A DNA stretch of 64,000 nucleotides from Epibacterium ulvae. GTDB lineage: Bacteria > Pseudomonadota > Alphaproteobacteria > Rhodobacterales > Rhodobacteraceae. Under the pieces are notes generated by a model that searched no databases, was not told the DNA's origin, and saw nothing but the letters and a program-made list of their open reading frames with translations. The stretch is from the NCBI RefSeq assembly GCF_900102795.1, contig NZ_FMWG01000002.1, positions 1 to 64,000 of the forward strand, in the 5' to 3' direction. Positions 1-64,000 of the stretch are shown in pieces (the stretch's first letter is position 1; every line of letters starts with the position of its first letter). The translations under genes and the position numbers were made by a program.

Positions 1-200
1 GTCACCGCCAAACCTAGTAAAATCCACAAAACTCTCAAGACGATAACAAAAAAAATACCCCTCAAAAGCCCCGGCTCAAAAAAGGGGAAAACACCAAAAC
101 AGACAAATCTGTCGCGGTGAAAAAGATCAAAACCGTGCGACACCGGAACATGATCTCATGGCTTAAATAAGCCCATAAGGGCAAAAGCCCAAAAAAGCGT

Positions 201-277
<77 letters not shown>

Positions 278-565
278 ATAATAGCATAATATATCATGTT
301 GTTGATGTTAAAGATGCCAAACCGGCCGCATCGGGGGCTGTTTGCGTTTTAGCGCTAATCTCTTATTGCATAGGTTCAAGTTTGGAAAGCCCCGCTTCAA
401 CACGAGGACCACTTCAAAGCCTGCGACGAGGGGGAAGACCTGTAGCGTGTAAGCGTCGCATATGGGGCAAAAATAGCACGACATCCCGTCGAGCATTAAA
501 ACCTCAATGATACTGAATAGTTGTATATTGATGATCAAAACATAACCTATCCAAGACACAGGCTG

Positions 566-1009
566 TCATTTGGCACTAAGCGATTTCAAACGATCCCAAA
601 TATGAGCCGCCACATCATTGCGGGTGCCCGACCGCAGGCGGACGGCATGAATTTGTGAGATAACTTGATAAAGCTCAGAGGCAACAGGGATGAGTTTTCC
701 GGCGCTCACCCAGTGTTCGGCATAGTGGTTTGGAATAAGGCCCACATGCGTGCCAGCAAGCGTCAGGTAAGCTGTCGATTCGACGTTGCCTTGTGAAACT
801 TCTGCGTTTTCCTCCAGAAGATGGATTTCGAGATGTTCGTCGATAGGGTTATTCAAGAAGCTATGGGCTGAAATTTTGCTGTCTTTCAGCCGGGCCTCTT
901 GCGTCTTGGTGTCCATGGATTGACCGCATGGATGCTCTGGTGAGCAATATAACCCGCTTTTCTCGTCATAGAGATGCAGGCGAGATGCCATAGGTTTTTG
1001 CGACATCAC
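566..1009 (-). pseudogene. LysR-family regulator, C-terminal fragment
   Basis: The 147-codon open frame resembles only the effector-binding half of a LysR-type transcription regulator. It carries a segment of the form LAGTHVGLIPNHYAEHWV, typical of the last third of these proteins, and a YxEKSGLYCSPEHP segment upstream. The N-terminal winged helix-turn-helix (about 60 residues) and the first effector subdomain are missing. The frame closes with a TGA just upstream of the GTG shown. The usual family length is near 300 residues, so this is a decayed remnant unlikely to be functional. It sits next to a transposon-like remnant, which may have caused the truncation. Confidence 0.65.
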
Positions 1010-1030
1010 GGGGTAAAAGGCGACCAGAGT

Positions 1031-1174
1031 TCATGAGCTGGCCAATCTCGTTTTAAACTTCTTAGGCCACAGGCGGCGGCCGTCTTTGCCGACGGGAATT
1101 GAAAAGCCGTAAGCATGAAAGATTTTTTCGATTTTCTGATCACTTAGGAGACCACTTAACGTTTGAGAGTTCAT
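1031..1174 (-). pseudogene. IS66-type helper protein remnant (47 codons)
   Basis: A short ATG-started frame, preceded by an AGGATAC-like ribosome binding site. It ends with a GKDGRRLWPKKFK segment reminiscent of the GRRxWPxExK motif near the start of small IS66-family accessory proteins (OrfA/TnpA type). The helix-turn-helix that should follow is absent because the frame stops at TGA. The start overlaps the stop of the upstream 115-codon frame by ATGA. It is probably a mobile-element scar. The family assignment is from memory and uncertain. Confidence 0.35.
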
Positions 1175-1518
1175 AATGCCTGTATCCTTTTAGGAGCAGC
1201 ATAGGATTTCTCAAATGATGTGTTCAGGGGGCAAATGAGGGGGTAGATGCAACGCTTACTACTAAACAGCTTATCGGAATAAAAAAAGGGCGCGAGACCG
1301 TTTTTTCGAACTTGCGACCATCCCGGCAGCTTCGTGGTATAACTGATGGCGCGCCCCAAAATGGACTTAATCGAAATCTCACTAGGAATGTCCGAATGAG
1401 TGACGAGATCAAGTAGGGGAGTTTTTTCGAGGAAGGTTTTGAGGCTTTCGTCACCGGGATCACCAATTATCACATCGTTGGCGTCTATGAAGCGATCAAT
1501 CGGCTTGGAATTATTCAT
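1171..1518 (-). CDS. hypothetical protein, 115 aa, unrecognised
   Basis: Not recognised. The frame starts MNNSKPIDRF and has a central GRAISYTTKLPGWSQVRKNG segment. The C-terminal 25 residues look non-conserved, as if read through decayed sequence. No good ribosome binding site precedes the ATG. The stop overlaps the start of the 47-codon frame downstream by four bases. It lies within the decayed region between the initiator tRNA and the catabolic cluster, so it may be a remnant rather than a gene. Confidence 0.3.
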   Translation of the reverse strand: MNNSKPIDRFIDANDVIIGDPGDESLKTFLEKTPLLDLVTHSDIPSEISIKSILGRAISYTTKLPGWSQVRKNGLAPFFYSDKLFSSKRCIYPLICPLNTSFEKSYAAPKRIQAL

Positions 1519-1541
1519 ACCTGAAACGCGTGAAGCAAGAT

Positions 1542-1582
1542 CGAAGACCGAGGCATGTTTCTGTTACATGCCTCGGTCTTCG
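1542..1582. terminator. long perfect hairpin, probable terminator
   Basis: Arms at 1542-1558 and 1566-1582 form a perfect 17-bp inverted repeat around a 7-nt loop (TTCTGTT). It lies 48 bp beyond the stop of the minus-strand Gfo/Idh gene. There is no clear T-run on either strand, so it may stabilise the 3' end rather than act as a classical intrinsic terminator. Confidence 0.55.
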
Positions 1583-1629
1583 TGTTTCAAGCGCGGGACT
1601 GAAAAAAAGCGCAGGTTATGTTGGCAAAA

Positions 1630-2736
1630 TTATGCGAATTCAGACATCTCTACGACACGTTTTTCGGCGATCGAGCGTTGGGCGGCCAGACCCATCTGCA
1701 CAGCCCGTTTGCCATCCTCCAATGTCACATCTGGGGATTCCCGGTTTCCTCTGACCAGATCCAAGAAACCTTGGTGTTGGTAAAAGGTAGATCCATTGTG
1801 ATCCCCAGCGTCTAGGATCCTTGGGTCAACTGGGATCTCTCTTAAGTGCGGCCCTTTTGGAGAACGCGGGCTCACAATAACCTGTGGAATTGGAGGGGCT
1901 CCTAAATGTTCTGGCCAGAACCGGCCGGGCCCCGGAACAAGAGCTTCTATCTTTCCGTCTGGGCCAACGGCTGAGATTTCTTCTTGGTAGCGAGAACCTT
2001 CGGCAAACATGCAGAGTTCAAGCATTGCACGTGTGCCATTGTTGAAATCAACGATCACATATCCATTGTCGAGAATATCGGGTGTCTGGCCTTCATAGCG
2101 TTCCTCCAAATGATTTGCATCCATCGCACCGGATGCCATTATGCGCACTGGCTCTGCCTTTAGCGCAAAACGCATGAGATCAAAGAAGTGGCAGCACTTT
2201 TCGACAAAGGTACCGCCTGTGTAGAGATTGAAGCGATTCCAGTCTCCGACTTTTTCAAGAAAGGGGAAACGATGTTCGCGAATTGTGAGCATCTTGATGC
2301 CACCGGTTGCTGCCTCCGCATCCGATAGCAAGGTCGCAACAGGGGGCATGTAGCGGTATTCCATGGCGACCCAAACGGGCGCCGGGTAGTGGGCCTGGAA
2401 ATGATTGAGGCGTTGAATGTCATCCGGATCTGTAAACAGAGGTTTTTCGACCAGAACGGGCAGGGGACGTTTCTCTGCCAGAAGCTCTAGCTGTTCCATA
2501 TGACAATGGTTGGGGCTAACAATCACCAGGCAATCGAGATTTTCAACCTCGAGTAGGGCGTCAATGCTGTCCATCATCTGGGCCTTTGGCGCAAAGCTTT
2601 GAGCAATGCGCGCCATGTCCGCGTCGGGCTCGTAAATCGCAGCGATTGAGGTTTCTGAAAGCAGGGCGATGTTTCGCAGGTGCTCCTGTCCCATCATGCC
2701 ACAGCCGATGATGCCATATGAAATGTGACGAACCAT
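1630..2736 (-). CDS. Gfo/Idh/MocA-fold enzyme; candidate NAD-dependent sulfoquinovosidase
   Basis: This 368-aa protein has an N-terminal Rossmann domain (GIIGCGMMG at residues 8-16) and the EKP motif at 97-99. A C-terminal alpha/beta domain follows, with a family-like GGTFVEKCCHFFDLMRF segment. These are the signatures of NAD(P)-dependent Gfo/Idh/MocA oxidoreductases. A good AAGGAA precedes the ATG, and it follows the GntR gene by 9 bp, so they form one transcript. The divergent neighbours look like sulfoquinovose monooxygenase pathway genes. NAD-dependent sulfoquinovosidases (GH188) belong to this fold and occur in such clusters. I therefore infer cleavage of sulfoquinovosides to free sulfoquinovose. 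A plain sugar dehydrogenase is the main alternative. Confidence 0.75.
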   Translation of the reverse strand: MVRHISYGIIGCGMMGQEHLRNIALLSETSIAAIYEPDADMARIAQSFAPKAQMMDSIDALLEVENLDCLVIVSPNHCHMEQLELLAEKRPLPVLVEKPLFTDPDDIQRLNHFQAHYPAPVWVAMEYRYMPPVATLLSDAEAATGGIKMLTIREHRFPFLEKVGDWNRFNLYTGGTFVEKCCHFFDLMRFALKAEPVRIMASGAMDANHLEERYEGQTPDILDNGYVIVDFNNGTRAMLELCMFAEGSRYQEEISAVGPDGKIEALVPGPGRFWPEHLGAPPIPQVIVSPRSPKGPHLREIPVDPRILDAGDHNGSTFYQHQGFLDLVRGNRESPDVTLEDGKRAVQMGLAAQRSIAEKRVVEMSEFA

Positions 2737-2745
2737 CTGTGTTCC

Positions 2746-3456
2746 TTAGATTAGGCGTTGTATGTAGCGCACCTGATTTGTGTCAAACCAGGTGCGAGAA
2801 TATTCAACCGCAGCGGGGCTTTGTGCCCAACTGAGGCGTTCGATGAATCCTGTAAGTGTGCCACTGCTCGGGCCAAACGACTGCGGAGCCCACTCAGGGA
2901 CCGTGTCGATTGAAACACTGTCTTCTGCGCGGCTGATCCAAAAGCCAAGCTGTGCGCGATAATATTGATAAAGCGAGTCTACGAGGCTGCCTTCGGAAAT
3001 ACGTCCAGCTGCACCATCCAGCCAGATCTCTTCGACAGCGATGGGCGTGTCATCGAGATAGCGAAGACGCCGAATGCGCGTCGCCATGTCAGACGCACCA
3101 AAAGCAGGCAGGTCCGCCGGTTTTTCACAAAACGTGACCGATAGGGCATCTGCGCTCGGCAGTCCGCCACCTTTTATAAGCTCAAGACGAAACATCGAAT
3201 AGACGCTATCAACGCGTTGGCTGTGGCGGACGTAATTTCCTGAGCCCTGAATGCGTTCTAGCAGGCCTTTGTGCTCCAGCTCAGTCAGTGATTTGCGCAA
3301 TGTACGCACTGTGGTGCCATGCTGCTTGGCCATCTCTCGTTCTGGTGGCAGTCGTTCGCCATCGACCAAGCGACCGGCCGCGATCTCACGGATCAGCGTT
3401 TCACTGATCTGCACATACAGTGGCAAGGAGGTTGGGCTATTCCGGCGGTTTGTCAT
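2746..3456 (-). CDS. GntR-family (HutC/UTRA) transcription regulator
   Basis: This 236-aa protein has an N-terminal winged helix-turn-helix at about residues 12-78. It contains LPPEREMAKQHGTTVRTLRK and the wing segment LERIQGSGNYV. A C-terminal UTRA-type effector domain follows, the fold used by HutC-type repressors to bind sugar or amino-acid ligands. It starts 100 bp from the divergent monooxygenase gene and heads a two-gene minus-strand transcript. It most likely represses both directions of the catabolic cluster until an intermediate, perhaps sulfoquinovose or its glycoside, binds. The ligand assignment is inference from context. Confidence 0.9.
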   Translation of the reverse strand: MTNRRNSPTSLPLYVQISETLIREIAAGRLVDGERLPPEREMAKQHGTTVRTLRKSLTELEHKGLLERIQGSGNYVRHSQRVDSVYSMFRLELIKGGGLPSADALSVTFCEKPADLPAFGASDMATRIRRLRYLDDTPIAVEEIWLDGAAGRISEGSLVDSLYQYYRAQLGFWISRAEDSVSIDTVPEWAPQSFGPSSGTLTGFIERLSWAQSPAAVEYSRTWFDTNQVRYIQRLI

Positions 3457-3479
3457 TTGCTTAGGCGATTCAGAAAAAA

Positions 3480-3541
3480 TTGATACACCATTGATCTACA
3501 TTAACGGGCGCGCTACGCAAGGGAAAGTTTACGTTGATCTA
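3480..3541. promoter_or_regulatory. divergent control region with three TTGATMYA repeats
   Basis: The 100-bp gap between the GntR and monooxygenase starts holds TTGATACA (3480-3487), TTGATCTA (3491-3498) and TTGATCTA (3534-3541). They are spaced 11 and 43 bp apart, close to whole turns of the helix and so on one DNA face. TTGATC at 3491-3496 with TACGCA at 3514-3519 (17-bp spacer) could be a promoter for the plus-strand operon. Operator function is inferred. Confidence 0.4.
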
Positions 3542-3556
3542 TCGGAGGAATCACTC

Positions 3557-4711
3557 GTGACAGTCGTGCCTATTACCTCACCGGACCTAGATGCAGTCGA
3601 GGTCTCTTGGTTTGCGGCTCTATGTTCTGATGATTATCAGTTTCTTGGGGTTCCAGATGGTGATTTGCGTTCGTCTTGGGCGCATTGTTCAAATATCGTG
3701 AAAGAGGCTGAGGCGCAGGGGTTTCGCAATATCCTGTGCCCTTCGTCTTATCAGGTTGGACAGGACACGTTGTCGTTTGTCGCGGGTTGTGCACCAATCA
3801 CGGAAAAAATCAACATGTTGGCGGCGGTGCGCTGCGGTGAAATGCAGCCGATCATGCTTGCGCGTACTCTTGCAACGCTGGATCACATGCTGGAAGGGCG
3901 GTTGACGGTGAATATCATCTCCTCTGATTTTCCAGGGGAAAAGGCAGACAGCAACTACCGCTATCAGCGTTCACGTGAGGTAGTCGAGATCCTGAAGCAA
4001 GCCTGGACCCAGGATGAGATCACCTACAAGGGCGAGGTCTATGATTTTGAAGGGCTCACGACAGACCCTGTGCGTCCCTATCAGGAAGGTGGCCCGCTTT
4101 TGTATTTTGGCGGCTATTCTCCGGCGGCTTTAGAGCTGTGTGGTCAGCACTGTGATGTCTATCTGATGTGGCCCGAGCCTAAGGAACAGCTGGCCGAACG
4201 TATGAAGGCGGTGAATACGGTTGCCGAAAAATATAATAGAACATTGGATTACGGCCTGCGTGTTCATTGCATCGTACGGGACACCGAAGCAGAAGCGCGT
4301 GAATACGCGGACTACATCGCGTCGAAGCTGGATGATGAATATGGTCAACTGATCCGGGAGCGTGCACTTGATTCTGGATCGCTTGGGGTTTCGCATCAAG
4401 CACGGGCGCGTGAGCTTGCGGATAAATTTGGCTATGTGGAGCCGAACCTTTGGACAGGCGTTGGTCGGGCGCGCTCTGGTTGCGGCGCCGCCTTGGTTGG
4501 TTCAACTGATCAAGTTATGAGCAAATTGGAAGAGTATCAAAAAATGGGGATGCGCGCCTTTATTCTTTCAGGCTATCCCCATCTGGAAGAAGCAAAACAC
4601 TTTGGGGCACGGGTTATGCCAAATCTGAAAACCTGTTCGTTGCCTGAGGCCTATGGCCGGGTTCCGGCCAGCACCCCAAAGACCCCACTGGGTGTAGGAG
4701 AACGCCGCTAA
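3557..4711 (+). CDS. smoC: FMN-dependent sulfoquinovose monooxygenase (LLM class)
   Basis: This 384-aa luciferase-like monooxygenase resembles SsuD alkanesulfonate monooxygenases throughout. Segments include NILCPSSYQVGQDTL, LAAVRCGEMQPIMLAR, LDHMLEGRLTVNIISSDFPG and LLYFGGYSPAALELC. I chose the GTG at 3557 because GGAGGA lies 7 bp upstream and homology begins there. A longer open frame runs back over the GntR gene but is not coding. SmoC uses reduced FMN and O2 to remove sulfite from sulfoquinovose, giving 6-oxo-glucose. The text agrees closely with Agrobacterium SmoC as I remember it. The aldo/keto reductase and flavin reductase that follow are the expected partners. Confidence 0.8.
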   Translation: MTVVPITSPDLDAVEVSWFAALCSDDYQFLGVPDGDLRSSWAHCSNIVKEAEAQGFRNILCPSSYQVGQDTLSFVAGCAPITEKINMLAAVRCGEMQPIMLARTLATLDHMLEGRLTVNIISSDFPGEKADSNYRYQRSREVVEILKQAWTQDEITYKGEVYDFEGLTTDPVRPYQEGGPLLYFGGYSPAALELCGQHCDVYLMWPEPKEQLAERMKAVNTVAEKYNRTLDYGLRVHCIVRDTEAEAREYADYIASKLDDEYGQLIRERALDSGSLGVSHQARARELADKFGYVEPNLWTGVGRARSGCGAALVGSTDQVMSKLEEYQKMGMRAFILSGYPHLEEAKHFGARVMPNLKTCSLPEAYGRVPASTPKTPLGVGERR

Positions 4712-5601
4712 TGCAACGTATTGCACTGAATTCTGATCTGTCTTTTAGCCGCCTTGTCTATGGCATGTGGCGTATTGGTGACGTCGAGGACACATCTCCT
4801 GCGGCTGTTGAGGCGAAAATTCAGGCCTGTCTGGAGCAAGGTATCACCACCTTTGATCAGGCCGATATTTATGGTGCCTACACCGCCGAGGCAATTTTAG
4901 GTGGCGCGCTTAAGGCCAATCCAAGTCTGCGCAAGGAAATGGAGATCGTCACCAAATGTGATATCGTCGCGCCCATCGGCTGCTATTCTGACAAGCCGGT
5001 TAAATATTATGATACATCCCGTGCCCATATTGAAAAATCAGTGGATCGCTCTTTGTCAGAGATGGGGATCGAACAGATTGATCTGTTGTTGGTCCATCGT
5101 CCCGATCCTTTGATGGATCATAACGAGACGGGGGCTGCACTGGATGATCTTGTGGCGTCGGGTAAAGTGCGCACTGTTGGAGTGTCGAATTTTCGTCCGT
5201 GGGATTGGAACCTGCTTCAATCTGCAATGAAAAACCAACTGGTCACAAATCAGATCGAAATCTCTTTGTCTGAGATTTCTCCGTTCACAAATGGTGATAT
5301 CGCTTTCCATCAGCAGCATGATCAGGCCATGATGGCATGGTCTCCATTAGGAGGCGGTAGCTTGATGACGGGTGATGGTGCGGTTGCCACGGCGTTGGAC
5401 AAGGTGGCCAATGCACAAGGGGTAGATCGTGCTGCGGTGGCTGTCGCATTCTTATTGCGCCACCCGTCCAAAATCCTGCCGGTTCTTGGGACAAATAATT
5501 TGGATCGCATTGCAAAGATTTCGGATGCGTTGAAAGTCGAGCTGGATCGTGAGAGCTGGTTCACATTGTATGAAGCTGCACTGGGCAACGAGGTGCCATG
5601 A
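4711..5601 (+). CDS. smoB: aldo/keto reductase, candidate 6-oxo-glucose reductase
   Basis: This 296-aa aldo/keto reductase barrel carries the catalytic tetrad Asp49, Tyr54, Lys82 and His129 (in FDQADIYG, TKCD and VHRPDP). The cofactor-end segment PVLGTNNLDRI is near residue 255. The ATG overlaps the stop of the monooxygenase (TAATG), so the two are translationally coupled. In the sulfo-SMO pathway SmoB reduces 6-oxo-glucose to glucose with NADPH. The opening residues MQRIAL and VYGMWRIGD match what I recall of Agrobacterium SmoB. Without the neighbours I would call it a YdhF-like reductase of unknown substrate. Confidence 0.8.
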   Translation: MQRIALNSDLSFSRLVYGMWRIGDVEDTSPAAVEAKIQACLEQGITTFDQADIYGAYTAEAILGGALKANPSLRKEMEIVTKCDIVAPIGCYSDKPVKYYDTSRAHIEKSVDRSLSEMGIEQIDLLLVHRPDPLMDHNETGAALDDLVASGKVRTVGVSNFRPWDWNLLQSAMKNQLVTNQIEISLSEISPFTNGDIAFHQQHDQAMMAWSPLGGGSLMTGDGAVATALDKVANAQGVDRAAVAVAFLLRHPSKILPVLGTNNLDRIAKISDALKVELDRESWFTLYEAALGNEVP

Positions 5602-6116
5602 ACGATATGACTCCCACAGCGCCGACACGTTTTGTACCGGGTGAAGATAACACACGACTGTTGCGAGATGCTTTTGGGCGGTTCGCAACAGGTGTGACTG
5701 TTGTGACGACGGATAGTCCAGATGGCGTTGTCGCAATCACGGCCAATAGTTTTTCATCTGTGTCGCTGAACCCGCCGTTGGTAATGTGGGCCCCCGACAA
5801 GGCCTCCCGTCGTTTTCCGTATTTTGAGAAAGCGGAACATTATGCCGTTCATGTGCTTGCAGCTGAGCAAAAGGACCTGTGTTGGAGTGTGGCTAAGGAT
5901 CTAAGCTGTCTGCGTGAAATGGATCTCAACCGGAATGCCGAAGCTGTCCCCGTGCTGGAAGGCTGTCTCGCACGGTTTGAATGCCGCCAGTCTGCTGTCT
6001 ATGAGGGCGGAGATCATATCATCGTCCTTGGCGAGGTATTACGGGCCGAGATGCGGGAAGAGGGTGACGCGTTGGCGTTTTTTAAAGGGCAGATGGGATC
6101 TTTTTCCGCGTCTTAA
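5598..6116 (+). CDS. smoA: flavin reductase partner of the monooxygenase
   Basis: This 172-aa protein is a single flavin-reductase-like domain of the split-barrel type. It contains the family segment FATGVTVVTTDSPDG followed by ITANSFSSVSLNPPLVMW at about residues 29-64. It would supply reduced FMN to the LLM monooxygenase two genes upstream. The start overlaps the aldo/keto reductase stop as ATGA, so all three genes form one coupled transcript. No intrinsic terminator is visible before the rpsD promoter. The specific smoA role rests on gene context. Confidence 0.8.
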   Translation: MNDMTPTAPTRFVPGEDNTRLLRDAFGRFATGVTVVTTDSPDGVVAITANSFSSVSLNPPLVMWAPDKASRRFPYFEKAEHYAVHVLAAEQKDLCWSVAKDLSCLREMDLNRNAEAVPVLEGCLARFECRQSAVYEGGDHIIVLGEVLRAEMREEGDALAFFKGQMGSFSAS

Positions 6117-6226
6117 GCACGCCAGAAATCATGTATTGTTTCCGCATCAATGCGGGAACTTTCTGTATTCAGCGAACGCAAATTTGAGATGTGGATATCT
6201 TTGCGGTTTTGGATGGCTGAAAACGC

Positions 6227-6254
6227 TTGACACCTCAACACCTTCCTATATACG
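6227..6254 (+). promoter_or_regulatory. probable rpsD promoter
   Basis: TTGACA at 6227-6232 and TATACG at 6249-6254 are separated by 16 bp, a near-consensus housekeeping promoter. Transcription from it would produce a leader of roughly 120 nt before the rpsD start codon. Confidence 0.6.
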
Positions 6255-6299
6255 CGCCCCACTATTGGTGTTGGTGGCCTCCGCAAGGAGATGCCTGTC

Positions 6300-6368
6300 A
6301 TGCCTGCCTTTGGCAGAGCAAGAGGACAACGCCCTTCGATACCACCTTCGGGTGGTGAATTTTTTTGA
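6300..6368 (+). CDS. possible leader peptide upstream of rpsD (22 aa)
   Basis: An ATG at 6300 with AAGGAG nine bases upstream opens a 22-codon frame, MPAFGRARGQRPSIPPSGG then EFF. It runs through the leader hairpin and stops at TGA 6366-6368, 12 bases before the rpsD GTG. The reading frame itself encodes the hairpin stem, so translation would disrupt it. It could be a leader peptide controlling rpsD. It could also be a chance frame, since homologous leaders were not compared. Confidence 0.35.
   Translation: MPAFGRARGQRPSIPPSGGEFF
6341..6366 (+). promoter_or_regulatory. attenuator-like hairpin in the rpsD leader
   Basis: ACCACC-TTCG-GGTGGT (6341-6356) is a stable UUCG tetraloop hairpin followed by GAA and seven T residues, the form of an intrinsic terminator. 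It lies only about 15 bases before the rpsD start, so it would end transcription before the gene. A smaller hairpin, CTGCC-TTT-GGCAG, lies just upstream at 6304-6316. Confidence 0.6.
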
Positions 6369-6380
6369 AGGAGATCAGCC

Positions 6381-7001
6381 GTGACTAAACGTACAGCTGC
6401 CAAGTATAAAATTGACCGCCGCATGGGCGAAAACATCTGGGGCCGTCCTAAGTCTCCAGTGAACCGTCGTGAATATGGCCCCGGCCAGCACGGTCAGCGC
6501 CGCAAGGGCAAATTGTCTGACTTTGGTATCCAGCTGCGTGCCAAGCAGAAGCTAAAAGGTTACTACGGTGACCTGACCGAAAAGCAATTCCGCCGCATCT
6601 ACGGTGAAGCTGAGCGTGTAAAAGGCGATACCGGTGAAAACCTGATCGGCCTGCTGGAGCGCCGCCTGGACGCTGTTGTGTATCGCGCGAAATTCGTTGC
6701 AACTGTTTTTGCTGCACGTCAATTCGTGAACCACGGCCATGTTCTGGTTAACGGCAAGAAGGTGAACATTCCTTCTTACCGTGTTAAAGAAGGCGACGTG
6801 ATCGAAGTGCGTGACAAGTCCAAGCAACTGGCGGTTCTGCTGGAAGCGACACAGCTGGCTGAGCGCGATGTACCTGACTACATCGAAGCAGATCACAACA
6901 AAATGACTGCGACATTTGTTCGTGCGCCAGGCCTGTCTGATGTGCCTTACCCTGTTATCATGGAACCAAATCTGGTTGTTGAATTCTACGCGAAGAACTA
7001 A
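6381..7001 (+). CDS. rpsD: 30S ribosomal protein S4
   Basis: This 206-aa protein has the alphaproteobacterial S4 layout. An N-terminal basic region ([20 protein letters not shown]) is followed by the S4 RNA-binding domain around residues 95-160 ([32 protein letters not shown]). It binds 16S rRNA early in small-subunit assembly. The start is GTG, with GAAGGAG 8 bases upstream. It is a monocistronic gene with its own promoter, an attenuator-like leader and a terminator behind it, and is not part of the rpsM-rpoA operon as in many bacteria. Confidence 0.97.
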
Positions 7002-7027
7002 TCTTCGCCGCAATATTAGAATTTGTG

Positions 7028-7056
7028 AAAGGGCTGTCCTACGGGCGGCCCTTTTT
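7028..7056 (+). terminator. intrinsic terminator of rpsD
   Basis: AAAGGGC (7028-7034) pairs with GCCCTTT (7048-7054) and runs into a T-tract. It lies 27 bases after the rpsD stop. Confidence 0.85.
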
Positions 7057-7141
7057 CGTTTTTGTATCGCAAAGCCTGTGCAATATTCAAAATAAGGTCG
7101 TGAAACGGCCTGAATAAAATATAAAACAGGGAGCGTATCGA

Positions 7142-7711
7142 ATGACAGGGTTTATTCGAACAACATTAATCTCGTTGCTGATGATGGCTGGCACAGCAAC
7201 CATTGCAGCACCGTTGAAGCTGCAACCGGCTGATCCGCAACCCACGGGGCTCGCGCCGGGGCTGGCGGTGAAATATGCGTATCCAAGTGATGTAAAATCG
7301 CTGAGCAAAGCGGTTTCTGCTCTAAAGCGGGCAAAACCGGGGCCGGATCTGGTGGGGCTTGATTACCGCGAGACCGAAATTGGGGAAAAAACACTAACCT
7401 CAGATCGGGCAGAACAGGTTGCAGCTGAGATCACTGGCTTTGTCAAAATCGACAAGCCAGGCACCCACGTGATCGACTTTCTGGTAAACGATGGAATGCG
7501 CGCAACACTTGGTGGACAGATTGTTGGTGAATTTGATGGCCGCCAACCCTGTGAAGAGACGTTTGCGGTAGAAGTTGATGTACCCAAAGCGGGATGGTAT
7601 CCGCTGCATTTGGTTTATTTCCAGCGCACCCGGACAGCCTGTTTGCACATGCGCATGGGGGCTGCCGGAAAGCGGGTCAACTGGATGCCTGATACGGCCT
7701 TTGGCCATTAA
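7142..7711 (+). CDS. secreted PA14-like domain protein
   Basis: This 189-aa protein begins with a signal peptide of about 22 residues (basic MTGFIR, hydrophobic core, AxA-type cleavage near IAAP). Residues 95-180 read as a small beta-sandwich of PA14 type, with GFVKIDKPGTHVIDFLVNDG, GEFDGRQPC and AGWYPLHLVYFQ. PA14 domains bind carbohydrate or act as adhesion modules in the periplasm or outside the cell. Two cysteines (in RQPCEE and TACLHM) could form a disulfide. It is transcribed alone, and its specific ligand is unknown. Confidence 0.65.
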   Translation: MTGFIRTTLISLLMMAGTATIAAPLKLQPADPQPTGLAPGLAVKYAYPSDVKSLSKAVSALKRAKPGPDLVGLDYRETEIGEKTLTSDRAEQVAAEITGFVKIDKPGTHVIDFLVNDGMRATLGGQIVGEFDGRQPCEETFAVEVDVPKAGWYPLHLVYFQRTRTACLHMRMGAAGKRVNWMPDTAFGH

Positions 7712-7718
7712 GGTAAGA

Positions 7719-8180
7719 TTACAAGGGCAGCGGACGTGCTTCTGCAATGGTTTCCATTGCAAAATAAGACGTCACGCTGTCCAGCTCTACTCCAGCGATT
7801 AGGCGTTGATACACTCGATCGTATCGCGCCATGTCTTCGGTGACGACTTTCAGCTGATAGTCGTAATCACCACCGATGCGGTGAAAATCGACAACTTCTG
7901 GAATGGTCAGGACATGACGGCGGAACTGCATCAGCCAGTCCGCGGAATGATGACGTGTCCGCAGCATGACAAAGACAACAAGATCAAGGCCTAGCTTTTG
8001 GCGGGCAATGCGCGCGGTGCTGCCTTTAAGGATTCCCTTTTCATTCAAGGCCTTCAAACGTCGCCAGCAGGCGTTTTGCGAAAGGCCGACCTGTTCAGCA
8101 AGATCGCGCTGCGACAGGGATGCATCCAGTTGTAAGGCTTTCAAAATTTCACGATCTAAATGATCTACATTTTTGTCCAT
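7719..8180 (-). CDS. Lrp/AsnC-family regulator
   Basis: This 153-aa regulator has an N-terminal helix-turn-helix (LDREILKALQLDASLSQRDL, then VGLSQNACWRRLKALNEKG) and a C-terminal RAM ligand-sensing domain. I chose the ATG at 8180 because the family starts there. The longer open frame upstream would overlap the divergent gene. It faces a class V aminotransferase across a 106-bp AT-rich gap, so it probably controls that gene in response to an amino acid. It is convergent with the PA14 gene, which ends 7 bp away. Confidence 0.9.
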   Translation of the reverse strand: MDKNVDHLDREILKALQLDASLSQRDLAEQVGLSQNACWRRLKALNEKGILKGSTARIARQKLGLDLVVFVMLRTRHHSADWLMQFRRHVLTIPEVVDFHRIGGDYDYQLKVVTEDMARYDRVYQRLIAGVELDSVTSYFAMETIAEARPLPL

Positions 8181-8286
8181 ATAAATATCATATGACACAT
8201 GAATACAAAAAAATATAAAAAAATAGGTGAGATTAGCTGAAGCTGTTTCGTTCATTATTGAGGGGGGCAGTAAGAGGATCACACCT

Positions 8287-9711
8287 ATGGATTTCACAGA
8301 TTTCAAAGCAATATGTGAACAAGATGCGCGGTCAGGCGCTCTGGCGCAGGGGGTGATTGGGGAAGGTACAAAAATTCCTGGGCTTTTTGGGGATGTGCCG
8401 CTCATTTATGCGGATTACGTCGCCTCTGGACGGGCGCTGCGACAAGTGGAAAGCTTTGTGGCTGAACATGTCCTGCCATTTTATGCAAATTCACATACTG
8501 AGGCTTCGTATTGTGGGGGCCGTATGACCCAGATGCGACGTGCTGCCCGCAGCGAAATTGCGCGTATCTGTGGTGCGATGCCAAAAGATAAGGTGATTTT
8601 TGCGGGATCAGGGGCAACGGCGGGGATCAATCGGCTTGTCTCTCTCTTGGGGGTCAACACGGCTCAACGCCCGGTGGTTTTTATCGGGCCTTATGAGCAT
8701 CATTCCAATATTTTGCCATGGCGTGAGAGCAAGGCTAAGGTTGTAGAGATCCCCGAAGCTAAAGAAGGGGGCGTAGATGTAAGCGCGCTCAAGCAGGCGT
8801 TGTGGGATCATCAGGATTGTGATCTTAAGATTGGTAGTTTTTCGGCAGCGTCCAACGTGACTGGTATCCTAACAGATCCAGAAAATGTGTCGAAGATCTT
8901 GCGCGCGCACGATGCGCGGGTGATTTGGGATTATGCGGGCGGTGGGCCTTACCTTCCCATTGATATGGGCGCACATGGCGCTATCCGCAAAGACGCTGTG
9001 GTGGTCTCACCTCATAAATTTCCGGGCGGCCCTGGTGCCTCTGGTGTGTTGATTGTAAACCCTGACATTGTGGCGCGTCACACGCCATCGTTGCCGGGTG
9101 GTGGCACCGTGAAATTTGTTTCTCCCTGGCGACATGATTACAGCGACGATCTGGTAGCGCGCGAAGAAGCCGGAACGCCTAATGTTTTGGGTGATATTCG
9201 TGCCGCGCTTGCGTTTTTGGTCAAAGAAGCTGTGGGGCAAGAGGTGATCGAGACGAGGGAGCATGTATATTATGAAAAAGCACGCGCCGTTTTTCAGGCG
9301 TGTTCTCAGCTTGAGCTGCTTGGGCATCCAACCACCGAGCGCTTGCCCATTCTGTCATTTCGCGTGCATGGGAATTCTGGCCAACCGGTGCACCAGCAGC
9401 TTTTCACCCGCATGTTGAGCGATGTGTACGGGATACAAGCCCGTGGCGGATGTGCCTGCGCTGGCCCTTATGCACATCGACTGCTGGATATTGATGCAAG
9501 ACAATCTGATGCGTTGATCTCAGCCCTGTCCGATGGAAAGGAATTGGAAAAGCCGGGCTGGGTTCGGCTGAACCTGTCGTATATGATGTCTGAAGCCACT
9601 GTTGACTATATCCTGAACAGCGTCGTTGCACTTGCAAAACAGGCCGAAAAACTGGCGGAACACTACGTTGTGGATGCCTCTACAGCACGTTTTCGCGTAG
9701 CTGCAGAGTAG
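8287..9711 (+). CDS. class V aminotransferase / cysteine desulfurase-like enzyme
   Basis: This 474-aa PLP enzyme has the Schiff-base lysine at about Lys244 (SPHKFPGGPG) and the cofactor-binding Asp at about 215 (DYAGGG). A C-terminal RGGCACAGPYAHRLL carries cysteines near 389 and 391, where cysteine desulfurases hold their reactive Cys. The protein is longer than typical SufS or IscS proteins (about 400 residues), and no Fe-S assembly genes are nearby. It may act on a different sulfur or amino substrate. Start 8287 has AGAGGA 8 bases upstream. The divergent Lrp gene is its likely regulator. The substrate is unknown. Confidence 0.8.
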   Translation: MDFTDFKAICEQDARSGALAQGVIGEGTKIPGLFGDVPLIYADYVASGRALRQVESFVAEHVLPFYANSHTEASYCGGRMTQMRRAARSEIARICGAMPKDKVIFAGSGATAGINRLVSLLGVNTAQRPVVFIGPYEHHSNILPWRESKAKVVEIPEAKEGGVDVSALKQALWDHQDCDLKIGSFSAASNVTGILTDPENVSKILRAHDARVIWDYAGGGPYLPIDMGAHGAIRKDAVVVSPHKFPGGPGASGVLIVNPDIVARHTPSLPGGGTVKFVSPWRHDYSDDLVAREEAGTPNVLGDIRAALAFLVKEAVGQEVIETREHVYYEKARAVFQACSQLELLGHPTTERLPILSFRVHGNSGQPVHQQLFTRMLSDVYGIQARGGCACAGPYAHRLLDIDARQSDALISALSDGKELEKPGWVRLNLSYMMSEATVDYILNSVVALAKQAEKLAEHYVVDASTARFRVAAE

Positions 9712-9815
9712 CAGGAGGCAAAAAAACCGAGTGGAGAAGCAGCTTGTCTGATCTTGCGGCTTTTCCATTGTTCGATGCGGCTGTATGACTGGGCTGATTA
9801 AAGGAGCCCGATGCT

Positions 9816-10913
9816 ATGACGCAGATCACACCGCAGCCTGGAATTATGGATATTGCCCTTTATCAGGCGGGGAAATCTCATGTGGCGGGACAGACGCGTG
9901 TGCTCAAACTGAGTGCAAATGAAAACCCGTTTGGCCCCAGTCCAAAGGCGATTGCGGTTGCGCAATCTGCGGCGCCTGATTTGCATCGTTATCCTTCTAC
10001 AGATCATAGCGAATTGCGCGCAGCAATTGGTGAAATTCACAATCTGGACCCTGATCGTATCATCTGCGGTGTCGGCAGTGATGAGGTTTTGCAATTTGTT
10101 GTGCAGTGTTACACAGGCCCTGGAGATGAGGTGATCTACACCGAGCATGGGTTTTCCATGTATCCCATTCTGGCGCGCCAAGCAGGGGCGACGCCCGTTT
10201 GCGTGCCAGAAACGAACCGTGTTGTCGATGTTGATCTGATCCTCAATGCGGTGACGGAACGCACGCGCCTGGTGTTTTTGACCAACCCTGGCAATCCCAC
10301 CGGGACGTTGCTGCCCGCGGATGAGGTGGCGCGCTTGGCCGAGCAGTTGCCGGATCACATCTTGCTGGTTATTGATGGCGCTTATGCAGAGTTCGTGCGG
10401 CCAGAGGCGCGTTTTGATGCGGGTGTTAACCTTGTAGATACACGCGCGAATGTGATCATGACCCGTACCTTTTCAAAGGTTTATGGTCTTGGAGGGTTAC
10501 GGGTCGGCTGGGGCTATGCACCTCGCGCGATTATTGACGTACTGAACCGGGTACGCCAACCTTTCAACCTGTCAAATCTTTCACTTGCGACAGCAGAAGC
10601 GGCGTTGCGTGATCGTGATTATCTCGACATGTGTCGCCGTGAGAACGCAAAATGGCGAGATTGGCTGGCAGGAGAGCTTGCCGCTTTGGGGGTTCCTTCC
10701 GATCAGAGCCACACCAATTTTATTCTTGCACGTTTTGCGGACCAGAACGAGGCCGAAGCCTGCGATGCTCTTTTGCAGACACGCGGGATCATTGTGCGCA
10801 AAGTGGCGGGATACGGTCTCCCAGAGGGGTTGCGGATCACGATTGGTGACGAAGAAGGGTGCCGTGCCCTTGCCGCGGCGATCAGAGCGTTCAAAGAAGG
10901 CGCGCGCGCATGA
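9816..10913 (+). CDS. hisC: histidinol-phosphate aminotransferase
   Basis: This 365-aa fold-type I aminotransferase has the PLP lysine at 221 ([17 protein letters not shown]), NPGNPTG at 157-163 and the early [12 protein letters not shown]. It catalyses the PLP-dependent step to histidinol phosphate and, in many bacteria, aromatic amino acid transamination. It precedes tyrC with an ATGA overlap. This arrangement suggests a combined role in histidine and in tyrosine/phenylalanine synthesis, as in other alphaproteobacteria. Confidence 0.92.
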
Positions 10914-11830
10914 GCGCCCCAGTATATGATCGTATTGCCCTGATTGGTTTGGGATTGATCGCCTCATCGATGTATTGGGCGATCAAACGCGCAGGCCTCG
11001 CGCAAGAGGTGACTGGGTTTGCCAAGAGCGCAGAAAGCCGTGCGACCGCGCGTCGGATTGGTCTTTGTGATCGTGTCTGTGAGAGCGCTGCTGAAGCTGT
11101 TGAAGGCGCAGATCTCGTGGTGCTGTGCGTGCCCGTTGGTGCTATGGGACGCGTTGCGGCTGAAATCGCGCCGCACTTAAAGGTTGGCGCTACTGTTTCT
11201 GATGTGGGATCTGTCAAGCGCAGCGTTGTTGAACAGGTCGGTCCGCATCTGCCCGAAGGTGTCCATTTCGTCCCGGCCCATCCCATTGCAGGAACTGAAC
11301 ATTCAGGACCAGAATCCGGTTTTGCGACATTGTTTGACAATCGCTGGTGCTTGCTGGTGCCGGTTGAAGGTACAGACCCAGAAGCGGTGCAGTGCTTGCG
11401 CACGCTTTGGGAGGGGATGGGTGCAAAAGTGGATGAGATGACAGCCGATCACCATGATCTTGTTTTGGCTGTTACGTCGCATGCCCCACATTTGATCGCC
11501 TATACGATGGTTGGGGTTGCGGATGATTTGCAACGGGTCACAGATGGCGAGGTGATCAACTACTCGGCTGCAGGATTTCGTGACTTTACGCGGATTGCCG
11601 CATCCGATCCCACCATGTGGCGCGATGTGTTCTTGACCAATAAAGAAGCCACGCTGGAAATTCTGGGCCGTTTCACTGAAGAGCTTTTTGCGCTGCAGCG
11701 TGCAATCCGAACCGGAGATGGTGATCATCTGCATGAGTACTTCACCCGAACACGCGCCATTCGTCGGGGGATTATTGATGCAGGTCAGGACACGGCGGCG
11801 CCGAACTTTGGTCGGGAAACTACGCAATGA
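10910..11830 (+). CDS. tyrC: prephenate/arogenate dehydrogenase
   Basis: This 306-aa protein has an N-terminal Rossmann domain ([20 protein letters not shown]) and a helical C-terminal domain of prephenate dehydrogenases. The family signatures [13 protein letters not shown] and [11 protein letters not shown] are present. It carries out the oxidative decarboxylation leading to tyrosine. The ATG at 10910 overlaps the hisC stop (ATGA). The extensin-like gene downstream overlaps by the same four bases. NAD versus NADP and prephenate versus arogenate preference cannot be read here. Confidence 0.92.
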
Positions 11831-12534
11831 AGGGCCTTCGATCTGTTGCACTGATTGCCGGTCTAACCCTGTTGTCGAGTGTGGCTTGGGCCGATCAAGG
11901 CGAGACAACTCACGATACGCGCTCAGCGGCTTTGTCGGTGTCTTCGGCGGCATCGTTTTCAGAGATCAGGCAAAGCGATCTTGTTGAAAAAGTCTTGTTC
12001 AAAAGACGGAAACTGCGGAAAGAGGCGATTTGTGGCGATCTCGACATTCAGGGCGAAGAGGTGGGGGCCGTCGCGGGCAAATTACGCGGATGTGGAGCAC
12101 AAAATGCAGTGCGCGTGCGTTCGGTGGCGGGCGTAACCCTAAGCCAACCTTCAATTATGACATGCGAGACTGCATCAGCCCTATCGCAGTGGGTGCAAAA
12201 GGGGGTGCAACCCGCATTTCGCAAACGCGTGGTCGGTTTACGCGTCGCGGCCCATTATTCTTGTCGGACCCGAAACAATCGGCCCGGAGCTAAGATTTCT
12301 GAGCATGGTCGCGCCAAGGCAATCGATATCTCGGGTTTTGAGTTGAAAAATGGGGATTTGGTGACGGTGCTTCAAGGGTGGAAGGCGCGCGGCACGCGTA
12401 AGCAGCTGCAAAAAGTCTGGAAAGCCGCCTGTGGTCCTTTTGGTACGGTGCTGGGGCCAAAAGCGGATAGGTATCATCAGGATCATTTCCATCTTGATAC
12501 CGCGCGCCATCGTGGCGGGGCATATTGCCGATAA
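11827..12534 (+). CDS. extensin-like C-terminal domain protein, secreted
   Basis: This 235-aa protein has a signal peptide of about 22 residues ending in AWA. The C-terminal extensin-like domain contains YSCRTRNNRPGAKISEHG, AIDISGF and YHQDHFHLD. The His/Asp pattern is similar to that of metal-dependent LAS/D,D-carboxypeptidase-type cell wall peptidases. It is probably a periplasmic enzyme acting on murein. It overlaps tyrC by ATGA, so it is co-transcribed with it without an obvious metabolic link. The cysteine-rich middle region suggests disulfides. Confidence 0.75.
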   Translation: MKGLRSVALIAGLTLLSSVAWADQGETTHDTRSAALSVSSAASFSEIRQSDLVEKVLFKRRKLRKEAICGDLDIQGEEVGAVAGKLRGCGAQNAVRVRSVAGVTLSQPSIMTCETASALSQWVQKGVQPAFRKRVVGLRVAAHYSCRTRNNRPGAKISEHGRAKAIDISGFELKNGDLVTVLQGWKARGTRKQLQKVWKAACGPFGTVLGPKADRYHQDHFHLDTARHRGGAYCR

Positions 12535-12611
12535 GGGGGATCTCCCGCGCCTGAAGGGGGCTTTGCCCCTTTCCAGCCTTGGGCGCAGCATCGCGCAGAT
12601 GCGCGCTGCGG
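12535..12611 (+). repeat. structured 3' repeat element, copy 1
   Basis: Begins directly after the stop codon of the extensin-like gene. It has GGGGGATCTCCCGC, then a hairpin (AAGGGG at 12554-12559 pairing with CCCCTT at 12566-12571), then TTGGGCG. A GC-rich hairpin of GCAGC/GCTGC with inner GCGCA/TGCGC follows. It shares this order with elements at 16886 and 62674. Confidence 0.5.
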
Positions 12612-12730
12612 TTTCGTATCAGGTCATATGATGTCTGCGATGGCAGGCGGAGCGTGAAAGTGAACACCCTCCATGCGTGTTGTTTCACTATGATCATCGG
12701 CTTATAGACAAAAAAAATCAAAGGAAGTGC

Positions 12731-13261
12731 ATGATGACGATGTGGGTGTTTGGCTATGGATCTTTATTGTGGAACCCTGGGTTTCCCGTTGCACGCCGCG
12801 AGGTTGCGACTTTAGACGGCTATGCGCGCTCGTTTTGCATGCGCTCTATTCATCATCGTGGAACCGAAGAGACGCCCGGGCTGGTGCTCGCCTTGGATGC
12901 GGTGGAAGGTGTTCAGTGCAAAGGGCTCGCATTGGCAGTTGAAGCGGGCCACGAGGCGCAGACGCTTGCGGAGTTGCGTGAACGTGAGTTGATTTCATCT
13001 GCCTATCTTGAACGCAACTTGGCGGTCACTTTGGAAAATGGTGAGAGTGTCACTGCCGTAACCTATGTCATCGATCCAGATCATGACCAATATTGTGCGC
13101 TTTCTCTGGAAGAGCAGGCGGGCATCATTGCTACAGCTGTTGGCGGGCGTGGTCCGAACACGGAATATCTATACAATACGGCAAGCCATTTGTCAGAGAT
13201 CGGCTTGGACGATCAAGATCTCGACTGGTTGGCAACACGTGTTCGCGCAATCACCGCATAA
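12731..13261 (+). CDS. chaC: ChaC-type gamma-glutamylcyclotransferase
   Basis: This 176-aa protein opens with VFGYGSLLWNPGF at residues 6-18, the glycine-rich gamma-glutamylcyclotransferase signature. The ELRERELISSAYLERNL segment that follows is where the catalytic acid of ChaC proteins lies. ChaC enzymes release 5-oxoproline from glutathione, yielding Cys-Gly. The start at 12731 is backed by AAAGGAAG. The gene appears monocistronic, between the tyrC operon and the ExbB-like gene. Confidence 0.88.
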   Translation: MMTMWVFGYGSLLWNPGFPVARREVATLDGYARSFCMRSIHHRGTEETPGLVLALDAVEGVQCKGLALAVEAGHEAQTLAELRERELISSAYLERNLAVTLENGESVTAVTYVIDPDHDQYCALSLEEQAGIIATAVGGRGPNTEYLYNTASHLSEIGLDDQDLDWLATRVRAITA

Positions 13262-13337
13262 ACCCTTGGCTCTTTTGATGCATTCCTTATAGGCTGCGGC
13301 GAGAGCACAATCCGATTAGCATCAGGAATTTTATAGT

Positions 13338-14492
13338 ATGGCGCAACATGAGCGTGAGGCGAGGCTGCAGTTTTCGCAACCGGTCCGGCAGATCATCATG
13401 ATGTTGATTGCTTTGGGGCTTGCTGGGTTTGGTGCCTTTGTGGCCTTGCCACGTGTCCTGCCCGTTTTTGAAGCCAATCCTTGGCTGAATGGGTTTATCC
13501 TGATTGTCTTTGTCATTGGGGTGCTGGCGTGTTTTTGGCAGGTTGTGCAGCTCATCGGGTCGGTGCGCTGGATTGAACAATTCGCAAGCGATACGGTGAC
13601 CGAGGGCGATCGCGTACCGTCGATGCTGGCACCCTTGGCATCATTGTTACGTTCACGCGGCGCACGGATGCAGCTGGGGTCTTCTTCGACACGTTCTATT
13701 CTGGATTCGGTTGCACAGCGCATTGATGAAGATCGTGAGATTACGAGATACATCGTTAATTTGTTGATTTTCCTAGGGCTTTTGGGGACGTTTTATGGCC
13801 TTGCAACCACAGTTCCTGCTGTGGTCGATACGATCCGAAGCCTTGCTCCCCAAGAAGGAGAACAAGGTTTATCTGTATTCAATCGGTTGATGACCGGCCT
13901 TGAAGCGCAATTGGGGGGCATGGGTGTCGCGTTTGCTTCGTCACTCCTTGGCCTAGCTGGCTCGTTGATTGTGGGGTTGCTCGAACTTTTTGCTGGGCAT
14001 GGACAAAACCGGTTTTACCGCGAGCTTGAAGAATGGTTGTCTTCGATCACGCGGGTGAGCTTTTCTTCTGGCGATGAAGGTGCAGGAGATGGTGGAGCTG
14101 TTAGTCAAGTGCTGGACACAATGGTCGAGCAGATTGACACGCTGCAGGGCATGTTTGTCGAGACCGAACGCGGACGCGCAGCGATCGATGAGCGCTTGGG
14201 TGATCTGGTGACTGTGATTTCTGAGATGAACGAGCGGCAGGAACGCTCTGAATCGCTAAGCACGTCACTTGAACGCGTGGCGCTTGGGCAAGATGCATTG
14301 GTAGAGATTCTACGTGCTCAAGGCGACGTTGGCATCGATGCCGAAAGCCGGATGCGTTTGCGATCTATTGACGTACAACTGCTCCGTATCCTTGAAGAGC
14401 TTTCGGCAGGTCGTCAGGAAAGCCTTGCGGAAATTCGAAAAGAGCTGGGTATGCTGGTCAAAGCCTTTGGCCATACGCGGACGGGGATATAA
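13338..14492 (+). CDS. MotA/TolQ/ExbB-type proton channel protein
   Basis: This 384-aa membrane protein has four predicted transmembrane segments near residues 17-38, 50-70, 138-160 and 194-219. The last pair carries the TolQ/ExbB signatures (LLGTFYGLATTV and MGVAFASSLLGLAGSL). The C-terminal 160 residues form a cytoplasmic helical tail with coiled-coil character. It is the pentameric channel half of a proton-driven motor. The partner is encoded 6 bp downstream. No flagellar, Tol-Pal or TonB genes are adjacent, so its process is unknown. Confidence 0.85.
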   Translation: MAQHEREARLQFSQPVRQIIMMLIALGLAGFGAFVALPRVLPVFEANPWLNGFILIVFVIGVLACFWQVVQLIGSVRWIEQFASDTVTEGDRVPSMLAPLASLLRSRGARMQLGSSSTRSILDSVAQRIDEDREITRYIVNLLIFLGLLGTFYGLATTVPAVVDTIRSLAPQEGEQGLSVFNRLMTGLEAQLGGMGVAFASSLLGLAGSLIVGLLELFAGHGQNRFYRELEEWLSSITRVSFSSGDEGAGDGGAVSQVLDTMVEQIDTLQGMFVETERGRAAIDERLGDLVTVISEMNERQERSESLSTSLERVALGQDALVEILRAQGDVGIDAESRMRLRSIDVQLLRILEELSAGRQESLAEIRKELGMLVKAFGHTRTGI

Positions 14493-14498
14493 CCGGTC

Positions 14499-16874
14499 AT
14501 GGCACTTTCTCGGCGAACTGGTCAAAGATTTCAAAACTCAATCTGGCCCGGTTTCGTGGATGCGATGACTGGCCTTTTGTTGGTCCTTATGTTCTTGCTG
14601 ACCATCTTTATGGTTGTGCAATTTGTTCTACGTGAGACGATTTCTGGTCAAGAAAGCCAATTGGATGAGCTTGCGAATGAAGTGCAATCTTTGGCTGTTG
14701 CACTGGGTTTGGAAGAACGTGCAAATGCGCAATTGGATGCGCGTTTGGGTGCATTGAATGCGACGCTTAACCAAACAAGCGATGCGTTATCAATAGCGCA
14801 GCAGCAATTGGACGGACAATCGCGAACAATTGCGGCGCTTACTGCAGAACGAGATGATCAGCGGACCGCTTTGGTACAGGCGGAAGGACAGATTAGCGCA
14901 TTTGAAGCGCAGGTTGCCGCCTTGGTTGCAAATCGTGCAGATGCAGAAGCGCAAATCGCAACGCTGATTGGCCAGCGTGAAGAGTTGGAAGCTGCGCAGG
15001 TCGCGCTGCTATCCGAGCAAGACGCCTTGAACCTTGCCTTAGCAACATCACGCGCAGAGTTGAACGCTGAAGTGGAAGCTGCGCGATTAGCTGCAGCACA
15101 GCGCGAAGCTATGGAAGCATTGATTGCTGATCTTGAACAATCTGGAACGGCGCAGGAGACGCAGATTTCAGAACTGCAAGAGGCTATCAGTGAAAGTGAA
15201 GCCCAACGACTGACCGCGATCGCAGCGGCGGAAACTTTGCGCGAGCGCCTACAAGACGCCGATGCGGAGCTGACCGCGATGACGCTTGCGCTGGAAGCAC
15301 AACGTGCAGAGGCAGAAGATACTTTGACTCTTCTTGCCGCCGCGGAAGTCGCAAAGACGCAACTGGATGAAAGACTGTCACGGCTGCTGGATGAGTTAAA
15401 TGCAGCTGAAGGTCAGGTGCAGGAACGGGACGAACTGGCCGAGAGATTAACGCGTGTGCTCTCTCAGATGGAGGTGACACGGGTTGAGGCGGATGCAAAG
15501 GTGAATGCGCTGACTGTAGAACTGGATCAGTTGCAGAGTGAAATGGTCGCGGAGCAGCTTCGCGCAGCGACCGAGGTCGCCAGTTCCCGCGCAGAGGTTG
15601 TTGAATTGACCGCGTTGTTGGAAGAAGAACGCGCACGAGAGCAAGCGCAAAACCTTGAAAGTCGAGAAGAATTTGAAGCTGCCCTTATGGAATTGGCAAA
15701 AAAACATGCCACAGAGCGCGCAGCTCTGGAAGATCAATTGGCGCAAGCAGCAGATGAAATAACACAGCGCGCGGCTGTTTTCGCGACCCAAATTCGTGCA
15801 CTGGAAGGCGAATTGGCTGAGCAGAATGCGCGCGCCAAGGCAGAGCTTCAACAGGTCCAAGCAGATCTAGACATCGCCCGCGGAACGGCGACCTCTACGG
15901 CAGAAGAACGTGCAGCCGTTGAGGCCCGCTTGCTGCAGGCTCTGGACGATTTGGAGCGCGCAAATGCAGATGCAACCGATCAGGATGTGTTGCAAAGCCG
16001 CTTGATCTCTGCGCTTGAAAAGCTGAGCACAGCTGAAGACGTTGCGTCGGAGCAACAAACACTGGCAGATCAACGTGCTGCTTTGCTGGCGCAAGCTGAA
16101 GTCGCCCTTAGTCAAGAGCAATCAGTTTCAGCAGAAGCGCAACGCCAGACTGCGTTGCTGAATCAACAGGTATCTGCCCTGCGAGAGCAATTGGGGTCTT
16201 TGCAGTCGGTTTTGGATGAGTATTCAGAACGTGATGCAGCACAGGCTGTGCAGTTGCAGAATTTGGGACAGGATCTGAATGCCGCACTTGCACGGGCTGC
16301 TTCCGAAGAGCGTAGACGCCGCCTATTGGAGGAAGCAGAACGTCAACGTCTTGAAGCGGAGGCAGAGGCTTTGGCTGCGCGCGTCGCTGCTGCTGAGAGT
16401 GAAACGCAAGACCTTGCACGATATCGTTCAGAGTTTTTCGGACTGTTGCGCGATGTTCTGGGATCACAAGATGGAGTGCGTATTCAGGGCGACCGGTTTG
16501 TTTTTGCCTCAGAAGTCTTGTTTGCGCCAGGCAGTGCGGATCTCTCCGTTGAAGGGCGAGAAGAGATTGCTAAGGTCGCGCAGATCTTGCAAAGCGTAGC
16601 TGCAGCCATTCCGCCTGATTTGAATTGGATTATTCGCGTTGATGGTCATACTGATGATATACCCTTGCTGGGTCATCCAAAGTTTGCAGACAATTGGGAA
16701 CTAAGTCAGGGGCGTGCACTGTCGGTCGTACGCTATATGGTTGATGCATTGGCGATCCCACCGGGCCGATTGGCAGCCAATGGATTTGGCGAATTTCAAC
16801 CTCTGAACCGTTCTGATAGCGGAGTTGCCCGCGCGCAGAACCGTCGTATCGAACTAAAATTTACGGAAAGATAG
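14499..16874 (+). CDS. MotB/OmpA-type stator partner with giant coiled coil
   Basis: This 791-aa protein has one N-terminal transmembrane helix at about residues 24-45. It is preceded by Asp21 (WPGFVDAMTGLLLVLMF), the position of the proton-carrying Asp in MotB/ExbD proteins. Residues 50 to about 645 are an almost unbroken Ala/Glu/Gln/Leu-rich coiled coil. An OmpA-like peptidoglycan-binding domain follows (LFAPGSADLS, VDGHTDD, NWELSQGRA, NRRIELKF). With the upstream channel it should couple proton flow to force on the cell wall. The coiled coil is periplasmic and far longer than in MotB (whole protein about 300 aa). Confidence 0.85.
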   Translation: MALSRRTGQRFQNSIWPGFVDAMTGLLLVLMFLLTIFMVVQFVLRETISGQESQLDELANEVQSLAVALGLEERANAQLDARLGALNATLNQTSDALSIAQQQLDGQSRTIAALTAERDDQRTALVQAEGQISAFEAQVAALVANRADAEAQIATLIGQREELEAAQVALLSEQDALNLALATSRAELNAEVEAARLAAAQREAMEALIADLEQSGTAQETQISELQEAISESEAQRLTAIAAAETLRERLQDADAELTAMTLALEAQRAEAEDTLTLLAAAEVAKTQLDERLSRLLDELNAAEGQVQERDELAERLTRVLSQMEVTRVEADAKVNALTVELDQLQSEMVAEQLRAATEVASSRAEVVELTALLEEERAREQAQNLESREEFEAALMELAKKHATERAALEDQLAQAADEITQRAAVFATQIRALEGELAEQNARAKAELQQVQADLDIARGTATSTAEERAAVEARLLQALDDLERANADATDQDVLQSRLISALEKLSTAEDVASEQQTLADQRAALLAQAEVALSQEQSVSAEAQRQTALLNQQVSALREQLGSLQSVLDEYSERDAAQAVQLQNLGQDLNAALARAASEERRRRLLEEAERQRLEAEAEALAARVAAAESETQDLARYRSEFFGLLRDVLGSQDGVRIQGDRFVFASEVLFAPGSADLSVEGREEIAKVAQILQSVAAAIPPDLNWIIRVDGHTDDIPLLGHPKFADNWELSQGRALSVVRYMVDALAIPPGRLAANGFGEFQPLNRSDSGVARAQNRRIELKFTER

Positions 16875-16885
16875 GCAGAGAGGGG

Positions 16886-16970
16886 AGGGGGCTCTCCCGC
16901 CCGTTGCAGACTTGACGGTCTGCACCCGTTGGGCGTGGCCGCGGTGCGGGTCATGCCCACACCGCGGCAG
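16886..16970 (+). repeat. structured 3' repeat element, copy 2
   Basis: Starts 12 bases after the coiled-coil gene stop with a GGGGGCTCTCCCGCC core. Then comes the hairpin GCAGAC-TTGACG-GTCTGC and the shared CGTTGGGCGTGGC. A long hairpin follows with CCGCGGTG (16939-16946) pairing to CACCGCGG (16960-16967), then GCGGCAG. It lies between convergent genes and may act as a bidirectional 3' end signal. Confidence 0.55.
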
Positions 16971-16978
16971 TGGTGTGC

Positions 16979-17947
16979 CTATTCAGATGGCAGTGTCATT
17001 TCGTAACGCTGCGTGTCTAATATTTCACCATTTCGCACTAATTGAGCGGTGCCAATATAATCCCCAGCGGGCCATGTTTCACTGCGTCGCTTTTTACCGC
17101 CAGCGCGAAACAATTGGGCCTGTGTTTTGGTCAGCGTGGTCGCTGTATCTAAGAATTCTCCAGCGGGGCCTTGAATGTGGAGAGAGACGATATCTCCCGT
17201 GCGACCTCCAAATATATATGTCCAGAACACAAGTGCGGGCGCTGAGGGGGCGATGGGTGTTTCATCTGCTTGGCCTGCCCGAATATCCGCAAGTGTAGGA
17301 ATTGTAGAGGCGAAGCCCGACGCAATGAGGCCACCGGCTTGATAAGGAATGCTAACGTCCCATAAGGTTTTGCTGTCAACGCCGCATTTTCCGAGTGTGT
17401 TTGGTGTGAAAGGGTCAACAACCTCGCCGTCTTTACGAACAGAGAGGTGGAGGTGGGCGAATTGAGTTTTGCCGGAGAGCCCAACAAGGCCTAAAGGTTC
17501 GCCACGTTCTATAGGCTGGCCTTTTTGTGCTGAAATTGAGCCCTGTTTCATGTGGCAGTATTGCGTGACCCAGCCGTCATCATGCTCTAGGACAATGCCG
17601 TTGCCGCACTCGCGCCCTTTTACGGTTGCTGCCGTGTCCTCAGTAAAGAGCTGATCTGGCATGTTGTTGCGTATGCCGAGCACAACACCGTCAGCTGCAG
17701 CAAGGACGGCAACATCTTGATTTAACGCGGCGAGTGTTGGTAGCGCAATGTCGGTGCCTTTGTGGCCATCGTAACTCAGGCTGTTACAGGTAAAGTCATG
17801 GGCAGCTTGTGACGGATCATGATCAACATATTGTTGAATGTAGCAATCTGTTCCAAGCTCGCAATCAACAGGCCAGGAAAGAGACAAATCGCCCGCCACC
17901 GCAGGGGTGGCGAGCGTGAATGAAACTGCTATGCAGATCTGGCGCAT
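16979..17947 (-). CDS. secreted M23 (LytM) family metallopeptidase
   Basis: This 322-aa protein has a signal peptide of about 18 residues (cleavage after AVAG). The M23 catalytic core is complete: His62 and Asp66 in GHKGTDIAL, His132 in TQYCHM and His165/His167 in FAHLHLSV, with zinc bound by His62, Asp66 and His167. It should cut peptide cross-links of murein or another periplasmic substrate. The C-terminal 120 residues look like a beta-rich accessory domain. It starts 4 bp after clpA, so the two are probably co-transcribed. Confidence 0.88.
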   Translation of the reverse strand: MRQICIAVSFTLATPAVAGDLSLSWPVDCELGTDCYIQQYVDHDPSQAAHDFTCNSLSYDGHKGTDIALPTLAALNQDVAVLAAADGVVLGIRNNMPDQLFTEDTAATVKGRECGNGIVLEHDDGWVTQYCHMKQGSISAQKGQPIERGEPLGLVGLSGKTQFAHLHLSVRKDGEVVDPFTPNTLGKCGVDSKTLWDVSIPYQAGGLIASGFASTIPTLADIRAGQADETPIAPSAPALVFWTYIFGGRTGDIVSLHIQGPAGEFLDTATTLTKTQAQLFRAGGKKRRSETWPAGDYIGTAQLVRNGEILDTQRYEMTLPSE

Positions 17948-17951
17948 CCGG

Positions 17952-20279
17952 TTAATCCGCGGTCAGCAGCGGAGGTTTATCACCAGAGATACGTGGTTTT
18001 GACGGGCCTTCCAAACGCAGATCTAGTTTGCCATCTTTGATGCCAACTTTGACAATGCCGCCCTTGGTCAACTTGCCAAACAAGAGCTCTTCGGCCAGAG
18101 GTTTTTTGATGTGTTCTTGGATAACGCGACCCAGAGGACGTGCCCCCATTTTCTCATCATAACCCTTCTCACCAAGCCACTCTGCAGCAGGGCGCGTTAG
18201 CTCGATAGAGACGTTGCGATCCATTAACTGGGCTTCAAGCTGTAGCACAAACTTTTCTACGACTTGCAGGATTGTCTCTTTCGGCAATGGCGCAAAAGCA
18301 ATCACAGCGTCCAGGCGGTTGCGGAATTCTGGTGTGAATGTGCGTTCAATCGCTGCGGTGTCTTCACCTTCGCGACGGTCACGTCCAAAGCCAACAGCAG
18401 CTTTTGCCATATCTGCCGCACCTGCGTTTGAGGTCATGATTAAAATCACATTGCGGAAATTGACTGTCCGACCGTTATGATCCGTCAACTGACCGTTGTC
18501 CATGACCTGCAACAGGATGTTAAAGACATCTGGATGTGCTTTCTCGATTTCATCCAAGAGCAGTACACAGTGCGGATGCTGATCAACCCCATCTGTAAGC
18601 AAGCCGCCCTGATCAAATCCCACATAGCCCGGAGGTGCCCCAATCAGGCGAGAGACTGCGTGTTTCTCCATATACTCTGACATGTCAAAGCGCAGCAGTT
18701 CTACACCAAGCGTATCGGCAAGCTGTTTGGCCACTTCGGTTTTGCCGACACCAGTTGGCCCGGCAAACAGGTAGTTCCCGATAGGCTTTTCTGGTTCGCG
18801 CAGCCCTGCACGGGCTAGTTTGATGGCGCTAGACAACGCTTCGATTGCATTATCCTGCCCAAACACAACGCGTTTCAAAGATTTTTCGAGGTCCTTCAAA
18901 ACCTCGGCATCGTCTTTGGAAACGCTTTTTGGGGGGATGCGCGCGATTTTTGCGACCACAGCTTCGATTTCTTTAACGCCAATGGTTTTACGGCGCTTGC
19001 TTTCGGGAACCAAGTGTTGTGCGGCTCCGGCTTCATCAATGACGTCGATTGCCTTATCTGGCAGTTTGCGATCATTGATGTAACGCGCCGAAAGCTCTAC
19101 CGCAGATTTAATTGCGTCTGCGGTGAACTTGATACTGTGGTGTTCCTCGAAATACGGTTTCAAACCTTTGAGGATCTGCACTGAATCGTCCACAGTAGGT
19201 TCGTTCACGTCGATCTTTTGGAAACGACGGCTGAGCGCGCGATCTTTTTCAAAATGCTGACGGAACTCTTTATAAGTGGTTGATCCCATCGTGCGAAGTT
19301 TGCCGCCCTGTAACGCAGGCTTTAGCAGGTTTGATGCATCCATAGCACCGCCCGAAGTCGCGCCTGCGCCGATCACTGTGTGAATTTCATCGATGAAAAG
19401 CACAGCGTCCGGGTGCTCTTCTAATTCACCAACAACGGCTTTGAGGCGTTCCTCAAAATCGCCACGGTAGCGTGTTCCAGCAAGCAAAGCGCCAAGATCA
19501 AGCGAATATATCGTCGTATTGGCAAGCACTTCGGGCGTTTCACCTGCTACGATTTTGCGCGCAAGGCCTTCCGCGATTGCCGTTTTCCCAACGCCAGGAT
19601 CGCCAACGAGCAACGGGTTGTTTTTCCGGCGACGGCAAAGCACCTGAATGCAGCGTTCTACTTCATGGCTGCGTCCGATGAGGGGATCAATATCCCCTTC
19701 GCGCGATTTTGCATTAAGATCGACGCAATACTTCTCGAGAGCGCTTTCTTTCTTTTCGGTGGCTTCGCCTGTCGGCGCTTGTGAGGTCTCTTCAAAATCC
19801 TCGGCGCCGCTTACCGTGCGGTTTTCACCAAATGCAGGGTCTTTTGCCACACCATGTGCGATGAAATTAACCGCGTCATAACGTGTCATTTCCTGATCTT
19901 GTAGGAAATAAGCAGCGTCACTCTCGCGCTCTGCAAATATAGCAACGAGGACGTTGGCACCGGTTACTTCGGTTCGTCCTGACGATTGTACGTGGATCGC
20001 GGCGCGTTGGATAACCCGCTGGAAGGCGGCGGTGGGGACCGCTTCTGAGCCTTCAACAGATGTAATTAGATTGGCGAGTTCTTCGTCGACAAACTCAACC
20101 AAGGCGCTGCGAAGTTCATCCAGGTCCACACTACAGGCCTGCATGACACGTGCGGCGTCGGGCTCGTCCAAAAGAGAGAGCAAAAGATGTTCGAGTGTTG
20201 CAAATTCATGACGCCGCTGGTTTGCAAGCGCCAAGGCTGCGTGGATGGCTTGTTCAAGCGTGTTTGAGAATGAAGGCAC
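17952..20279 (-). CDS. clpA: ATP-dependent Clp protease ATPase subunit ClpA
   Basis: This 775-aa AAA+ unfoldase has an N-domain (residues 1-150), then D1 with Walker A GDPGVGKT at 226-233 and VLFIDE at 293-298. D2 has Walker A GPTGVGKT at 507-514. There is no long middle domain, which separates it from ClpB. ClpP is needed as the peptidase partner and is not in this window, nor is clpS. I chose GTG 20279 because AGGAG lies 8 bases upstream and VPSFSNTLEQAI is the usual beginning. The open frame continues 38 codons further upstream without support. Confidence 0.95.
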   Translation of the reverse strand: MPSFSNTLEQAIHAALALANQRRHEFATLEHLLLSLLDEPDAARVMQACSVDLDELRSALVEFVDEELANLITSVEGSEAVPTAAFQRVIQRAAIHVQSSGRTEVTGANVLVAIFAERESDAAYFLQDQEMTRYDAVNFIAHGVAKDPAFGENRTVSGAEDFEETSQAPTGEATEKKESALEKYCVDLNAKSREGDIDPLIGRSHEVERCIQVLCRRRKNNPLLVGDPGVGKTAIAEGLARKIVAGETPEVLANTTIYSLDLGALLAGTRYRGDFEERLKAVVGELEEHPDAVLFIDEIHTVIGAGATSGGAMDASNLLKPALQGGKLRTMGSTTYKEFRQHFEKDRALSRRFQKIDVNEPTVDDSVQILKGLKPYFEEHHSIKFTADAIKSAVELSARYINDRKLPDKAIDVIDEAGAAQHLVPESKRRKTIGVKEIEAVVAKIARIPPKSVSKDDAEVLKDLEKSLKRVVFGQDNAIEALSSAIKLARAGLREPEKPIGNYLFAGPTGVGKTEVAKQLADTLGVELLRFDMSEYMEKHAVSRLIGAPPGYVGFDQGGLLTDGVDQHPHCVLLLDEIEKAHPDVFNILLQVMDNGQLTDHNGRTVNFRNVILIMTSNAGAADMAKAAVGFGRDRREGEDTAAIERTFTPEFRNRLDAVIAFAPLPKETILQVVEKFVLQLEAQLMDRNVSIELTRPAAEWLGEKGYDEKMGARPLGRVIQEHIKKPLAEELLFGKLTKGGIVKVGIKDGKLDLRLEGPSKPRISGDKPPLLTAD

Positions 20280-20454
20280 AGGCGTGCTCCTCTGTCTTGG
20301 GTTGATGGGCCATCCCGCGAGTATTTGCGGGGGGTCCATGATCAACCATGTCTCTATAGTGTTAGAGTTTGGTTGATCGGGCGGCGGCTTCAAGGGTTTT
20401 TTGTTAAATTTAAGTCACAAATTGCGTGACCAGCTGAATTCAGGGCGTCAAAAG

Positions 20455-21222
20455 TCAGAATTTGTCCTTACGTTTGCGGATTTCGGCAAATACTTCAGAC
20501 GCCGAACGGCTTGTCATATTCAGCGCTGCTTTGATTGACGGTTCCGCTGCTCTTAAGAACGGATTGGTTGCGCGCTCTAATGAGAGTTTAGAGGGAACTG
20601 TTGGCTGCCCGTTTTCGCGAGCTTGAGCAATCTCTTTTGCGCGTGCATGCAAGTCTGGGTTATCTGCTTCGATCGTCAGGGCAAATTCGGTATTTGATTT
20701 GGTGTATTCATGCCCTGAATACACCATAGTTTCTTCTGGTAGGCTGGCAAGTGTAGAAAGACTGGCCCACATTTGTTCAGCGCTACCTTCAAACAGGCGT
20801 CCACACCCCATGGCCATCAAGCTATCAGCGGTGAATACAGCTTTTGATTCGGGGAAGTGATATGCAATGTGCCCGACAGTATGACCTGACACATCATGAA
20901 CGTGTAGGGTCTCTCCGAGACATTCAAATGTATCGCCGTCTTGCAGCGCAATATCCAGCGGAGGCAGGCGGTGTTGATCCGCGGTTGCGCCGATGATTTT
21001 TGGATTGTGATGCTCTTGAAGGGCGGGCAGGGCGTCGATGTGGTCCCAATGGTGGTGGGTGATCAGAACAAAATCCAAATTCCAGTTGCGCTGCGAGAGA
21101 GCTTCTAAAATTGGTGCAGCTTCCGGCGCATCTACTAGGGCTGTCTTGCCGCTGTCATCATCATGCAACAAAAATGCGTAATTGTCTGACAGGCAGGGCA
21201 CAGTAAGGATTTCAAGAGGCAT
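20455..21222 (-). CDS. gloB: hydroxyacylglutathione hydrolase (glyoxalase II)
   Basis: This 255-aa metallo-beta-lactamase-fold enzyme has the binuclear metal motif THHHWDH (His56, His58, Asp60, His61). It also has the downstream HVHDVSGHTVGHIAY, FTADSLMAMGCGRLFEG and YSGHEYTKSNTEFA, which are specific for glyoxalase II. It hydrolyses S-lactoylglutathione to lactate and glutathione. I start at the ATG of MPLEILTVPC, since two further in-frame starts lie four codons upstream. It is divergent from the methyltransferase gene. Confidence 0.93.
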   Translation of the reverse strand: MPLEILTVPCLSDNYAFLLHDDDSGKTALVDAPEAAPILEALSQRNWNLDFVLITHHHWDHIDALPALQEHHNPKIIGATADQHRLPPLDIALQDGDTFECLGETLHVHDVSGHTVGHIAYHFPESKAVFTADSLMAMGCGRLFEGSAEQMWASLSTLASLPEETMVYSGHEYTKSNTEFALTIEADNPDLHARAKEIAQARENGQPTVPSKLSLERATNPFLRAAEPSIKAALNMTSRSASEVFAEIRKRKDKF

Positions 21223-21283
21223 GGCCATTCTCATTTAGGTTGCTACAGTGGGCCCAGTTTGGCGAATGGAGCAGTCGGCTGCA

Positions 21284-22048
21284 ATGTATCTGGATGTACA
21301 GGACCTTAGGAATTTTTATTATCGCAGCATGCTGGGGCGTGCGGCGCAAGCATCGGTGCGTACACGACTGCTTGATTTATGGCCTGATGTTGCAGGTGAA
21401 ACAGTGGCAGGGTTTGGATTCGCCGCTCCCTTGCTGAGGCCATATTTGCAAAAGGCGCGCCGGGTGGTCGCGTTGATGCCTGGGCCACAAGGGGTGATGC
21501 AATGGCCTGCGGGGCTACCGAATGTCTCTGTGTTGTGTGAAGAAACCATGTGGCCACTTGAAACCGGTCATGTGGATCGCCTGGTGGTTTTGCACGGGCT
21601 TGAAACTTCTGAGCGCCCGTCAAATTTGTTAGAGGAATGTTGGCGTGTGCTTGGTCCCGGCGGGCGCGCTGTTTTTATTGTTCCTAACCGGGCTGGGCTT
21701 TGGGCGCGTTCTGATCGCACCCCTTTTGGCTTTGGGCGTCCTTACACGTTAACGCAACTGGAAAACCAGTTACGCGCGCATCAATTTGAAATCGCAAAAC
21801 ACGTTGGCGCGCTTTATATGCCGCCAAGCCACAAGCGGTTTTGGCTGAAATCAGCCAGACTGTTTGAACAAGCCGGACAGAGCCTTCCCGCGATCCTTGC
21901 CGGTGGTGTTTTTATGGTTGAAGTCTGCAAGCAAAGCTACCCTCCATCGGGAAATGCGATCAAAGAGGCCAAGCAAAACCGGATTAGGGTACTTGAAGGA
22001 TTGTCCAATCCACTGCCCAAGCCAGCGTGGTCAACTGAAGAGCGCTGA
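21284..22048 (+). CDS. class I SAM-dependent methyltransferase
   Basis: This 254-aa protein begins [19 protein letters not shown] and has a degenerate SAM-binding domain with [11 protein letters not shown], then [22 protein letters not shown]. That segment is the conserved strand-4/strand-5 region of class I methyltransferases. The substrate is unknown. A gene of this type next to gloB is familiar in the Roseobacter group. The start at 21284 is the most conserved one, and upstream in-frame starts at 21248 and 21266 are possible. Confidence 0.8.
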
Positions 22049-22375
22049 TTCCTTTCCGTAGTGAGGGTGCTGCAAAAAAAGGCAAAGTGTGAGCCGTTTT
22101 GCCTCAAGATTCACGGAAATAAGTTGGGAAAAGTGGGCGATGTGAGCATTTTTTCTACGTTGTTTCACTGCTAAATCGGCAACACTTCCCATAAGCTGTT
22201 GAAAACATAAGTAACCCATAAATTAAATAGGTGTTTAAGGCTGTTGATAGGACGGTAACGCTCTGCTACATCCACGCTGATTTCAACGCCTCGCCGACCA
22301 CGGGGGGCTGACGCACGCCCCCGGACGCCACCCTTTTGGGTAAGCCAACCGGGGCCAAATATCGGAAGGGTGGAC
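22049..22375 (+). other. leader region of the ATP synthase operon
   Basis: A 327-bp gap with no credible gene. It should hold the atp promoter. TTGAAA at 22199 with ATTAAA at 22222 (17-bp spacer) is a weak candidate. The part nearest atpH contains two hairpins: CGGGGG (22301-22306) with CCCCCG (22318-22323), and ACCC-TTTT-GGGT just downstream. This implies a structured 5' leader. Confidence 0.4.
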
Positions 22376-22936
22376 GTGTCCGAACCAGCTTCGATTTCCG
22401 CAGGCATTGCTGCGCGCTATGCCACTGCGATCTTTGAGATTGCAGAAGAGAACAAGGCTCTTGATAGTCTTGAAACCAGTTTGAACGACCTGGCCGCGGC
22501 CTTGGCCGACAGCGAAGCGCTGTCGACTTTGATTTCCTCGCCAGTTGTCACACGTGAAGAACAGGGTGCAGCAATCACTGCTGTCGCGGATAAGATGGGC
22601 ATTGACCCAACTGTACGCAACACTCTGGCGCTGATGGCCGAAAAGCGCCGTCTGTTCGTGTTGCCTGCACTGATCGAAGCGCTGCGCGCTCGTTTGGCAG
22701 AGGCGCGCGGTGAGGTGACCGCAGAGGTGATCTCGGCCAAAGCCCTGACAAAAGCCCAAAGCGAAAAGCTGGCCAAAACGCTGGCTGAGCGCGTGGGCAA
22801 GAAAGTCACCATTAATGCCACCGTAGATGCAAGCATCATCGGCGGTCTTGTTGTTAAAGTGGGTTCGAAGATGATCGATAGCTCGATCCGCTCCAAGCTC
22901 AACTCCCTACAGAATGCAATGAAAGAGGTCGGATAA
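22376..22936 (+). CDS. atpH: F1 ATP synthase delta subunit
   Basis: This 186-aa delta (OSCP-type) subunit joins the F1 head to the peripheral stalk. It has an N-terminal helical domain (SISAGIAARYATAIFEIAEE) and the conserved C-terminal GGLVVKVGSKMIDSSIRSKL. I chose GTG 22376 (VSEPASIS) because GGAAGGG lies 5 bases upstream and relatives start there. A GTG two codons earlier overlaps the binding site. It is first in the order atpH-A-G-D-C, with F0 genes elsewhere, the usual alphaproteobacterial split. Confidence 0.93.
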   Translation: MSEPASISAGIAARYATAIFEIAEENKALDSLETSLNDLAAALADSEALSTLISSPVVTREEQGAAITAVADKMGIDPTVRNTLALMAEKRRLFVLPALIEALRARLAEARGEVTAEVISAKALTKAQSEKLAKTLAERVGKKVTINATVDASIIGGLVVKVGSKMIDSSIRSKLNSLQNAMKEVG

Positions 22937-24475
<1,539 letters not shown>

Positions 24476-24490
24476 GGGGAGAGACAGGGA

Positions 24491-26813
<2,323 letters not shown>

Positions 26814-26824
26814 GGAGTATCCTA

Positions 26825-27235
26825 ATGGCTGATACCATGCAATTTGACCTTGTCAGCCCTGAGCGAAGCTTGGCTTCGCTTAAGGCGACAGCGGTCCAGA
26901 TCCCTGGTGCGGAAGGTGACATGACAGCGATGCCGTTGCATGCACCAACCATCACCACCCTGCGTCCGGGTCTCCTGAAGGTCGAAAGCCCTGAAGGAAA
27001 CACTGATTACGTGGTCACAGGCGGTTTTGCTGAAATAAACGCTGAGGGCCTTTCGGTTCTGGCTGAGAAAGCGATTCCGACCTCCGAGTTGACACGTGAA
27101 CAGCTCGACACGCTGATCGAAGATGCGCGCGCTGCTCATAAGGCTGCGGTCGACAACGAACAGCATGATCTGGTCACCGATGCAGCTAAGCTGCTGGCAG
27201 ATATGGAAGCGTTAGGCACCCATATCGCGTTGTAA
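26825..27235 (+). CDS. atpC: F1 ATP synthase epsilon subunit
   Basis: This 136-aa subunit has the N-terminal beta barrel ([26 protein letters not shown]) and a short helical C-terminal tail. It couples gamma to the c-ring and can inhibit ATP hydrolysis. It is the last gene of the operon, 11 bp after atpD with AAGGAG upstream, and is followed by a strong terminator. Confidence 0.96.
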
Positions 27236-27260
27236 GCGAGTGCTGATAAATGTTTTTGAG

Positions 27261-27291
27261 ACCGGCCCTTCGTAATGAGGGCCGGTTTTTT
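27261..27291 (+). terminator. intrinsic terminator of the atp operon
   Basis: ACCGGCCCT (27261-27269) pairs with AGGGCCGGT (27278-27286), followed by a run of T residues. Confidence 0.92.
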
Positions 27292-27349
27292 CATTTCAGC
27301 TTGTGCTGTAGTGGTTTGATAAACAAGGTTTAGAGCTTCGAGGGAGTGA

Positions 27350-28204
27350 ATGTCTGTAGTTGATCTTACTCGGTTGGCGGGCTTGGTCTTTCTAGCAGTT
27401 TCTTGCGTCGTGCTGGGGGATACAGCGGGCAAGATGCTGACTGCCAATGGCGCGGATCCTTTTTTTGTTGCTTGGTCTCGCTTTGCTTTAGGTGCTTTGC
27501 TTCTTTTGCCTGTTAGCGGATTGCGCGCGTCTGAGTTGCGTGATTTGTGGCGATGGCCGATTATCTTACGGGCGATGCTGATCCTAAGCGGGATTTGCTG
27601 TATCCTTACCGCGTTACGTACCGAGCCTATCGCCAACGTATTTGGCGGGTTCTTTATTGGGCCAGTTGTCTCTTATATTCTTGCTATCGTGTTTTTAGGC
27701 GAGCGCCCAAGCAGCTGGCGCAGCATATCGTTTGCTGTTGGGTTTCTCGGTGTCATGCTGGTTGTTCAGCCCGGCCTTGGGATGACAACGGGCATGATGT
27801 TTGCGCTGGCTGCAGGATGTTTCTACGGTGGCTATCTTGTGATGACCAAATGGATCGCTGGACAGGTTCGTCCACGATTTTTACTTATGTCTCAATTGAT
27901 CATCGGTACAGTTGTGCTTGCACCTTTTGCTGGAGTGGCGGCGTGGCCTGAAAGTAATGTTTCCGTATGGGGATTAATTTTCCTCAGCGCTGCAGGATCG
28001 GCCTGTGGGAACTTTCTGTTGGTACTGGCAAATCGGCGCGGCGAGGCGAGCTTAATTGCGCCCTTGACCTACACCCAGTTGTTGACGGCCACCGCAATCG
28101 GAGGACTGGCGTTTGGTGATTGGCCAGACTGGGTTGCATGGACAGGGCTGGCGTTGATCCTAGCGTCTGGGTTTGTGATTTTGCTCCTTACGCCCCGAAC
28201 TTAG
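27350..28204 (+). CDS. EamA/DMT-family transporter
   Basis: This 284-aa protein has ten hydrophobic segments arranged as two EamA repeats. The first covers about residues 5-140 (FFVAWSRFALGALLLLP). The second covers 150-284 and ends GLALILASGFVILL. The family exports or imports small metabolites across the inner membrane, and the substrate cannot be inferred. AGGGAG precedes the ATG closely. It is a single gene between the atp terminator and a convergent acetyltransferase. Confidence 0.88.
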   Translation: MSVVDLTRLAGLVFLAVSCVVLGDTAGKMLTANGADPFFVAWSRFALGALLLLPVSGLRASELRDLWRWPIILRAMLILSGICCILTALRTEPIANVFGGFFIGPVVSYILAIVFLGERPSSWRSISFAVGFLGVMLVVQPGLGMTTGMMFALAAGCFYGGYLVMTKWIAGQVRPRFLLMSQLIIGTVVLAPFAGVAAWPESNVSVWGLIFLSAAGSACGNFLLVLANRRGEASLIAPLTYTQLLTATAIGGLAFGDWPDWVAWTGLALILASGFVILLLTPRT

Positions 28205-28225
28205 ACTGCTACTGTGAGCCTGTGA

Positions 28226-28726
28226 TCACAGGCTCAAAACGTCATTGCGATAGGATTGGTCTTTGATTTCGAAGTAGCTCTGTCCCACTGTCATAAAGCC
28301 TTTGGCGTGATAAAATTCGAGTGCGCTGTCATTTTCGGAATTAACCAGCAACCAGGGGCTGCGATTGCCACGTTCTCTGCATATTTTAAGAGCGGCCTCT
28401 AGTAATGCAGCGCCAATTCCTTTGCCTTGATGGCGGGGTTGTACGTAAAGCGTTGAAATCTCGGTTTCATGACAGCCAGGAACAGGGGCAGGGCGATCGA
28501 AGGATAATCGGATATAGCCGTCAATTCCGACACTGTTTTGAGAGGTCAGAAACACCTCATTTGGATCGTTTAACGCGGTGGTGAATTTGGCAGTCGAAAA
28601 TTCGGCTAGGGCATAATCGGCAAAATGGGCATCTATGCCTTCGCGGATATACGTATTGATCCAAACTTCGATCGACAAAGCTGCAAGCGCTGATGCGTCT
28701 GCTTCAACTGCCTTCCTAATGTACAT
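28226..28726 (-). CDS. GNAT-family N-acetyltransferase
   Basis: This 166-aa protein has the GNAT acetyl-CoA motif A, with ISTLYVQPRHQGKGIGAALL (RxxGxG/A form) at about residues 89-108, and motif B with the ENDSALEFYHAKGF segment. It transfers an acetyl group to an unknown amine, peptide or small molecule. It is convergent with the EamA transporter gene, with 21 bp between the stops. Confidence 0.88.
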   Translation of the reverse strand: MYIRKAVEADASALAALSIEVWINTYIREGIDAHFADYALAEFSTAKFTTALNDPNEVFLTSQNSVGIDGYIRLSFDRPAPVPGCHETEISTLYVQPRHQGKGIGAALLEAALKICRERGNRSPWLLVNSENDSALEFYHAKGFMTVGQSYFEIKDQSYRNDVLSL

Positions 28727-28931
28727 TGCTGCCGTCGCCGTTCAAAAACTCACTCAAACGTGAGCGTGGCTTTCTTTGAAAACAACAACAACTCAGAAAT
28801 GAGCGTGATCCTGAAGTAGGTTAAAGGGTGTGCAAAGATGTCGCAAATTTTAGCGTTCTCATGCTCTCTTGCATTTCAGCGCAGTGGCTTTCATACCCTG
28901 ATATACGGTTGAGGTGATCTCAGGATATTTC

Positions 28932-29285
28932 ATGAAGCGATTGCGTAATCCACGTACGGGCATTGACCAAGGGGATGTATTGGTCTTTTCAGATTTCCAA
29001 GAAGGGGGAGAGATGTGGACTGGACATGGGCAACGGGAGAAGCGATGCACTGTACTGTTCAGCGATAGCTTTGCGTCCACGCCTTCTGTGCAGATTTCAG
29101 TGTCGCTGTGGGATATCGATACTTCAGTCACGGCTCGTGCGGAAATTTTGGCGGAGAATATCACTAAGTCTCAGTTCGAGATCGTGTTCAAAACTTGGGG
29201 TGATAGCCGTATCGCCCGTATCAGGGCCTCGTGGTTGGCAATTGGGGAACTGCCTTATGAAGACGACTGGGACGATGTCGATTGA
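28932..29285 (+). CDS. H-type lectin domain protein
   Basis: This 117-aa protein is a single H-type lectin domain. Its segments are GDVLVFSDFQEGGEMWTGHG, VQISVSLWDID and FEIVFKTWGDSRIARIRASW, ending in an acidic tail. The fold, first described in snail agglutinins, forms trimers and binds N-acetylgalactosamine-type sugars. Small cytosolic-looking versions occur in roseobacters. It has no signal peptide. I chose the ATG at 28932 (MKRLRNPRTG) with AGGA upstream. It overlaps the convergent YitT gene by 31 bp. Confidence 0.75.
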   Translation: MKRLRNPRTGIDQGDVLVFSDFQEGGEMWTGHGQREKRCTVLFSDSFASTPSVQISVSLWDIDTSVTARAEILAENITKSQFEIVFKTWGDSRIARIRASWLAIGELPYEDDWDDVD

Positions 29286-29929
29286 GGAGGTTGTACACTG
29301 TCAAAGGCGCCATCATTGGCCGGGCGGCCATAGCCGGGGCGTCCTGTGCCGCTTTGGGCGACATCAAAGTTCCAGACGATGATAAGATTGGTCACCATTG
29401 CACCGATGGCTGAATAGACGAGCTGATCAAAAGCCAATACAAATGCAGAGGCAGTAAAGACGACACCATCCACGCCCAGTTGAAACCAGCCTGCCTTTAA
29501 TCCGGTACGATGTTCGATCAGGATGCTTAGAATGGTCATTCCCCCTGCGGAGGCATTGTGTCGAAAGATTGCGACCAAGCCCACACCGCTGCATGCACCA
29601 CCCAAGATCGCCGCGGTTGCCGTGTTCAAGTGGTCAAAGTTTACAAGCAGGGGCAGTATTTGTGCGCCGGCGGAAATCCCCAACACAGCAAATACGGTGC
29701 GAAAAGCAAAAACGTGCCCACGGTGGCGCAGCGCAAGAACGAGAAACGGAATACCCAAGATAAAAAACAACGGGCCAAAACCCAATGGCACGACATAAGA
29801 GAGCAGCAACGCCAGCCCTGCTGTTTGGCCGGTCACCAACCCGGCTCCCTTCAAGAAAAGAATACCTATGCTGCAGAGCAAGACGCCTGTCACAAGTCCC
29901 TGAAAGTCAAAGGTAGAAAGCAATTTCAT
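29255..29929 (-). CDS. YitT-family membrane protein
   Basis: This protein of about 224 aa has six hydrophobic segments (IGILFLKGAGLVTGQTAGLA, FGPLFFILGIPFLVLAL and others). It also carries the YitT-type NASAGGMTILSILIE segment. The function of the family is unsettled. I start at the ATG of MKLLSTFDF. A GGAGGGG lies 9 bases before an in-frame TTG at 29950, so translation may start there seven codons earlier. The C-terminal tail is Ser/Gln-rich. It overlaps the convergent lectin gene. Confidence 0.7.
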   Translation of the reverse strand: MKLLSTFDFQGLVTGVLLCSIGILFLKGAGLVTGQTAGLALLLSYVVPLGFGPLFFILGIPFLVLALRHRGHVFAFRTVFAVLGISAGAQILPLLVNFDHLNTATAAILGGACSGVGLVAIFRHNASAGGMTILSILIEHRTGLKAGWFQLGVDGVVFTASAFVLAFDQLVYSAIGAMVTNLIIVWNFDVAQSGTGRPGYGRPANDGAFDSVQPPQSTSSQSSS

Positions 29930-30056
29930 AACGAAGTTCGCCAAAAGCAAAGAGAAGTTTCCCCTCCAGTTACATTGGCAACTATGTGTATGCAATCATT
30001 CCCAAAGGTATAATTGCGTTTGTGCTCGAAATTTAGACAAGCCTTGTGTCCAAACC

Positions 30057-30088
30057 AAAAACACCCAGCCGTTTCCGCCGGGTGTTTC
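30057..30088 (-). terminator. intrinsic terminator of prs
   Basis: On the minus strand ACACCC and GGGTGT form a stem around a GC-rich loop and run into TTTTGG. It is located 29 bases after the prs stop. Confidence 0.8.
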
Positions 30089-30116
30089 TAAATGCAATGC
30101 ATTATGTTTTTGTCGC

Positions 30117-31136
30117 TTAGTTGCCGCCTGCAAGCGTTTCATAAATTGGCACAAGCGTCTTGTCTTCAAACAGCGATGAAACTGAGGTGCCGTGCCAGAT
30201 GTTCATGATGGCTTGGGTGAACAAAGGCGCAGTCGGCAGGATGCGAATGTTGGGCGTTCCAAGGATCGCATCTGTCGGTTGAATCGTATCTGTCAGAACA
30301 AGGGATTTCATGACAGAGCTGGAAACACGCTCAACAGCAGGGCCGGACATTACACCGTGTGAGATATATGCATGGACCTCTTTTGCACCGTTATCCAAGA
30401 GCACCTGTGCCGCCTTGCAAAGCGTGCCGGCGGTATCGACCATGTCATCTACAATAAGGCAGGTTTTACCTGTTACGTCGCCGATAACGGTCATCTCTGC
30501 GACTTCGCCTGGTTTTTCGCGACGCTTATCAACAATAGACAATGGTGCATTGATGCGTTTTGCTAGCTCACGGGCACGTGCAACGCCGCCAACGTCAGGT
30601 GAGACAACCATCAATTCATCCATACGGTCGGAGAATTGATTTTTCACATCCAAGGCAAAGATGGGCGATGCATAAAGGTTGTCGACAGGAATGTCGAAAA
30701 AGCCCTGAATTTGCGCAGCATGCAGATCCATTGTCAGGATGCGTTCGATCCCGGCTTCTACCAGCATATTTGCCACCAGTTTGGCCGAAATCGGTGTGCG
30801 TGCTTTGGTGCGTCGATCTTGGCGGGCATAGCCAAAATATGGAATAACGGCTGTAATACGTTGGGCAGAAGATCGGCGCAGAGCATCTGCAATGATCAGC
30901 AGTTCCATCAGGTTATCGTTTGCCGGATTTGAAGTTGGTTGAATGATAAACATGTCCTCGCCACGGACATTTTCATACACTTCGACAAAGATTTCACCGT
31001 CGTTGAAGCGCTCGACACGGGCATCAAGCAGCCCTTGGTCCATACCGCGATGCAGGCTCATGCGGCGGGTGATGGCTTCGGCGAGTGGGCGGTTTGCGTT
31101 CCCAGCGATAAGCTTAGGTTCGTTCAAAGTTGGCAT
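30117..31136 (-). CDS. prs: ribose-phosphate pyrophosphokinase
   Basis: This 339-aa class I PRPP synthase makes phosphoribosyl pyrophosphate from ribose 5-phosphate and ATP for nucleotide, histidine and tryptophan synthesis. It contains [43 protein letters not shown] and the PRPP-binding loop [13 protein letters not shown]. The length is slightly above the usual 310-320 because of a short extended tail. It is a single gene with its own terminator. Confidence 0.97.
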
Positions 31137-31247
31137 TGGCTGATATCCCCGACAGCAATGGCATTTGTGACAGATTCGTGTAACGCGCTTCGATTAACAC
31201 GGGAGGCTGGGCGCGCATAGTTTTAAGAGCGTTAAGGTGACAGACTT

Positions 31248-32333
31248 TTAAATTAATTCTGATCGCCTCGTTTTATGCATTAGGCGATTGTCACGCGTTT
31301 GAGCAGTTCTAGAAAGGACTGGACCGCCTCCTTTGAAGTGGACCAGTCGGCAGACACACCGCGCGGTGATCACTTCGTCTGAGGGGCCTTCAAGGCTGCC
31401 TCCCCACAGATGATAAACGGCACCTGCATCCAAAAGCGCATTGTGGATCCTGCGTGACATGCGGGGGAACACCAGATTGGCCTCTTGGGGGTAGGCAAGT
31501 TCAACGCCGCATTGTTTTAAACCAGTTGCAAGGGTGGTTGCATGTGCGTTTGCACTGCGGGCATTTTCGCGCCACAAATCATCAGTGAGATAGGCCAGCA
31601 TCTGCGCCGACAGAAATCTGTGTTTCGACAACAGATGCGCTCCGCGTTTACGGCGCAGTTCAAATTCCCAGGCATGTTTTGGATCAAAGAAAATGACCGC
31701 TTCAACGCCCATCAGGCCGTTTTTGGTTCCACCAAAGCTGACAGCGTCGATGCCCGACTTCCATGTCATTTCTGCAGGTGTGCATCCGAGGGCGACCAAC
31801 GCATTCGCAAAGCGGGCACCATCCAGGTGGACAGGTAAATTATATTCTTTTGCCACGCTCGAAAGCGCCTGTAATTCATTAAGCGAATATACCGTTCCGT
31901 GTTCTGTCACTTGCGTAATCGAGACAGGACCACGTTGCGGCCCGTGCACGCCGCGTGTTCCTTCGGCCTCTATTGCGCTGCGAAGTTCTTTTGTGGTCAT
32001 CTTTGCATTGGGGCTCACCAATGTGAGTTTGGCACCGCCTGTGAAAAACTCGGGCGCATTGCATTCATCCTGTTGAATGTGTGCGGGTGCAGTACAAAAA
32101 ACGGTTTGCCAGGACTGTCCCAATGTGGCCAAGGCTAGGGCATTGGCCGCTGTACCGGTTGTTACTAGATAAACGGCGGCATCGGGTGCTTCAAATTCAG
32201 CACGGATGCGCGCGCGCACCTCCTCCATTTCCGTGTCTGCGCCATACCCCATCCGATAGCCTTCATTGGCCTTTATCAGGGCTGTCATTACAGCGGGGGA
32301 AGCAGGGCCGGAGTTGTCAGAGGCGAAATACAT
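31248..32333 (-). CDS. ltaE: low-specificity L-threonine aldolase, frameshifted near the C-terminus
   Basis: A PLP-dependent beta-eliminating lyase that cleaves threonine/allo-threonine to glycine and acetaldehyde. YFASDNSGPASP, VTTGTAANALAL, HLDGARFANAL and VSFGGTKNGLMG (PLP lysine) are intact. The last 30 or so residues leave the family pattern after RCVC. One base dropped near 31347-31354 restores CDWSTSKEAVQSFLELL in frame, ending at a stop at 31280-31282. The gene therefore carries a one-base insertion, real or a sequencing error. The start at 32333 has CGAGGAA upstream and overlaps the ycgN stop (TGATG). Confidence 0.85.
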   Translation of the reverse strand: MYFASDNSGPASPAVMTALIKANEGYRMGYGADTEMEEVRARIRAEFEAPDAAVYLVTTGTAANALALATLGQSWQTVFCTAPAHIQQDECNAPEFFTGGAKLTLVSPNAKMTTKELRSAIEAEGTRGVHGPQRGPVSITQVTEHGTVYSLNELQALSSVAKEYNLPVHLDGARFANALVALGCTPAEMTWKSGIDAVSFGGTKNGLMGVEAVIFFDPKHAWEFELRRKRGAHLLSKHRFLSAQMLAYLTDDLWRENARSANAHATTLATGLKQCGVELAYPQEANLVFPRMSRRIHNALLDAGAVYHLWGGSLEGPSDEVITARCVCRLVHFKGGGPVLSRTAQTRDNRLMHKTRRSELI

Positions 32334-32803
32334 CAGGTGGGTTCCTCGATAATATGCTCTTCCCATTCCTCAATGGGCGTTTCAAATTCAGAAACTGTCC
32401 AACCACGTACTGAAACTTCTGCTGCGTGGACGCTTTCGGGATCTTGGGTCAGCAGCGGGTGCCAATCGGGCAGGGGGTTGCCTTGCCAAAGCAGGCGGTA
32501 GGCACAGGTCTGCGGCATCCAATAGGCGTGTGTGTCCAAGTTGTCAGGTTTTAGAACGATACATTCCGGCACAAATTGGTGACGGATTGGGTATTGCGTA
32601 CATTGGCAGCTTTGATCATCGAGCAAACGACAGGCAACGCGTGTCAGTACGACCTCTCCGCTGTCTTCGTCTTCCAGTTTATTCAGACAGCATTTTCCAC
32701 AGCCATCGCAAAGGGCTTCCCATTCTTGCTGATTTAGTTTGTGGAGCGGCTTTTTCTCCCAGAACCGTTTTGCAAGTCCTGTGCGGTTGATCTGGTTTGT
32801 CAT
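32333..32803 (-). CDS. ycgN: YcgN-family cysteine cluster protein
   Basis: This 156-aa protein has the eight-cysteine pattern of the UPF0260/YcgN family. CDGCGKCCLNK lies near residues 33-43, followed by CRLLDDQSCQC and a later PQTCAYR. The spacing suggests an Fe-S or zinc site, but the function is not established. Its ATG overlaps the ribF stop (ATGA) and its stop overlaps the ltaE start, forming a tight ribF-ycgN-ltaE transcript. Confidence 0.87.
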   Translation of the reverse strand: MTNQINRTGLAKRFWEKKPLHKLNQQEWEALCDGCGKCCLNKLEDEDSGEVVLTRVACRLLDDQSCQCTQYPIRHQFVPECIVLKPDNLDTHAYWMPQTCAYRLLWQGNPLPDWHPLLTQDPESVHAAEVSVRGWTVSEFETPIEEWEEHIIEEPT

Positions 32804-33732
32804 AGTGAAGTCAGTATATTTCGGGCTTGATCGCAATCTGCATTCATTTGCGTGATCAAGGCGTCTAACCCATCAAATTTGAGTTCTGGCCGTAGGAATT
32901 CAATCAGCCCCACAGATAGGGTCGCGCCATAGAGATTGCCCGAAAAATCAAACAAGAAGGTTTCAAGGTTGGGATGGTCGCCATCAAACATCGGGCGTAC
33001 TCCAACCGAGGCAGCACCGTGATAGCTGCCCGCATGGGGGCCATCCAATACGTCGACTAGAACCGCATAAACACCGAATCTGGGCGGGTGAAGCCCATCA
33101 ATGGACATGTTTGCTGTTGGAAAGCCGAGGTCACGCCCGCGTTGCTCTCCGCCAATAACTTCTCCCTCGATTCGATGCCAATGACCCAGCATCGCTGCAG
33201 CATCTCTGGGGCGGCCCGCGCTGAGTGCATCACGGATTGCGGTAGATGAGACGGTGGTGTCTGATTGTGCCATCAAAGGCGCGATTGTTACACCAAAACC
33301 CATTGCATCCCCAAAGGCTTGAAGATTTTCGACCGTGCCTTTGCGGCCTTTGCCAAAGCAGAAATCGGCTCCGACAACGACATGCCTTAGGCCAAGGCCC
33401 TCTGCAATTACGTTTCTGGCAAAATCTTCTGGTGCAAGGCCAGAGAGGGCCCCGTTGAAATTCAACTGATACAGACGCTCAACACCAAGCTTTTCGAGCC
33501 GCGATGCACGCGCTTCAGCGGACATCAGGCGAAACGGCGGAGCATCGGGAGCAAAGAACGCACGCGGGTGCGGTTCAAACGTCATCACCCCAAGCGGTGC
33601 ATCAGTCTGGGCCTGACGCGCGAGGTCGATTACGGACTGGTGGCCTAAGTGAACGCCATCAAAGTTGCCGATGGCAACACTGGCGCCCCGATCCTGGGCT
33701 TCGACAAATTGATAATCACGGATGATACGCAT
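32800..33732 (-). CDS. ribF: bifunctional riboflavin kinase/FAD synthetase
   Basis: This 310-aa enzyme has an N-terminal nucleotidyltransferase domain (IGNFDGVHLGHQ; ADFCFGKGRKG; TVSSTAIRDAL) that makes FAD from FMN and ATP. The C-terminal riboflavin kinase barrel (GRDLGFPTANM; FGVYAVLV; NLETFLFDFSG) makes FMN. It heads the ribF-ycgN-ltaE transcript. Both activities supply cofactors for flavoenzymes in the cell. Confidence 0.96.
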   Translation of the reverse strand: MRIIRDYQFVEAQDRGASVAIGNFDGVHLGHQSVIDLARQAQTDAPLGVMTFEPHPRAFFAPDAPPFRLMSAEARASRLEKLGVERLYQLNFNGALSGLAPEDFARNVIAEGLGLRHVVVGADFCFGKGRKGTVENLQAFGDAMGFGVTIAPLMAQSDTTVSSTAIRDALSAGRPRDAAAMLGHWHRIEGEVIGGEQRGRDLGFPTANMSIDGLHPPRFGVYAVLVDVLDGPHAGSYHGAASVGVRPMFDGDHPNLETFLFDFSGNLYGATLSVGLIEFLRPELKFDGLDALITQMNADCDQARNILTSL

Positions 33733-33833
33733 AGGGGGTGCCTACCCGGCGTGGCGCGTTCTGGCAAGCGTTCTGCAAAGGCCGCGCTGAGAAAAGACAG
33801 CGCAGCTCTTTTGAATCATCGGCTTTTGCAAGT

Positions 33834-34277
33834 TTAGTCGAACTTTCGCGACGGAGCCATGACGGTTGCTTCGCCAACAAGGACCTTTTTGCCATCCACG
33901 ATGCAGCGACAGTCCAGTTGAACCCGGCGTTTGTCGATCTTGATATCGGTGACCTCTACCTCTGCGAGCACCATGTCGCCGGGGCGGACGGGGGCCAGAA
34001 ATTTCAGGGATTGGGACATGTATATCGTGCCATGACCGGGCAGTTGTTCGCCGATCACAGCTGAGATTAAACCAGCCGTCAGCATCCCATGGGCGATACG
34101 GCCCTGAAACATTGTGTCTTGCGCATAGTCTTCATCCAGATGAACTGGATTGCGATCTGTCGAGACTTCGGCAAATTTCTGAATATCCTCATCGGTCACA
34201 ATTTTGCGAATATAGCGCACCATTCCCATTTCGATGTCTTCAATGCAGATGGTTCCGCGCGGCAGATTGTCCAACAT
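33834..34277 (-). CDS. MaoC-like hotdog-fold dehydratase
   Basis: This 147-aa protein is a single hotdog domain of the MaoC/R-specific enoyl-CoA hydratase group. It contains FAEVSTDRNPVHLDEDYAQ, with Asp and His at the catalytic positions, then GRIAHGMLTAGLISAVIG. It would hydrate enoyl-CoA or a related thioester. AGGAGG lies 5 bases before the ATG. It stands alone between ribF and a HAD phosphatase gene, so its pathway is unknown. Confidence 0.85.
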   Translation of the reverse strand: MLDNLPRGTICIEDIEMGMVRYIRKIVTDEDIQKFAEVSTDRNPVHLDEDYAQDTMFQGRIAHGMLTAGLISAVIGEQLPGHGTIYMSQSLKFLAPVRPGDMVLAEVEVTDIKIDKRRVQLDCRCIVDGKKVLVGEATVMAPSRKFD

Positions 34278-34379
34278 TCTGGCCTCCTGATAAAGGTCGC
34301 CTTGAAACTTTAAGGCTCACGAAGTCTATTTGTGGAAACTTTATTACTTCGCAAGCGCAGAAAATCAAGGTGGAAATTA

Positions 34380-35255
34380 TCAGCGTAAAAACCCAATACT
34401 GTAGGTCGGTGCCGATTTTTCCTTGTCTAAATAGGTTTTCAGAGCCTCTGGGTCTGGCTGGACTGATGTCTTTGTCTCACTGGCTGCAAGGCCGCCGGTG
34501 ATAAACAAGGTGTCGATGCCTTCGCCCATACCGCCTGCAATATCGGTGTGCGGACCATCGCCTATCGCCAGAATATCGTCGTCTGTGATGCCGGTTGTGA
34601 TTTCAGCTAGTCGGCGGCGGGCAAGATCGTAAATCGGGGGGTGAGGTTTGCCGAAATACAAGCTTTCCCCGCCCATTTCCGTGTACAATTTGGCAAGTGC
34701 TCCCGCACACCATTCACGGGTTTCTCCACGATCGACAACGATATCTGGATTGGCACACAACAGTTTCAGGCCATGTGTTTTGGCCCATAGAAAATCTGCG
34801 CGATTGATGTCTGGATCAGCTTGGGTGTCAAATGGGCCGCAGCAAACGATGCCCTCTGCTTCTTTGAGGGGGACGCGCGCAATATCGACGGGGTTATGAA
34901 TGACATTCAAAGGTTCAAAGAAACCTGCGTCGCGCTCCCATTCCCCCATGAAGTAGACTTTTTGGCCCACAGCACCGGTAAACATCGCTGAGCGCGCGCT
35001 GTCGCCTGAGGTTGCAATTGTGTCATAAGCATCCGCAGGCACATTAAACTGCGCAAGTTGGCTGGCCACACCTGCGCGCGGTTTGGGAGAGTTGGTCACA
35101 AGAACAACAATACCGCCCTGTGCACGATAGGCTTTTAACGCTGCAACGGCATCAGGAAAGGCAGTAATGCCGTTGTGTACACAGCCCCAGAGATCAACAA
35201 AGAGAGCTTTGTACTGATGAGATATGTCAGAGAGAGAGGTGACGATCTGTGTCAT
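34380..35255 (-). CDS. HAD-superfamily (NagD-like) hydrolase
   Basis: This 291-aa protein has HAD motif I in ALFVDLWGCVHNG (the nucleophile is the first Asp; the second motif position is Gly-Cys where most members have Asp). Motif II is VLVTNSPKPRAG, and motif IV is DILAIGDGPHTDIAGG with a KPHPPIYD segment. It fits the TIGR01459-type group of predicted sugar or nucleotide phosphatases common in alphaproteobacteria. The replacement of the DxD motif by DLW is typical of that group. The substrate is unknown. Confidence 0.85.
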   Translation of the reverse strand: MTQIVTSLSDISHQYKALFVDLWGCVHNGITAFPDAVAALKAYRAQGGIVVLVTNSPKPRAGVASQLAQFNVPADAYDTIATSGDSARSAMFTGAVGQKVYFMGEWERDAGFFEPLNVIHNPVDIARVPLKEAEGIVCCGPFDTQADPDINRADFLWAKTHGLKLLCANPDIVVDRGETREWCAGALAKLYTEMGGESLYFGKPHPPIYDLARRRLAEITTGITDDDILAIGDGPHTDIAGGMGEGIDTLFITGGLAASETKTSVQPDPEALKTYLDKEKSAPTYSIGFLR

Positions 35256-35333
35256 GGCCGGACCTTTGGCTGTGTATCCAATAGCGCAGCTATGGCAGAG
35301 CGAAGGCTTTTTTGCCAGTGAAAGCCGTACAAC

Positions 35334-35365
35334 AAAAAGGCGCCCTAAGTTAAGAGCGCCTTTTT
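35334..35365 (-). terminator. intrinsic terminator of ppaC
   Basis: AAAAAGGCGC and GCGCCTTTTT form a symmetrical stem with T-runs on both strands. It lies 19 bases beyond the ppaC stop. Confidence 0.88.
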
Positions 35366-35383
35366 CAAGAGATTGTGCAGGGA

Positions 35384-36304
35384 TCAGACCTTGAGGTTCG
35401 GAATGATCTGCTTTTTACGGCTCATGATACCTGGCAAAACCACTGCGTCGCCTGATGCATCCGCATCAAAAGATTTTTTGGCAACGGTTTTCACCAAATC
35501 ATTGGGCACCAGAAGGGTGGCTTCTTCGTTCAGGATGTCGACAACAAACAGCAATACCTGATCAACGCCATCTTCGGTTGCAACAGCAGTCATGCTCTCC
35601 ATGATCGAGGCTTTGCGATCCAGAACAACAGAAGGTGCCGTGGTTTCGAGAACAGAGACGCGGAATTTGGTGCCGTCGACCTCATATTCTTTGGAATCCA
35701 TGCGGATGAGTTCTGCGTCCGAGAATGAAGAAACATCGGATTTCGCTGCAAACATCTCAGCGGCATAGTCCGCAATATTCAAACCAAGCTCTGCGGCCAG
35801 TTTCTCAGCTATGGCGCGATCATGATCTGTGGTGGTTGGTGAGCGGAATTCAAGCGTGTCTGACAGAATGCAGGTCAAAGCTGCGCCTTTGATTGCTTCT
35901 GGCATCTTGGCGGCGTCATCACCCATCAGATCGTACATAATGGTTGCAGTGCATGCCAATGGGCGGATGGTGATATCAATTGGGCCTTTTGTTTCCAGAC
36001 CACCAACCAATTTGTGGTGGTCGATGATCGCCTGCACGTCTGCACCGTTGATATTTGCAGGCAGTTCTGCTGGGTTGTTGGTGTCAACAATCACTACAGG
36101 TGTCCCGTCTTCAACATCTGTAATGATCTCGGGTTTTTCAAAGTCCCAGCGTTCCAACATGAATGCAGCTTCGGTGTTGGGTTCGCCCAAAAGCTTAGGA
36201 GCTGCGGCAACGCCTTTAACTTCATTCAGGTACCAGGACCACACAATAGGGGAGCCGGTGGAATCAGTATCAGGGGATTTATGGCCAAAAATCTGGACAG
36301 TCAT
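35384..36304 (-). CDS. ppaC: manganese-dependent inorganic pyrophosphatase
   Basis: This 306-aa family II pyrophosphatase belongs to the DHH superfamily. Metal-binding residues are His8, Asp12 and Asp14 (FGHKSPDTDS), Asp74 (VIVDTNN) and DHH at 95-97. The C-terminal DHHA2 domain ends with SRKKQIIPNL. It hydrolyses pyrophosphate released by biosynthesis. I chose the ATG of MTVQIFGHK, since the frame's further 17 codons upstream have no family support. Family I soluble enzymes are commoner in Proteobacteria, so the family II type is worth noting. Confidence 0.94.
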   Translation of the reverse strand: MTVQIFGHKSPDTDSTGSPIVWSWYLNEVKGVAAAPKLLGEPNTEAAFMLERWDFEKPEIITDVEDGTPVVIVDTNNPAELPANINGADVQAIIDHHKLVGGLETKGPIDITIRPLACTATIMYDLMGDDAAKMPEAIKGAALTCILSDTLEFRSPTTTDHDRAIAEKLAAELGLNIADYAAEMFAAKSDVSSFSDAELIRMDSKEYEVDGTKFRVSVLETTAPSVVLDRKASIMESMTAVATEDGVDQVLLFVVDILNEEATLLVPNDLVKTVAKKSFDADASGDAVVLPGIMSRKKQIIPNLKV

Positions 36305-36408
36305 CAGGTGTTCCTTGGGAAAAATGTCGAATTTGCGGGCCTTATAGACCCGCATTTGAGGCTTGTCACCTGTTCACAGAGATGTGTGTTTGTTCTGGTG
36401 TCTTGTTG

Positions 36409-37407
36409 CTAAAACGGAGCAGTGGACAACGTGAAGCCACGCTGTTTTAGCAGGTTCAAAATTCCATTCCTGCCGGGGAGGTGGGCGGCCCCGACAGCGA
36501 CGACAGCTGTTTCTTCAGGAATATCGAGAATCTGTGGAAGCCAGAGGCGGTTTCGCCAATCCAACAGGCTTTCGTTGACGCTGTCATGCAGACGTTTGGT
36601 TTCCGCGGGTGAGAACTTTGAATATTGGCTTGCGATCCAGTGCTGTAGCAAAAAAGCTTGCCAGGTGCTTTGCTCGAAGTAAGCCTCTACCGCTGTCGCA
36701 TCTTCGGGGATCTTGGTCAAAATGCGTTCAAGATCATTTTCCAATAAACGAACCTGATCGCGTAGCGGAATTCTGGTCAGTGCCTGAAGTCCGGTGCCAA
36801 CAGTTTCCAGCGCAGCAATTGGGATCTGCTTACGCGTTGCAAACCGTTCGATCCGATCATCCAGACCACGCTGATTGCCAAACCCAAATGCTCTGCAGCC
36901 ACTTTGCACGACAAAGGAGCTGATCATCCAAGGGGGCAAGCGAGCCACGACAGTTAGATCCAGCCCCATGCTTGCAGCCCAGCTTTTGAATTTCATCCAT
37001 CCGTCTGCTGACATGTAGCGTTCAAGCGTGGTTCCATTTGGTAAAAGGAAGTTTTGTGGATTTTGGAGAAGCTGCGCTTCAAAACCGGGGCCGATGTCGG
37101 CGGATGTGACCTCGAAATAGACGGCGTCAGCCTGCGCAACCACCGGGCGCAGGCCTCTCATGATGCGTGATAGGCGTGCATCGCCTCCATGGATCGTGCC
37201 AATAATATGTAAGGTCTTATTTCCTTTGCGCGCAATCCAGTGATTGCCCTTTGCAAAAGGTGTCGCCGTCATTTGCTGTTCGAGCCAGGTTTCAACCCGC
37301 GTGGGCAAATGCTCTCGATAATCGACGCCTCTGCAATTTGCGTAGGTCTGCGTGGCCAGCAAGCAGGCCGTGAGAAAGGAAAGGAGTCTGATCATGAGTG
37401 TCAACAT
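36409..37407 (-). CDS. TraB/GumN-family secreted protein
   Basis: This protein of about 332 aa has an N-terminal signal peptide (MLTLMIRLLSFLTACLLATQ, cleavage near TYA). A TraB/GumN domain follows with TLHIIGTIHGGDARLS near the start, then ADAVYFEVTSADIG. At the end, AVVAVGAAHLPGRNGILNLLKQRGF carries the GxxH motif. The His/Glu pattern suggests a metal-dependent hydrolase or protease (Tiki-like fold), but the bacterial function is unproven. The exact start is uncertain, because the longer open frame upstream reads through a region without a signal sequence. Confidence 0.82.
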   Translation of the reverse strand: MLTLMIRLLSFLTACLLATQTYANCRGVDYREHLPTRVETWLEQQMTATPFAKGNHWIARKGNKTLHIIGTIHGGDARLSRIMRGLRPVVAQADAVYFEVTSADIGPGFEAQLLQNPQNFLLPNGTTLERYMSADGWMKFKSWAASMGLDLTVVARLPPWMISSFVVQSGCRAFGFGNQRGLDDRIERFATRKQIPIAALETVGTGLQALTRIPLRDQVRLLENDLERILTKIPEDATAVEAYFEQSTWQAFLLQHWIASQYSKFSPAETKRLHDSVNESLLDWRNRLWLPQILDIPEETAVVAVGAAHLPGRNGILNLLKQRGFTLSTAPF

Positions 37408-37506
37408 TATAAATCGGGTGGGTGTGATCGAGCTAGCGACGCCCGGTCTCAAAATGCAAGTCAAAGCGCACTTGTCATGAAGAAGTGAACCTGCCAAGCA
37501 TCACAT

Positions 37507-38181
37507 ATGGACCGTGAAGATCAGCTTTATCCCCCAATAAAAACATTGCTCGAACGTCAGGGCTATACCGTAAAAGGAGAAGTGGGGGCTGTGGACGTCA
37601 TGGCGCGTCGCGGTGAAGAACCGGCTGTCATCGTTGAACTTAAGTTGCGGTTTTCGCTAGCTTTGTTCCATCAGGCGATTGCGCGCCTAGCTGTGACGGA
37701 TCTCGTTTATATCGCAGTGCCACGGCCCGGCGGACGGGGCGCCCGCAGAACCTTAAAAGACAATTTAGCTCTGTGTCGTCGGCTTGGGCTTGGTCTTATT
37801 ACTGTTCTTCCTGATAACCGTTGCGAGGTACATTGCGATCCCGGACCCTATGCCCCCCGTAAATCCAAACAAAAACAACAACGGCTTTTGCGGGAATTTG
37901 ACCGTCTTCGCGGGGATCCAAATGCGGGCGGTGCAACGCGACATGGTATCGTGACAGCCTACCGTCAGGATGCGCTGCGTTGCGCCACCTATCTGGTGGA
38001 ATATGGAGCCTCTAAGGGGGCCGTTGTTGCCAAAGCCGCTGAGGTGCCTAAAGCAACGCAGTTGATGGCGAAGAACCACTATGGCTGGTTTGAACGGGTA
38101 GGGCTGGGGGTTTATCAGATTACGGATGCGGGGCGTCAAGGGCTGAAGGACTGGGCGGAAAGCGATGCGCAGACGGGGTGA
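37507..38181 (+). CDS. DUF2161 PD-(D/E)XK-type protein
   Basis: This 224-aa protein has an N-terminal nuclease-like fold with Asp30 (GAVDVMARRG) and Glu44-x-Lys46 (VIVELKLRF), the PD-(D/E)XK arrangement. The C-terminal half resembles a winged helix (TYLVEYGASKGAVVAKAAEV, LGVYQITDAGRQGLKDW). The family is annotated as a putative phosphodiesterase. Its target, possibly DNA, is unknown. It is a single gene divergent from the TraB/GumN gene, and ends before the groESL control region. Confidence 0.82.
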   Translation: MDREDQLYPPIKTLLERQGYTVKGEVGAVDVMARRGEEPAVIVELKLRFSLALFHQAIARLAVTDLVYIAVPRPGGRGARRTLKDNLALCRRLGLGLITVLPDNRCEVHCDPGPYAPRKSKQKQQRLLREFDRLRGDPNAGGATRHGIVTAYRQDALRCATYLVEYGASKGAVVAKAAEVPKATQLMAKNHYGWFERVGLGVYQITDAGRQGLKDWAESDAQTG

Positions 38182-38235
38182 AAGAGCGGGCGAAAAGGTC
38201 AGAATCTCTCCCTTAAAAAATCTTACATCCGGCGG

Positions 38236-38264
38236 TTGACAGGCCGTGTTGCTAATCATAGCTT
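38236..38264 (+). promoter_or_regulatory. probable groESL promoter
   Basis: TTGACA at 38236-38241 and TAGCTT at 38259-38264 are separated by 17 bp, giving a housekeeping-type promoter immediately upstream of the CIRCE operator. Confidence 0.55.
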
Positions 38265-38272
38265 CCTCGGCG

Positions 38273-38299
38273 TTAGCACTCAATGAAGGTGAGTGATAA
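38273..38299 (+). promoter_or_regulatory. CIRCE operator (HrcA site) of groESL
   Basis: TTAGCACTC-N9-GAGTGATAA matches the CIRCE inverted repeat TTAGCACTC-N9-GAGTGCTAA with one mismatch in the right arm. It lies just downstream of the promoter, where bound HrcA represses groESL until heat stress. Confidence 0.93.
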
Positions 38300-38374
38300 T
38301 GATCTGGCTGCGCTGCTTGATAAGGGCGGGCTGGATGTTTGGATAACAACCTTTGAGCCTAAGGAGCTGCAAAG

Positions 38375-38662
38375 ATGGCATTGAAACCGCTTCATGACCG
38401 CGTGCTGGTGCGTCGCACCGAAAGCGAAGAAAAAACCGCTGGTGGTCTGATCATTCCCGATAGCGCAAAAGAGAAACCTTCCGAAGGTGAAGTCGTCGCA
38501 ACTGGCGAAGGCGCGCGCAAGGACAGCGGTGAGCTGATCGCAATGGCTGTGAACGCAGGCGACAAGATCCTGTTCGGCAAATGGTCCGGCACTGAGGTCA
38601 CCGTCGACGGCGAAGAACTGCTGATGATGAAAGAAAGCGACATCATGGGCATCATCGAGTAA
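38375..38662 (+). CDS. groS: co-chaperonin GroES
   Basis: This 95-aa protein contains [22 protein letters not shown] (mobile loop), then [15 protein letters not shown] and KSGTEVxVDGEELL-type sequence near the end. It forms the heptameric lid of GroEL. AAGGAG lies upstream of the ATG. The 61-bp gap to groL contains only a ribosome binding site. Confidence 0.98.
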
Positions 38663-38681
38663 GCGCACCTCGCTTCTCTGA

Positions 38682-40373
<1,692 letters not shown>

Positions 40374-40397
40374 GCTGACCTATCCATTTTGGATATG

Positions 40398-40428
40398 AAG
40401 AGGTCGCCGCAAGGCGGCCTCTTTTTGT
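40398..40428 (+). terminator. intrinsic terminator of groESL
   Basis: AAGAGG-TCGCC-GCAA-GGCGG-CCTCTT forms a long stem with a GCAA tetraloop and is followed by a run of T residues. Confidence 0.92.
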
Positions 40429-40633
40429 TAGGGATGCGTATAATTCGAAACTGAATAATCGCGCCCTGATCTGCGCGCATTTCAGGTGCGGTCAGAAAAA
40501 TATCTGAGCGATGCATAGCAATGTGGCTTTGGCGTGAAGTTCACAAAAAAAACGGTGTTGATATCACGCACCATAGGTATCGGCTTTAAATCTACTGTTG
40601 GCACAGCTGACGGTTGAGCGCTAAGCTTTCCTT

Positions 40634-41521
40634 ATGGATCAGTTAAAGCCGGATATCTGGCGGGATCTCGCCGTGTTGCTCGCTGTTGGAGAGGCGAAGT
40701 CATCTTTTGGTGCGTCTCGTCTCTTGGGTATTAGCAATGATGCTGTTGAAATGCGGGTTGATCAACTTGAAACCCGCATAGGGGCAGCTTTGGTCAATCG
40801 CAGTACACCGCGCTGGGTTTTGACGGATGCGGGCAAAGGGTTGGTTGAAAAAACACGCAGTATTGTAAATTTGGTAGAACGTGGAACTGTGGGTGAGAGG
40901 GCCGATAAGAATACCCCTGTACCGCTTGTATTGAGTTGTCCCGACTTATTCTTCGAATTTTTGTTGTTGCCACTGTGGTATCGGATTGAGACAAAACTGC
41001 CTGACATCCCTATCAAGCTTGAAACCCTGCAAGGGGTCACCGCTAAACCGGACAGCACTTGCGACCTTGCTCTTTGCCTTGGGCGTGCGGGACAGGCTGA
41101 TGCTGTTGGAGCCAAGATTGGGGACGTGCGGTTTGCGCTTTATGCGCATCGTAGCCTTCTTGGTTCAAATACGCGTGCAAACACGCCAAGCCATTTCACA
41201 GTAGAAGCAGCTGAATTGAACGTGCCAGATCTGGTCTGGCCCGGCGGTAAAACCACACGGCGTGTTGTGTGTAATGATCTTTTGTCGGTGGTAACAGCTG
41301 TGAAGTCGGGGCGGGGCATTGGCATTTTGCCACGATTCATCGGAGACAACGATCCAGTACTGGTTCCTTTGGAAGGGGCAGATGTTGCACCTTTAACGTT
41401 GTCGATTTTGAGCATGAGGGGCAATGCTGCGAAGCCAGAGGTTCAAACGCTGCGCACTTTACTAGCGCGTGAAATCGCACAGGTGCTTGATGATCGAACG
41501 ATTGGAGCACAGCAAGGTTAA
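40634..41521 (+). CDS. LysR-family transcription regulator
   Basis: This 295-aa protein has an N-terminal winged helix-turn-helix: WRDLAVLLAVGEAKSSFGAS, then RLLGISNDAVEMRVDQLETR and LVNRSTPRWVLTDAGK. An effector domain follows, with KSGRGIGILPRFIGDNDPVL near residue 225-245. The start follows a weakly marked upstream region. It precedes an EamA transporter in the same direction, 144 bp away, so it may regulate that gene or itself. The inducer is unknown. Confidence 0.88.
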   Translation: MDQLKPDIWRDLAVLLAVGEAKSSFGASRLLGISNDAVEMRVDQLETRIGAALVNRSTPRWVLTDAGKGLVEKTRSIVNLVERGTVGERADKNTPVPLVLSCPDLFFEFLLLPLWYRIETKLPDIPIKLETLQGVTAKPDSTCDLALCLGRAGQADAVGAKIGDVRFALYAHRSLLGSNTRANTPSHFTVEAAELNVPDLVWPGGKTTRRVVCNDLLSVVTAVKSGRGIGILPRFIGDNDPVLVPLEGADVAPLTLSILSMRGNAAKPEVQTLRTLLAREIAQVLDDRTIGAQQG

Positions 41522-41665
41522 AGCGTGCTTCCTGCATAACATCAGGCAGTAATTTCGTTCACAAAGCAGTGCGGCGCGTTGCATGGGGTCACTCTGAAGT
41601 GGTACCGCTCGGGCCGATACGGCAGGCTTCTACATCGATTTTCCAGGCCTGACAGGAGGTTCAAG

Positions 41666-42544
41666 ATGCGTCTGGTTTTTCTGACATGTATTGTCATGCT
41701 TGCGTTTGCTGCAAATTCAGTTTTAGGGCGTGCCGCCATTGGCAATCATCTGATGGACGCAACCGGTTTTGGACTTGTGCGACTATTGTCTGGGACAGCG
41801 GCTTTGCTTTTACTTTGTCAGATACAGAGAAAACTGATTGTACAGCCATGGCAGCAAAGCCTTGCAGGGGCGTCAGCTTTGACCCTGTATATGGTTGGGT
41901 TTTCTCTGGCATATAAAGATTTGGATGCTGGTTTGGGGGCTTTGGTCCTATTTGGGGTGGTGCAAATCACCATGTTTGCCTGGGGGGCATTCACTGGTCA
42001 GCGCAGCACATCCATTCAGCTTTTAGGCGCTGCACTGGCTCTGATTGGTCTGGCCTACGTGGTTTGGCCGAAAGAGGACGTGAGTGTTGATCTCTGGGCT
42101 TCTGGGTTAATGGCCATGAGTGGTTTAGGATGGGGCATTTACAGTCTGCTGGGGCGCGGCAATGGGGATCCTTTGGTTGCAACCGGGATGAATTTTTTGT
42201 GGGCATCGGTTTTAATTTTGCCCATCGTGTATCTTGCGGATGGTGGGCAGGTCATGACCCTTGCTGGTGTTGTGCTTGCGGTAATTTCTGGCGCGCTGAC
42301 ATCGGGTTTGGGATATGCGCTCTGGTACCGTGTTTTGCCTCAATTACAGCCACAAGTCGCAGCGACAATACAATTGAGCGTTCCTGTGATCGCCATCTTG
42401 GCTGGTGCAGCGGTGTTGCGTGAACCCATTGGGTTTGACTTGATCCTCGGGTCAGTGCTGGTCTTAGGTGGGATCGCGCTTGTGGTCCGCTCACCGCGCG
42501 CTTTAGCATCGCCACATACCTCTTCAAATGAGCACGCGGGCTAA
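41666..42544 (+). CDS. EamA/DMT-family transporter
   Basis: This 292-aa ten-helix drug/metabolite transporter has MRLVFLTCIVMLAFAANSVL at the start. Its second EamA repeat ends GFDLILGSVLVLGGIALVV. AGGAGG lies 7 bases upstream of the chosen ATG at 41666, which fixes the start. The substrate is unknown. It follows a LysR gene and precedes a lipase with 14 bp between, so it may share a transcript with the lipase. Confidence 0.87.
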   Translation: MRLVFLTCIVMLAFAANSVLGRAAIGNHLMDATGFGLVRLLSGTAALLLLCQIQRKLIVQPWQQSLAGASALTLYMVGFSLAYKDLDAGLGALVLFGVVQITMFAWGAFTGQRSTSIQLLGAALALIGLAYVVWPKEDVSVDLWASGLMAMSGLGWGIYSLLGRGNGDPLVATGMNFLWASVLILPIVYLADGGQVMTLAGVVLAVISGALTSGLGYALWYRVLPQLQPQVAATIQLSVPVIAILAGAAVLREPIGFDLILGSVLVLGGIALVVRSPRALASPHTSSNEHAG

Positions 42545-42558
42545 CTAGATCTGTAGAC

Positions 42559-43311
42559 ATGCGTTTACGGTCTTTGTTGTCACTCATCGCTGGTGTTGTG
42601 CTTTGTGCGCCCATACAGCTTCATGCAGCTCAAAAGGACTGCGTGGTCCTTTTGCATGGTCTGGCGCGGACCAAGGCCTCTTTTACCTTTATGCAAATAG
42701 CATTGGAGGAGCAGGGGTACCGGGTGGTGCGACCCAATTATCCTTCAACCAAATTTTCGGTAGAAGAGTTGAGCCGCACTGTGGTGCCCAGGGCCTTGGC
42801 CCAGTGTGGTTCTGCGCCGACCTATGCAGTGACCCATTCAATGGGAGGGATATTGTTACGTGTCTGGTTAGAGGATAATCCAGAGCTTCATCTTAAACGG
42901 GTGGTGATGCTTGCCCCGCCCAATCATGGCAGCGAAGTTGTGGATCGTTTTGGAGATTGGTGGTTGTTTGATCGCCTGAATGGTCCGGCGGGAGCAGAAC
43001 TGGGCACGGATGTCGACAGCCTTCCAAGCTCTCTCCCACCGGTGCAGTTTGAACTTGGCGTCATTGCGGGAAGGCGCAGTTTCAACCCTTTGTTTTCAAG
43101 TGTGATTCCAGGAACCGATGACGGAAAAGTTTCGGTTCAAAGTACCTATGTCGCTGGGATGCAAGCGCATATCACGCTGCCAGTGACCCATACTTATATG
43201 ATGAATGATCCTGTTGTTATTGCGCAGGTATTATCCTTTTTGAAACACGCACGATTTGACAGCAGCCTCAGATGGGGGCAATCCCTGCGCCAGATTCTAA
43301 ACGCTCGTTAG
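42559..43311 (+). CDS. secreted alpha/beta-hydrolase (lipase-like)
   Basis: This 250-aa protein has a signal peptide of about 23 residues (LLSLIAGVVLCAPIQLHA). Its alpha/beta-hydrolase core has the oxyanion HG at 33-34 (VVLLHGLARTK), the nucleophile Ser94 in THSMGG, an Asp in the GTDDGKVS segment and a His in LPVTHTY. The order matches bacterial lipases/esterases acting in the periplasm or outside. Its end overlaps the longer open frame of the next gene but not its chosen start. Confidence 0.85.
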   Translation: MRLRSLLSLIAGVVLCAPIQLHAAQKDCVVLLHGLARTKASFTFMQIALEEQGYRVVRPNYPSTKFSVEELSRTVVPRALAQCGSAPTYAVTHSMGGILLRVWLEDNPELHLKRVVMLAPPNHGSEVVDRFGDWWLFDRLNGPAGAELGTDVDSLPSSLPPVQFELGVIAGRRSFNPLFSSVIPGTDDGKVSVQSTYVAGMQAHITLPVTHTYMMNDPVVIAQVLSFLKHARFDSSLRWGQSLRQILNAR

Positions 43312-43340
43312 GCGATGTAATGGATGGTGCGACAAGATAT

Positions 43341-44492
43341 ATGGCAAACCTTGAATTGACCCTCACCGGGGCTGATGTGCTGCATGAGACAGGGCTTGAA
43401 CGTGCAAGTTCACTGACGTTCTCTGATGGGGTTATTCAGGCTGAACAGGTAAAGCGACAGGTCGATCTTAGCGGCTATATCGTTGTGCCTGGCATTGTTG
43501 ATGTACACGGAGACGGGTTCGAACGCCATCTTGCGCCGCGCCGCGGTGCAATGAAGCAAATGGACGAAGGGGTGCTTGCCGCAGAAGCGGAGCTTGCAGC
43601 CAATGGGATTTCCACGGCAGTCTTGGCCCAGTTTTATTCATGGGAAGGCGGGCTGCGTGCTCCAGATTACGCGGCTCAGGTCTTTGCGGCGATCAAATCT
43701 GTCAGGTCGAACGTCGTCACTGACCTGATGGCACAGCTGCGGTTTGAAACACATATGCTGGATGACTACGCTGACCTTCCAGCAAAGGTGCAAGACTGGG
43801 GCGTACCTTATGTGGTGCTCAACGATCACCTTCCTCATGAACGTCTTGCTGCTGGCAAGAAGCCACCACGCATGGTGGGGCAGGCGCTTAAGGCGGGACG
43901 TAACCCTGATGTACACCTTGCAATGATGCAAGATATGCATCGCCGCCGGGATGACGTGCCCGCCGCATTGGATGACCTTTGTGCAGTGCTTGCAAAACAA
44001 GGCCTCCGTTTGGGCAGCCATGATGATCAAAGCGCGGATATGCGGGCCAAGTGGCGCGCGCGCGGTGTCACAATTTCAGAATTTCCAGAAACCCTTGAAG
44101 CGGCCGAAGCCGCACGTGTGGGGGGAGATCATATTATTCTTGGTGCTCCAAATGTGGTGCGCGGGGGCTCTCATAATGGCAATGTTTCTGCGCTTGAGCT
44201 GATCTCTATGGGACTTTGCGATGCTTTGGCGTCAGATTACCATTATCCAAGTCCGCGTCGCGCAGCCTTGATGCTTGCCCGTAGTGGTTTGTTGGATTTG
44301 GCCGGGGCTTGGAAGCTGATTTCCCAAGGGCCTGCAGATGTTTTGGGCCTCAACGATCGGGGCATTTTGGCGCCGGGGAAACGGGCAGATTTGCTGATTT
44401 TAGAAAAAGAGAGCTACCGCGTGTCTGCAACACTCTCTAAGGGGCGGGTTAGTTATTTGACAGGGGATCTGGCTGCACGGTTCATGCAATAA
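43341..44492 (+). CDS. phnM: PhnM-like amidohydrolase, orphan
   Basis: This amidohydrolase of about 383 aa matches PhnM (ribose 1-methylphosphonate 5-triphosphate diphosphatase). It has IVDVHGDGFERHLAPRRG, LRFETHMLDDYAD, YVVLNDHLP, LGSHDDQSADM, VVRGGSHNGNVSA and ASDYHYPSP. In C-P lyase operons PhnM removes diphosphate from the phosphonate intermediate. No other phn gene is nearby, so it may serve a distant operon or act on another substrate. Starts at 43320 and 43341 are both possible. The latter is preferred because the family alignment begins with LTLTGADVL. Confidence 0.82.
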   Translation: MANLELTLTGADVLHETGLERASSLTFSDGVIQAEQVKRQVDLSGYIVVPGIVDVHGDGFERHLAPRRGAMKQMDEGVLAAEAELAANGISTAVLAQFYSWEGGLRAPDYAAQVFAAIKSVRSNVVTDLMAQLRFETHMLDDYADLPAKVQDWGVPYVVLNDHLPHERLAAGKKPPRMVGQALKAGRNPDVHLAMMQDMHRRRDDVPAALDDLCAVLAKQGLRLGSHDDQSADMRAKWRARGVTISEFPETLEAAEAARVGGDHIILGAPNVVRGGSHNGNVSALELISMGLCDALASDYHYPSPRRAALMLARSGLLDLAGAWKLISQGPADVLGLNDRGILAPGKRADLLILEKESYRVSATLSKGRVSYLTGDLAARFMQ

Positions 44493-44520
44493 AAAAGGCT
44501 GCACAAATTGTGCAGCCTCA
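44491..44520 (-). terminator. terminator between convergent phnM and purK
   Basis: AGGCTGCACAA-A-TTGTGCAGCCT is a long stem between the two stops. On the minus strand it is followed by TTTTTT, so it primarily ends the purEK transcript. The plus strand lacks a T-run. Confidence 0.85.
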
Positions 44521-44544
44521 GTAGATGATCTTTGATCAGAGATC

Positions 44545-45630
44545 TTATCTATTAGGTCGTTTAGAGGGCTGAATGCGGTTTACATGCCCCATTTTGCGGC
44601 CAGGTTTTGCTTCGGATTTGCCGTATAGATGTACGGCGCAGTCCGCTTGTTTCACCAGAGCGGGCACTCGATCCATATCATCGCCGATCAGGTTTTCCAT
44701 GATTACATCCGCATGGCGCTGTCCATTGCCCAAGGGCCAGCCAACGATTGCGCGGATATGTTGCTCGAACTGATCTACCGTGCAGCCATTTTGTGTCCAG
44801 TGGCCTGAATTATGGACGCGTGGTGCGATTTCATTAACGATAAGCCCTTGAGGCGTGACAAAAAGCTCCACGCCCATGACGCCAACGTATTCAAGTGCAT
44901 TCAATATCTTACTGGCCAACAGAACAGCATCCATACGTTGACTTTGGTTCAGGCGGGCTGGCACAGTTGTTGTGTGCAAAATACCGTCGCGATGCACGTT
45001 TTCGCCGGGATCAAAGCAAGACACTTCCCCCGATAAGCCGCGTGCAGCAATAACCGAAACCTCATGGCTGAAGCTGACAAACCCTTCCAAAATAGCCGGA
45101 GCGCCCTCCATGTCAGAAAGTGCTGCGGGTGCGTCGCTTTCTTGCATAATGCGGGCCTGACCTTTGCCATCATAGCCAAAGCGGCGGGTCTTTAGAATGG
45201 AGGGTGCCGAGATATCTTGCAGGGCTTGTTCTAGACCTGCTGCATCAGGAACATCGGCGAATGGCGCTGTTTGGAGACCCAGATCCTGAAGGAATGTCTT
45301 TTCTGTCAATCGATCCTGACTTACGCGGAGTGCTTCACGGCCCGGACGAATGGGCTTTAGGTCTTCCAGTAGGTCCAATGCCGAGGTCGGAATATTCTCA
45401 AACTCATAGGTGATGACATCAACTGTGCCTGCAAAGGCGCGGAGGGCGTCCGCGTCTTCATAGGTGGCGCATGTGATTTGATCCGCAACATGGCTTGCAG
45501 GTGGATTTGTGCTTGGCTCAAACACGTGCGTTCTAAAACCAAGACGGGACGCTGCGACAGATAGCATACGCCCCAATTGTCCACCGCCCAAGATACCAAT
45601 GGTTGCGCCGGTCGGAAGTGCGTCAGTCAT
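44545..45630 (-). CDS. purK: N5-carboxyaminoimidazole ribonucleotide synthase
   Basis: This 361-aa ATP-grasp enzyme has [14 protein letters not shown] near residue 9, [26 protein letters not shown] and [14 protein letters not shown]. It carboxylates aminoimidazole ribonucleotide with ATP and bicarbonate in purine synthesis. The start at 45630 has AGAGGAA upstream and lies inside the end of purE, giving a short overlap. The frame reaches further upstream without support. Confidence 0.96.
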
Positions 45631-46111
45631 CAATGGGTTCCTCTGGGATTGATGCAGAAAGTGCCTCACGCCATGCGTCTAAGCGCTGGGCGAGGTCCTT
45701 GTCTTGCAGGGCCAAGATACCGGCTGCCATCAAACCTGCGTTTGCAGCGCCAGCGGCACCGATGGCCATAGTCGCGACAGGGAAGCCTTTGGGCATTTGA
45801 ACGATGGAATAAAGTGAATCCACACCAGACAAAGCGCGGGTCTGAACCGGGACCCCAACTACAGGGACACGTGTTTTGGAGGCCACCATGCCCGGTAGAT
45901 GTGCCGCGCCGCCTGCACCTGCTATGATCACTTGCAATCCACGTTCGGCAGCTTTTTTGCCATACTCCCACAGACGGTCCGGCGTGCGATGTGCCGATAC
46001 AATCTTGGCTTCATATGGGACGCCCAGGTCGTCCAGAATGGTGGCTGCTTCTTTCATCGTGGGCCAATCGGATTGGCTGCCCATGATGATCCCTACTTTG
46101 ATCTCGGTCAT
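45623..46111 (-). CDS. purE: N5-carboxyaminoimidazole ribonucleotide mutase
   Basis: This 162-aa protein has [32 protein letters not shown] and [18 protein letters not shown], the PurE class I signatures. It moves the carboxyl group of N5-CAIR to give CAIR, after the PurK step. It precedes and overlaps purK, the standard purE-purK operon. Confidence 0.97.
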
Positions 46112-46211
46112 GTATACGCCCCTATGGAAGGAGCGCGAACTCTAGCCATTTTTGCCTAAATAGCAAGGTTTCACCGTAGGATGGCTGGGGGAATCAAGAC
46201 CGTCAGGAAAG

Positions 46212-46343
46212 ATGAATATGACAAAGCATCTAAAAGCTGTTCATCGAGAGCATGGCGATAACATCGTGATAGATGTTTTGCGAATATGGGTTTTTGAAAC
46301 GAAAAGAGTTTCAGAGCATGGAAGCGGTCCATTCTGGACCTAA
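46212..46343 (+). CDS. possible small protein, 43 aa
   Basis: Not recognised. A frame starting MNMTKHLKAVHREHG runs to a TAA. AGGAAAG lies 9 bases before its second ATG (46218), making translation plausible. The composition is ordinary (charged, one hydrophobic VIDVLRIWVF stretch). It sits alone between purE and a convergent ydcH-type gene. It may be a chance frame. Confidence 0.25.
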   Translation: MNMTKHLKAVHREHGDNIVIDVLRIWVFETKRVSEHGSGPFWT

Positions 46344-46365
46344 GCACCCATGGCAGTGGGGGCGT

Positions 46366-46590
46366 TTAGGCAATAATATCCGGGGTCAGGCGATCTTCGA
46401 TCAATGCGATCTGATCTTTCAGTACCAATTTTTGCTTCTTCAGACGGCGTATCGTCAGCTGATCGCTGATCGGCCGCTCCTGAAGGGCAATAATTGCCTC
46501 GTCTAGATCCCGGTGTTGCCTGCGGAACACTTCCAGTTCGACTTTCAGGACATCATCCGTTTTCATCGAAATTTCAGTAGGCGCGTTCAT
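46366..46590 (-). CDS. YdcH-family (DUF465) small protein
   Basis: This 74-aa coiled-coil protein of the DUF465 type contains LEVFRRQHRDLDEAIIAL and IRRLKKQKLVLKDQIALIED, the two-helix hairpin of the family. The function is not established. It is a single gene facing away from hsp20, and the intervening 180 bp carry a possible heat-shock promoter for hsp20. Confidence 0.85.
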   Translation of the reverse strand: MNAPTEISMKTDDVLKVELEVFRRQHRDLDEAIIALQERPISDQLTIRRLKKQKLVLKDQIALIEDRLTPDIIA

Positions 46591-46673
46591 ATGAGACTCA
46601 GTGTTTAGGAAAATGAATCGTCCTTATTTATACGCTGTTAAGGGTTTTTTCGCTAGGCCTAGGTGGGGATGAC

Positions 46674-46701
46674 CTTGTGAATTCCGCGAAACTCGCCATA
46701 T
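46674..46701 (+). promoter_or_regulatory. candidate heat-shock (RpoH) promoter of hsp20
   Basis: CTTGTG (46674-46679) and CGCCATAT (46694-46701) are separated by 14 bp. This resembles the sigma-32 pattern CTTGAA-N13/15-CCCCATNT and lies 70 bp upstream of a small heat-shock gene. The match is incomplete. Confidence 0.45.
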
Positions 46702-46770
46702 TCTTTGGTGTGGGTCGCCGTTTGGGGCCCAGTACAGGAAAGACGTCGCTTTGGATAAAGGACGAGATAC

Positions 46771-47184
46771 GTGTCGAAATTGACTTTGGGTGCCTATCCG
46801 CATCTTTTGGGGTTTGAGCAGCTGGAACGGCTTTTGGAACGCTCAGCCAAATCGGGAAACGAGGGCTATCCGCCCTATAACATTGAACAAACATCGGACT
46901 ATTCTTACCGCATTACATTGGCAGTTGCCGGGTTTGCAGAAGAAGATCTGGCAATTACGATTGAAGATCGCCAACTGGTGATCCGAGGGCGACAGCGGGA
47001 TGAAAGCGAAGGGCGTATGTTCCTGCATCGCGGAATTGCAGCGCGCCAATTTCAGCGCATGTTTGTGTTGGCGGATGGAGTCGAAGTTGGAGAGGCGATT
47101 ATGGAAAATGGCCTTTTACATGTCGATCTGACACGTTCACGACCCGAAACCGTAGTGCAGACAATTAATATCAAGAAGGGGTAA
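46771..47184 (+). CDS. Hsp20-family small heat-shock protein
   Basis: This 137-aa protein has an alpha-crystallin domain: IEQTSDYSYRITLAVAGFAE, LVIRGRQRDE, FLHRGIAARQFQRMF and the terminal VQTINIKKG. It fits the IbpA class that holds unfolded proteins for refolding. The start is GTG with GGACGAG upstream. It is followed 4 bp later by a DUF1150 gene, a pairing common in Rhodobacteraceae. Confidence 0.93.
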   Translation: MSKLTLGAYPHLLGFEQLERLLERSAKSGNEGYPPYNIEQTSDYSYRITLAVAGFAEEDLAITIEDRQLVIRGRQRDESEGRMFLHRGIAARQFQRMFVLADGVEVGEAIMENGLLHVDLTRSRPETVVQTINIKKG

Positions 47185-47188
47185 CGAT

Positions 47189-47416
47189 ATGCAGGCAACG
47201 CAAGAAAACACGCACGCAGATGATAATCGTCTTGCTTATGTAAAAACCGTTGATGTCGCGGCTTTGCCTCAAGACGTGCAAGACAGCGCTGAGGGTCATA
47301 CGCAACTCTATGCGGTTCACAATGACACCGGAGAGCAACTGGCCTTGGTTGCAGATCGTCGGCTTGCCTTTGTGCTAGCGCGACAAAATGATTACACGCC
47401 TGTCGCAGTTCATTAA
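47189..47416 (+). CDS. DUF1150-family protein
   Basis: This 75-aa protein matches the DUF1150 pattern: YVKTVDVAALPQDVQDSAEG, then LYAVHNDTGEQLALVADRRL. The family regularly follows small heat-shock genes in this order of bacteria, and its function is unknown. Four bases separate it from hsp20, and a terminator follows, so the two genes form one transcript. Confidence 0.85.
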   Translation: MQATQENTHADDNRLAYVKTVDVAALPQDVQDSAEGHTQLYAVHNDTGEQLALVADRRLAFVLARQNDYTPVAVH

Positions 47417-47444
47417 CTAAATGACATTGTAACGATACAGGAAA

Positions 47445-47467
47445 GCGGGTGAGTGCCCGCTTTTTTT
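47445..47467 (+). terminator. intrinsic terminator of hsp20-DUF1150
   Basis: GCGGGTGAGTGCCCGC forms a short stem followed by seven T residues. Confidence 0.85.
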
Positions 47468-47509
47468 GTGCAAGACCTTGTGAACAATCGGACAAAGATA
47501 GGTTGTTCT

Positions 47510-48397
47510 ATGGTCTCTAAGTATGAATTTGATTGGGTTGATGCATTTTCAGATCGCGCGTTTGGGGGTAACGGATGTGCGGTGGTTCACGGTGGCGCTG
47601 GCTTACCGGCGGATGTCTGCATGGCTTATGTGCGGGAAACTTCACTAGTTGAATGTACATTTACCGGACCGTCTGACATTGCAGATGTTAAGGTTCGTTA
47701 TTTTCTCGCAAACCGTGAAATCCCATTTGCTGGGCATCCTACAATCGCAACAGTTGAGGCGCTTCGCAGCAGAGGGCTCTTTAAGGGCACACAGGTGACA
47801 TTGGAGACTGGTGCCGGGGTCGTTGAGGTTCATTTGCACGGTGATGAAATAGAAATTATCCAGATCGCTCCGACATTTGGGCGGTTTGCCGACCCCGAAT
47901 TGGTGGCGAAGACTGTGTCCTTGCCAAAGGCCGCCATTTTGGGACGTCCTCAAATTGTCTCGACGGGCCTACCCTTTTGCATAACTGTGATTGACAGTCG
48001 TGAGCATCTGGAAGCAGCCAGATTGAATGTCGAGGGGCTTGCGATTTTGGGTCAGAGCTTTGGCGCGGATGGAATAGACGTGATGGAGCCCTTCCTTGTG
48101 ACACTTGAAGGTGCGACGACAGCAGGTGATACTTTTTCGCGGCTCCTGATGGCCCCGCCAAGCCCAGCTGAAGATCCATTTACGGGCTCCGCGACCGGGG
48201 CGATGGCTGCCTATCTGTGGCACCATGGACTTCTGAAAAAAGATCAGTTTGTCGCTGAGCAAGGTCATGGAATGGGACGCCCCGGGCAAGCGCGTGTCAC
48301 ACGTGTGGGCGCGCCTGAAGAGATGACCGGGGTCAAAGTGGCTGGCAAAGGTTATATTTTGATGCGCGGGACTGTGGAGCTACCGGACACACTGTAA
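47510..48397 (+). CDS. PhzF-family isomerase-like protein
   Basis: This 295-aa protein has the PhzF double hotdog/DapF-like fold. Segments are DWVDAFSDRAFGGNGCAVVH, LVECTFTG with the catalytic Glu, REIPFAGHPTIATVEAL and PAEDPFTGSATGAMAAYL. Family members isomerise or epimerise small molecules, and most have unknown substrates. The start at 47510 has an AGG upstream and matches the family beginning. The longer frame upstream would overlap the terminator. It is a single gene. Confidence 0.87.
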   Translation: MVSKYEFDWVDAFSDRAFGGNGCAVVHGGAGLPADVCMAYVRETSLVECTFTGPSDIADVKVRYFLANREIPFAGHPTIATVEALRSRGLFKGTQVTLETGAGVVEVHLHGDEIEIIQIAPTFGRFADPELVAKTVSLPKAAILGRPQIVSTGLPFCITVIDSREHLEAARLNVEGLAILGQSFGADGIDVMEPFLVTLEGATTAGDTFSRLLMAPPSPAEDPFTGSATGAMAAYLWHHGLLKKDQFVAEQGHGMGRPGQARVTRVGAPEEMTGVKVAGKGYILMRGTVELPDTL

Positions 48398-48447
48398 AAG
48401 CCGTCACACAAAAATACTATGCTGGACGGCGGTACAGCTGACTGCTG

Positions 48448-48487
48448 CGATGCTGGAACATTTCGATCTTAGGAGTTTCCAGCATCG
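48448..48487. repeat. inverted repeat after the PhzF gene
   Basis: CGATGCTGGAA (48448-48458) is perfectly complementary to TTCCAGCATCG (48477-48487) across an 18-nt loop. It lies between convergent genes, has no T-run, and may mark the 3' end of either transcript. Confidence 0.45.
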
Positions 48488-48680
48488 TAAAGAAAGCAAC
48501 ACGCATTTCTCGGTTTGGGGTGGCAGTTGAATACCAGCCTGTCGTCGTTGGTTTTGATGTTCACAAGAAAAGGTATTCGCTTGGCTTGATGTCTTTGACA
48601 GGCATCGTGAGCTTCGCTGCGGCCCATTTGTAATGTCTCCGATGCGGACTTTGCTACCGTTCAGGAATTGAAACCGAAAG

Positions 48681-49424
48681 TCAGTTTTTGGTTTCCAACG
48701 ACCAGCCCTGCGCTTTGACCTCAAGGGCTTCATCTCTCAGATAGAAATGAAAATGCCGGGCTCCAGACCCCTCCATCTTGACCCAAGGCGTGGGCTGCAT
48801 GTCGTCTCTGGTATCGCCTGAAATTTCGTAAAACTCGCCCCATGATGGAGCGAGCCCACTGAAACGGCATAGGCCGTCATACCATCCATGGTCATTTACT
48901 GACGTCACACGATACCGCTTGCAGTCTTCGAAGCAGACTGTAATCGCAGGTACATTCTCGTATTCACGATAGACATATGGATTTGGTCGCATATGAGCCA
49001 AGAGCGTTTTGCCGTTTTGCTCAAGCTTGAGGGCGACATCGTTTGGATGTGCGTTCCAATCTTCATTGAGGCGCGTAAATGTCGGCAGATCGTCAGTTTG
49101 GAAGTGCCAAGGCAATTCGTCTTTAGGTGTCCACGTGACGAAAAGACGATCTGGTCGCTGTGCTAATGGTCGCAGTGTGTCTGTAGGTTCGTTGATCAAT
49201 ACTGCAACACTGCCCCGCCCCGCCATCTTCCAGCCTGTCAGGCAATTCCTTATCCGTCTCCCATCGACTTGAGCAATCGACAAGTTTCGATCTGCAACCT
49301 GCAACACGTCTCCTGTTTCTGGAACATGTGTGAGCTGATCCAACATCAGTACAGTTCGAGGCTTCCCAGCTTCATCGTCTGGCAGGTTAAATACATCGGC
49401 CAGGCGACCTTTGGGTTTGCGCAT
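48681..49424 (-). CDS. conserved-looking hypothetical protein, 247 aa
   Basis: I do not recognise a family. The protein starts MRKPKGRLADVFNLPDDEAG and has GRRIRNCLTGWKMAGRGSVA, YENVPAITVCFEDCKRYRVT and a C-terminal PTPWVKMEGSGARHFHFYLR. It has no signal peptide or membrane helix. The ratio of charged to hydrophobic residues and an uninterrupted frame support a real gene. It is transcribed toward the convergent PhzF gene. The 283 bp between them hold only the inverted repeat and short dubious frames. Confidence 0.65.
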   Translation of the reverse strand: MRKPKGRLADVFNLPDDEAGKPRTVLMLDQLTHVPETGDVLQVADRNLSIAQVDGRRIRNCLTGWKMAGRGSVAVLINEPTDTLRPLAQRPDRLFVTWTPKDELPWHFQTDDLPTFTRLNEDWNAHPNDVALKLEQNGKTLLAHMRPNPYVYREYENVPAITVCFEDCKRYRVTSVNDHGWYDGLCRFSGLAPSWGEFYEISGDTRDDMQPTPWVKMEGSGARHFHFYLRDEALEVKAQGWSLETKN

Positions 49425-49590
49425 ACGGTTGCTCCACTAGTGATGGCTGCGAAGTTACCGATAATTGAAAACCTTTGAAAGCAGACACTCGGACACCGCG
49501 CAGCATTCGGTAAAATGGCCTCAAAACAAGCTTTGACCGATTGGCTTTGCCTGCGCAGTATTGCTGGGTCGGCTTGCCAGTCGTCCACAT

Positions 49591-49624
49591 AAGAAAGCCC
49601 CGCGCTTGATGGCGGGGCTTTCTG
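49591..49624 (-). terminator. intrinsic terminator of the sulfate activation gene
   Basis: AGAAAGCCCCGC (49592-49603) pairs with GCGGGGCTTTCT (49612-49623) around an 8-nt loop. On the minus strand it ends in CTTTCTTATG. It lies 19 bases beyond the stop. Confidence 0.85.
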
Positions 49625-49642
49625 AAAAGTTATCAGCTTCGC

Positions 49643-51358
49643 TTAGGCTGTTATCAGCCCCATGCTTTCCAGTTTCAGGATAACCTGCTGCGCGCAGTAA
49701 TCCACCTCGGTGTTTTCGGTTTCAAGGCGCAGTTCAGGGTTTTCTGGCACATCATAGGGATCGGAGATGCCGGTGAACTCTTTGATTTTGCCTTCACGAG
49801 CCAGTTTATAGAGACCTTTACGATCACGACGTTCACATTCTTCGATGGTTGTCGCAACGTGCACTTCAATAAAGGCACCAAAGCTTTCGATATCTTCACG
49901 TACATACCGGCGGGTTGAGGCATAAGGTGCGATTGGTGCACAGATCGCGATACCACCGTTTTTGGTGATCTCACTTGCCACATAACCGATACGTTTGATG
50001 TTCAGATCGCGGTGCTCTTTTGAGAAGCCAAGTTCTGAACTGAGGTTTTTACGAACAATGTCCCCATCCAGTAGCGTCACCGGACGGCCGCCCATTTCCA
50101 TGAGTTTTACCATTACAGCATTTGCGATGGTGGATTTCCCGGAACCTGAGAAGCCAGTGAAAAACAGGGTAAAGCCCTGCTTGGAACGCGGTGGCTTGGT
50201 TTTACGCAGCTCTGTCACGACTTCAGGGAAAGAGAACCATTCTGGGATCTCAAGGCCTTCCGCCAGACGGCGACGCAGTTCGGTGCCTGAGATGTTCAAA
50301 ATGGTGACATTGTCACGATCTGCGATTTCGTCGTTTGGCTCATACTGGGCGCGCTCTTGCACATAAACCATGTGTTTGAAATCGACCATTTTCAGACCAA
50401 TTTCTTCCTCATGAGTGCGGAACAGATCCTGTGCATCATATGGGCCGTAGAAATCTTCGCCGGCGGAGTTTTTGCCAGGGCCTGCGTGGTCGCGACCAAC
50501 AATGAAATGTGTGCAGCCGTGGTTTTTACGGATCAGACCGTGCCAAACGGCTTCACGTGGACCGGCCATGCGCATCGCGAGGTTAAGAAGCGACATGGTT
50601 GTGGTGGATTGTGGGTATTTGTCCAGAACCGCTTCATAACAGCGCACACGGGTAAAGTGATCGACGTCGCCGGGTTTGGTCATGCCGACAACAGGATGGA
50701 TCAAAAGGTTTGCTTCAGCTTCGCGTGCTGCACGGAAGGTCAGTTCCTGATGTGCGCGGTGCAACGGGTTGCGTGTTTGGAAGGCAACAACTTTCTGCCA
50801 GCCCAATTTGCGGAAATAGGCGCGTAGCTCGTTTGGTGTGTCGCGACGGGCGCGGAAATCATAGTGGATTGGCTGCTGGATGCCAACAATAGGGCCACCC
50901 AGATAAATTTTCCCTGCTTGGTTGTGCAGATAGTTTACAGCAGGATGGGCGATATCATCGGCACCGAAAACCTTTTCAGCCTCACGTGCTTTGTTAGGTT
51001 CCCAGCGATCAGTGACTGTCATCGTCGCAAGAATAACGCCTTCTTGATCGCGCAGTGCAATATCTTCTCCAATTTCAAGAGTTTCCGCGAAATCCTCAGA
51101 AACATCCAAATTGATTGGCATGGGCCAAAGGCTGCCATCTGCAAGGCGCATGTTTTCGACAACGCCATTATAGTCAGCTTCGGTCAAGAAGCCTTTGAGC
51201 GGGTTAAAACCGCCGTTCATCAGGAGTTCGAGATCACAAATTTGACGTGGTGTCAGGTCAAAGCTTTTAAGGTGCGCAGCTTCTATTTTAAGTTTTTGTG
51301 CGGAATCATATGAAACATATAGCTCTGGGATAGGAGCAAGATTGTTTAATTGGGTCAT
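49643..51358 (-). CDS. bifunctional sulfate adenylyltransferase/APS kinase
   Basis: This 571-aa fusion has a homo-oligomeric ATP sulfurylase domain at about residues 1-385 (QTRNPLHRAH at 194-203, GRDHAGPG at 288-295). An APS kinase domain follows at 390-571 with P-loop GFSGSGKST at 402-410. It converts sulfate to APS and then PAPS for assimilation. This is the Sat-CysC arrangement found in many alphaproteobacteria, distinct from the CysDN type. No cysteine-biosynthesis or reductase genes are adjacent. It faces away from a redox-type cyclase gene, 257 bp apart. Confidence 0.93.
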   Translation of the reverse strand: MTQLNNLAPIPELYVSYDSAQKLKIEAAHLKSFDLTPRQICDLELLMNGGFNPLKGFLTEADYNGVVENMRLADGSLWPMPINLDVSEDFAETLEIGEDIALRDQEGVILATMTVTDRWEPNKAREAEKVFGADDIAHPAVNYLHNQAGKIYLGGPIVGIQQPIHYDFRARRDTPNELRAYFRKLGWQKVVAFQTRNPLHRAHQELTFRAAREAEANLLIHPVVGMTKPGDVDHFTRVRCYEAVLDKYPQSTTTMSLLNLAMRMAGPREAVWHGLIRKNHGCTHFIVGRDHAGPGKNSAGEDFYGPYDAQDLFRTHEEEIGLKMVDFKHMVYVQERAQYEPNDEIADRDNVTILNISGTELRRRLAEGLEIPEWFSFPEVVTELRKTKPPRSKQGFTLFFTGFSGSGKSTIANAVMVKLMEMGGRPVTLLDGDIVRKNLSSELGFSKEHRDLNIKRIGYVASEITKNGGIAICAPIAPYASTRRYVREDIESFGAFIEVHVATTIEECERRDRKGLYKLAREGKIKEFTGISDPYDVPENPELRLETENTEVDYCAQQVILKLESMGLITA

Positions 51359-51615
51359 TGAGTGTCACTTCTCTTTATACGCGGCCCAGTCAGGCAAATC
51401 ACTGTGACAGTCCCATACCGTCAGCTTTGTTGTTCTGTCCACAGGGGGAGAGACGAAAAGAGCGAAGTTATAACTGTGTTGCGCAAAGTGGGAGGCTTGT
51501 AAGCAAAGAGGGCGCCTTTGTAGAAAAAGCCTCTACTTTTTAGGCAGTGGTAAGACGGATGTCAGGAAACTGTCGCAGATTCGTCCATGTTTTTTTGAGC
51601 CTCAATGTTCCAATA

Positions 51616-53298
51616 TTAGATTTGGCTCGTTTCCAACAGGTGCTTTCTCAAATCAGCGGCCAAAGAAAGCTGCAGCGCAGCAACGGGCGCCTCTACGCCA
51701 CGCAGTCTGAATTGTTCCAGTTCACCTGAAATCTCAGCGATGCCGGCGGCAAAAAAGACCTCTGCAGAAATCAGAGCTTCAACGTCAAGCTCTTTGGTTT
51801 TTGCTTCTAGGCGGCTGGCAATATTTACTGTGTCACCTATGATTGTGCGTGGCGCTTTATGGGCACTGCCAATTTCACCAAGAACCACATGCCCCAGATG
51901 TAGACCCATGCCGATTTTTACGGGTGGTTCGCCCTCTGCTTGCAAGATAGTATTAAAACGGGCAAGGGCTACGCTGATTTTTTGTATTGCACCCAAGGCC
52001 GCTGAAGCTGAGCTTTTGGCGTCGCGGGTTTCAAACAGGGCTAATAACCCGTCTCCCATATATTTGTCGACAGTCCCTCCCTGAGCGAGGATCTCAGGAA
52101 CGATTGCGTCAAAAAACCTATTGAGCAGAAATACCACATCATAGGGCAACATACCGGCGGAACGTTTGGTAAAGCCCCGGATATCAAGAAATAGAATGGC
52201 CAGTTGTCGTTCTTCCCCTTGGCTCGCATGGGCGCGGGGTTTGTCGCGGTCAGGACGAAAGACACGATGGGCTGTGAGCGGAGTATCTGGGCGGACTTGG
52301 CAGGCCAAGCGGACATTCGGCGGCGCTTTGATCGCGGCAAGTGTCCGTGCTTCTGCCGCTGAAGGGGGAGGGACGGCACTCGCACCCTGTTCCAAGACCA
52401 CACGACAGGTAGTGCAGCGCCCTTTACCACCACATAGCGCTGTATGGGGAACATCATTGGCTTGCGAAATCTCTAGCAAGGTCATGCCGCGTTCAGCGGT
52501 GACTTGTGGTCCATCAGCATAGGTGATTTTGACCGAACGCCGAGAGCGCAGCATTTTATTGATGCCATAGTAGCTAAGCGACAGCACCAAAAGCATGAAT
52601 ATCAGGAAGCGGGCATAGTCATAAATTTCTACCAAACCTTGAATGGTTTGTGGGCTTGGCCAGTTGTAGTCTTCCTGCATTTCACGGAGGTAACCATCAC
52701 CATAAGCCAGTTCGTTCATGCGGCGACCTTCGGCAAGCAAGCCTGCTAAAGCTGAAATCGGTACAAATACTGCTATTCCAATGAGCCAGGGCATTAGGCG
52801 CTGCCATGTTTCAGTTAGGCGCAGCCAGAAATGTAAACCGATGCACCCGTGAACCCATACCACGAGCAAAAGAAGACTTTGCCACCATATTGTGGAACTG
52901 CCCCAGATCAGCAGTAAAAAATAGCCGTATTCATCCTGAACGCCGTGGAACGTGTGAGCATAGCGCGTGAATATCAGATGCCCGGCAAGCTGGAATGGAA
53001 TAAAAATTCCCAGCGCTATTTGAAAGAGAGTTATTCGCGGCAAACGTAAATTGCGCCTTGTTGCAATCATTTGAAAAGCAAGCGCTGCATGAATAAGTAA
53101 GGACCCATAAAGGATCGCAGATCCCAGAGATGAACGCACAATGGTCTGCAGATTGTGCTGAAATACATTCATCCATTCAGGTGAAAGTAAGGCAATACCA
53201 AGGTTGAGGAAATGGAACAGGGCGTATGTAAACAACACCAGCCCTGACGATATGCGCAGCCGTTCTGCCCAGTTGCCATGCCACAAGGGGTGCGCCAT
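51616..53298 (-). CDS. cyaC: membrane-anchored adenylate cyclase with heme-anchor-like and 2Fe-2S domains
   Basis: This 560-aa protein has three parts. Six hydrophobic segments (residues 18-250) hold conserved-looking histidines (His29, 70, 107, 150, 156), as in SdhC/FrdC-type diheme anchors. A ferredoxin domain follows with Cys289, 295, 298 and 333 (CX5CX2C pattern). A class III cyclase domain has metal Asps at 372 (FLDIRGFT) and 416 (DKYMGDGL). The layout matches the redox-regulated CyaC of Sinorhizobium meliloti as I recall it. It would couple quinone redox state to cAMP. The terminal GAxxE-type region is complete. Confidence 0.85.
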   Translation of the reverse strand: MAHPLWHGNWAERLRISSGLVLFTYALFHFLNLGIALLSPEWMNVFQHNLQTIVRSSLGSAILYGSLLIHAALAFQMIATRRNLRLPRITLFQIALGIFIPFQLAGHLIFTRYAHTFHGVQDEYGYFLLLIWGSSTIWWQSLLLLVVWVHGCIGLHFWLRLTETWQRLMPWLIGIAVFVPISALAGLLAEGRRMNELAYGDGYLREMQEDYNWPSPQTIQGLVEIYDYARFLIFMLLVLSLSYYGINKMLRSRRSVKITYADGPQVTAERGMTLLEISQANDVPHTALCGGKGRCTTCRVVLEQGASAVPPPSAAEARTLAAIKAPPNVRLACQVRPDTPLTAHRVFRPDRDKPRAHASQGEERQLAILFLDIRGFTKRSAGMLPYDVVFLLNRFFDAIVPEILAQGGTVDKYMGDGLLALFETRDAKSSASAALGAIQKISVALARFNTILQAEGEPPVKIGMGLHLGHVVLGEIGSAHKAPRTIIGDTVNIASRLEAKTKELDVEALISAEVFFAAGIAEISGELEQFRLRGVEAPVAALQLSLAADLRKHLLETSQI

Positions 53299-53415
53299 TT
53301 CTTATCTCCGGTCGTTTTCGCTAGTTAGACCGGATTTTGTCTGTGGCGGTCAAGGCCATGAAACTTTGTTCATGACCTTTTGAGTGGCACAGTTTCGTGA
53401 AAAGAAACGTGAATT

Positions 53416-54357
53416 CTATTCTTGAGTTGCAAGGAAGCGTTCGGCGTCCAATGCAGCCATGCATCCCATGCCCGCCGATGTCACGGCCTGACGGTATTTG
53501 TGATCTGTAAGGTCCCCGGCAGCAAAGATACCTGGGATAGAGGTCTCTGTAGTGCCCGGTGTAACTTTGATATAGCCGCCGTTATGCGTTTCAAGAACAT
53601 CTGCCACCAGTTCAGAAGCGGGCGCATGGCCAATGGCAACAAAGACCCCTTTGGCAGGGATGTCACGGATTTCGCCAGTTGTTGTATGTTTGACTTTGAT
53701 ACCTTCGACACCCAGAGGGCTGTCTGACCCGTAAACCTCTTCCAGTTCGTGAAACCAGAGCGTTTCGATCTTCTCGTTTTTCATCAAACGATCTTGCAGA
53801 ATTTTTTCTGCACGCAGTTCGTCGCGGCGATGTACCAATGTTACTTTTGAGGCAAAATTGGTCAGGAACAGAGCTTCTTCGACCGCAGTGTTGCCACCCC
53901 CGATGACCACGATTTCCTGCCCACGATAAAAGAATCCGTCGCATGTCGCACAGGCCGAAACGCCAAAGCCTTTGAATTTATCTTCACTCTCCAAACCGAG
54001 CCATTTTGCGCGTGCGCCTGTTGCGAGGATAACAGCGTCTGCGGTGTAGGTTTTACCGCTGTCCCCCTTGGCCACAAAGGGACGTTGGGTGGTATCAAGT
54101 GAGGTAATGATATCACCAATAATTTCACATCCCATCGCTTGTGCGTGTTCTTGCATTTTTATCATCAGATCGGGGCCCTGAACCTCAGTGAAACCAGGGT
54201 AGTTTTCCACTTCGGTTGTGGTGGTCAGCTGGCCACCTGGTTCAATGCCTTGCACCAAAATCGGCTCTAGCATGGCGCGGCTGGCATAGACGCCTGCGGT
54301 ATAACCTGCAGGGCCTGAGCCGATGATCAGAACCTTGGTATGGCGCGTGTCGGACAT
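53416..54357 (-). CDS. trxB: thioredoxin reductase
   Basis: This 313-aa NADPH-dependent flavoprotein has GSGPAG at 13-18 (FAD), the redox-active CATC at 136-139 and [11 protein letters not shown] (NADPH). It reduces thioredoxin. It is divergent from an Lrp-type regulator gene with a 226-bp shared control region, a common trxB-lrp pairing in roseobacters. Confidence 0.97.
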
Positions 54358-54501
54358 GATGTTTCCTCGATTGCAAAGGCTGCGTGTGTTTTACGGTCGG
54401 AGTCGGATATAGCGGTCCACTGGGGGCTCTTAAACCCCTGTTTGTTGATCGTCTGGCTGAATGCAAAGGTTTAAACTTCTGGGTTGTCTTTGAGGATGAT
54501 C

Positions 54502-54535
54502 AATAATATTGCGCAGATGTGAAATATTATTGCGC
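54502..54535. promoter_or_regulatory. candidate Lrp operator between trxB and the Lrp gene
   Basis: AATAATATT (54502-54510) and AATATTATT (54523-54531) form a perfect inverted repeat. ATTGCGC is repeated at 54508-54514 and 54529-54535, 21 bp apart, or two helical turns. It lies 49 bp before the regulator start, where autoregulation would be expected. Confidence 0.45.
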
Positions 54536-54583
54536 GAAACGACGCAGCTGCTATAAGAAATGCCACTTGGCAGGAGCATATAA

Positions 54584-55084
54584 ATGGTCACTACGCGACT
54601 GGATCCCATCGACCGGAAAATTCTGGCAGAGCTGCAGGCGGATGGTCGAATGACAAACGTTGAGCTGGCAAAACGGGTTGGCATTTCAGCGCCTCCGTGT
54701 TTGCGTCGCGTGCGAGCGCTGGAAGAGGCCGGGTTTATCGGTGGCTATCATGCCGAAGTAAATGCCCGTGAACTTGGATTCGAAGTGCAGGTTTTTGCCT
54801 CTGTTGGGCTTGAAAGTCAGGCAGAGAGCGAATTGAGCGCGTTTGAAGAGCAGTGCCGTGGATGGCCTTTGGTGCGCGAATGCCACATGTTGAACGGTGA
54901 GGTGGATTTCATTTTGAAATGTGTCGCACCGGACCTCAGCACATTCCAGAGTTTTTTGACCGGAGATTTGCTGACCACGCCAAATGTGGCGAGTGTCAAA
55001 ACTTCGCTGGTTATTCGTGGGGCAAAAGATGATCCTGGTGTGCCGTTTGAAATCTTGGAAGAGCGTCTTGCACGTGAGGCATAA
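54584..55084 (+). CDS. Lrp/AsnC-family regulator
   Basis: This 166-aa protein has a helix-turn-helix (LDPIDRKILAELQADGRMTN, then RVGISAPPCLRRVRALEEAG) and a RAM effector domain ending with VKTSLVIRG. It is probably an amino acid-responsive regulator of itself and the divergent trxB. A terminator follows. It is a second Lrp-type gene in the window, only distantly similar to the one at 7719. Confidence 0.92.
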   Translation: MVTTRLDPIDRKILAELQADGRMTNVELAKRVGISAPPCLRRVRALEEAGFIGGYHAEVNARELGFEVQVFASVGLESQAESELSAFEEQCRGWPLVRECHMLNGEVDFILKCVAPDLSTFQSFLTGDLLTTPNVASVKTSLVIRGAKDDPGVPFEILEERLAREA

Positions 55085-55118
55085 GAAACTCTAGCGTCAG
55101 TTCATCTGAGAAAAGACG

Positions 55119-55152
55119 AAGCCTGCATGTTGTCAAAACACGCAGGCTTTTT
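55119..55152 (+). terminator. intrinsic terminator of the Lrp gene
   Basis: AAGCCTGC (55119-55126) pairs with GCAGGCTT (55142-55149), followed by TTTTT. Confidence 0.85.
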
Positions 55153-55156
55153 GGTA

Positions 55157-55951
55157 TCATACGTGAAAGGGTTCACGATCAACGCCGCGATCTTTGCCTT
55201 CTGCCCGTGGATGGGCTAGGGGGCCAAAATCAGTAGGTGTATCGATGTGGCTAAACAGATTTAGAAACAGCGTCCGCATCGCATGGCTGACATGGCGCAG
55301 CGCATCTGTGCCTGGGTGAAACGTTTCAAATTCAAGGCCTGCAATGCGGATTACAGCATGTTGCGGCAACATCAAATGAAACATTTGCACAGGTGTCGGA
55401 GGAGCTGTCTCTACAATGTTCATACCGTCATGAAACATTGGCACCGGGGTGAGAAGAGGACCGCCAACAATATCTTTGCGTAGGTGTGCTGGGGTGCAAA
55501 GCAGACGTGCAGATGCACCTACGACGACGCAGCTGGCTGGTTTATGATAGCCCATACTATCTGGCATCAAGCTTGTCAGCTGGTTGTCCGTCCCTTTTGC
55601 AGCCTCGCGGGTTGGCATCACCAAGGTACTGCCTTTCCACATCAAAGGCATTGTCTCACCGTCCGTGGTCAGGATGTTGTCACCAGGGAAAAGATCTTCG
55701 ATGGCGACGGGGCCGTGATCCGTTTCAACCATTGAGCCGCGGCTAAAAGCTGTAAAAGCGTTTTCGAATAATGGCATCGCAGGAGCAATGTGTCGGGTCT
55801 CTGCAATGTCACCGTTCGGCAAAAGACTCATGACATCAAATCGGCGCAGCTGTGGTTTGTTCCCGGTCGGCAATGCAGGTGTGTCTTGCAGGACCGCCTG
55901 TTGCTCTAACATGTTGCTTGCTGCGCGTTGCAGCGAATATGGGATGCTCAT
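55157..55951 (-). CDS. Hint-domain (hedgehog/intein-like) protein
   Basis: This 264-aa protein has a Hint_2-type domain from about residue 72: RGSMVETDHGPVAIEDLFPG, GDNILTTDGETMPLMWKGS and later CVVVGASARLLCTPAHL. Rhodobacteraceae carry many such proteins, usually with a cysteine at the cleavage position. The expected Cys before the GSMVET segment is replaced by Arg/Gly or Ser here, so splicing may not occur. No signal peptide is seen. Its function is unknown. Confidence 0.75.
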   Translation of the reverse strand: MSIPYSLQRAASNMLEQQAVLQDTPALPTGNKPQLRRFDVMSLLPNGDIAETRHIAPAMPLFENAFTAFSRGSMVETDHGPVAIEDLFPGDNILTTDGETMPLMWKGSTLVMPTREAAKGTDNQLTSLMPDSMGYHKPASCVVVGASARLLCTPAHLRKDIVGGPLLTPVPMFHDGMNIVETAPPTPVQMFHLMLPQHAVIRIAGLEFETFHPGTDALRHVSHAMRTLFLNLFSHIDTPTDFGPLAHPRAEGKDRGVDREPFHV

Positions 55952-56304
55952 CGCAAACGCCCCCTCGTTTAACGTGCCTTGTACTGATGCGTGAAGCGTG
56001 CCTATTCCAAAGGCACTGCACTTGACCTCGCAGCAAGACCATGCGCGTTCGCGTCACCAGCTGACCTCACGGTCTGGCACAAATCTATAACACCCTAAGA
56101 GCAGGCTCTTAGTGAAACACCAAAGCCCTGCAGGCGCTGGTGTCATAGAGTAGAACACCGTTGATGCAGAACTTATTCAACAGAGCTTGCCGAAAGCATG
56201 CTCTTTGCTTGTTTCACATTCGGTAATCAATGTGCCGGGATTGTGGCATAGTGGCGGCGATAACAGGGTATGTAGAAGAAAAGGTCTCTTAAGCCGTTCA
56301 GAAC
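55952..56304. other. gap between the Hint gene and pgeF, with hairpins
   Basis: A 353-bp region with no credible coding frame. Two adjacent hairpins may end pgeF transcription: CTAAGAG (56095-56101) with CTCTTAG (56106-56112), and ACACCA (56117-56122) with TGGTGT (56138-56143). The rest would include the Hint gene promoter. Nothing else was recognised. Confidence 0.4.
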
Positions 56305-57060
56305 TTAAAGTCTAATGCAGGAGATGAGGCGCCCGTAATCAGCTTCCTTTGCATGGGTCGTGCGGCGATATGAATAAAATCTATCTGCATTTGAATAGGT
56401 ACAATGCCGCGTCCAACTTGCCTCTTTCACTCCCGCAGAATGTAGTTTTTCTAGCCCAAGTCCAGGGAGATCAAAAAGATATCGGTCCCCTTCACCATTG
56501 GCGAAGAAGCGGGAATAGCTGGGATCTTGCGTAATGAAGTCCTCAAAAAATTCTGGACCAACCTCGTAGGCACGTTGAGAGATCGTTGGGCCAATGACTG
56601 CGGTGATGTTTGACGCTGTTGCCCCAAGTGCTACCATCGCATCTACAGTGGCTTCCAGCACACCATCTAACGTGCCGCGCCAGCCTGCATGGGCGGCACC
56701 GATCACTTGTGCATCCGGGTCAGAAAATAGAACGGGCTGACAATCTGCAGTGAGGATCGAAAGCGCAATACCGGGGGTTTTGGTCACAATGGCGTCGGCT
56801 TTGGGGCGATCTGCTGCCGGTGCATCTACTGTAACCACGTCAGGTGAATGGATTTGATGAACGCCCATCAAAGCCAAATCATCAACACCCATCGCATCCG
56901 CAACGCGTCGCCGGTTCAGCAGCACGATTTCGCGCTGATCAGAAGAACCAAGTCCGCAGTTCAAACCTTCAAACACCCCAGAGGAGGCGCCGCCTTTGCG
57001 GGTGAAAAAGCCATGTTTGACAGGCGCGAGCTGATCAGCAGTTAAAATTTCGAGCGTCAT
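56305..57060 (-). CDS. pgeF: peptidoglycan editing factor PgeF (YfiH/laccase-domain)
   Basis: This 251-aa protein has the YfiH metal-site residues His71 (GVHQIHSPDV), Cys107 (LTADCQPVLF) and His124 (GAAHAGWRGT). This matches the arrangement of E. coli YfiH. It cleaves wrong amino acids, such as L-Ser, from the cytoplasmic muropeptide precursor. Its start overlaps the midA stop by 4 bases. Confidence 0.9.
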   Translation of the reverse strand: MTLEILTADQLAPVKHGFFTRKGGASSGVFEGLNCGLGSSDQREIVLLNRRRVADAMGVDDLALMGVHQIHSPDVVTVDAPAADRPKADAIVTKTPGIALSILTADCQPVLFSDPDAQVIGAAHAGWRGTLDGVLEATVDAMVALGATASNITAVIGPTISQRAYEVGPEFFEDFITQDPSYSRFFANGEGDRYLFDLPGLGLEKLHSAGVKEASWTRHCTYSNADRFYSYRRTTHAKEADYGRLISCIRL

Positions 57061-58124
57061 GCGTCCAGTCCCGGTGGTGGTGTGTGTGATTTCGAATATA
57101 AGCCAACCACTTTAAAGAGGGTGCCCATTTCGTCAGGGTGCGTCAAACGGCGATGCGCGGCAATCAAATTTTCCAGCGCATCCCCAGCCAACCCTTTTGA
57201 CAAGGCCTGCGCCCGCGCAGTAATGCCGAGGCGCTCCAGAAACACCCCTTGGGGGGTGACTTTGCTAAAAGCGCAGTTTTCAGATGTGGCAGCCTGTGTC
57301 AGGGCTTCAAAGTCCACATGTGTGGTCAGATCAGCTTGTCCGGGCGCTTTAAGTGGGTCTGTAGGCGCATGTGCGCGCAACGCTTGCAAGGTATCTCCCA
57401 AAGAACGCCAATCACCGTAATCAATGATAAGAGCCGCACCGCCAGAATTTGAAATGCGTCGCGCGACCTCTTGAACAATGGGGCTAGCGGCATCGCAGAT
57501 CTCGACGAGGTCGCCTTCGCGAGTATCTGTCAGGCGATGATCCAGCGCTTTTTGGGCGCTCGCTTGTGTAAGACCAAAGGTCAGTTCTCCCTCAGATTGC
57601 CCAATGCAGCGTTCGGCCCATTGGTCTTGTGTGCGAATGAACTGCCGTACAGGCAAGGCATCAAAAAATTCATTGGCCACTAGAAACAGCGGCTGTTCAG
57701 GCAATGTGGTCACCGTGTCGCTCCACTGCGCCTTATATCCCGTAAGTGCGGTTTCCTGCGCGCGCTGCAGGGTAGGGGAGGCCTCGACCATGTGAATTTG
57801 CATTGCGTCATGAAAGCCGGGCACAGCTTTGGTTGCGCGTAAAACATCTGCCATGAGGGTTCCGCGGCCGGGGCCAAGTTCTGCCAGGGTAAACGGAGCC
57901 GGTGCCCCCTGATCGATCCAACTTTGCGCCAAAGACAATCCGATCAGTTCACCAAACATCTGGCTGATTTCCGGTGCCGTCGTAAAATCTCCTTCGGTGC
58001 CAAAGGGCGTGCGGGTTGTGTAATAGCCGAATTCTGGATGTAGCAAACACTCGGCCATATAATCCGCAACCGATAGCGGCCCCTGTGTGGTGATGCGTTC
58101 AATTAAATGTGAAAGCAGGCTCAT
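57057..58124 (-). CDS. MidA/NDUFAF7-family methyltransferase
   Basis: This 355-aa protein of the DUF185 family has [20 protein letters not shown], then [18 protein letters not shown] (the SAM motif), [16 protein letters not shown] and LIIDYG. Mitochondrial relatives methylate an arginine of complex I and help its assembly. The bacterial target is less clear. It overlaps both neighbours by ATGA (lgt upstream, pgeF downstream), forming a three-gene operon. Confidence 0.88.
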
Positions 58125-59017
58125 CGTGTAGATGTCTTTGTTTGTAAGGTCGGGCGTCTTAGAAGGAAGTAAAGACCTAGTGCAATCATTGGGACTGAAA
58201 GTGTCTGCCCCATCGTCACTCCGATACCGTTGATATGATAAGCTAGACCCAGAGGGTTACCGATCTCAACAAATTGCGCATCAGGTTGGCGTGCAAATTC
58301 AACAAGGAATCGCGCCAAACCGTATCCGGTAAGGAAAACACCTAAGATCTGGCCTGGCTTGTGAAAAGCACTGCGTCGGTAGACCATCCACAAAATGACA
58401 CCTCCTAACAGGAGCCCTTCTAGGAGCGCTTCATAGAGTTGGGAGGGATGGCGTGCGCACAGGGTTCCAATGGCTTGGCCGCAATCCTGTGCCGCACGTC
58501 CCGGAAAAGCAACACCCCAGGGCAGGTCTGTTGCACGTCCCCAAAGTTCAGCATTGATAAAGTTCGCAAGCCGCCCCAACAGCAGGCCGGGGGCAACCGC
58601 ATGCGCCACAAGATCTGCCATCTGTAGTTTTGCGATCCCATGACGATGGGCAAAGATCCAGGCTGCTACAACGACGCCGAGCAGCCCGCCATGAAAAGCC
58701 ATGCCACCGGTCCAGATTTGCAAAATCTCGGCCGGATGGGCGAGGTAGTAGGCAGGCTGATAGAACAACACATAGCCAAGACGCCCTCCCAAGACGACAC
58801 CAAGGATAATCCAGGTAATAAGGTCCTCGACCTGTCGTGCATCCATCGGCGATTTTTTATCGGGCCACAAAGGCGCCGTGCGGACGGCCATCACAGCCAG
58901 ACGCCAGGCAATCAGAATGCCGACAATATAGGCCATGGCGTACCAGCGCAGGGCAAATTCAAAGCCAGCCACAGAGATGGTGAAAATCTCAGGTGATAAA
59001 TTGGGGAAAGGGATCAT
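58121..59017 (-). CDS. lgt: prolipoprotein diacylglyceryl transferase
   Basis: This 298-aa polytopic membrane enzyme has the Lgt signature [15 protein letters not shown] and [14 protein letters not shown]. Also present are [18 protein letters not shown] near the N-terminus and [20 protein letters not shown]. It transfers diacylglycerol to the lipobox cysteine of prolipoproteins. I prefer the second ATG ([12 protein letters not shown]), though one three codons upstream is possible. It is first in the lgt-midA-pgeF operon and divergent from the UbiK-type gene. Confidence 0.95.
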
Positions 59018-59122
59018 TGCTTGCATATATGGTCAATGCCTGTGCTGAGAGCAGAAAGTCAACGGCTTGCCGAACCGGCTGTGGTTGCCCATATAAGGGG
59101 TAAGCTTCATACGGAGAAGACG

Positions 59123-59371
59123 ATGCAAACACGCAACAAGATTCTGGACGATATTTCTCAACTTATGACAAACGCGATGGGCGTTGCTCAGGGCGCGCGC
59201 GACGAGGCGGAGACCGCTATGAAAAGCGTCATCGATCGCTGGCTCGCAGATCACGATTTTGTCACACGTGAAGAATTCGACGCAACGCGTGCGATGGCAC
59301 AAAAAGCGCGCGAAGAAAATGAGACACTGAAGGTGCGCATTGCAGCGTTGGAAGATAAGCTGAATAATTGA
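59123..59371 (+). CDS. ubiK: UbiK/BMFP-family accessory protein
   Basis: This 82-aa protein has the BMFP layout, a helical N-terminus (RNKILDDISQLMTNAMG) and a C-terminal coiled coil (DFVTREEFDATRAMAQKAREE, then LKVRIAALEDKL). UbiK-type proteins assist ubiquinone synthesis or fold as trimeric coiled coils at membranes. ACGGAGAAG upstream fixes the ATG at 59123. The gene is divergent from lgt. Confidence 0.85.
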   Translation: MQTRNKILDDISQLMTNAMGVAQGARDEAETAMKSVIDRWLADHDFVTREEFDATRAMAQKAREENETLKVRIAALEDKLNN

Positions 59372-60005
59372 TGCGTTCGTCATAAATGTATCTTGCGATA
59401 TATCTAGGCGTCCGACGGGCGCCCGTGATGTGCCCGACCTAGGGCACAGAGCCATATGATCACTTAAAAATCTGATATGATTTCCGCAAGCTTCATCGCG
59501 GATGGCGCTTGCGCGTGTGCGGCATTAACAGGTGTTGAAGAGAAAAATGCGCTTGTGAGGTCGTAAACCCTCAACGCTCTAGACGGTGCAACGAAATGAC
59601 TCAAGCGAAGGAATAGCATATCAAGCACATCTGATATTGCAAAGGGGATGCAGGTAAAAGCCGTGCAGCCTGTGATGATCCTGAAAAGTCTCATTCTGCT
59701 TGCATGCGATTCGCAGACACATTTGGACAATGTATAATTTGGCAAAATCAAAAATACCCAAGACTATGGTTTGATCTGGGCCGTTGCGCCTATATACGCG
59801 AAAAGTTGCCACTATATGTGGGCGAAATTATATACCATCCACAACTTATTGAAGATATCCCCAGAGAGAGGGTTGCTATGATGGGTGACACCGGGCAGTC
59901 TATATCTTGTATTGGAGGAGCTCTCAGCCCCTTCAAGTAGAGCAGAAGTCCAGTCATTGGGGGTGTTGGAACTCTCGCGAAACTGGATTTGTAGAGAGGT
60001 GCCCC
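59372..60005. other. large gap between ubiK and the YbjN gene
   Basis: The 634 bp contain no convincing gene. A palindrome ACGGGCGCCCGT sits near 59416, possibly a ubiK 3' end. A minus-strand frame at 59464-59694 (76 codons from its inner ATG, hydrophobic start MRLFRIITGC) has only a weak ribosome binding site and no family. The last part should hold the YbjN gene promoter. Confidence 0.35.
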
Positions 60006-60506
60006 ATGTCCCTATCTGAACACCAATTTTATGAAGAGACGCATCCAATTGATGTGGTTGAACATTTGGCTGCAGGCCATGACTGGGAATTTGACCGAAT
60101 TGCCGAGGATCAGATTGCCATGGCGATTGAAGGGCAATGGCGAACATATTCACTGACTTTGGCGTGGTCTGACCCAGAGGAAACGCTGCGTCTTGTTTGT
60201 AGCTTTGAGATGGATCCACCGCAAAACCGCGTGTCGGAGCTTTATGAGCTGATCAATAAGATGAATGATGAATGCTGGACAGGGTCTTTTACTTATTGGC
60301 CTGAGCATAAGTTGATGTTGTATCGCTATGGCCTTTTGTTAACGGGTGGGCTGTTGGCAGGTTCCCAACAAATCGACAAGTTGCTTAATATTGCTGTTTC
60401 GAATTGTGAACGGTTTTATCCTGCAATTCAGATGAATGTGTGGGGAAAGCAAACCCCTACAAAAGCTATGCAGGTCGCCATTGCAGAGGGATATGGTCGG
60501 GCGTAA
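60006..60506 (+). CDS. YbjN-family protein
   Basis: This 166-aa protein starts MSLSEHQFYEETHPIDVVEH, with the YbjN/type III chaperone-like fold segments IEGQWRTYSLTLAW, RVSELYELINKMNDECWTG and MLYRYGLLL. The fold resembles small secretion chaperones, and the function here is unknown. A longer open frame begins at 59907, but family likeness starts at the ATG at 60006. It lies 40 bp before proC and may share its transcript. Confidence 0.8.
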   Translation: MSLSEHQFYEETHPIDVVEHLAAGHDWEFDRIAEDQIAMAIEGQWRTYSLTLAWSDPEETLRLVCSFEMDPPQNRVSELYELINKMNDECWTGSFTYWPEHKLMLYRYGLLLTGGLLAGSQQIDKLLNIAVSNCERFYPAIQMNVWGKQTPTKAMQVAIAEGYGRA

Positions 60507-60546
60507 AGATTTCCCCAACGATTGAATGATGGGGAGAGGCGGATTT

Positions 60547-61362
60547 ATGACGCAATCAGATCTGGCGACACGCGGCTTAGTGCTTTTGGGCTGCGGGAAA
60601 ATGGGCTCTGCCATGTTGACGGGATGGCTTGAAGGAGGACTGCCAGCAGCCTCCGTCTGGGTTAAAGATCCACATCCATCTGATTGGTTAAAAACCACAG
60701 GCGTTCGGATCAACGAAGACTTGCCCCAAAGCCCCGCGATTGTGCTAATCGCCGTCAAACCACAGATGATGGGTGAAGCTTTACCTGCGCTGCAAAACTA
60801 TGGCGGCGGACAGACCTTGTTTGTCTCGGTGGCAGCGGGGACATCTCTTACCACCTTCGAAGAAATATTTGGATCTCAGACACCGATTGTACGCTCAATG
60901 CCGAATACACCAGCGGCAATAGGCAAGGGTATTACGGCAATTGTTGGAAACGCCGCCTCGACTGCGGCGCATTTAGATCATGCTGAGGCGCTGTTGCAGG
61001 CTGTTGGACAGGTCGTGCGTCTTGACGATGAAGGACAAATAGATGCGGTTACGGGGGTAAGTGGCTCTGGCCCAGCTTACGTTTTTCATCTGATTGAAAC
61101 CTTGGCAGCGGCTGGTACTGCGCAAGGGCTGCCTGAGGCGCTTGCCCTTAAACTTGCTAAAGCAACGGTCGCTGGGGCTGGTGCTTTGGCTGAAACCTCA
61201 GAAGAGAGCCCCTCACAATTGCGTGTTAATGTGACCAGCCCCAATGGCACGACACAGGCGGCTCTTGAGGTTTTGATGGATGAGGGAACGGGTTTTCCAC
61301 CATTGTTGAATCGTGCAGTGGCCGCTGCCACCGAACGATCTAAGGAGCTTTCTCGTGGGTGA
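60547..61362 (+). CDS. proC: pyrroline-5-carboxylate reductase
   Basis: This 271-aa reductase has the N-terminal Rossmann motif LVLLGCGKMGSAMLTGWL and, late in the chain, VTGVSGSGPAYVFHLIETLA and TSPNGTTQAALEVL. It makes proline with NAD(P)H. GGAGAGGCGG upstream supports the ATG at 60547. Its 3' end overlaps the csaA start by 8 bases. Confidence 0.96.
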   Translation: MTQSDLATRGLVLLGCGKMGSAMLTGWLEGGLPAASVWVKDPHPSDWLKTTGVRINEDLPQSPAIVLIAVKPQMMGEALPALQNYGGGQTLFVSVAAGTSLTTFEEIFGSQTPIVRSMPNTPAAIGKGITAIVGNAASTAAHLDHAEALLQAVGQVVRLDDEGQIDAVTGVSGSGPAYVFHLIETLAAAGTAQGLPEALALKLAKATVAGAGALAETSEESPSQLRVNVTSPNGTTQAALEVLMDEGTGFPPLLNRAVAAATERSKELSRG

Positions 61363-61705
61363 CATTGCTTTTGATGATTTTTTAAAAGTCGATATTCGTG
61401 TTGGTCGGGTGATCAAGGCCGAACCTTTCCCGGAGGCACGCAAACCCGCCATCAAGATGTGGATCGACTTTGGCGCAGAGATTGGTGAAAAGAAAACCTC
61501 AGCCCAGATTACGGCACATTACGATGCCGACAGTTTGATTGGAAAAGAGGTCTTGGCGGTGGTGAATTTTCCGCGGCGTCAGATCGGTAAGTTTATGTCA
61601 GAAGTGTTGGTATTGGGCTTGCCCGATGCGCAAGGTGAGATCGTTTTAATAGGGCCAGACGGTACCATTTCAACGGATCTGCCGCTTGGAGGGCGCTTGC
61701 ATTGA
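61355..61705 (+). CDS. csaA: CsaA-type tRNA-binding domain protein
   Basis: This 116-aa protein is a single tRNA-binding (EMAP/Trbp111) domain with FDDFLKVDIRVGRVIKAEPF, then LAVVNFPRRQIGKFMSEVL. CsaA-type proteins bind tRNA and, in Bacillus, act as an export-related chaperone. GTG 61355 has AAGGAG 7 bases upstream. The gene overlaps proC upstream and the dehydrogenase downstream by TTGA. Confidence 0.9.
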   Translation: MGDIAFDDFLKVDIRVGRVIKAEPFPEARKPAIKMWIDFGAEIGEKKTSAQITAHYDADSLIGKEVLAVVNFPRRQIGKFMSEVLVLGLPDAQGEIVLIGPDGTISTDLPLGGRLH

Positions 61706-62658
61706 GTAAAGTCTTTATTACACGTCCGATGACGGCTGAGGTCGAGGCGCGGGCACGAGAAATCTTTGATGTAGAAATACGCGCCAAGACGTCGGTTATG
61801 GAGCCGTCGGAAATGTGCGATGTACTGCGTGAATTTGACTGTATTGTCCCAACGTTGGGTGATTTATTTTCAGCTGAAGTCTTGGCTGCGGCGGGGGATA
61901 TTCGGTGTAAATTGCTGGCGAATTTTGGTGTTGGTTACAATCATATCGATGTGGCCGCAGCTAAGGCGGCTGGCATTGCTGTGACAAATACCCCTGGAGC
62001 GGTGACCGATGCGACAGCTGACATCGCGATGATGCTGATTTTGATGTCCGCCCGTCGGGCCAGTGAAGGGGAGCGCCTTGTGCGGGCGGGTGCTTGGCAG
62101 GGCTGGCATCCGACGCAATTGCTAGGACAGCATGTGGGTGGAAAACGGGTCGGCATCTTAGGCATGGGGCGCATCGGGCAGGCGATCGCGCATCGCTGTC
62201 ATTATGGGTTTGGAATGAAAATCTCATATGTCGCACGCAGTGAAAAGAGTCTGCCTCACCCCGCTACCTTTATGAACTCCGTTGTTGATCTGGCCAGAGA
62301 GGTGGATTTTCTAGTGCTGGCAGTACCTGGTGGTGCAGAGACACGCCATCTGATCAACGCTGAAATCCTAGCTGCGATGCCACAACATGCCCATTTGATC
62401 AATATTGCCAGAGGCGAAGTTGTCGAGGAGGCTGCGCTGATAGCCGCCCTGCAATCTGGCCAAATCGCAGGTGCGGGGCTTGATGTCTATGAGTTTGAAC
62501 CAAAAATTCCTGAGGCACTGACTGGGCTGAACAATGTAACGCTTTTACCTCATTTAGGAACAGCTGCGGAAGAGGTGCGCAGCGGGATGGGGTATATGGC
62601 GCTTGATAATGTTTTCGCCCATTTGACCGGAATGACACTGCCCAATTTGGTGGTATGA
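61702..62658 (+). CDS. D-2-hydroxyacid dehydrogenase (glyoxylate/hydroxypyruvate reductase type)
   Basis: This 318-aa enzyme has the Rossmann motif GILGMGRIGQAIA and the catalytic arrangement of the family: an Arg in NIARGEVVEE, a Glu in LDVYEFEP and a His in LLPHLGTA. It reduces glyoxylate or hydroxypyruvate, or oxidises D-glycerate. The start is TTG with GGAGGG 8 bases upstream, overlapping the csaA stop. It is last in a coupled proC-csaA group and is followed by repeat element copy 3. Confidence 0.9.
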   Translation: MSKVFITRPMTAEVEARAREIFDVEIRAKTSVMEPSEMCDVLREFDCIVPTLGDLFSAEVLAAAGDIRCKLLANFGVGYNHIDVAAAKAAGIAVTNTPGAVTDATADIAMMLILMSARRASEGERLVRAGAWQGWHPTQLLGQHVGGKRVGILGMGRIGQAIAHRCHYGFGMKISYVARSEKSLPHPATFMNSVVDLAREVDFLVLAVPGGAETRHLINAEILAAMPQHAHLINIARGEVVEEAALIAALQSGQIAGAGLDVYEFEPKIPEALTGLNNVTLLPHLGTAAEEVRSGMGYMALDNVFAHLTGMTLPNLVV

Positions 62659-62673
62659 ACAGCAGCAGGAAAA

Positions 62674-62763
62674 GGGGGCTCTCCCGCCTGCTCTGACATT
62701 GTGACCTATCGGCCTATGTCTCACCGTTGGGCGTGGCAGCGCATCTGCGGTGCGCTGCGGCAG
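62674..62763 (+). repeat. structured 3' repeat element, copy 3
   Basis: Starts 15 bases after the dehydrogenase stop with the core GGGGGCTCTCCCGCC. A hairpin (GACAT/ATGTC) follows, then the shared ACCGTTGGGCGTGGC. A second hairpin has GCAGCGCA (62736-62743) pairing with TGCGCTGC (62751-62758), then GGCAG. The layout equals copy 2 with different stem sequences. Confidence 0.55.
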
Positions 62764-62800
62764 TTTATTCTATTGGGCTTTGTACGAGAAGCGCAGAGGT

Positions 62801-63394
62801 TTAGCTTTCTGCCGACAGATCTCCCATCGCTTCGCGCCAATGCTTGCGACAGAGAGAAATATAGCTTTCATTACCACCAATTTGGACTTGATCCCCTGTG
62901 GTAATCGTGTGGCCATCAGGGGTTTGACGGATCACCATTGTTGCTTTCTTCCCACAATGACAGATCGTGCGCACCTCTCGCATCTCATCTGCGAGTGCAA
63001 GCAGTGTTGCTGAACCGGGAAACAGATTCCCCTGAAAATCCACGCGCAATCCATAACATAGGACAGGCACCCGAAGATCATCGACGACTCGGGCCAATTG
63101 CCAAACCTGTTCAGGGGTGAGGAATTGTGCTTCATCTACAAAAATCGCAGCCACACCACTCTGTGCCAACCGGGTGGTGATTTGTGCATAAAGATCATCC
63201 TGTGCATCAAACATGTCAGCTTCGGCTGCAATGCCGATCCGTGAAGCGATACGCCCAGTACCCGCCCGATCATCTATCCGAGCAGTGAGCAAATAGGTGT
63301 CCATATTATTTTCACGATAGTTGTGAGACGCCTGCAAGAGCACAGTGGATTTGCCTGCGTTCATGGTGGAGTAGTTGAAATAAAGCTTTGCCAT
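62801..63394 (-). CDS. tdk: thymidine kinase
   Basis: This 197-aa type II thymidine kinase has the P-loop LYFNYSTMNAGKSTVLLQ and VDEAQFLTPEQVWQLA with the catalytic Glu. The Cys-rich TICHCGKKATMV and SLCRKHW carry the zinc site. It phosphorylates thymidine in nucleoside salvage. It is transcribed alone, convergent with the dehydrogenase. Confidence 0.95.
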   Translation of the reverse strand: MAKLYFNYSTMNAGKSTVLLQASHNYRENNMDTYLLTARIDDRAGTGRIASRIGIAAEADMFDAQDDLYAQITTRLAQSGVAAIFVDEAQFLTPEQVWQLARVVDDLRVPVLCYGLRVDFQGNLFPGSATLLALADEMREVRTICHCGKKATMVIRQTPDGHTITTGDQVQIGGNESYISLCRKHWREAMGDLSAES

Positions 63395-63799
63395 GATTCC
63401 GGGTCTAATGTGCTTTTAAGGGGCGTGGAACCAGAAATAGACGCCAAAAGCATCGACGTTGGTAGATGGGGCGTAACAACTAAGAAATCAGGCGCATTTC
63501 GGCGCGTTTATTCACCTGAACATCAAGCATTGAGCCCACAGGCTTGTGTCATGGATGGTACATCCCGTACAGAATGCGCCTGACGTGGCAGAACAATTGC
63601 CGGAAACCAGCTCTACAGTCACTCACACCTGATTGGAGCCGAACATAGGCGTGTTTATCTGACACGGTCTTCAAAACACACACGCCCTTTTCCTCTAAGG
63701 GATGGTAAATAAAGTGTAACTCCCTTACAAAATATAAACTGGGAAAGATGAAGTATTCTTCCCCAGGTAACGATCAGGACGTCAGCGAGGACTGAAGAT
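63395..63799. other. gap between tdk and the last gene, with an inverted repeat
   Basis: The 405 bp have no convincing gene. The repeat TGTAA-N5-TTACA (63715-63719 and 63725-63729) lies about 70 bp upstream of the final gene and could be an operator. An AT-rich AAAATATAAACTGGG next to it could be part of a promoter. Confidence 0.4.
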
Positions 63800-64000
63800 A
63801 TGGCCGATATTTGCGCCTACTTGAAAAAGCACACAGAGGCTTTGGTAAAGGATGTGGGCATTGAAAATGCTTGTGCAATCACAGGCAAATCAAAGGCGAC
63901 TCTTGGACGCTATTACTCTGACAATGCCGAGCATGCGGACCGCTTTATGCCAGTCGATGCAGTTGCCCGGCTAGAGGAGCAATCGTCTTTTCCTCATGTC
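63800..64000 (+). CDS. hypothetical protein, N-terminal part (window ends inside)
   Basis: The frame opens at ATG 63800 and stays open for 67 codons to the window edge. It begins MADICAYLKKHTEALVKDVG, then NACAITGKSKATLGRYYSDN, which reads like a short helix-turn-helix (a small DNA-binding or regulatory protein). GAGGACTGAAG precedes the start. I cannot name the family, but the pattern is of a conserved Rhodobacteraceae small protein. Confidence 0.6.
   Translation, partial: MADICAYLKKHTEALVKDVGIENACAITGKSKATLGRYYSDNAEHADRFMPVDAVARLEEQSSFPHV

What the first reader, a model, noticed from the sequence alone, without database searches (positions are those of the whole stretch)
1630..6116. Compact candidate sulfoquinovose monooxygenase cluster with a Gfo/Idh-type glycosidase candidate
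Sequence shows an LLM monooxygenase, an aldo/keto reductase with an intact D49/Y54/K82/H129 tetrad and a flavin reductase, coupled by ATG/stop overlaps. They diverge from a GntR regulator and a Gfo/Idh/MocA enzyme. Established: the sulfo-SMO pathway uses SmoC, SmoB and SmoA, and NAD-dependent sulfoquinovosidases (GH188) have the Gfo/Idh/MocA fold. Inference: this is a minimal pathway from sulfoquinovosides to glucose plus sulfite. No GH31-type sulfoquinovosidase and no ABC transporter is present, so the Gfo/Idh protein would do the deglycosylation and uptake must be encoded elsewhere.
Basis: partly seen in the sequence, partly recalled or inferred. Interest (0 to 1): 0.8.

Follow-up and report, generated by a model that had tools for sequence, protein, structure and literature searches.

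The report
Sulfolipid-sugar cluster that lost its transporter
A marine bacterium carries the known five-gene set for stripping sulfite from the plant and algal sugar sulfoquinovose, and compared with its closest relative the genes for the sugar's usual importer are cleanly missing while the enzymes look intact.

Summary
Window 1630-6116 encodes a GH188-type NAD-dependent sulfoquinovosidase and a GntR-UTRA regulator, diverging from SmoC, SmoB and SmoA relatives coupled by stop/start overlaps. Matches to solved structures are strong, the nine GH188 positions checked are kept, and the SmoB-like tetrad is intact. This is the sulfo-SMO pathway with a GH188 gateway enzyme, published in 2023 as near-universal in Roseobacter SMO clusters: a new member of a known kind.

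A TRAP transporter follows smoA in 13 of 19 genome neighbourhoods and 59 of 80 named relatives (by dctP). The closest relative has smoA-dctQMP-TPR-CCP-rpsD; here smoA meets rpsD, about 5.25 kb being replaced by about 156 bases. No orthologue of the TRAP binding protein was found in the 99.7% complete genome. The enzymes show no sign of decay. Of SMO genomes without the TRAP protein, 14 of 17 carry an ABC binding protein of the family that this genome holds, unlinked, in a hexuronate-type operon, against 3 of 32 with TRAP. That ABC system is the leading but unproven importer; the association is borderline once relatedness is considered and fails under strict identity cuts.

The parts
1630..2736 (-). 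GH188 NAD+-dependent sulfoquinovosidase (SqgA-like, Gfo/Idh/MocA fold), 368 aa
   Evidence: phmmer 8zn9 E 6e-166, 8qc3 1e-107, 8qc2 2.4e-107; K98, Y127, E154, R156, L160, K162, E179, H183, H313 match GH188 positions of PMC10755693 and are the same in 97 of 97 relatives with a hit, of 99 searched
2746..3456 (-). GntR-family regulator with UTRA domain, 236 aa
   Evidence: PF00392 1.3e-15, PF07702 5e-19; found in 79 of 80 named relatives
3480..3504 (+). Predicted operator of the GntR regulator in the divergent intergenic region (TTGATACACCATTGATCTACAT, running into the near-palindrome TTGATCTACATTAA)
   Evidence: conserved words in intergenic regions of relatives; single occurrence of the consensus in the whole genome at up to 3 mismatches, none for the reversed control; 0 expected in the window. 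Binding is inferred
3557..4711 (+). SmoC-like sulfoquinovose monooxygenase (FMNH2-dependent LLM class), 384 aa, GTG start
   Evidence: phmmer 7olf E 1.9e-213, 7oh2 8.3e-209, against 2.4e-56 for the next alkanesulfonate monooxygenase; PF00296
4711..5601 (+). SmoB-like aldo/keto reductase (6-dehydroglucose to glucose), 296 aa
   Evidence: phmmer 7bby 2.9e-124, 7bbz 3.4e-124, next entry 4.2e-58; tetrad D49/Y54/K82/H129
5598..6116 (+). SmoA-like flavin reductase, 172 aa
   Evidence: PF01613 1.2e-35; FerA-type NF052639 5.1e-58, below that family's cut-off
6093..6248 (+). Interval without match to G003 (it includes the last 24 bases of smoA): in that closest relative (L033) it corresponds to 5.25 kb holding dctQ, dctM, dctP, a TPR gene and a cytochrome c peroxidase gene
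   Evidence: blastn: window 1635-6092 = L033 6078-10536 (76%), window 6249-7062 = L033 15791-16612 (88%); gene order
6381..7001 (+). rpsD (ribosomal protein S4), the right-hand neighbour shared with G003
   Evidence: 99% identical in L033, where it follows dctQMP-TPR-CCP; named S4 from its sequence by recall, not from a family search

Best explanation
The cluster encodes the sulfo-SMO pathway. Inside the cell the GH188 enzyme splits sulfoquinovosyl glycerol by NAD+-dependent transient oxidation at C3. SmoA supplies reduced flavin, with which SmoC cleaves the C-S bond of sulfoquinovose to sulfite and 6-dehydroglucose. SmoB reduces that to glucose. The UTRA-type GntR protein probably represses both divergent arms from the operator at 3480-3504 until a sulfoquinovose-derived ligand binds. 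The ancestral cluster also held a TRAP transporter (dctQMP); this lineage deleted it together with a TPR and a cytochrome c peroxidase gene, bringing smoA next to rpsD, and kept the enzymes. Shown by sequence: family membership, active-site residues, gene order, missing block, no TRAP binding-protein orthologue found in the genome. Inferred: the reactions, the repressor action, deletion as the direction of change, and that uptake now runs through another importer.
For: Sequence matches to solved structures; GH188 residues; conserved five-gene set; TRAP genes after smoA in 13 of 19 genome loci, 59 of 80 named loci by dctP (some genomes are in both sets) and 4 of 4 annotated plasmid regions; colinear blocks either side of the missing stretch in the sister lineage; no dctP orthologue in the genome, best matches 24-26% identical, none at E 1e-60; dN/dS against G003 of 0.018 for smoC, 0.023 for smoB and 0.099 for gntR, with no excess of amino-acid changes on the window branch for the enzymes (smoC 3 against 6, smoB 5 against 6, smoA 7 against 7, gh188 15 against 12); glucokinase present; a YeiH-like exporter gene beside xsc; published pathway and GH188 link in Roseobacters.
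Against: No activity, growth or expression data for this organism. The dS values are saturated (1.7 and above), so the ratios are rough, and 11 to 42 differences per gene could not be assigned to a branch. The regulator shows 11 window-branch against 3 sister-branch amino-acid changes, which could mean relaxed or shifted regulation. Without the importer the pathway might be fed only by leakage, or be starting to decay; the age of the deletion is unknown. Deletion here rather than insertion in G003 rests on parsimony.
Confidence: 0.9

Rival explanations
1. Transporter swap: the unlinked ABC operon G000:C22 (about 73973-79665; binding protein, two permeases, ATPase, mannonate dehydratase UxuA), at first a hexuronate importer, also imports sulfoquinovose or its glycoside and made the TRAP transporter dispensable.
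For: A binding protein of this family lies within about 10 kb of the SMO cluster in 9 of 21 dctP-less named loci and 0 of 59 dctP-bearing ones. Genome-wide it is present in 14 of 17 TRAP-less genomes and 3 of 32 TRAP-bearing ones. Sister G003 has TRAP and no match to the ABC protein at E 1e-60; G002 and G008 lack TRAP and have such an ABC transporter directly after smoA. Over 8 independent pairs the two traits go together in 5.4 on average and never oppositely.
Against: Sign test median p 0.0625 (range 0.031-0.125). With a cut of 60% or 70% identity the independent-pair signal vanishes (2.4 together, 1.0 opposite, median p 1), though Fisher's test, which ignores relatedness, gives 0.0012 and 0.0003. 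The UxuA link points to hexuronates. The predicted SMO operator is not found at that operon. Four TRAP-bearing genomes in the tree set also have the ABC protein. No unrelated transporter was run as a control.
Confidence: 0.35
2. Another importer of the genome is used, for example a paralogous TRAP system such as the one at C15 (dctM-like 46% and 38% over two parts, dctP-like 25%).
For: Several TRAP systems are present.
Against: All are distant from the SMO-linked TRAP proteins; the C15 stretch was fetched but not examined further.
Confidence: 0.2
3. Loss of uptake: after the deletion the cell can no longer import sulfoquinovose efficiently; the enzymes are kept for a while or act on an internal or leaked substrate.
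For: No dctP orthologue found; no second operator in the genome; the regulator may be changing faster (11 against 3).
Against: Enzymes constrained with no acceleration; reading frames open and checked active-site positions intact.
Confidence: 0.25
4. The monooxygenase system serves sulfur scavenging from alkanesulfonates (SsuD-like), and the Gfo protein is an ordinary sugar dehydrogenase.
For: NCBIfam's best name for the monooxygenase is alkanesulfonate monooxygenase, and for the Gfo protein inositol dehydrogenase.
Against: Both NCBIfam scores are far below the cut-offs (247 of 518 bits; 99 of 355). The structure-bearing relatives are SmoC (by recall of the entries) and GH188 by large margins; the GH188 sulfonate contacts are kept.
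Confidence: 0.03

Closest known systems
Sulfo-SMO (sulfo-ASMO) pathway of Agrobacterium tumefaciens and Novosphingobium aromaticivorans
   Same: SmoC, SmoB and SmoA relatives in one cluster
   Different: GH188 in place of the GH31 sulfoquinovosidase (GH31 in Agrobacterium by recall); no adjacent transporter, whereas PMC9594981 (passage) tells of an ABC transporter for sulfoquinovosyl glycerol in A. tumefaciens
Roseobacter-clade sulfo-SMO clusters with GH188 (PMC10755693)
   Same: Same enzymes; that paper calls GH188 near-universal there
   Different: The TRAP transporter that follows smoA in most relatives examined here is missing
GH188 SqgA enzymes (FlSqgA 8qc2, ArSqgA 8qc3)
   Same: Fold family, full-length similarity, catalytic and sulfonate-binding positions
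   Different: The tested enzymes come from Flavobacterium and Arthrobacter; 8zn9, a closer solved chain, is named only 'Oxidoreductase, putative'

Membership tests
Sulfo-SMO pathway | SmoB and SmoC encoded together (criterion of PMC13372026, passage) | tested here: met
   adjacent and overlapping genes
Sulfo-SMO pathway | Flavin reductase partner SmoA | tested here: met
   PF01613 1.2e-35; found in 76 of 80 named relatives
Sulfo-SMO pathway | Conversion of sulfoquinovose to glucose and sulfite | not testable with these tools
   Needs an assay
GH188 | Full-length similarity to SqgA, two-domain Gfo/Idh/MocA fold | tested here: met
   PF01408, PF02894; 8qc2/8qc3 E about 1e-107 over residues 2-364; fold inferred from sequence, no model made
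GH188 | Substrate and catalytic positions K107, Y136, E189, H193, H321 of ArSqgA | tested here: met
   K98, Y127, E179, H183, H313; positions mapped by hand through the alignment
GH188 | Sulfonate contacts R166, L170, K172 | tested here: met
   R156, L160, K162; 97 of 97 relatives with a hit agree
GH188 | NAD+-dependent cleavage of sulfoquinovosides | not testable with these tools
   Needs an assay
SsuD alkanesulfonate monooxygenase | NCBIfam TIGR03565 cut-off | tested here: not met
   247 of 518 bits needed
Cluster with dedicated sulfoquinovose transporter | TRAP or ABC transporter next to smoA | tested here: not met
   rpsD follows smoA

The most novel reading that the evidence does not exclude
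Sulfoquinovose uptake in Roseobacters is an exchangeable module: TRAP systems have been repeatedly replaced by ABC systems of a hexuronate-importer family, and in this genome an unlinked hexuronate-type ABC importer took over, letting the TRAP genes be deleted.
Probability: 0.35. Interest if true: 0.5.

Novelty: new member of a known kind. Interest (0 to 1): 0.3.

Why it matters
[quoted passage not shown] A genome that keeps the enzymes but lacks the usual importer shows that such calls may overlook uptake. The sister pair (window genome and G003) gives a natural comparison to test whether a hexuronate-type importer can carry the sulfosugar.

Tried and rejected
GH31 sulfoquinovosidase elsewhere in the genome: one GH31 gene, but it lies with a fructuronate-reductase-like gene (below that family's cut-off) and a glucuronate isomerase gene, and the searched part matches alpha-glucosidases better than YihQ-type enzymes (4.5e-37 against 1.1e-13); rejected as the sulfoquinovosidase.

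Relocated TRAP transporter: dctP matches 24-26% identical and none at E 1e-60; best dctM match 46% over part of the protein; rejected as relocated copies. dctQ was not searched in the genome.

Second operator site in front of an unlinked transporter: none at up to 3 mismatches. Rfam scan of window 1-12000 at E up to 1: only the tRNA reached its gathering score. A solved homologue for the SMO-linked ABC binding protein of L044: only weak matches, E 1e-8 or worse.

Rows dropped or moved: in the TRAP/ABC tally L111 (contig ends inside smoA) was left out; counting it as TRAP-less gives 14 of 18. L120 was counted as TRAP-bearing because dctQ follows smoA at a contig end, although one search finds no dctP in that genome. 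L104 was moved to TRAP-bearing because its genome holds dctP elsewhere, and L130 (dctQ and dctM in place) because its genome holds dctP. Of 59 dctP-bearing named loci, 29 were searched genome-wide for the ABC protein, picked by me at roughly even steps; 30 were not searched. The branch-change script stopped with an error at rpsD after the five cluster genes.
Full report
What is there. The monooxygenase starts at GTG 3557; its 384 residues align from residue 1 with 7olf (712 bits) and 7oh2 (697 bits), whereas the next solved alkanesulfonate monooxygenases, 7jv3 and 1nqk, score 195 and 185. The AKR matches 7bby and 7bbz (417 bits), the next entry 200. I recall these entries as SmoC and SmoB of the 2022 A. 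tumefaciens study; the PDB names in the tables are generic, a library search found no paper holding at least two of five entry codes, and the paper itself is not held. The Gfo/Idh/MocA protein matches 8zn9 (555 bits) and the GH188 structures 8qc3 and 8qc2 (363 and 362 bits).

GH188 residues. PMC10755693 (parts 1-3 of 4 read) lists in ArSqgA the contacts K107, Y136, E189, H193, H321 and the sulfonate contacts R166, L170, K172. Through the alignment (offset 13 in the chain, mapped by hand) these correspond to K98, Y127, E179, H183, H313 and R156, L160, K162, all kept; a neighbouring glutamate (E154, next to the paper's Glu163) is kept too. The same letters stand in 97 of 97 relatives in which a hit was found, of 99 searched. 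PMC11465081 (part 1 of 2 read) reports R166, L170 and K172 in 96-98% of GH188 sequences; this one is of the standard type.

Known kind. PMC10755693 reports near-universal GH188 enzymes in Roseobacter sulfo-SMO clusters. PMC13372026 (passages) designates genomes with SmoB and SmoC sulfo-SMO-positive. So the enzymology claim is right, and expected. Of 17 same-genus genomes searched, 14 have the monooxygenase, one of them as a fragment at a contig end.

The missing block. In annotated plasmid records the five genes are followed by a TRAP transporter in 4 of 4 regions read. In 19 genome neighbourhoods dctP is found with smoA in 13 (one of the other six is cut by a contig end); in 80 named loci dctQ is found in 61, dctM in 60, dctP in 59, TPR and cytochrome c peroxidase genes in 45 each. 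The closest relative, G003, has gh188-gntR-smoC-smoB-smoA-dctQ-dctM-dctP-TPR-CCP-rpsD. In the window smoA is followed by rpsD. Blastn gives two colinear blocks, window 1635-6092 to L033 6078-10536 and window 6249-7062 to L033 15791-16612, so about 5.25 kb there corresponds to about 156 bases here, the last 24 bases of smoA included. The junction lies about 6 kb inside a contig of 510,598 bases, so it is not a contig break. Since TRAP follows smoA in most outgroups, deletion in this lineage is the simpler reading. The binding protein has no orthologue that I could find in the genome: matches are 24-26% identical, none at E 1e-60.

Function kept. Against G003, NG86 dN/dS is 0.018 (smoC), 0.023 (smoB) and 0.099 (gntR), with dS of 1.7 to 3.4 and thus rough; for gh188 and smoA dS could not be computed. 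Amino-acid changes assigned with nine outgroups to the window branch and the G003 branch: smoC 3 and 6, smoB 5 and 6, smoA 7 and 7, gh188 15 and 12, gntR 11 and 3; unassigned: 11, 26, 12, 36 and 42. The enzymes do not look like decaying genes; the regulator may be evolving faster. The divergent intergenic region keeps a conserved element: of the regions of 60-160 bases among 96 extracted, the word AATTGATA or its complement is found in 73 and an exact TTGAT-N4-ATCAA palindrome in 46. The consensus that I made from them occurs once in the genome.

Where uptake may go. G002 and G008 have an ABC transporter plus a YeiH-type exporter in place of TRAP (families tested for G002). Its binding protein has one match in the window genome, at C22:73985-75232 (45%), in an operon with two permeases, an ATPase and UxuA, hence hexuronate-type. 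Near SMO clusters this family occurs in 9 of 21 dctP-less loci and 0 of 59 dctP-bearing loci (Fisher 1.3e-6, relatedness ignored). Genome-wide, 14 of 17 TRAP-less genomes and 3 of 32 TRAP-bearing genomes have it; the three TRAP-less exceptions (L117, L119, L128) have a different ABC system next to smoA. In its own genus it is in the three TRAP-less genomes (window, G002, G008), in two with TRAP (G011, G012), and not in G003 at E 1e-60. On a SmoC-SmoB-GH188 tree of 61 rows the TRAP-less state changes 8 times; over 8 independent pairs the ABC protein goes the same way in 5.4 on average, never the other way, median p 0.0625. With strict cuts of 60 or 70% identity only 2.4 pairs go the same way and 1.0 the other, so the claim depends on treating proteins 43-52% identical as one functional group. 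I hold it at about one in three.

After the pathway. A glucokinase gene and a YeiH-family exporter gene (below the NCBIfam cut-off) next to sulfoacetaldehyde acetyltransferase are present on other contigs, so glucose use and sulfite export have candidates. These are inferences from family names.

Literature limits. Searches for sulfoquinovose with 'TRAP transporter' (1 paper) and with 'tripartite' and 'transporter' (4 papers) listed no paper whose title concerns sulfoquinovose; I read only the listings. The 2023 Roseobacter study cited in PMC10755693 is not held and may describe the TRAP link, so I do not claim that link as new. PMC9594981 and PMC12890257 were seen as passages only; the other papers as listings.

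Noticed in passing
window 566-1009 and 1171-1518: Left flank looks decayed: a fragment matching only part of a LysR substrate domain and a short frame without a Pfam or NCBIfam match, between a tRNA-Met (201-277) and the cluster, near the end of the contig.
   Followed up: partly
window 6249-6380: The stretch before rpsD is highly conserved with G003 (with an identical run TATTGGTGTTGGTGGCCTCCGCAAGGAGATGCCTGTCATGCC) and may be an S4 leader; Rfam listed nothing there.
   Followed up: partly
L059 12580-13479 and loci L063, L088, L094, L097, L104, L122, L129: In Nioella-like and other loci whose cluster lacks TRAP, an AXE1-like alpha/beta hydrolase lies just after smoA; a candidate deacylase for sulfolipid or a modified sulfoquinovoside (loci with TRAP were not printed for this gene).
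   Followed up: partly
L033 13966-15744; 45 of 80 named loci: A TPR gene and a cytochrome c peroxidase gene accompany the TRAP genes in 45 of 80 named loci and are missing together with them here; a link to sulfite or peroxide handling is unexplored.
   Followed up: no
L117 12733-19267, and L119, L128 downstream of smoA: A different ABC transporter, whose putative binding protein has no Pfam match, sits next to smoA in these genomes of 2.2-3.1 Mb.
   Followed up: partly
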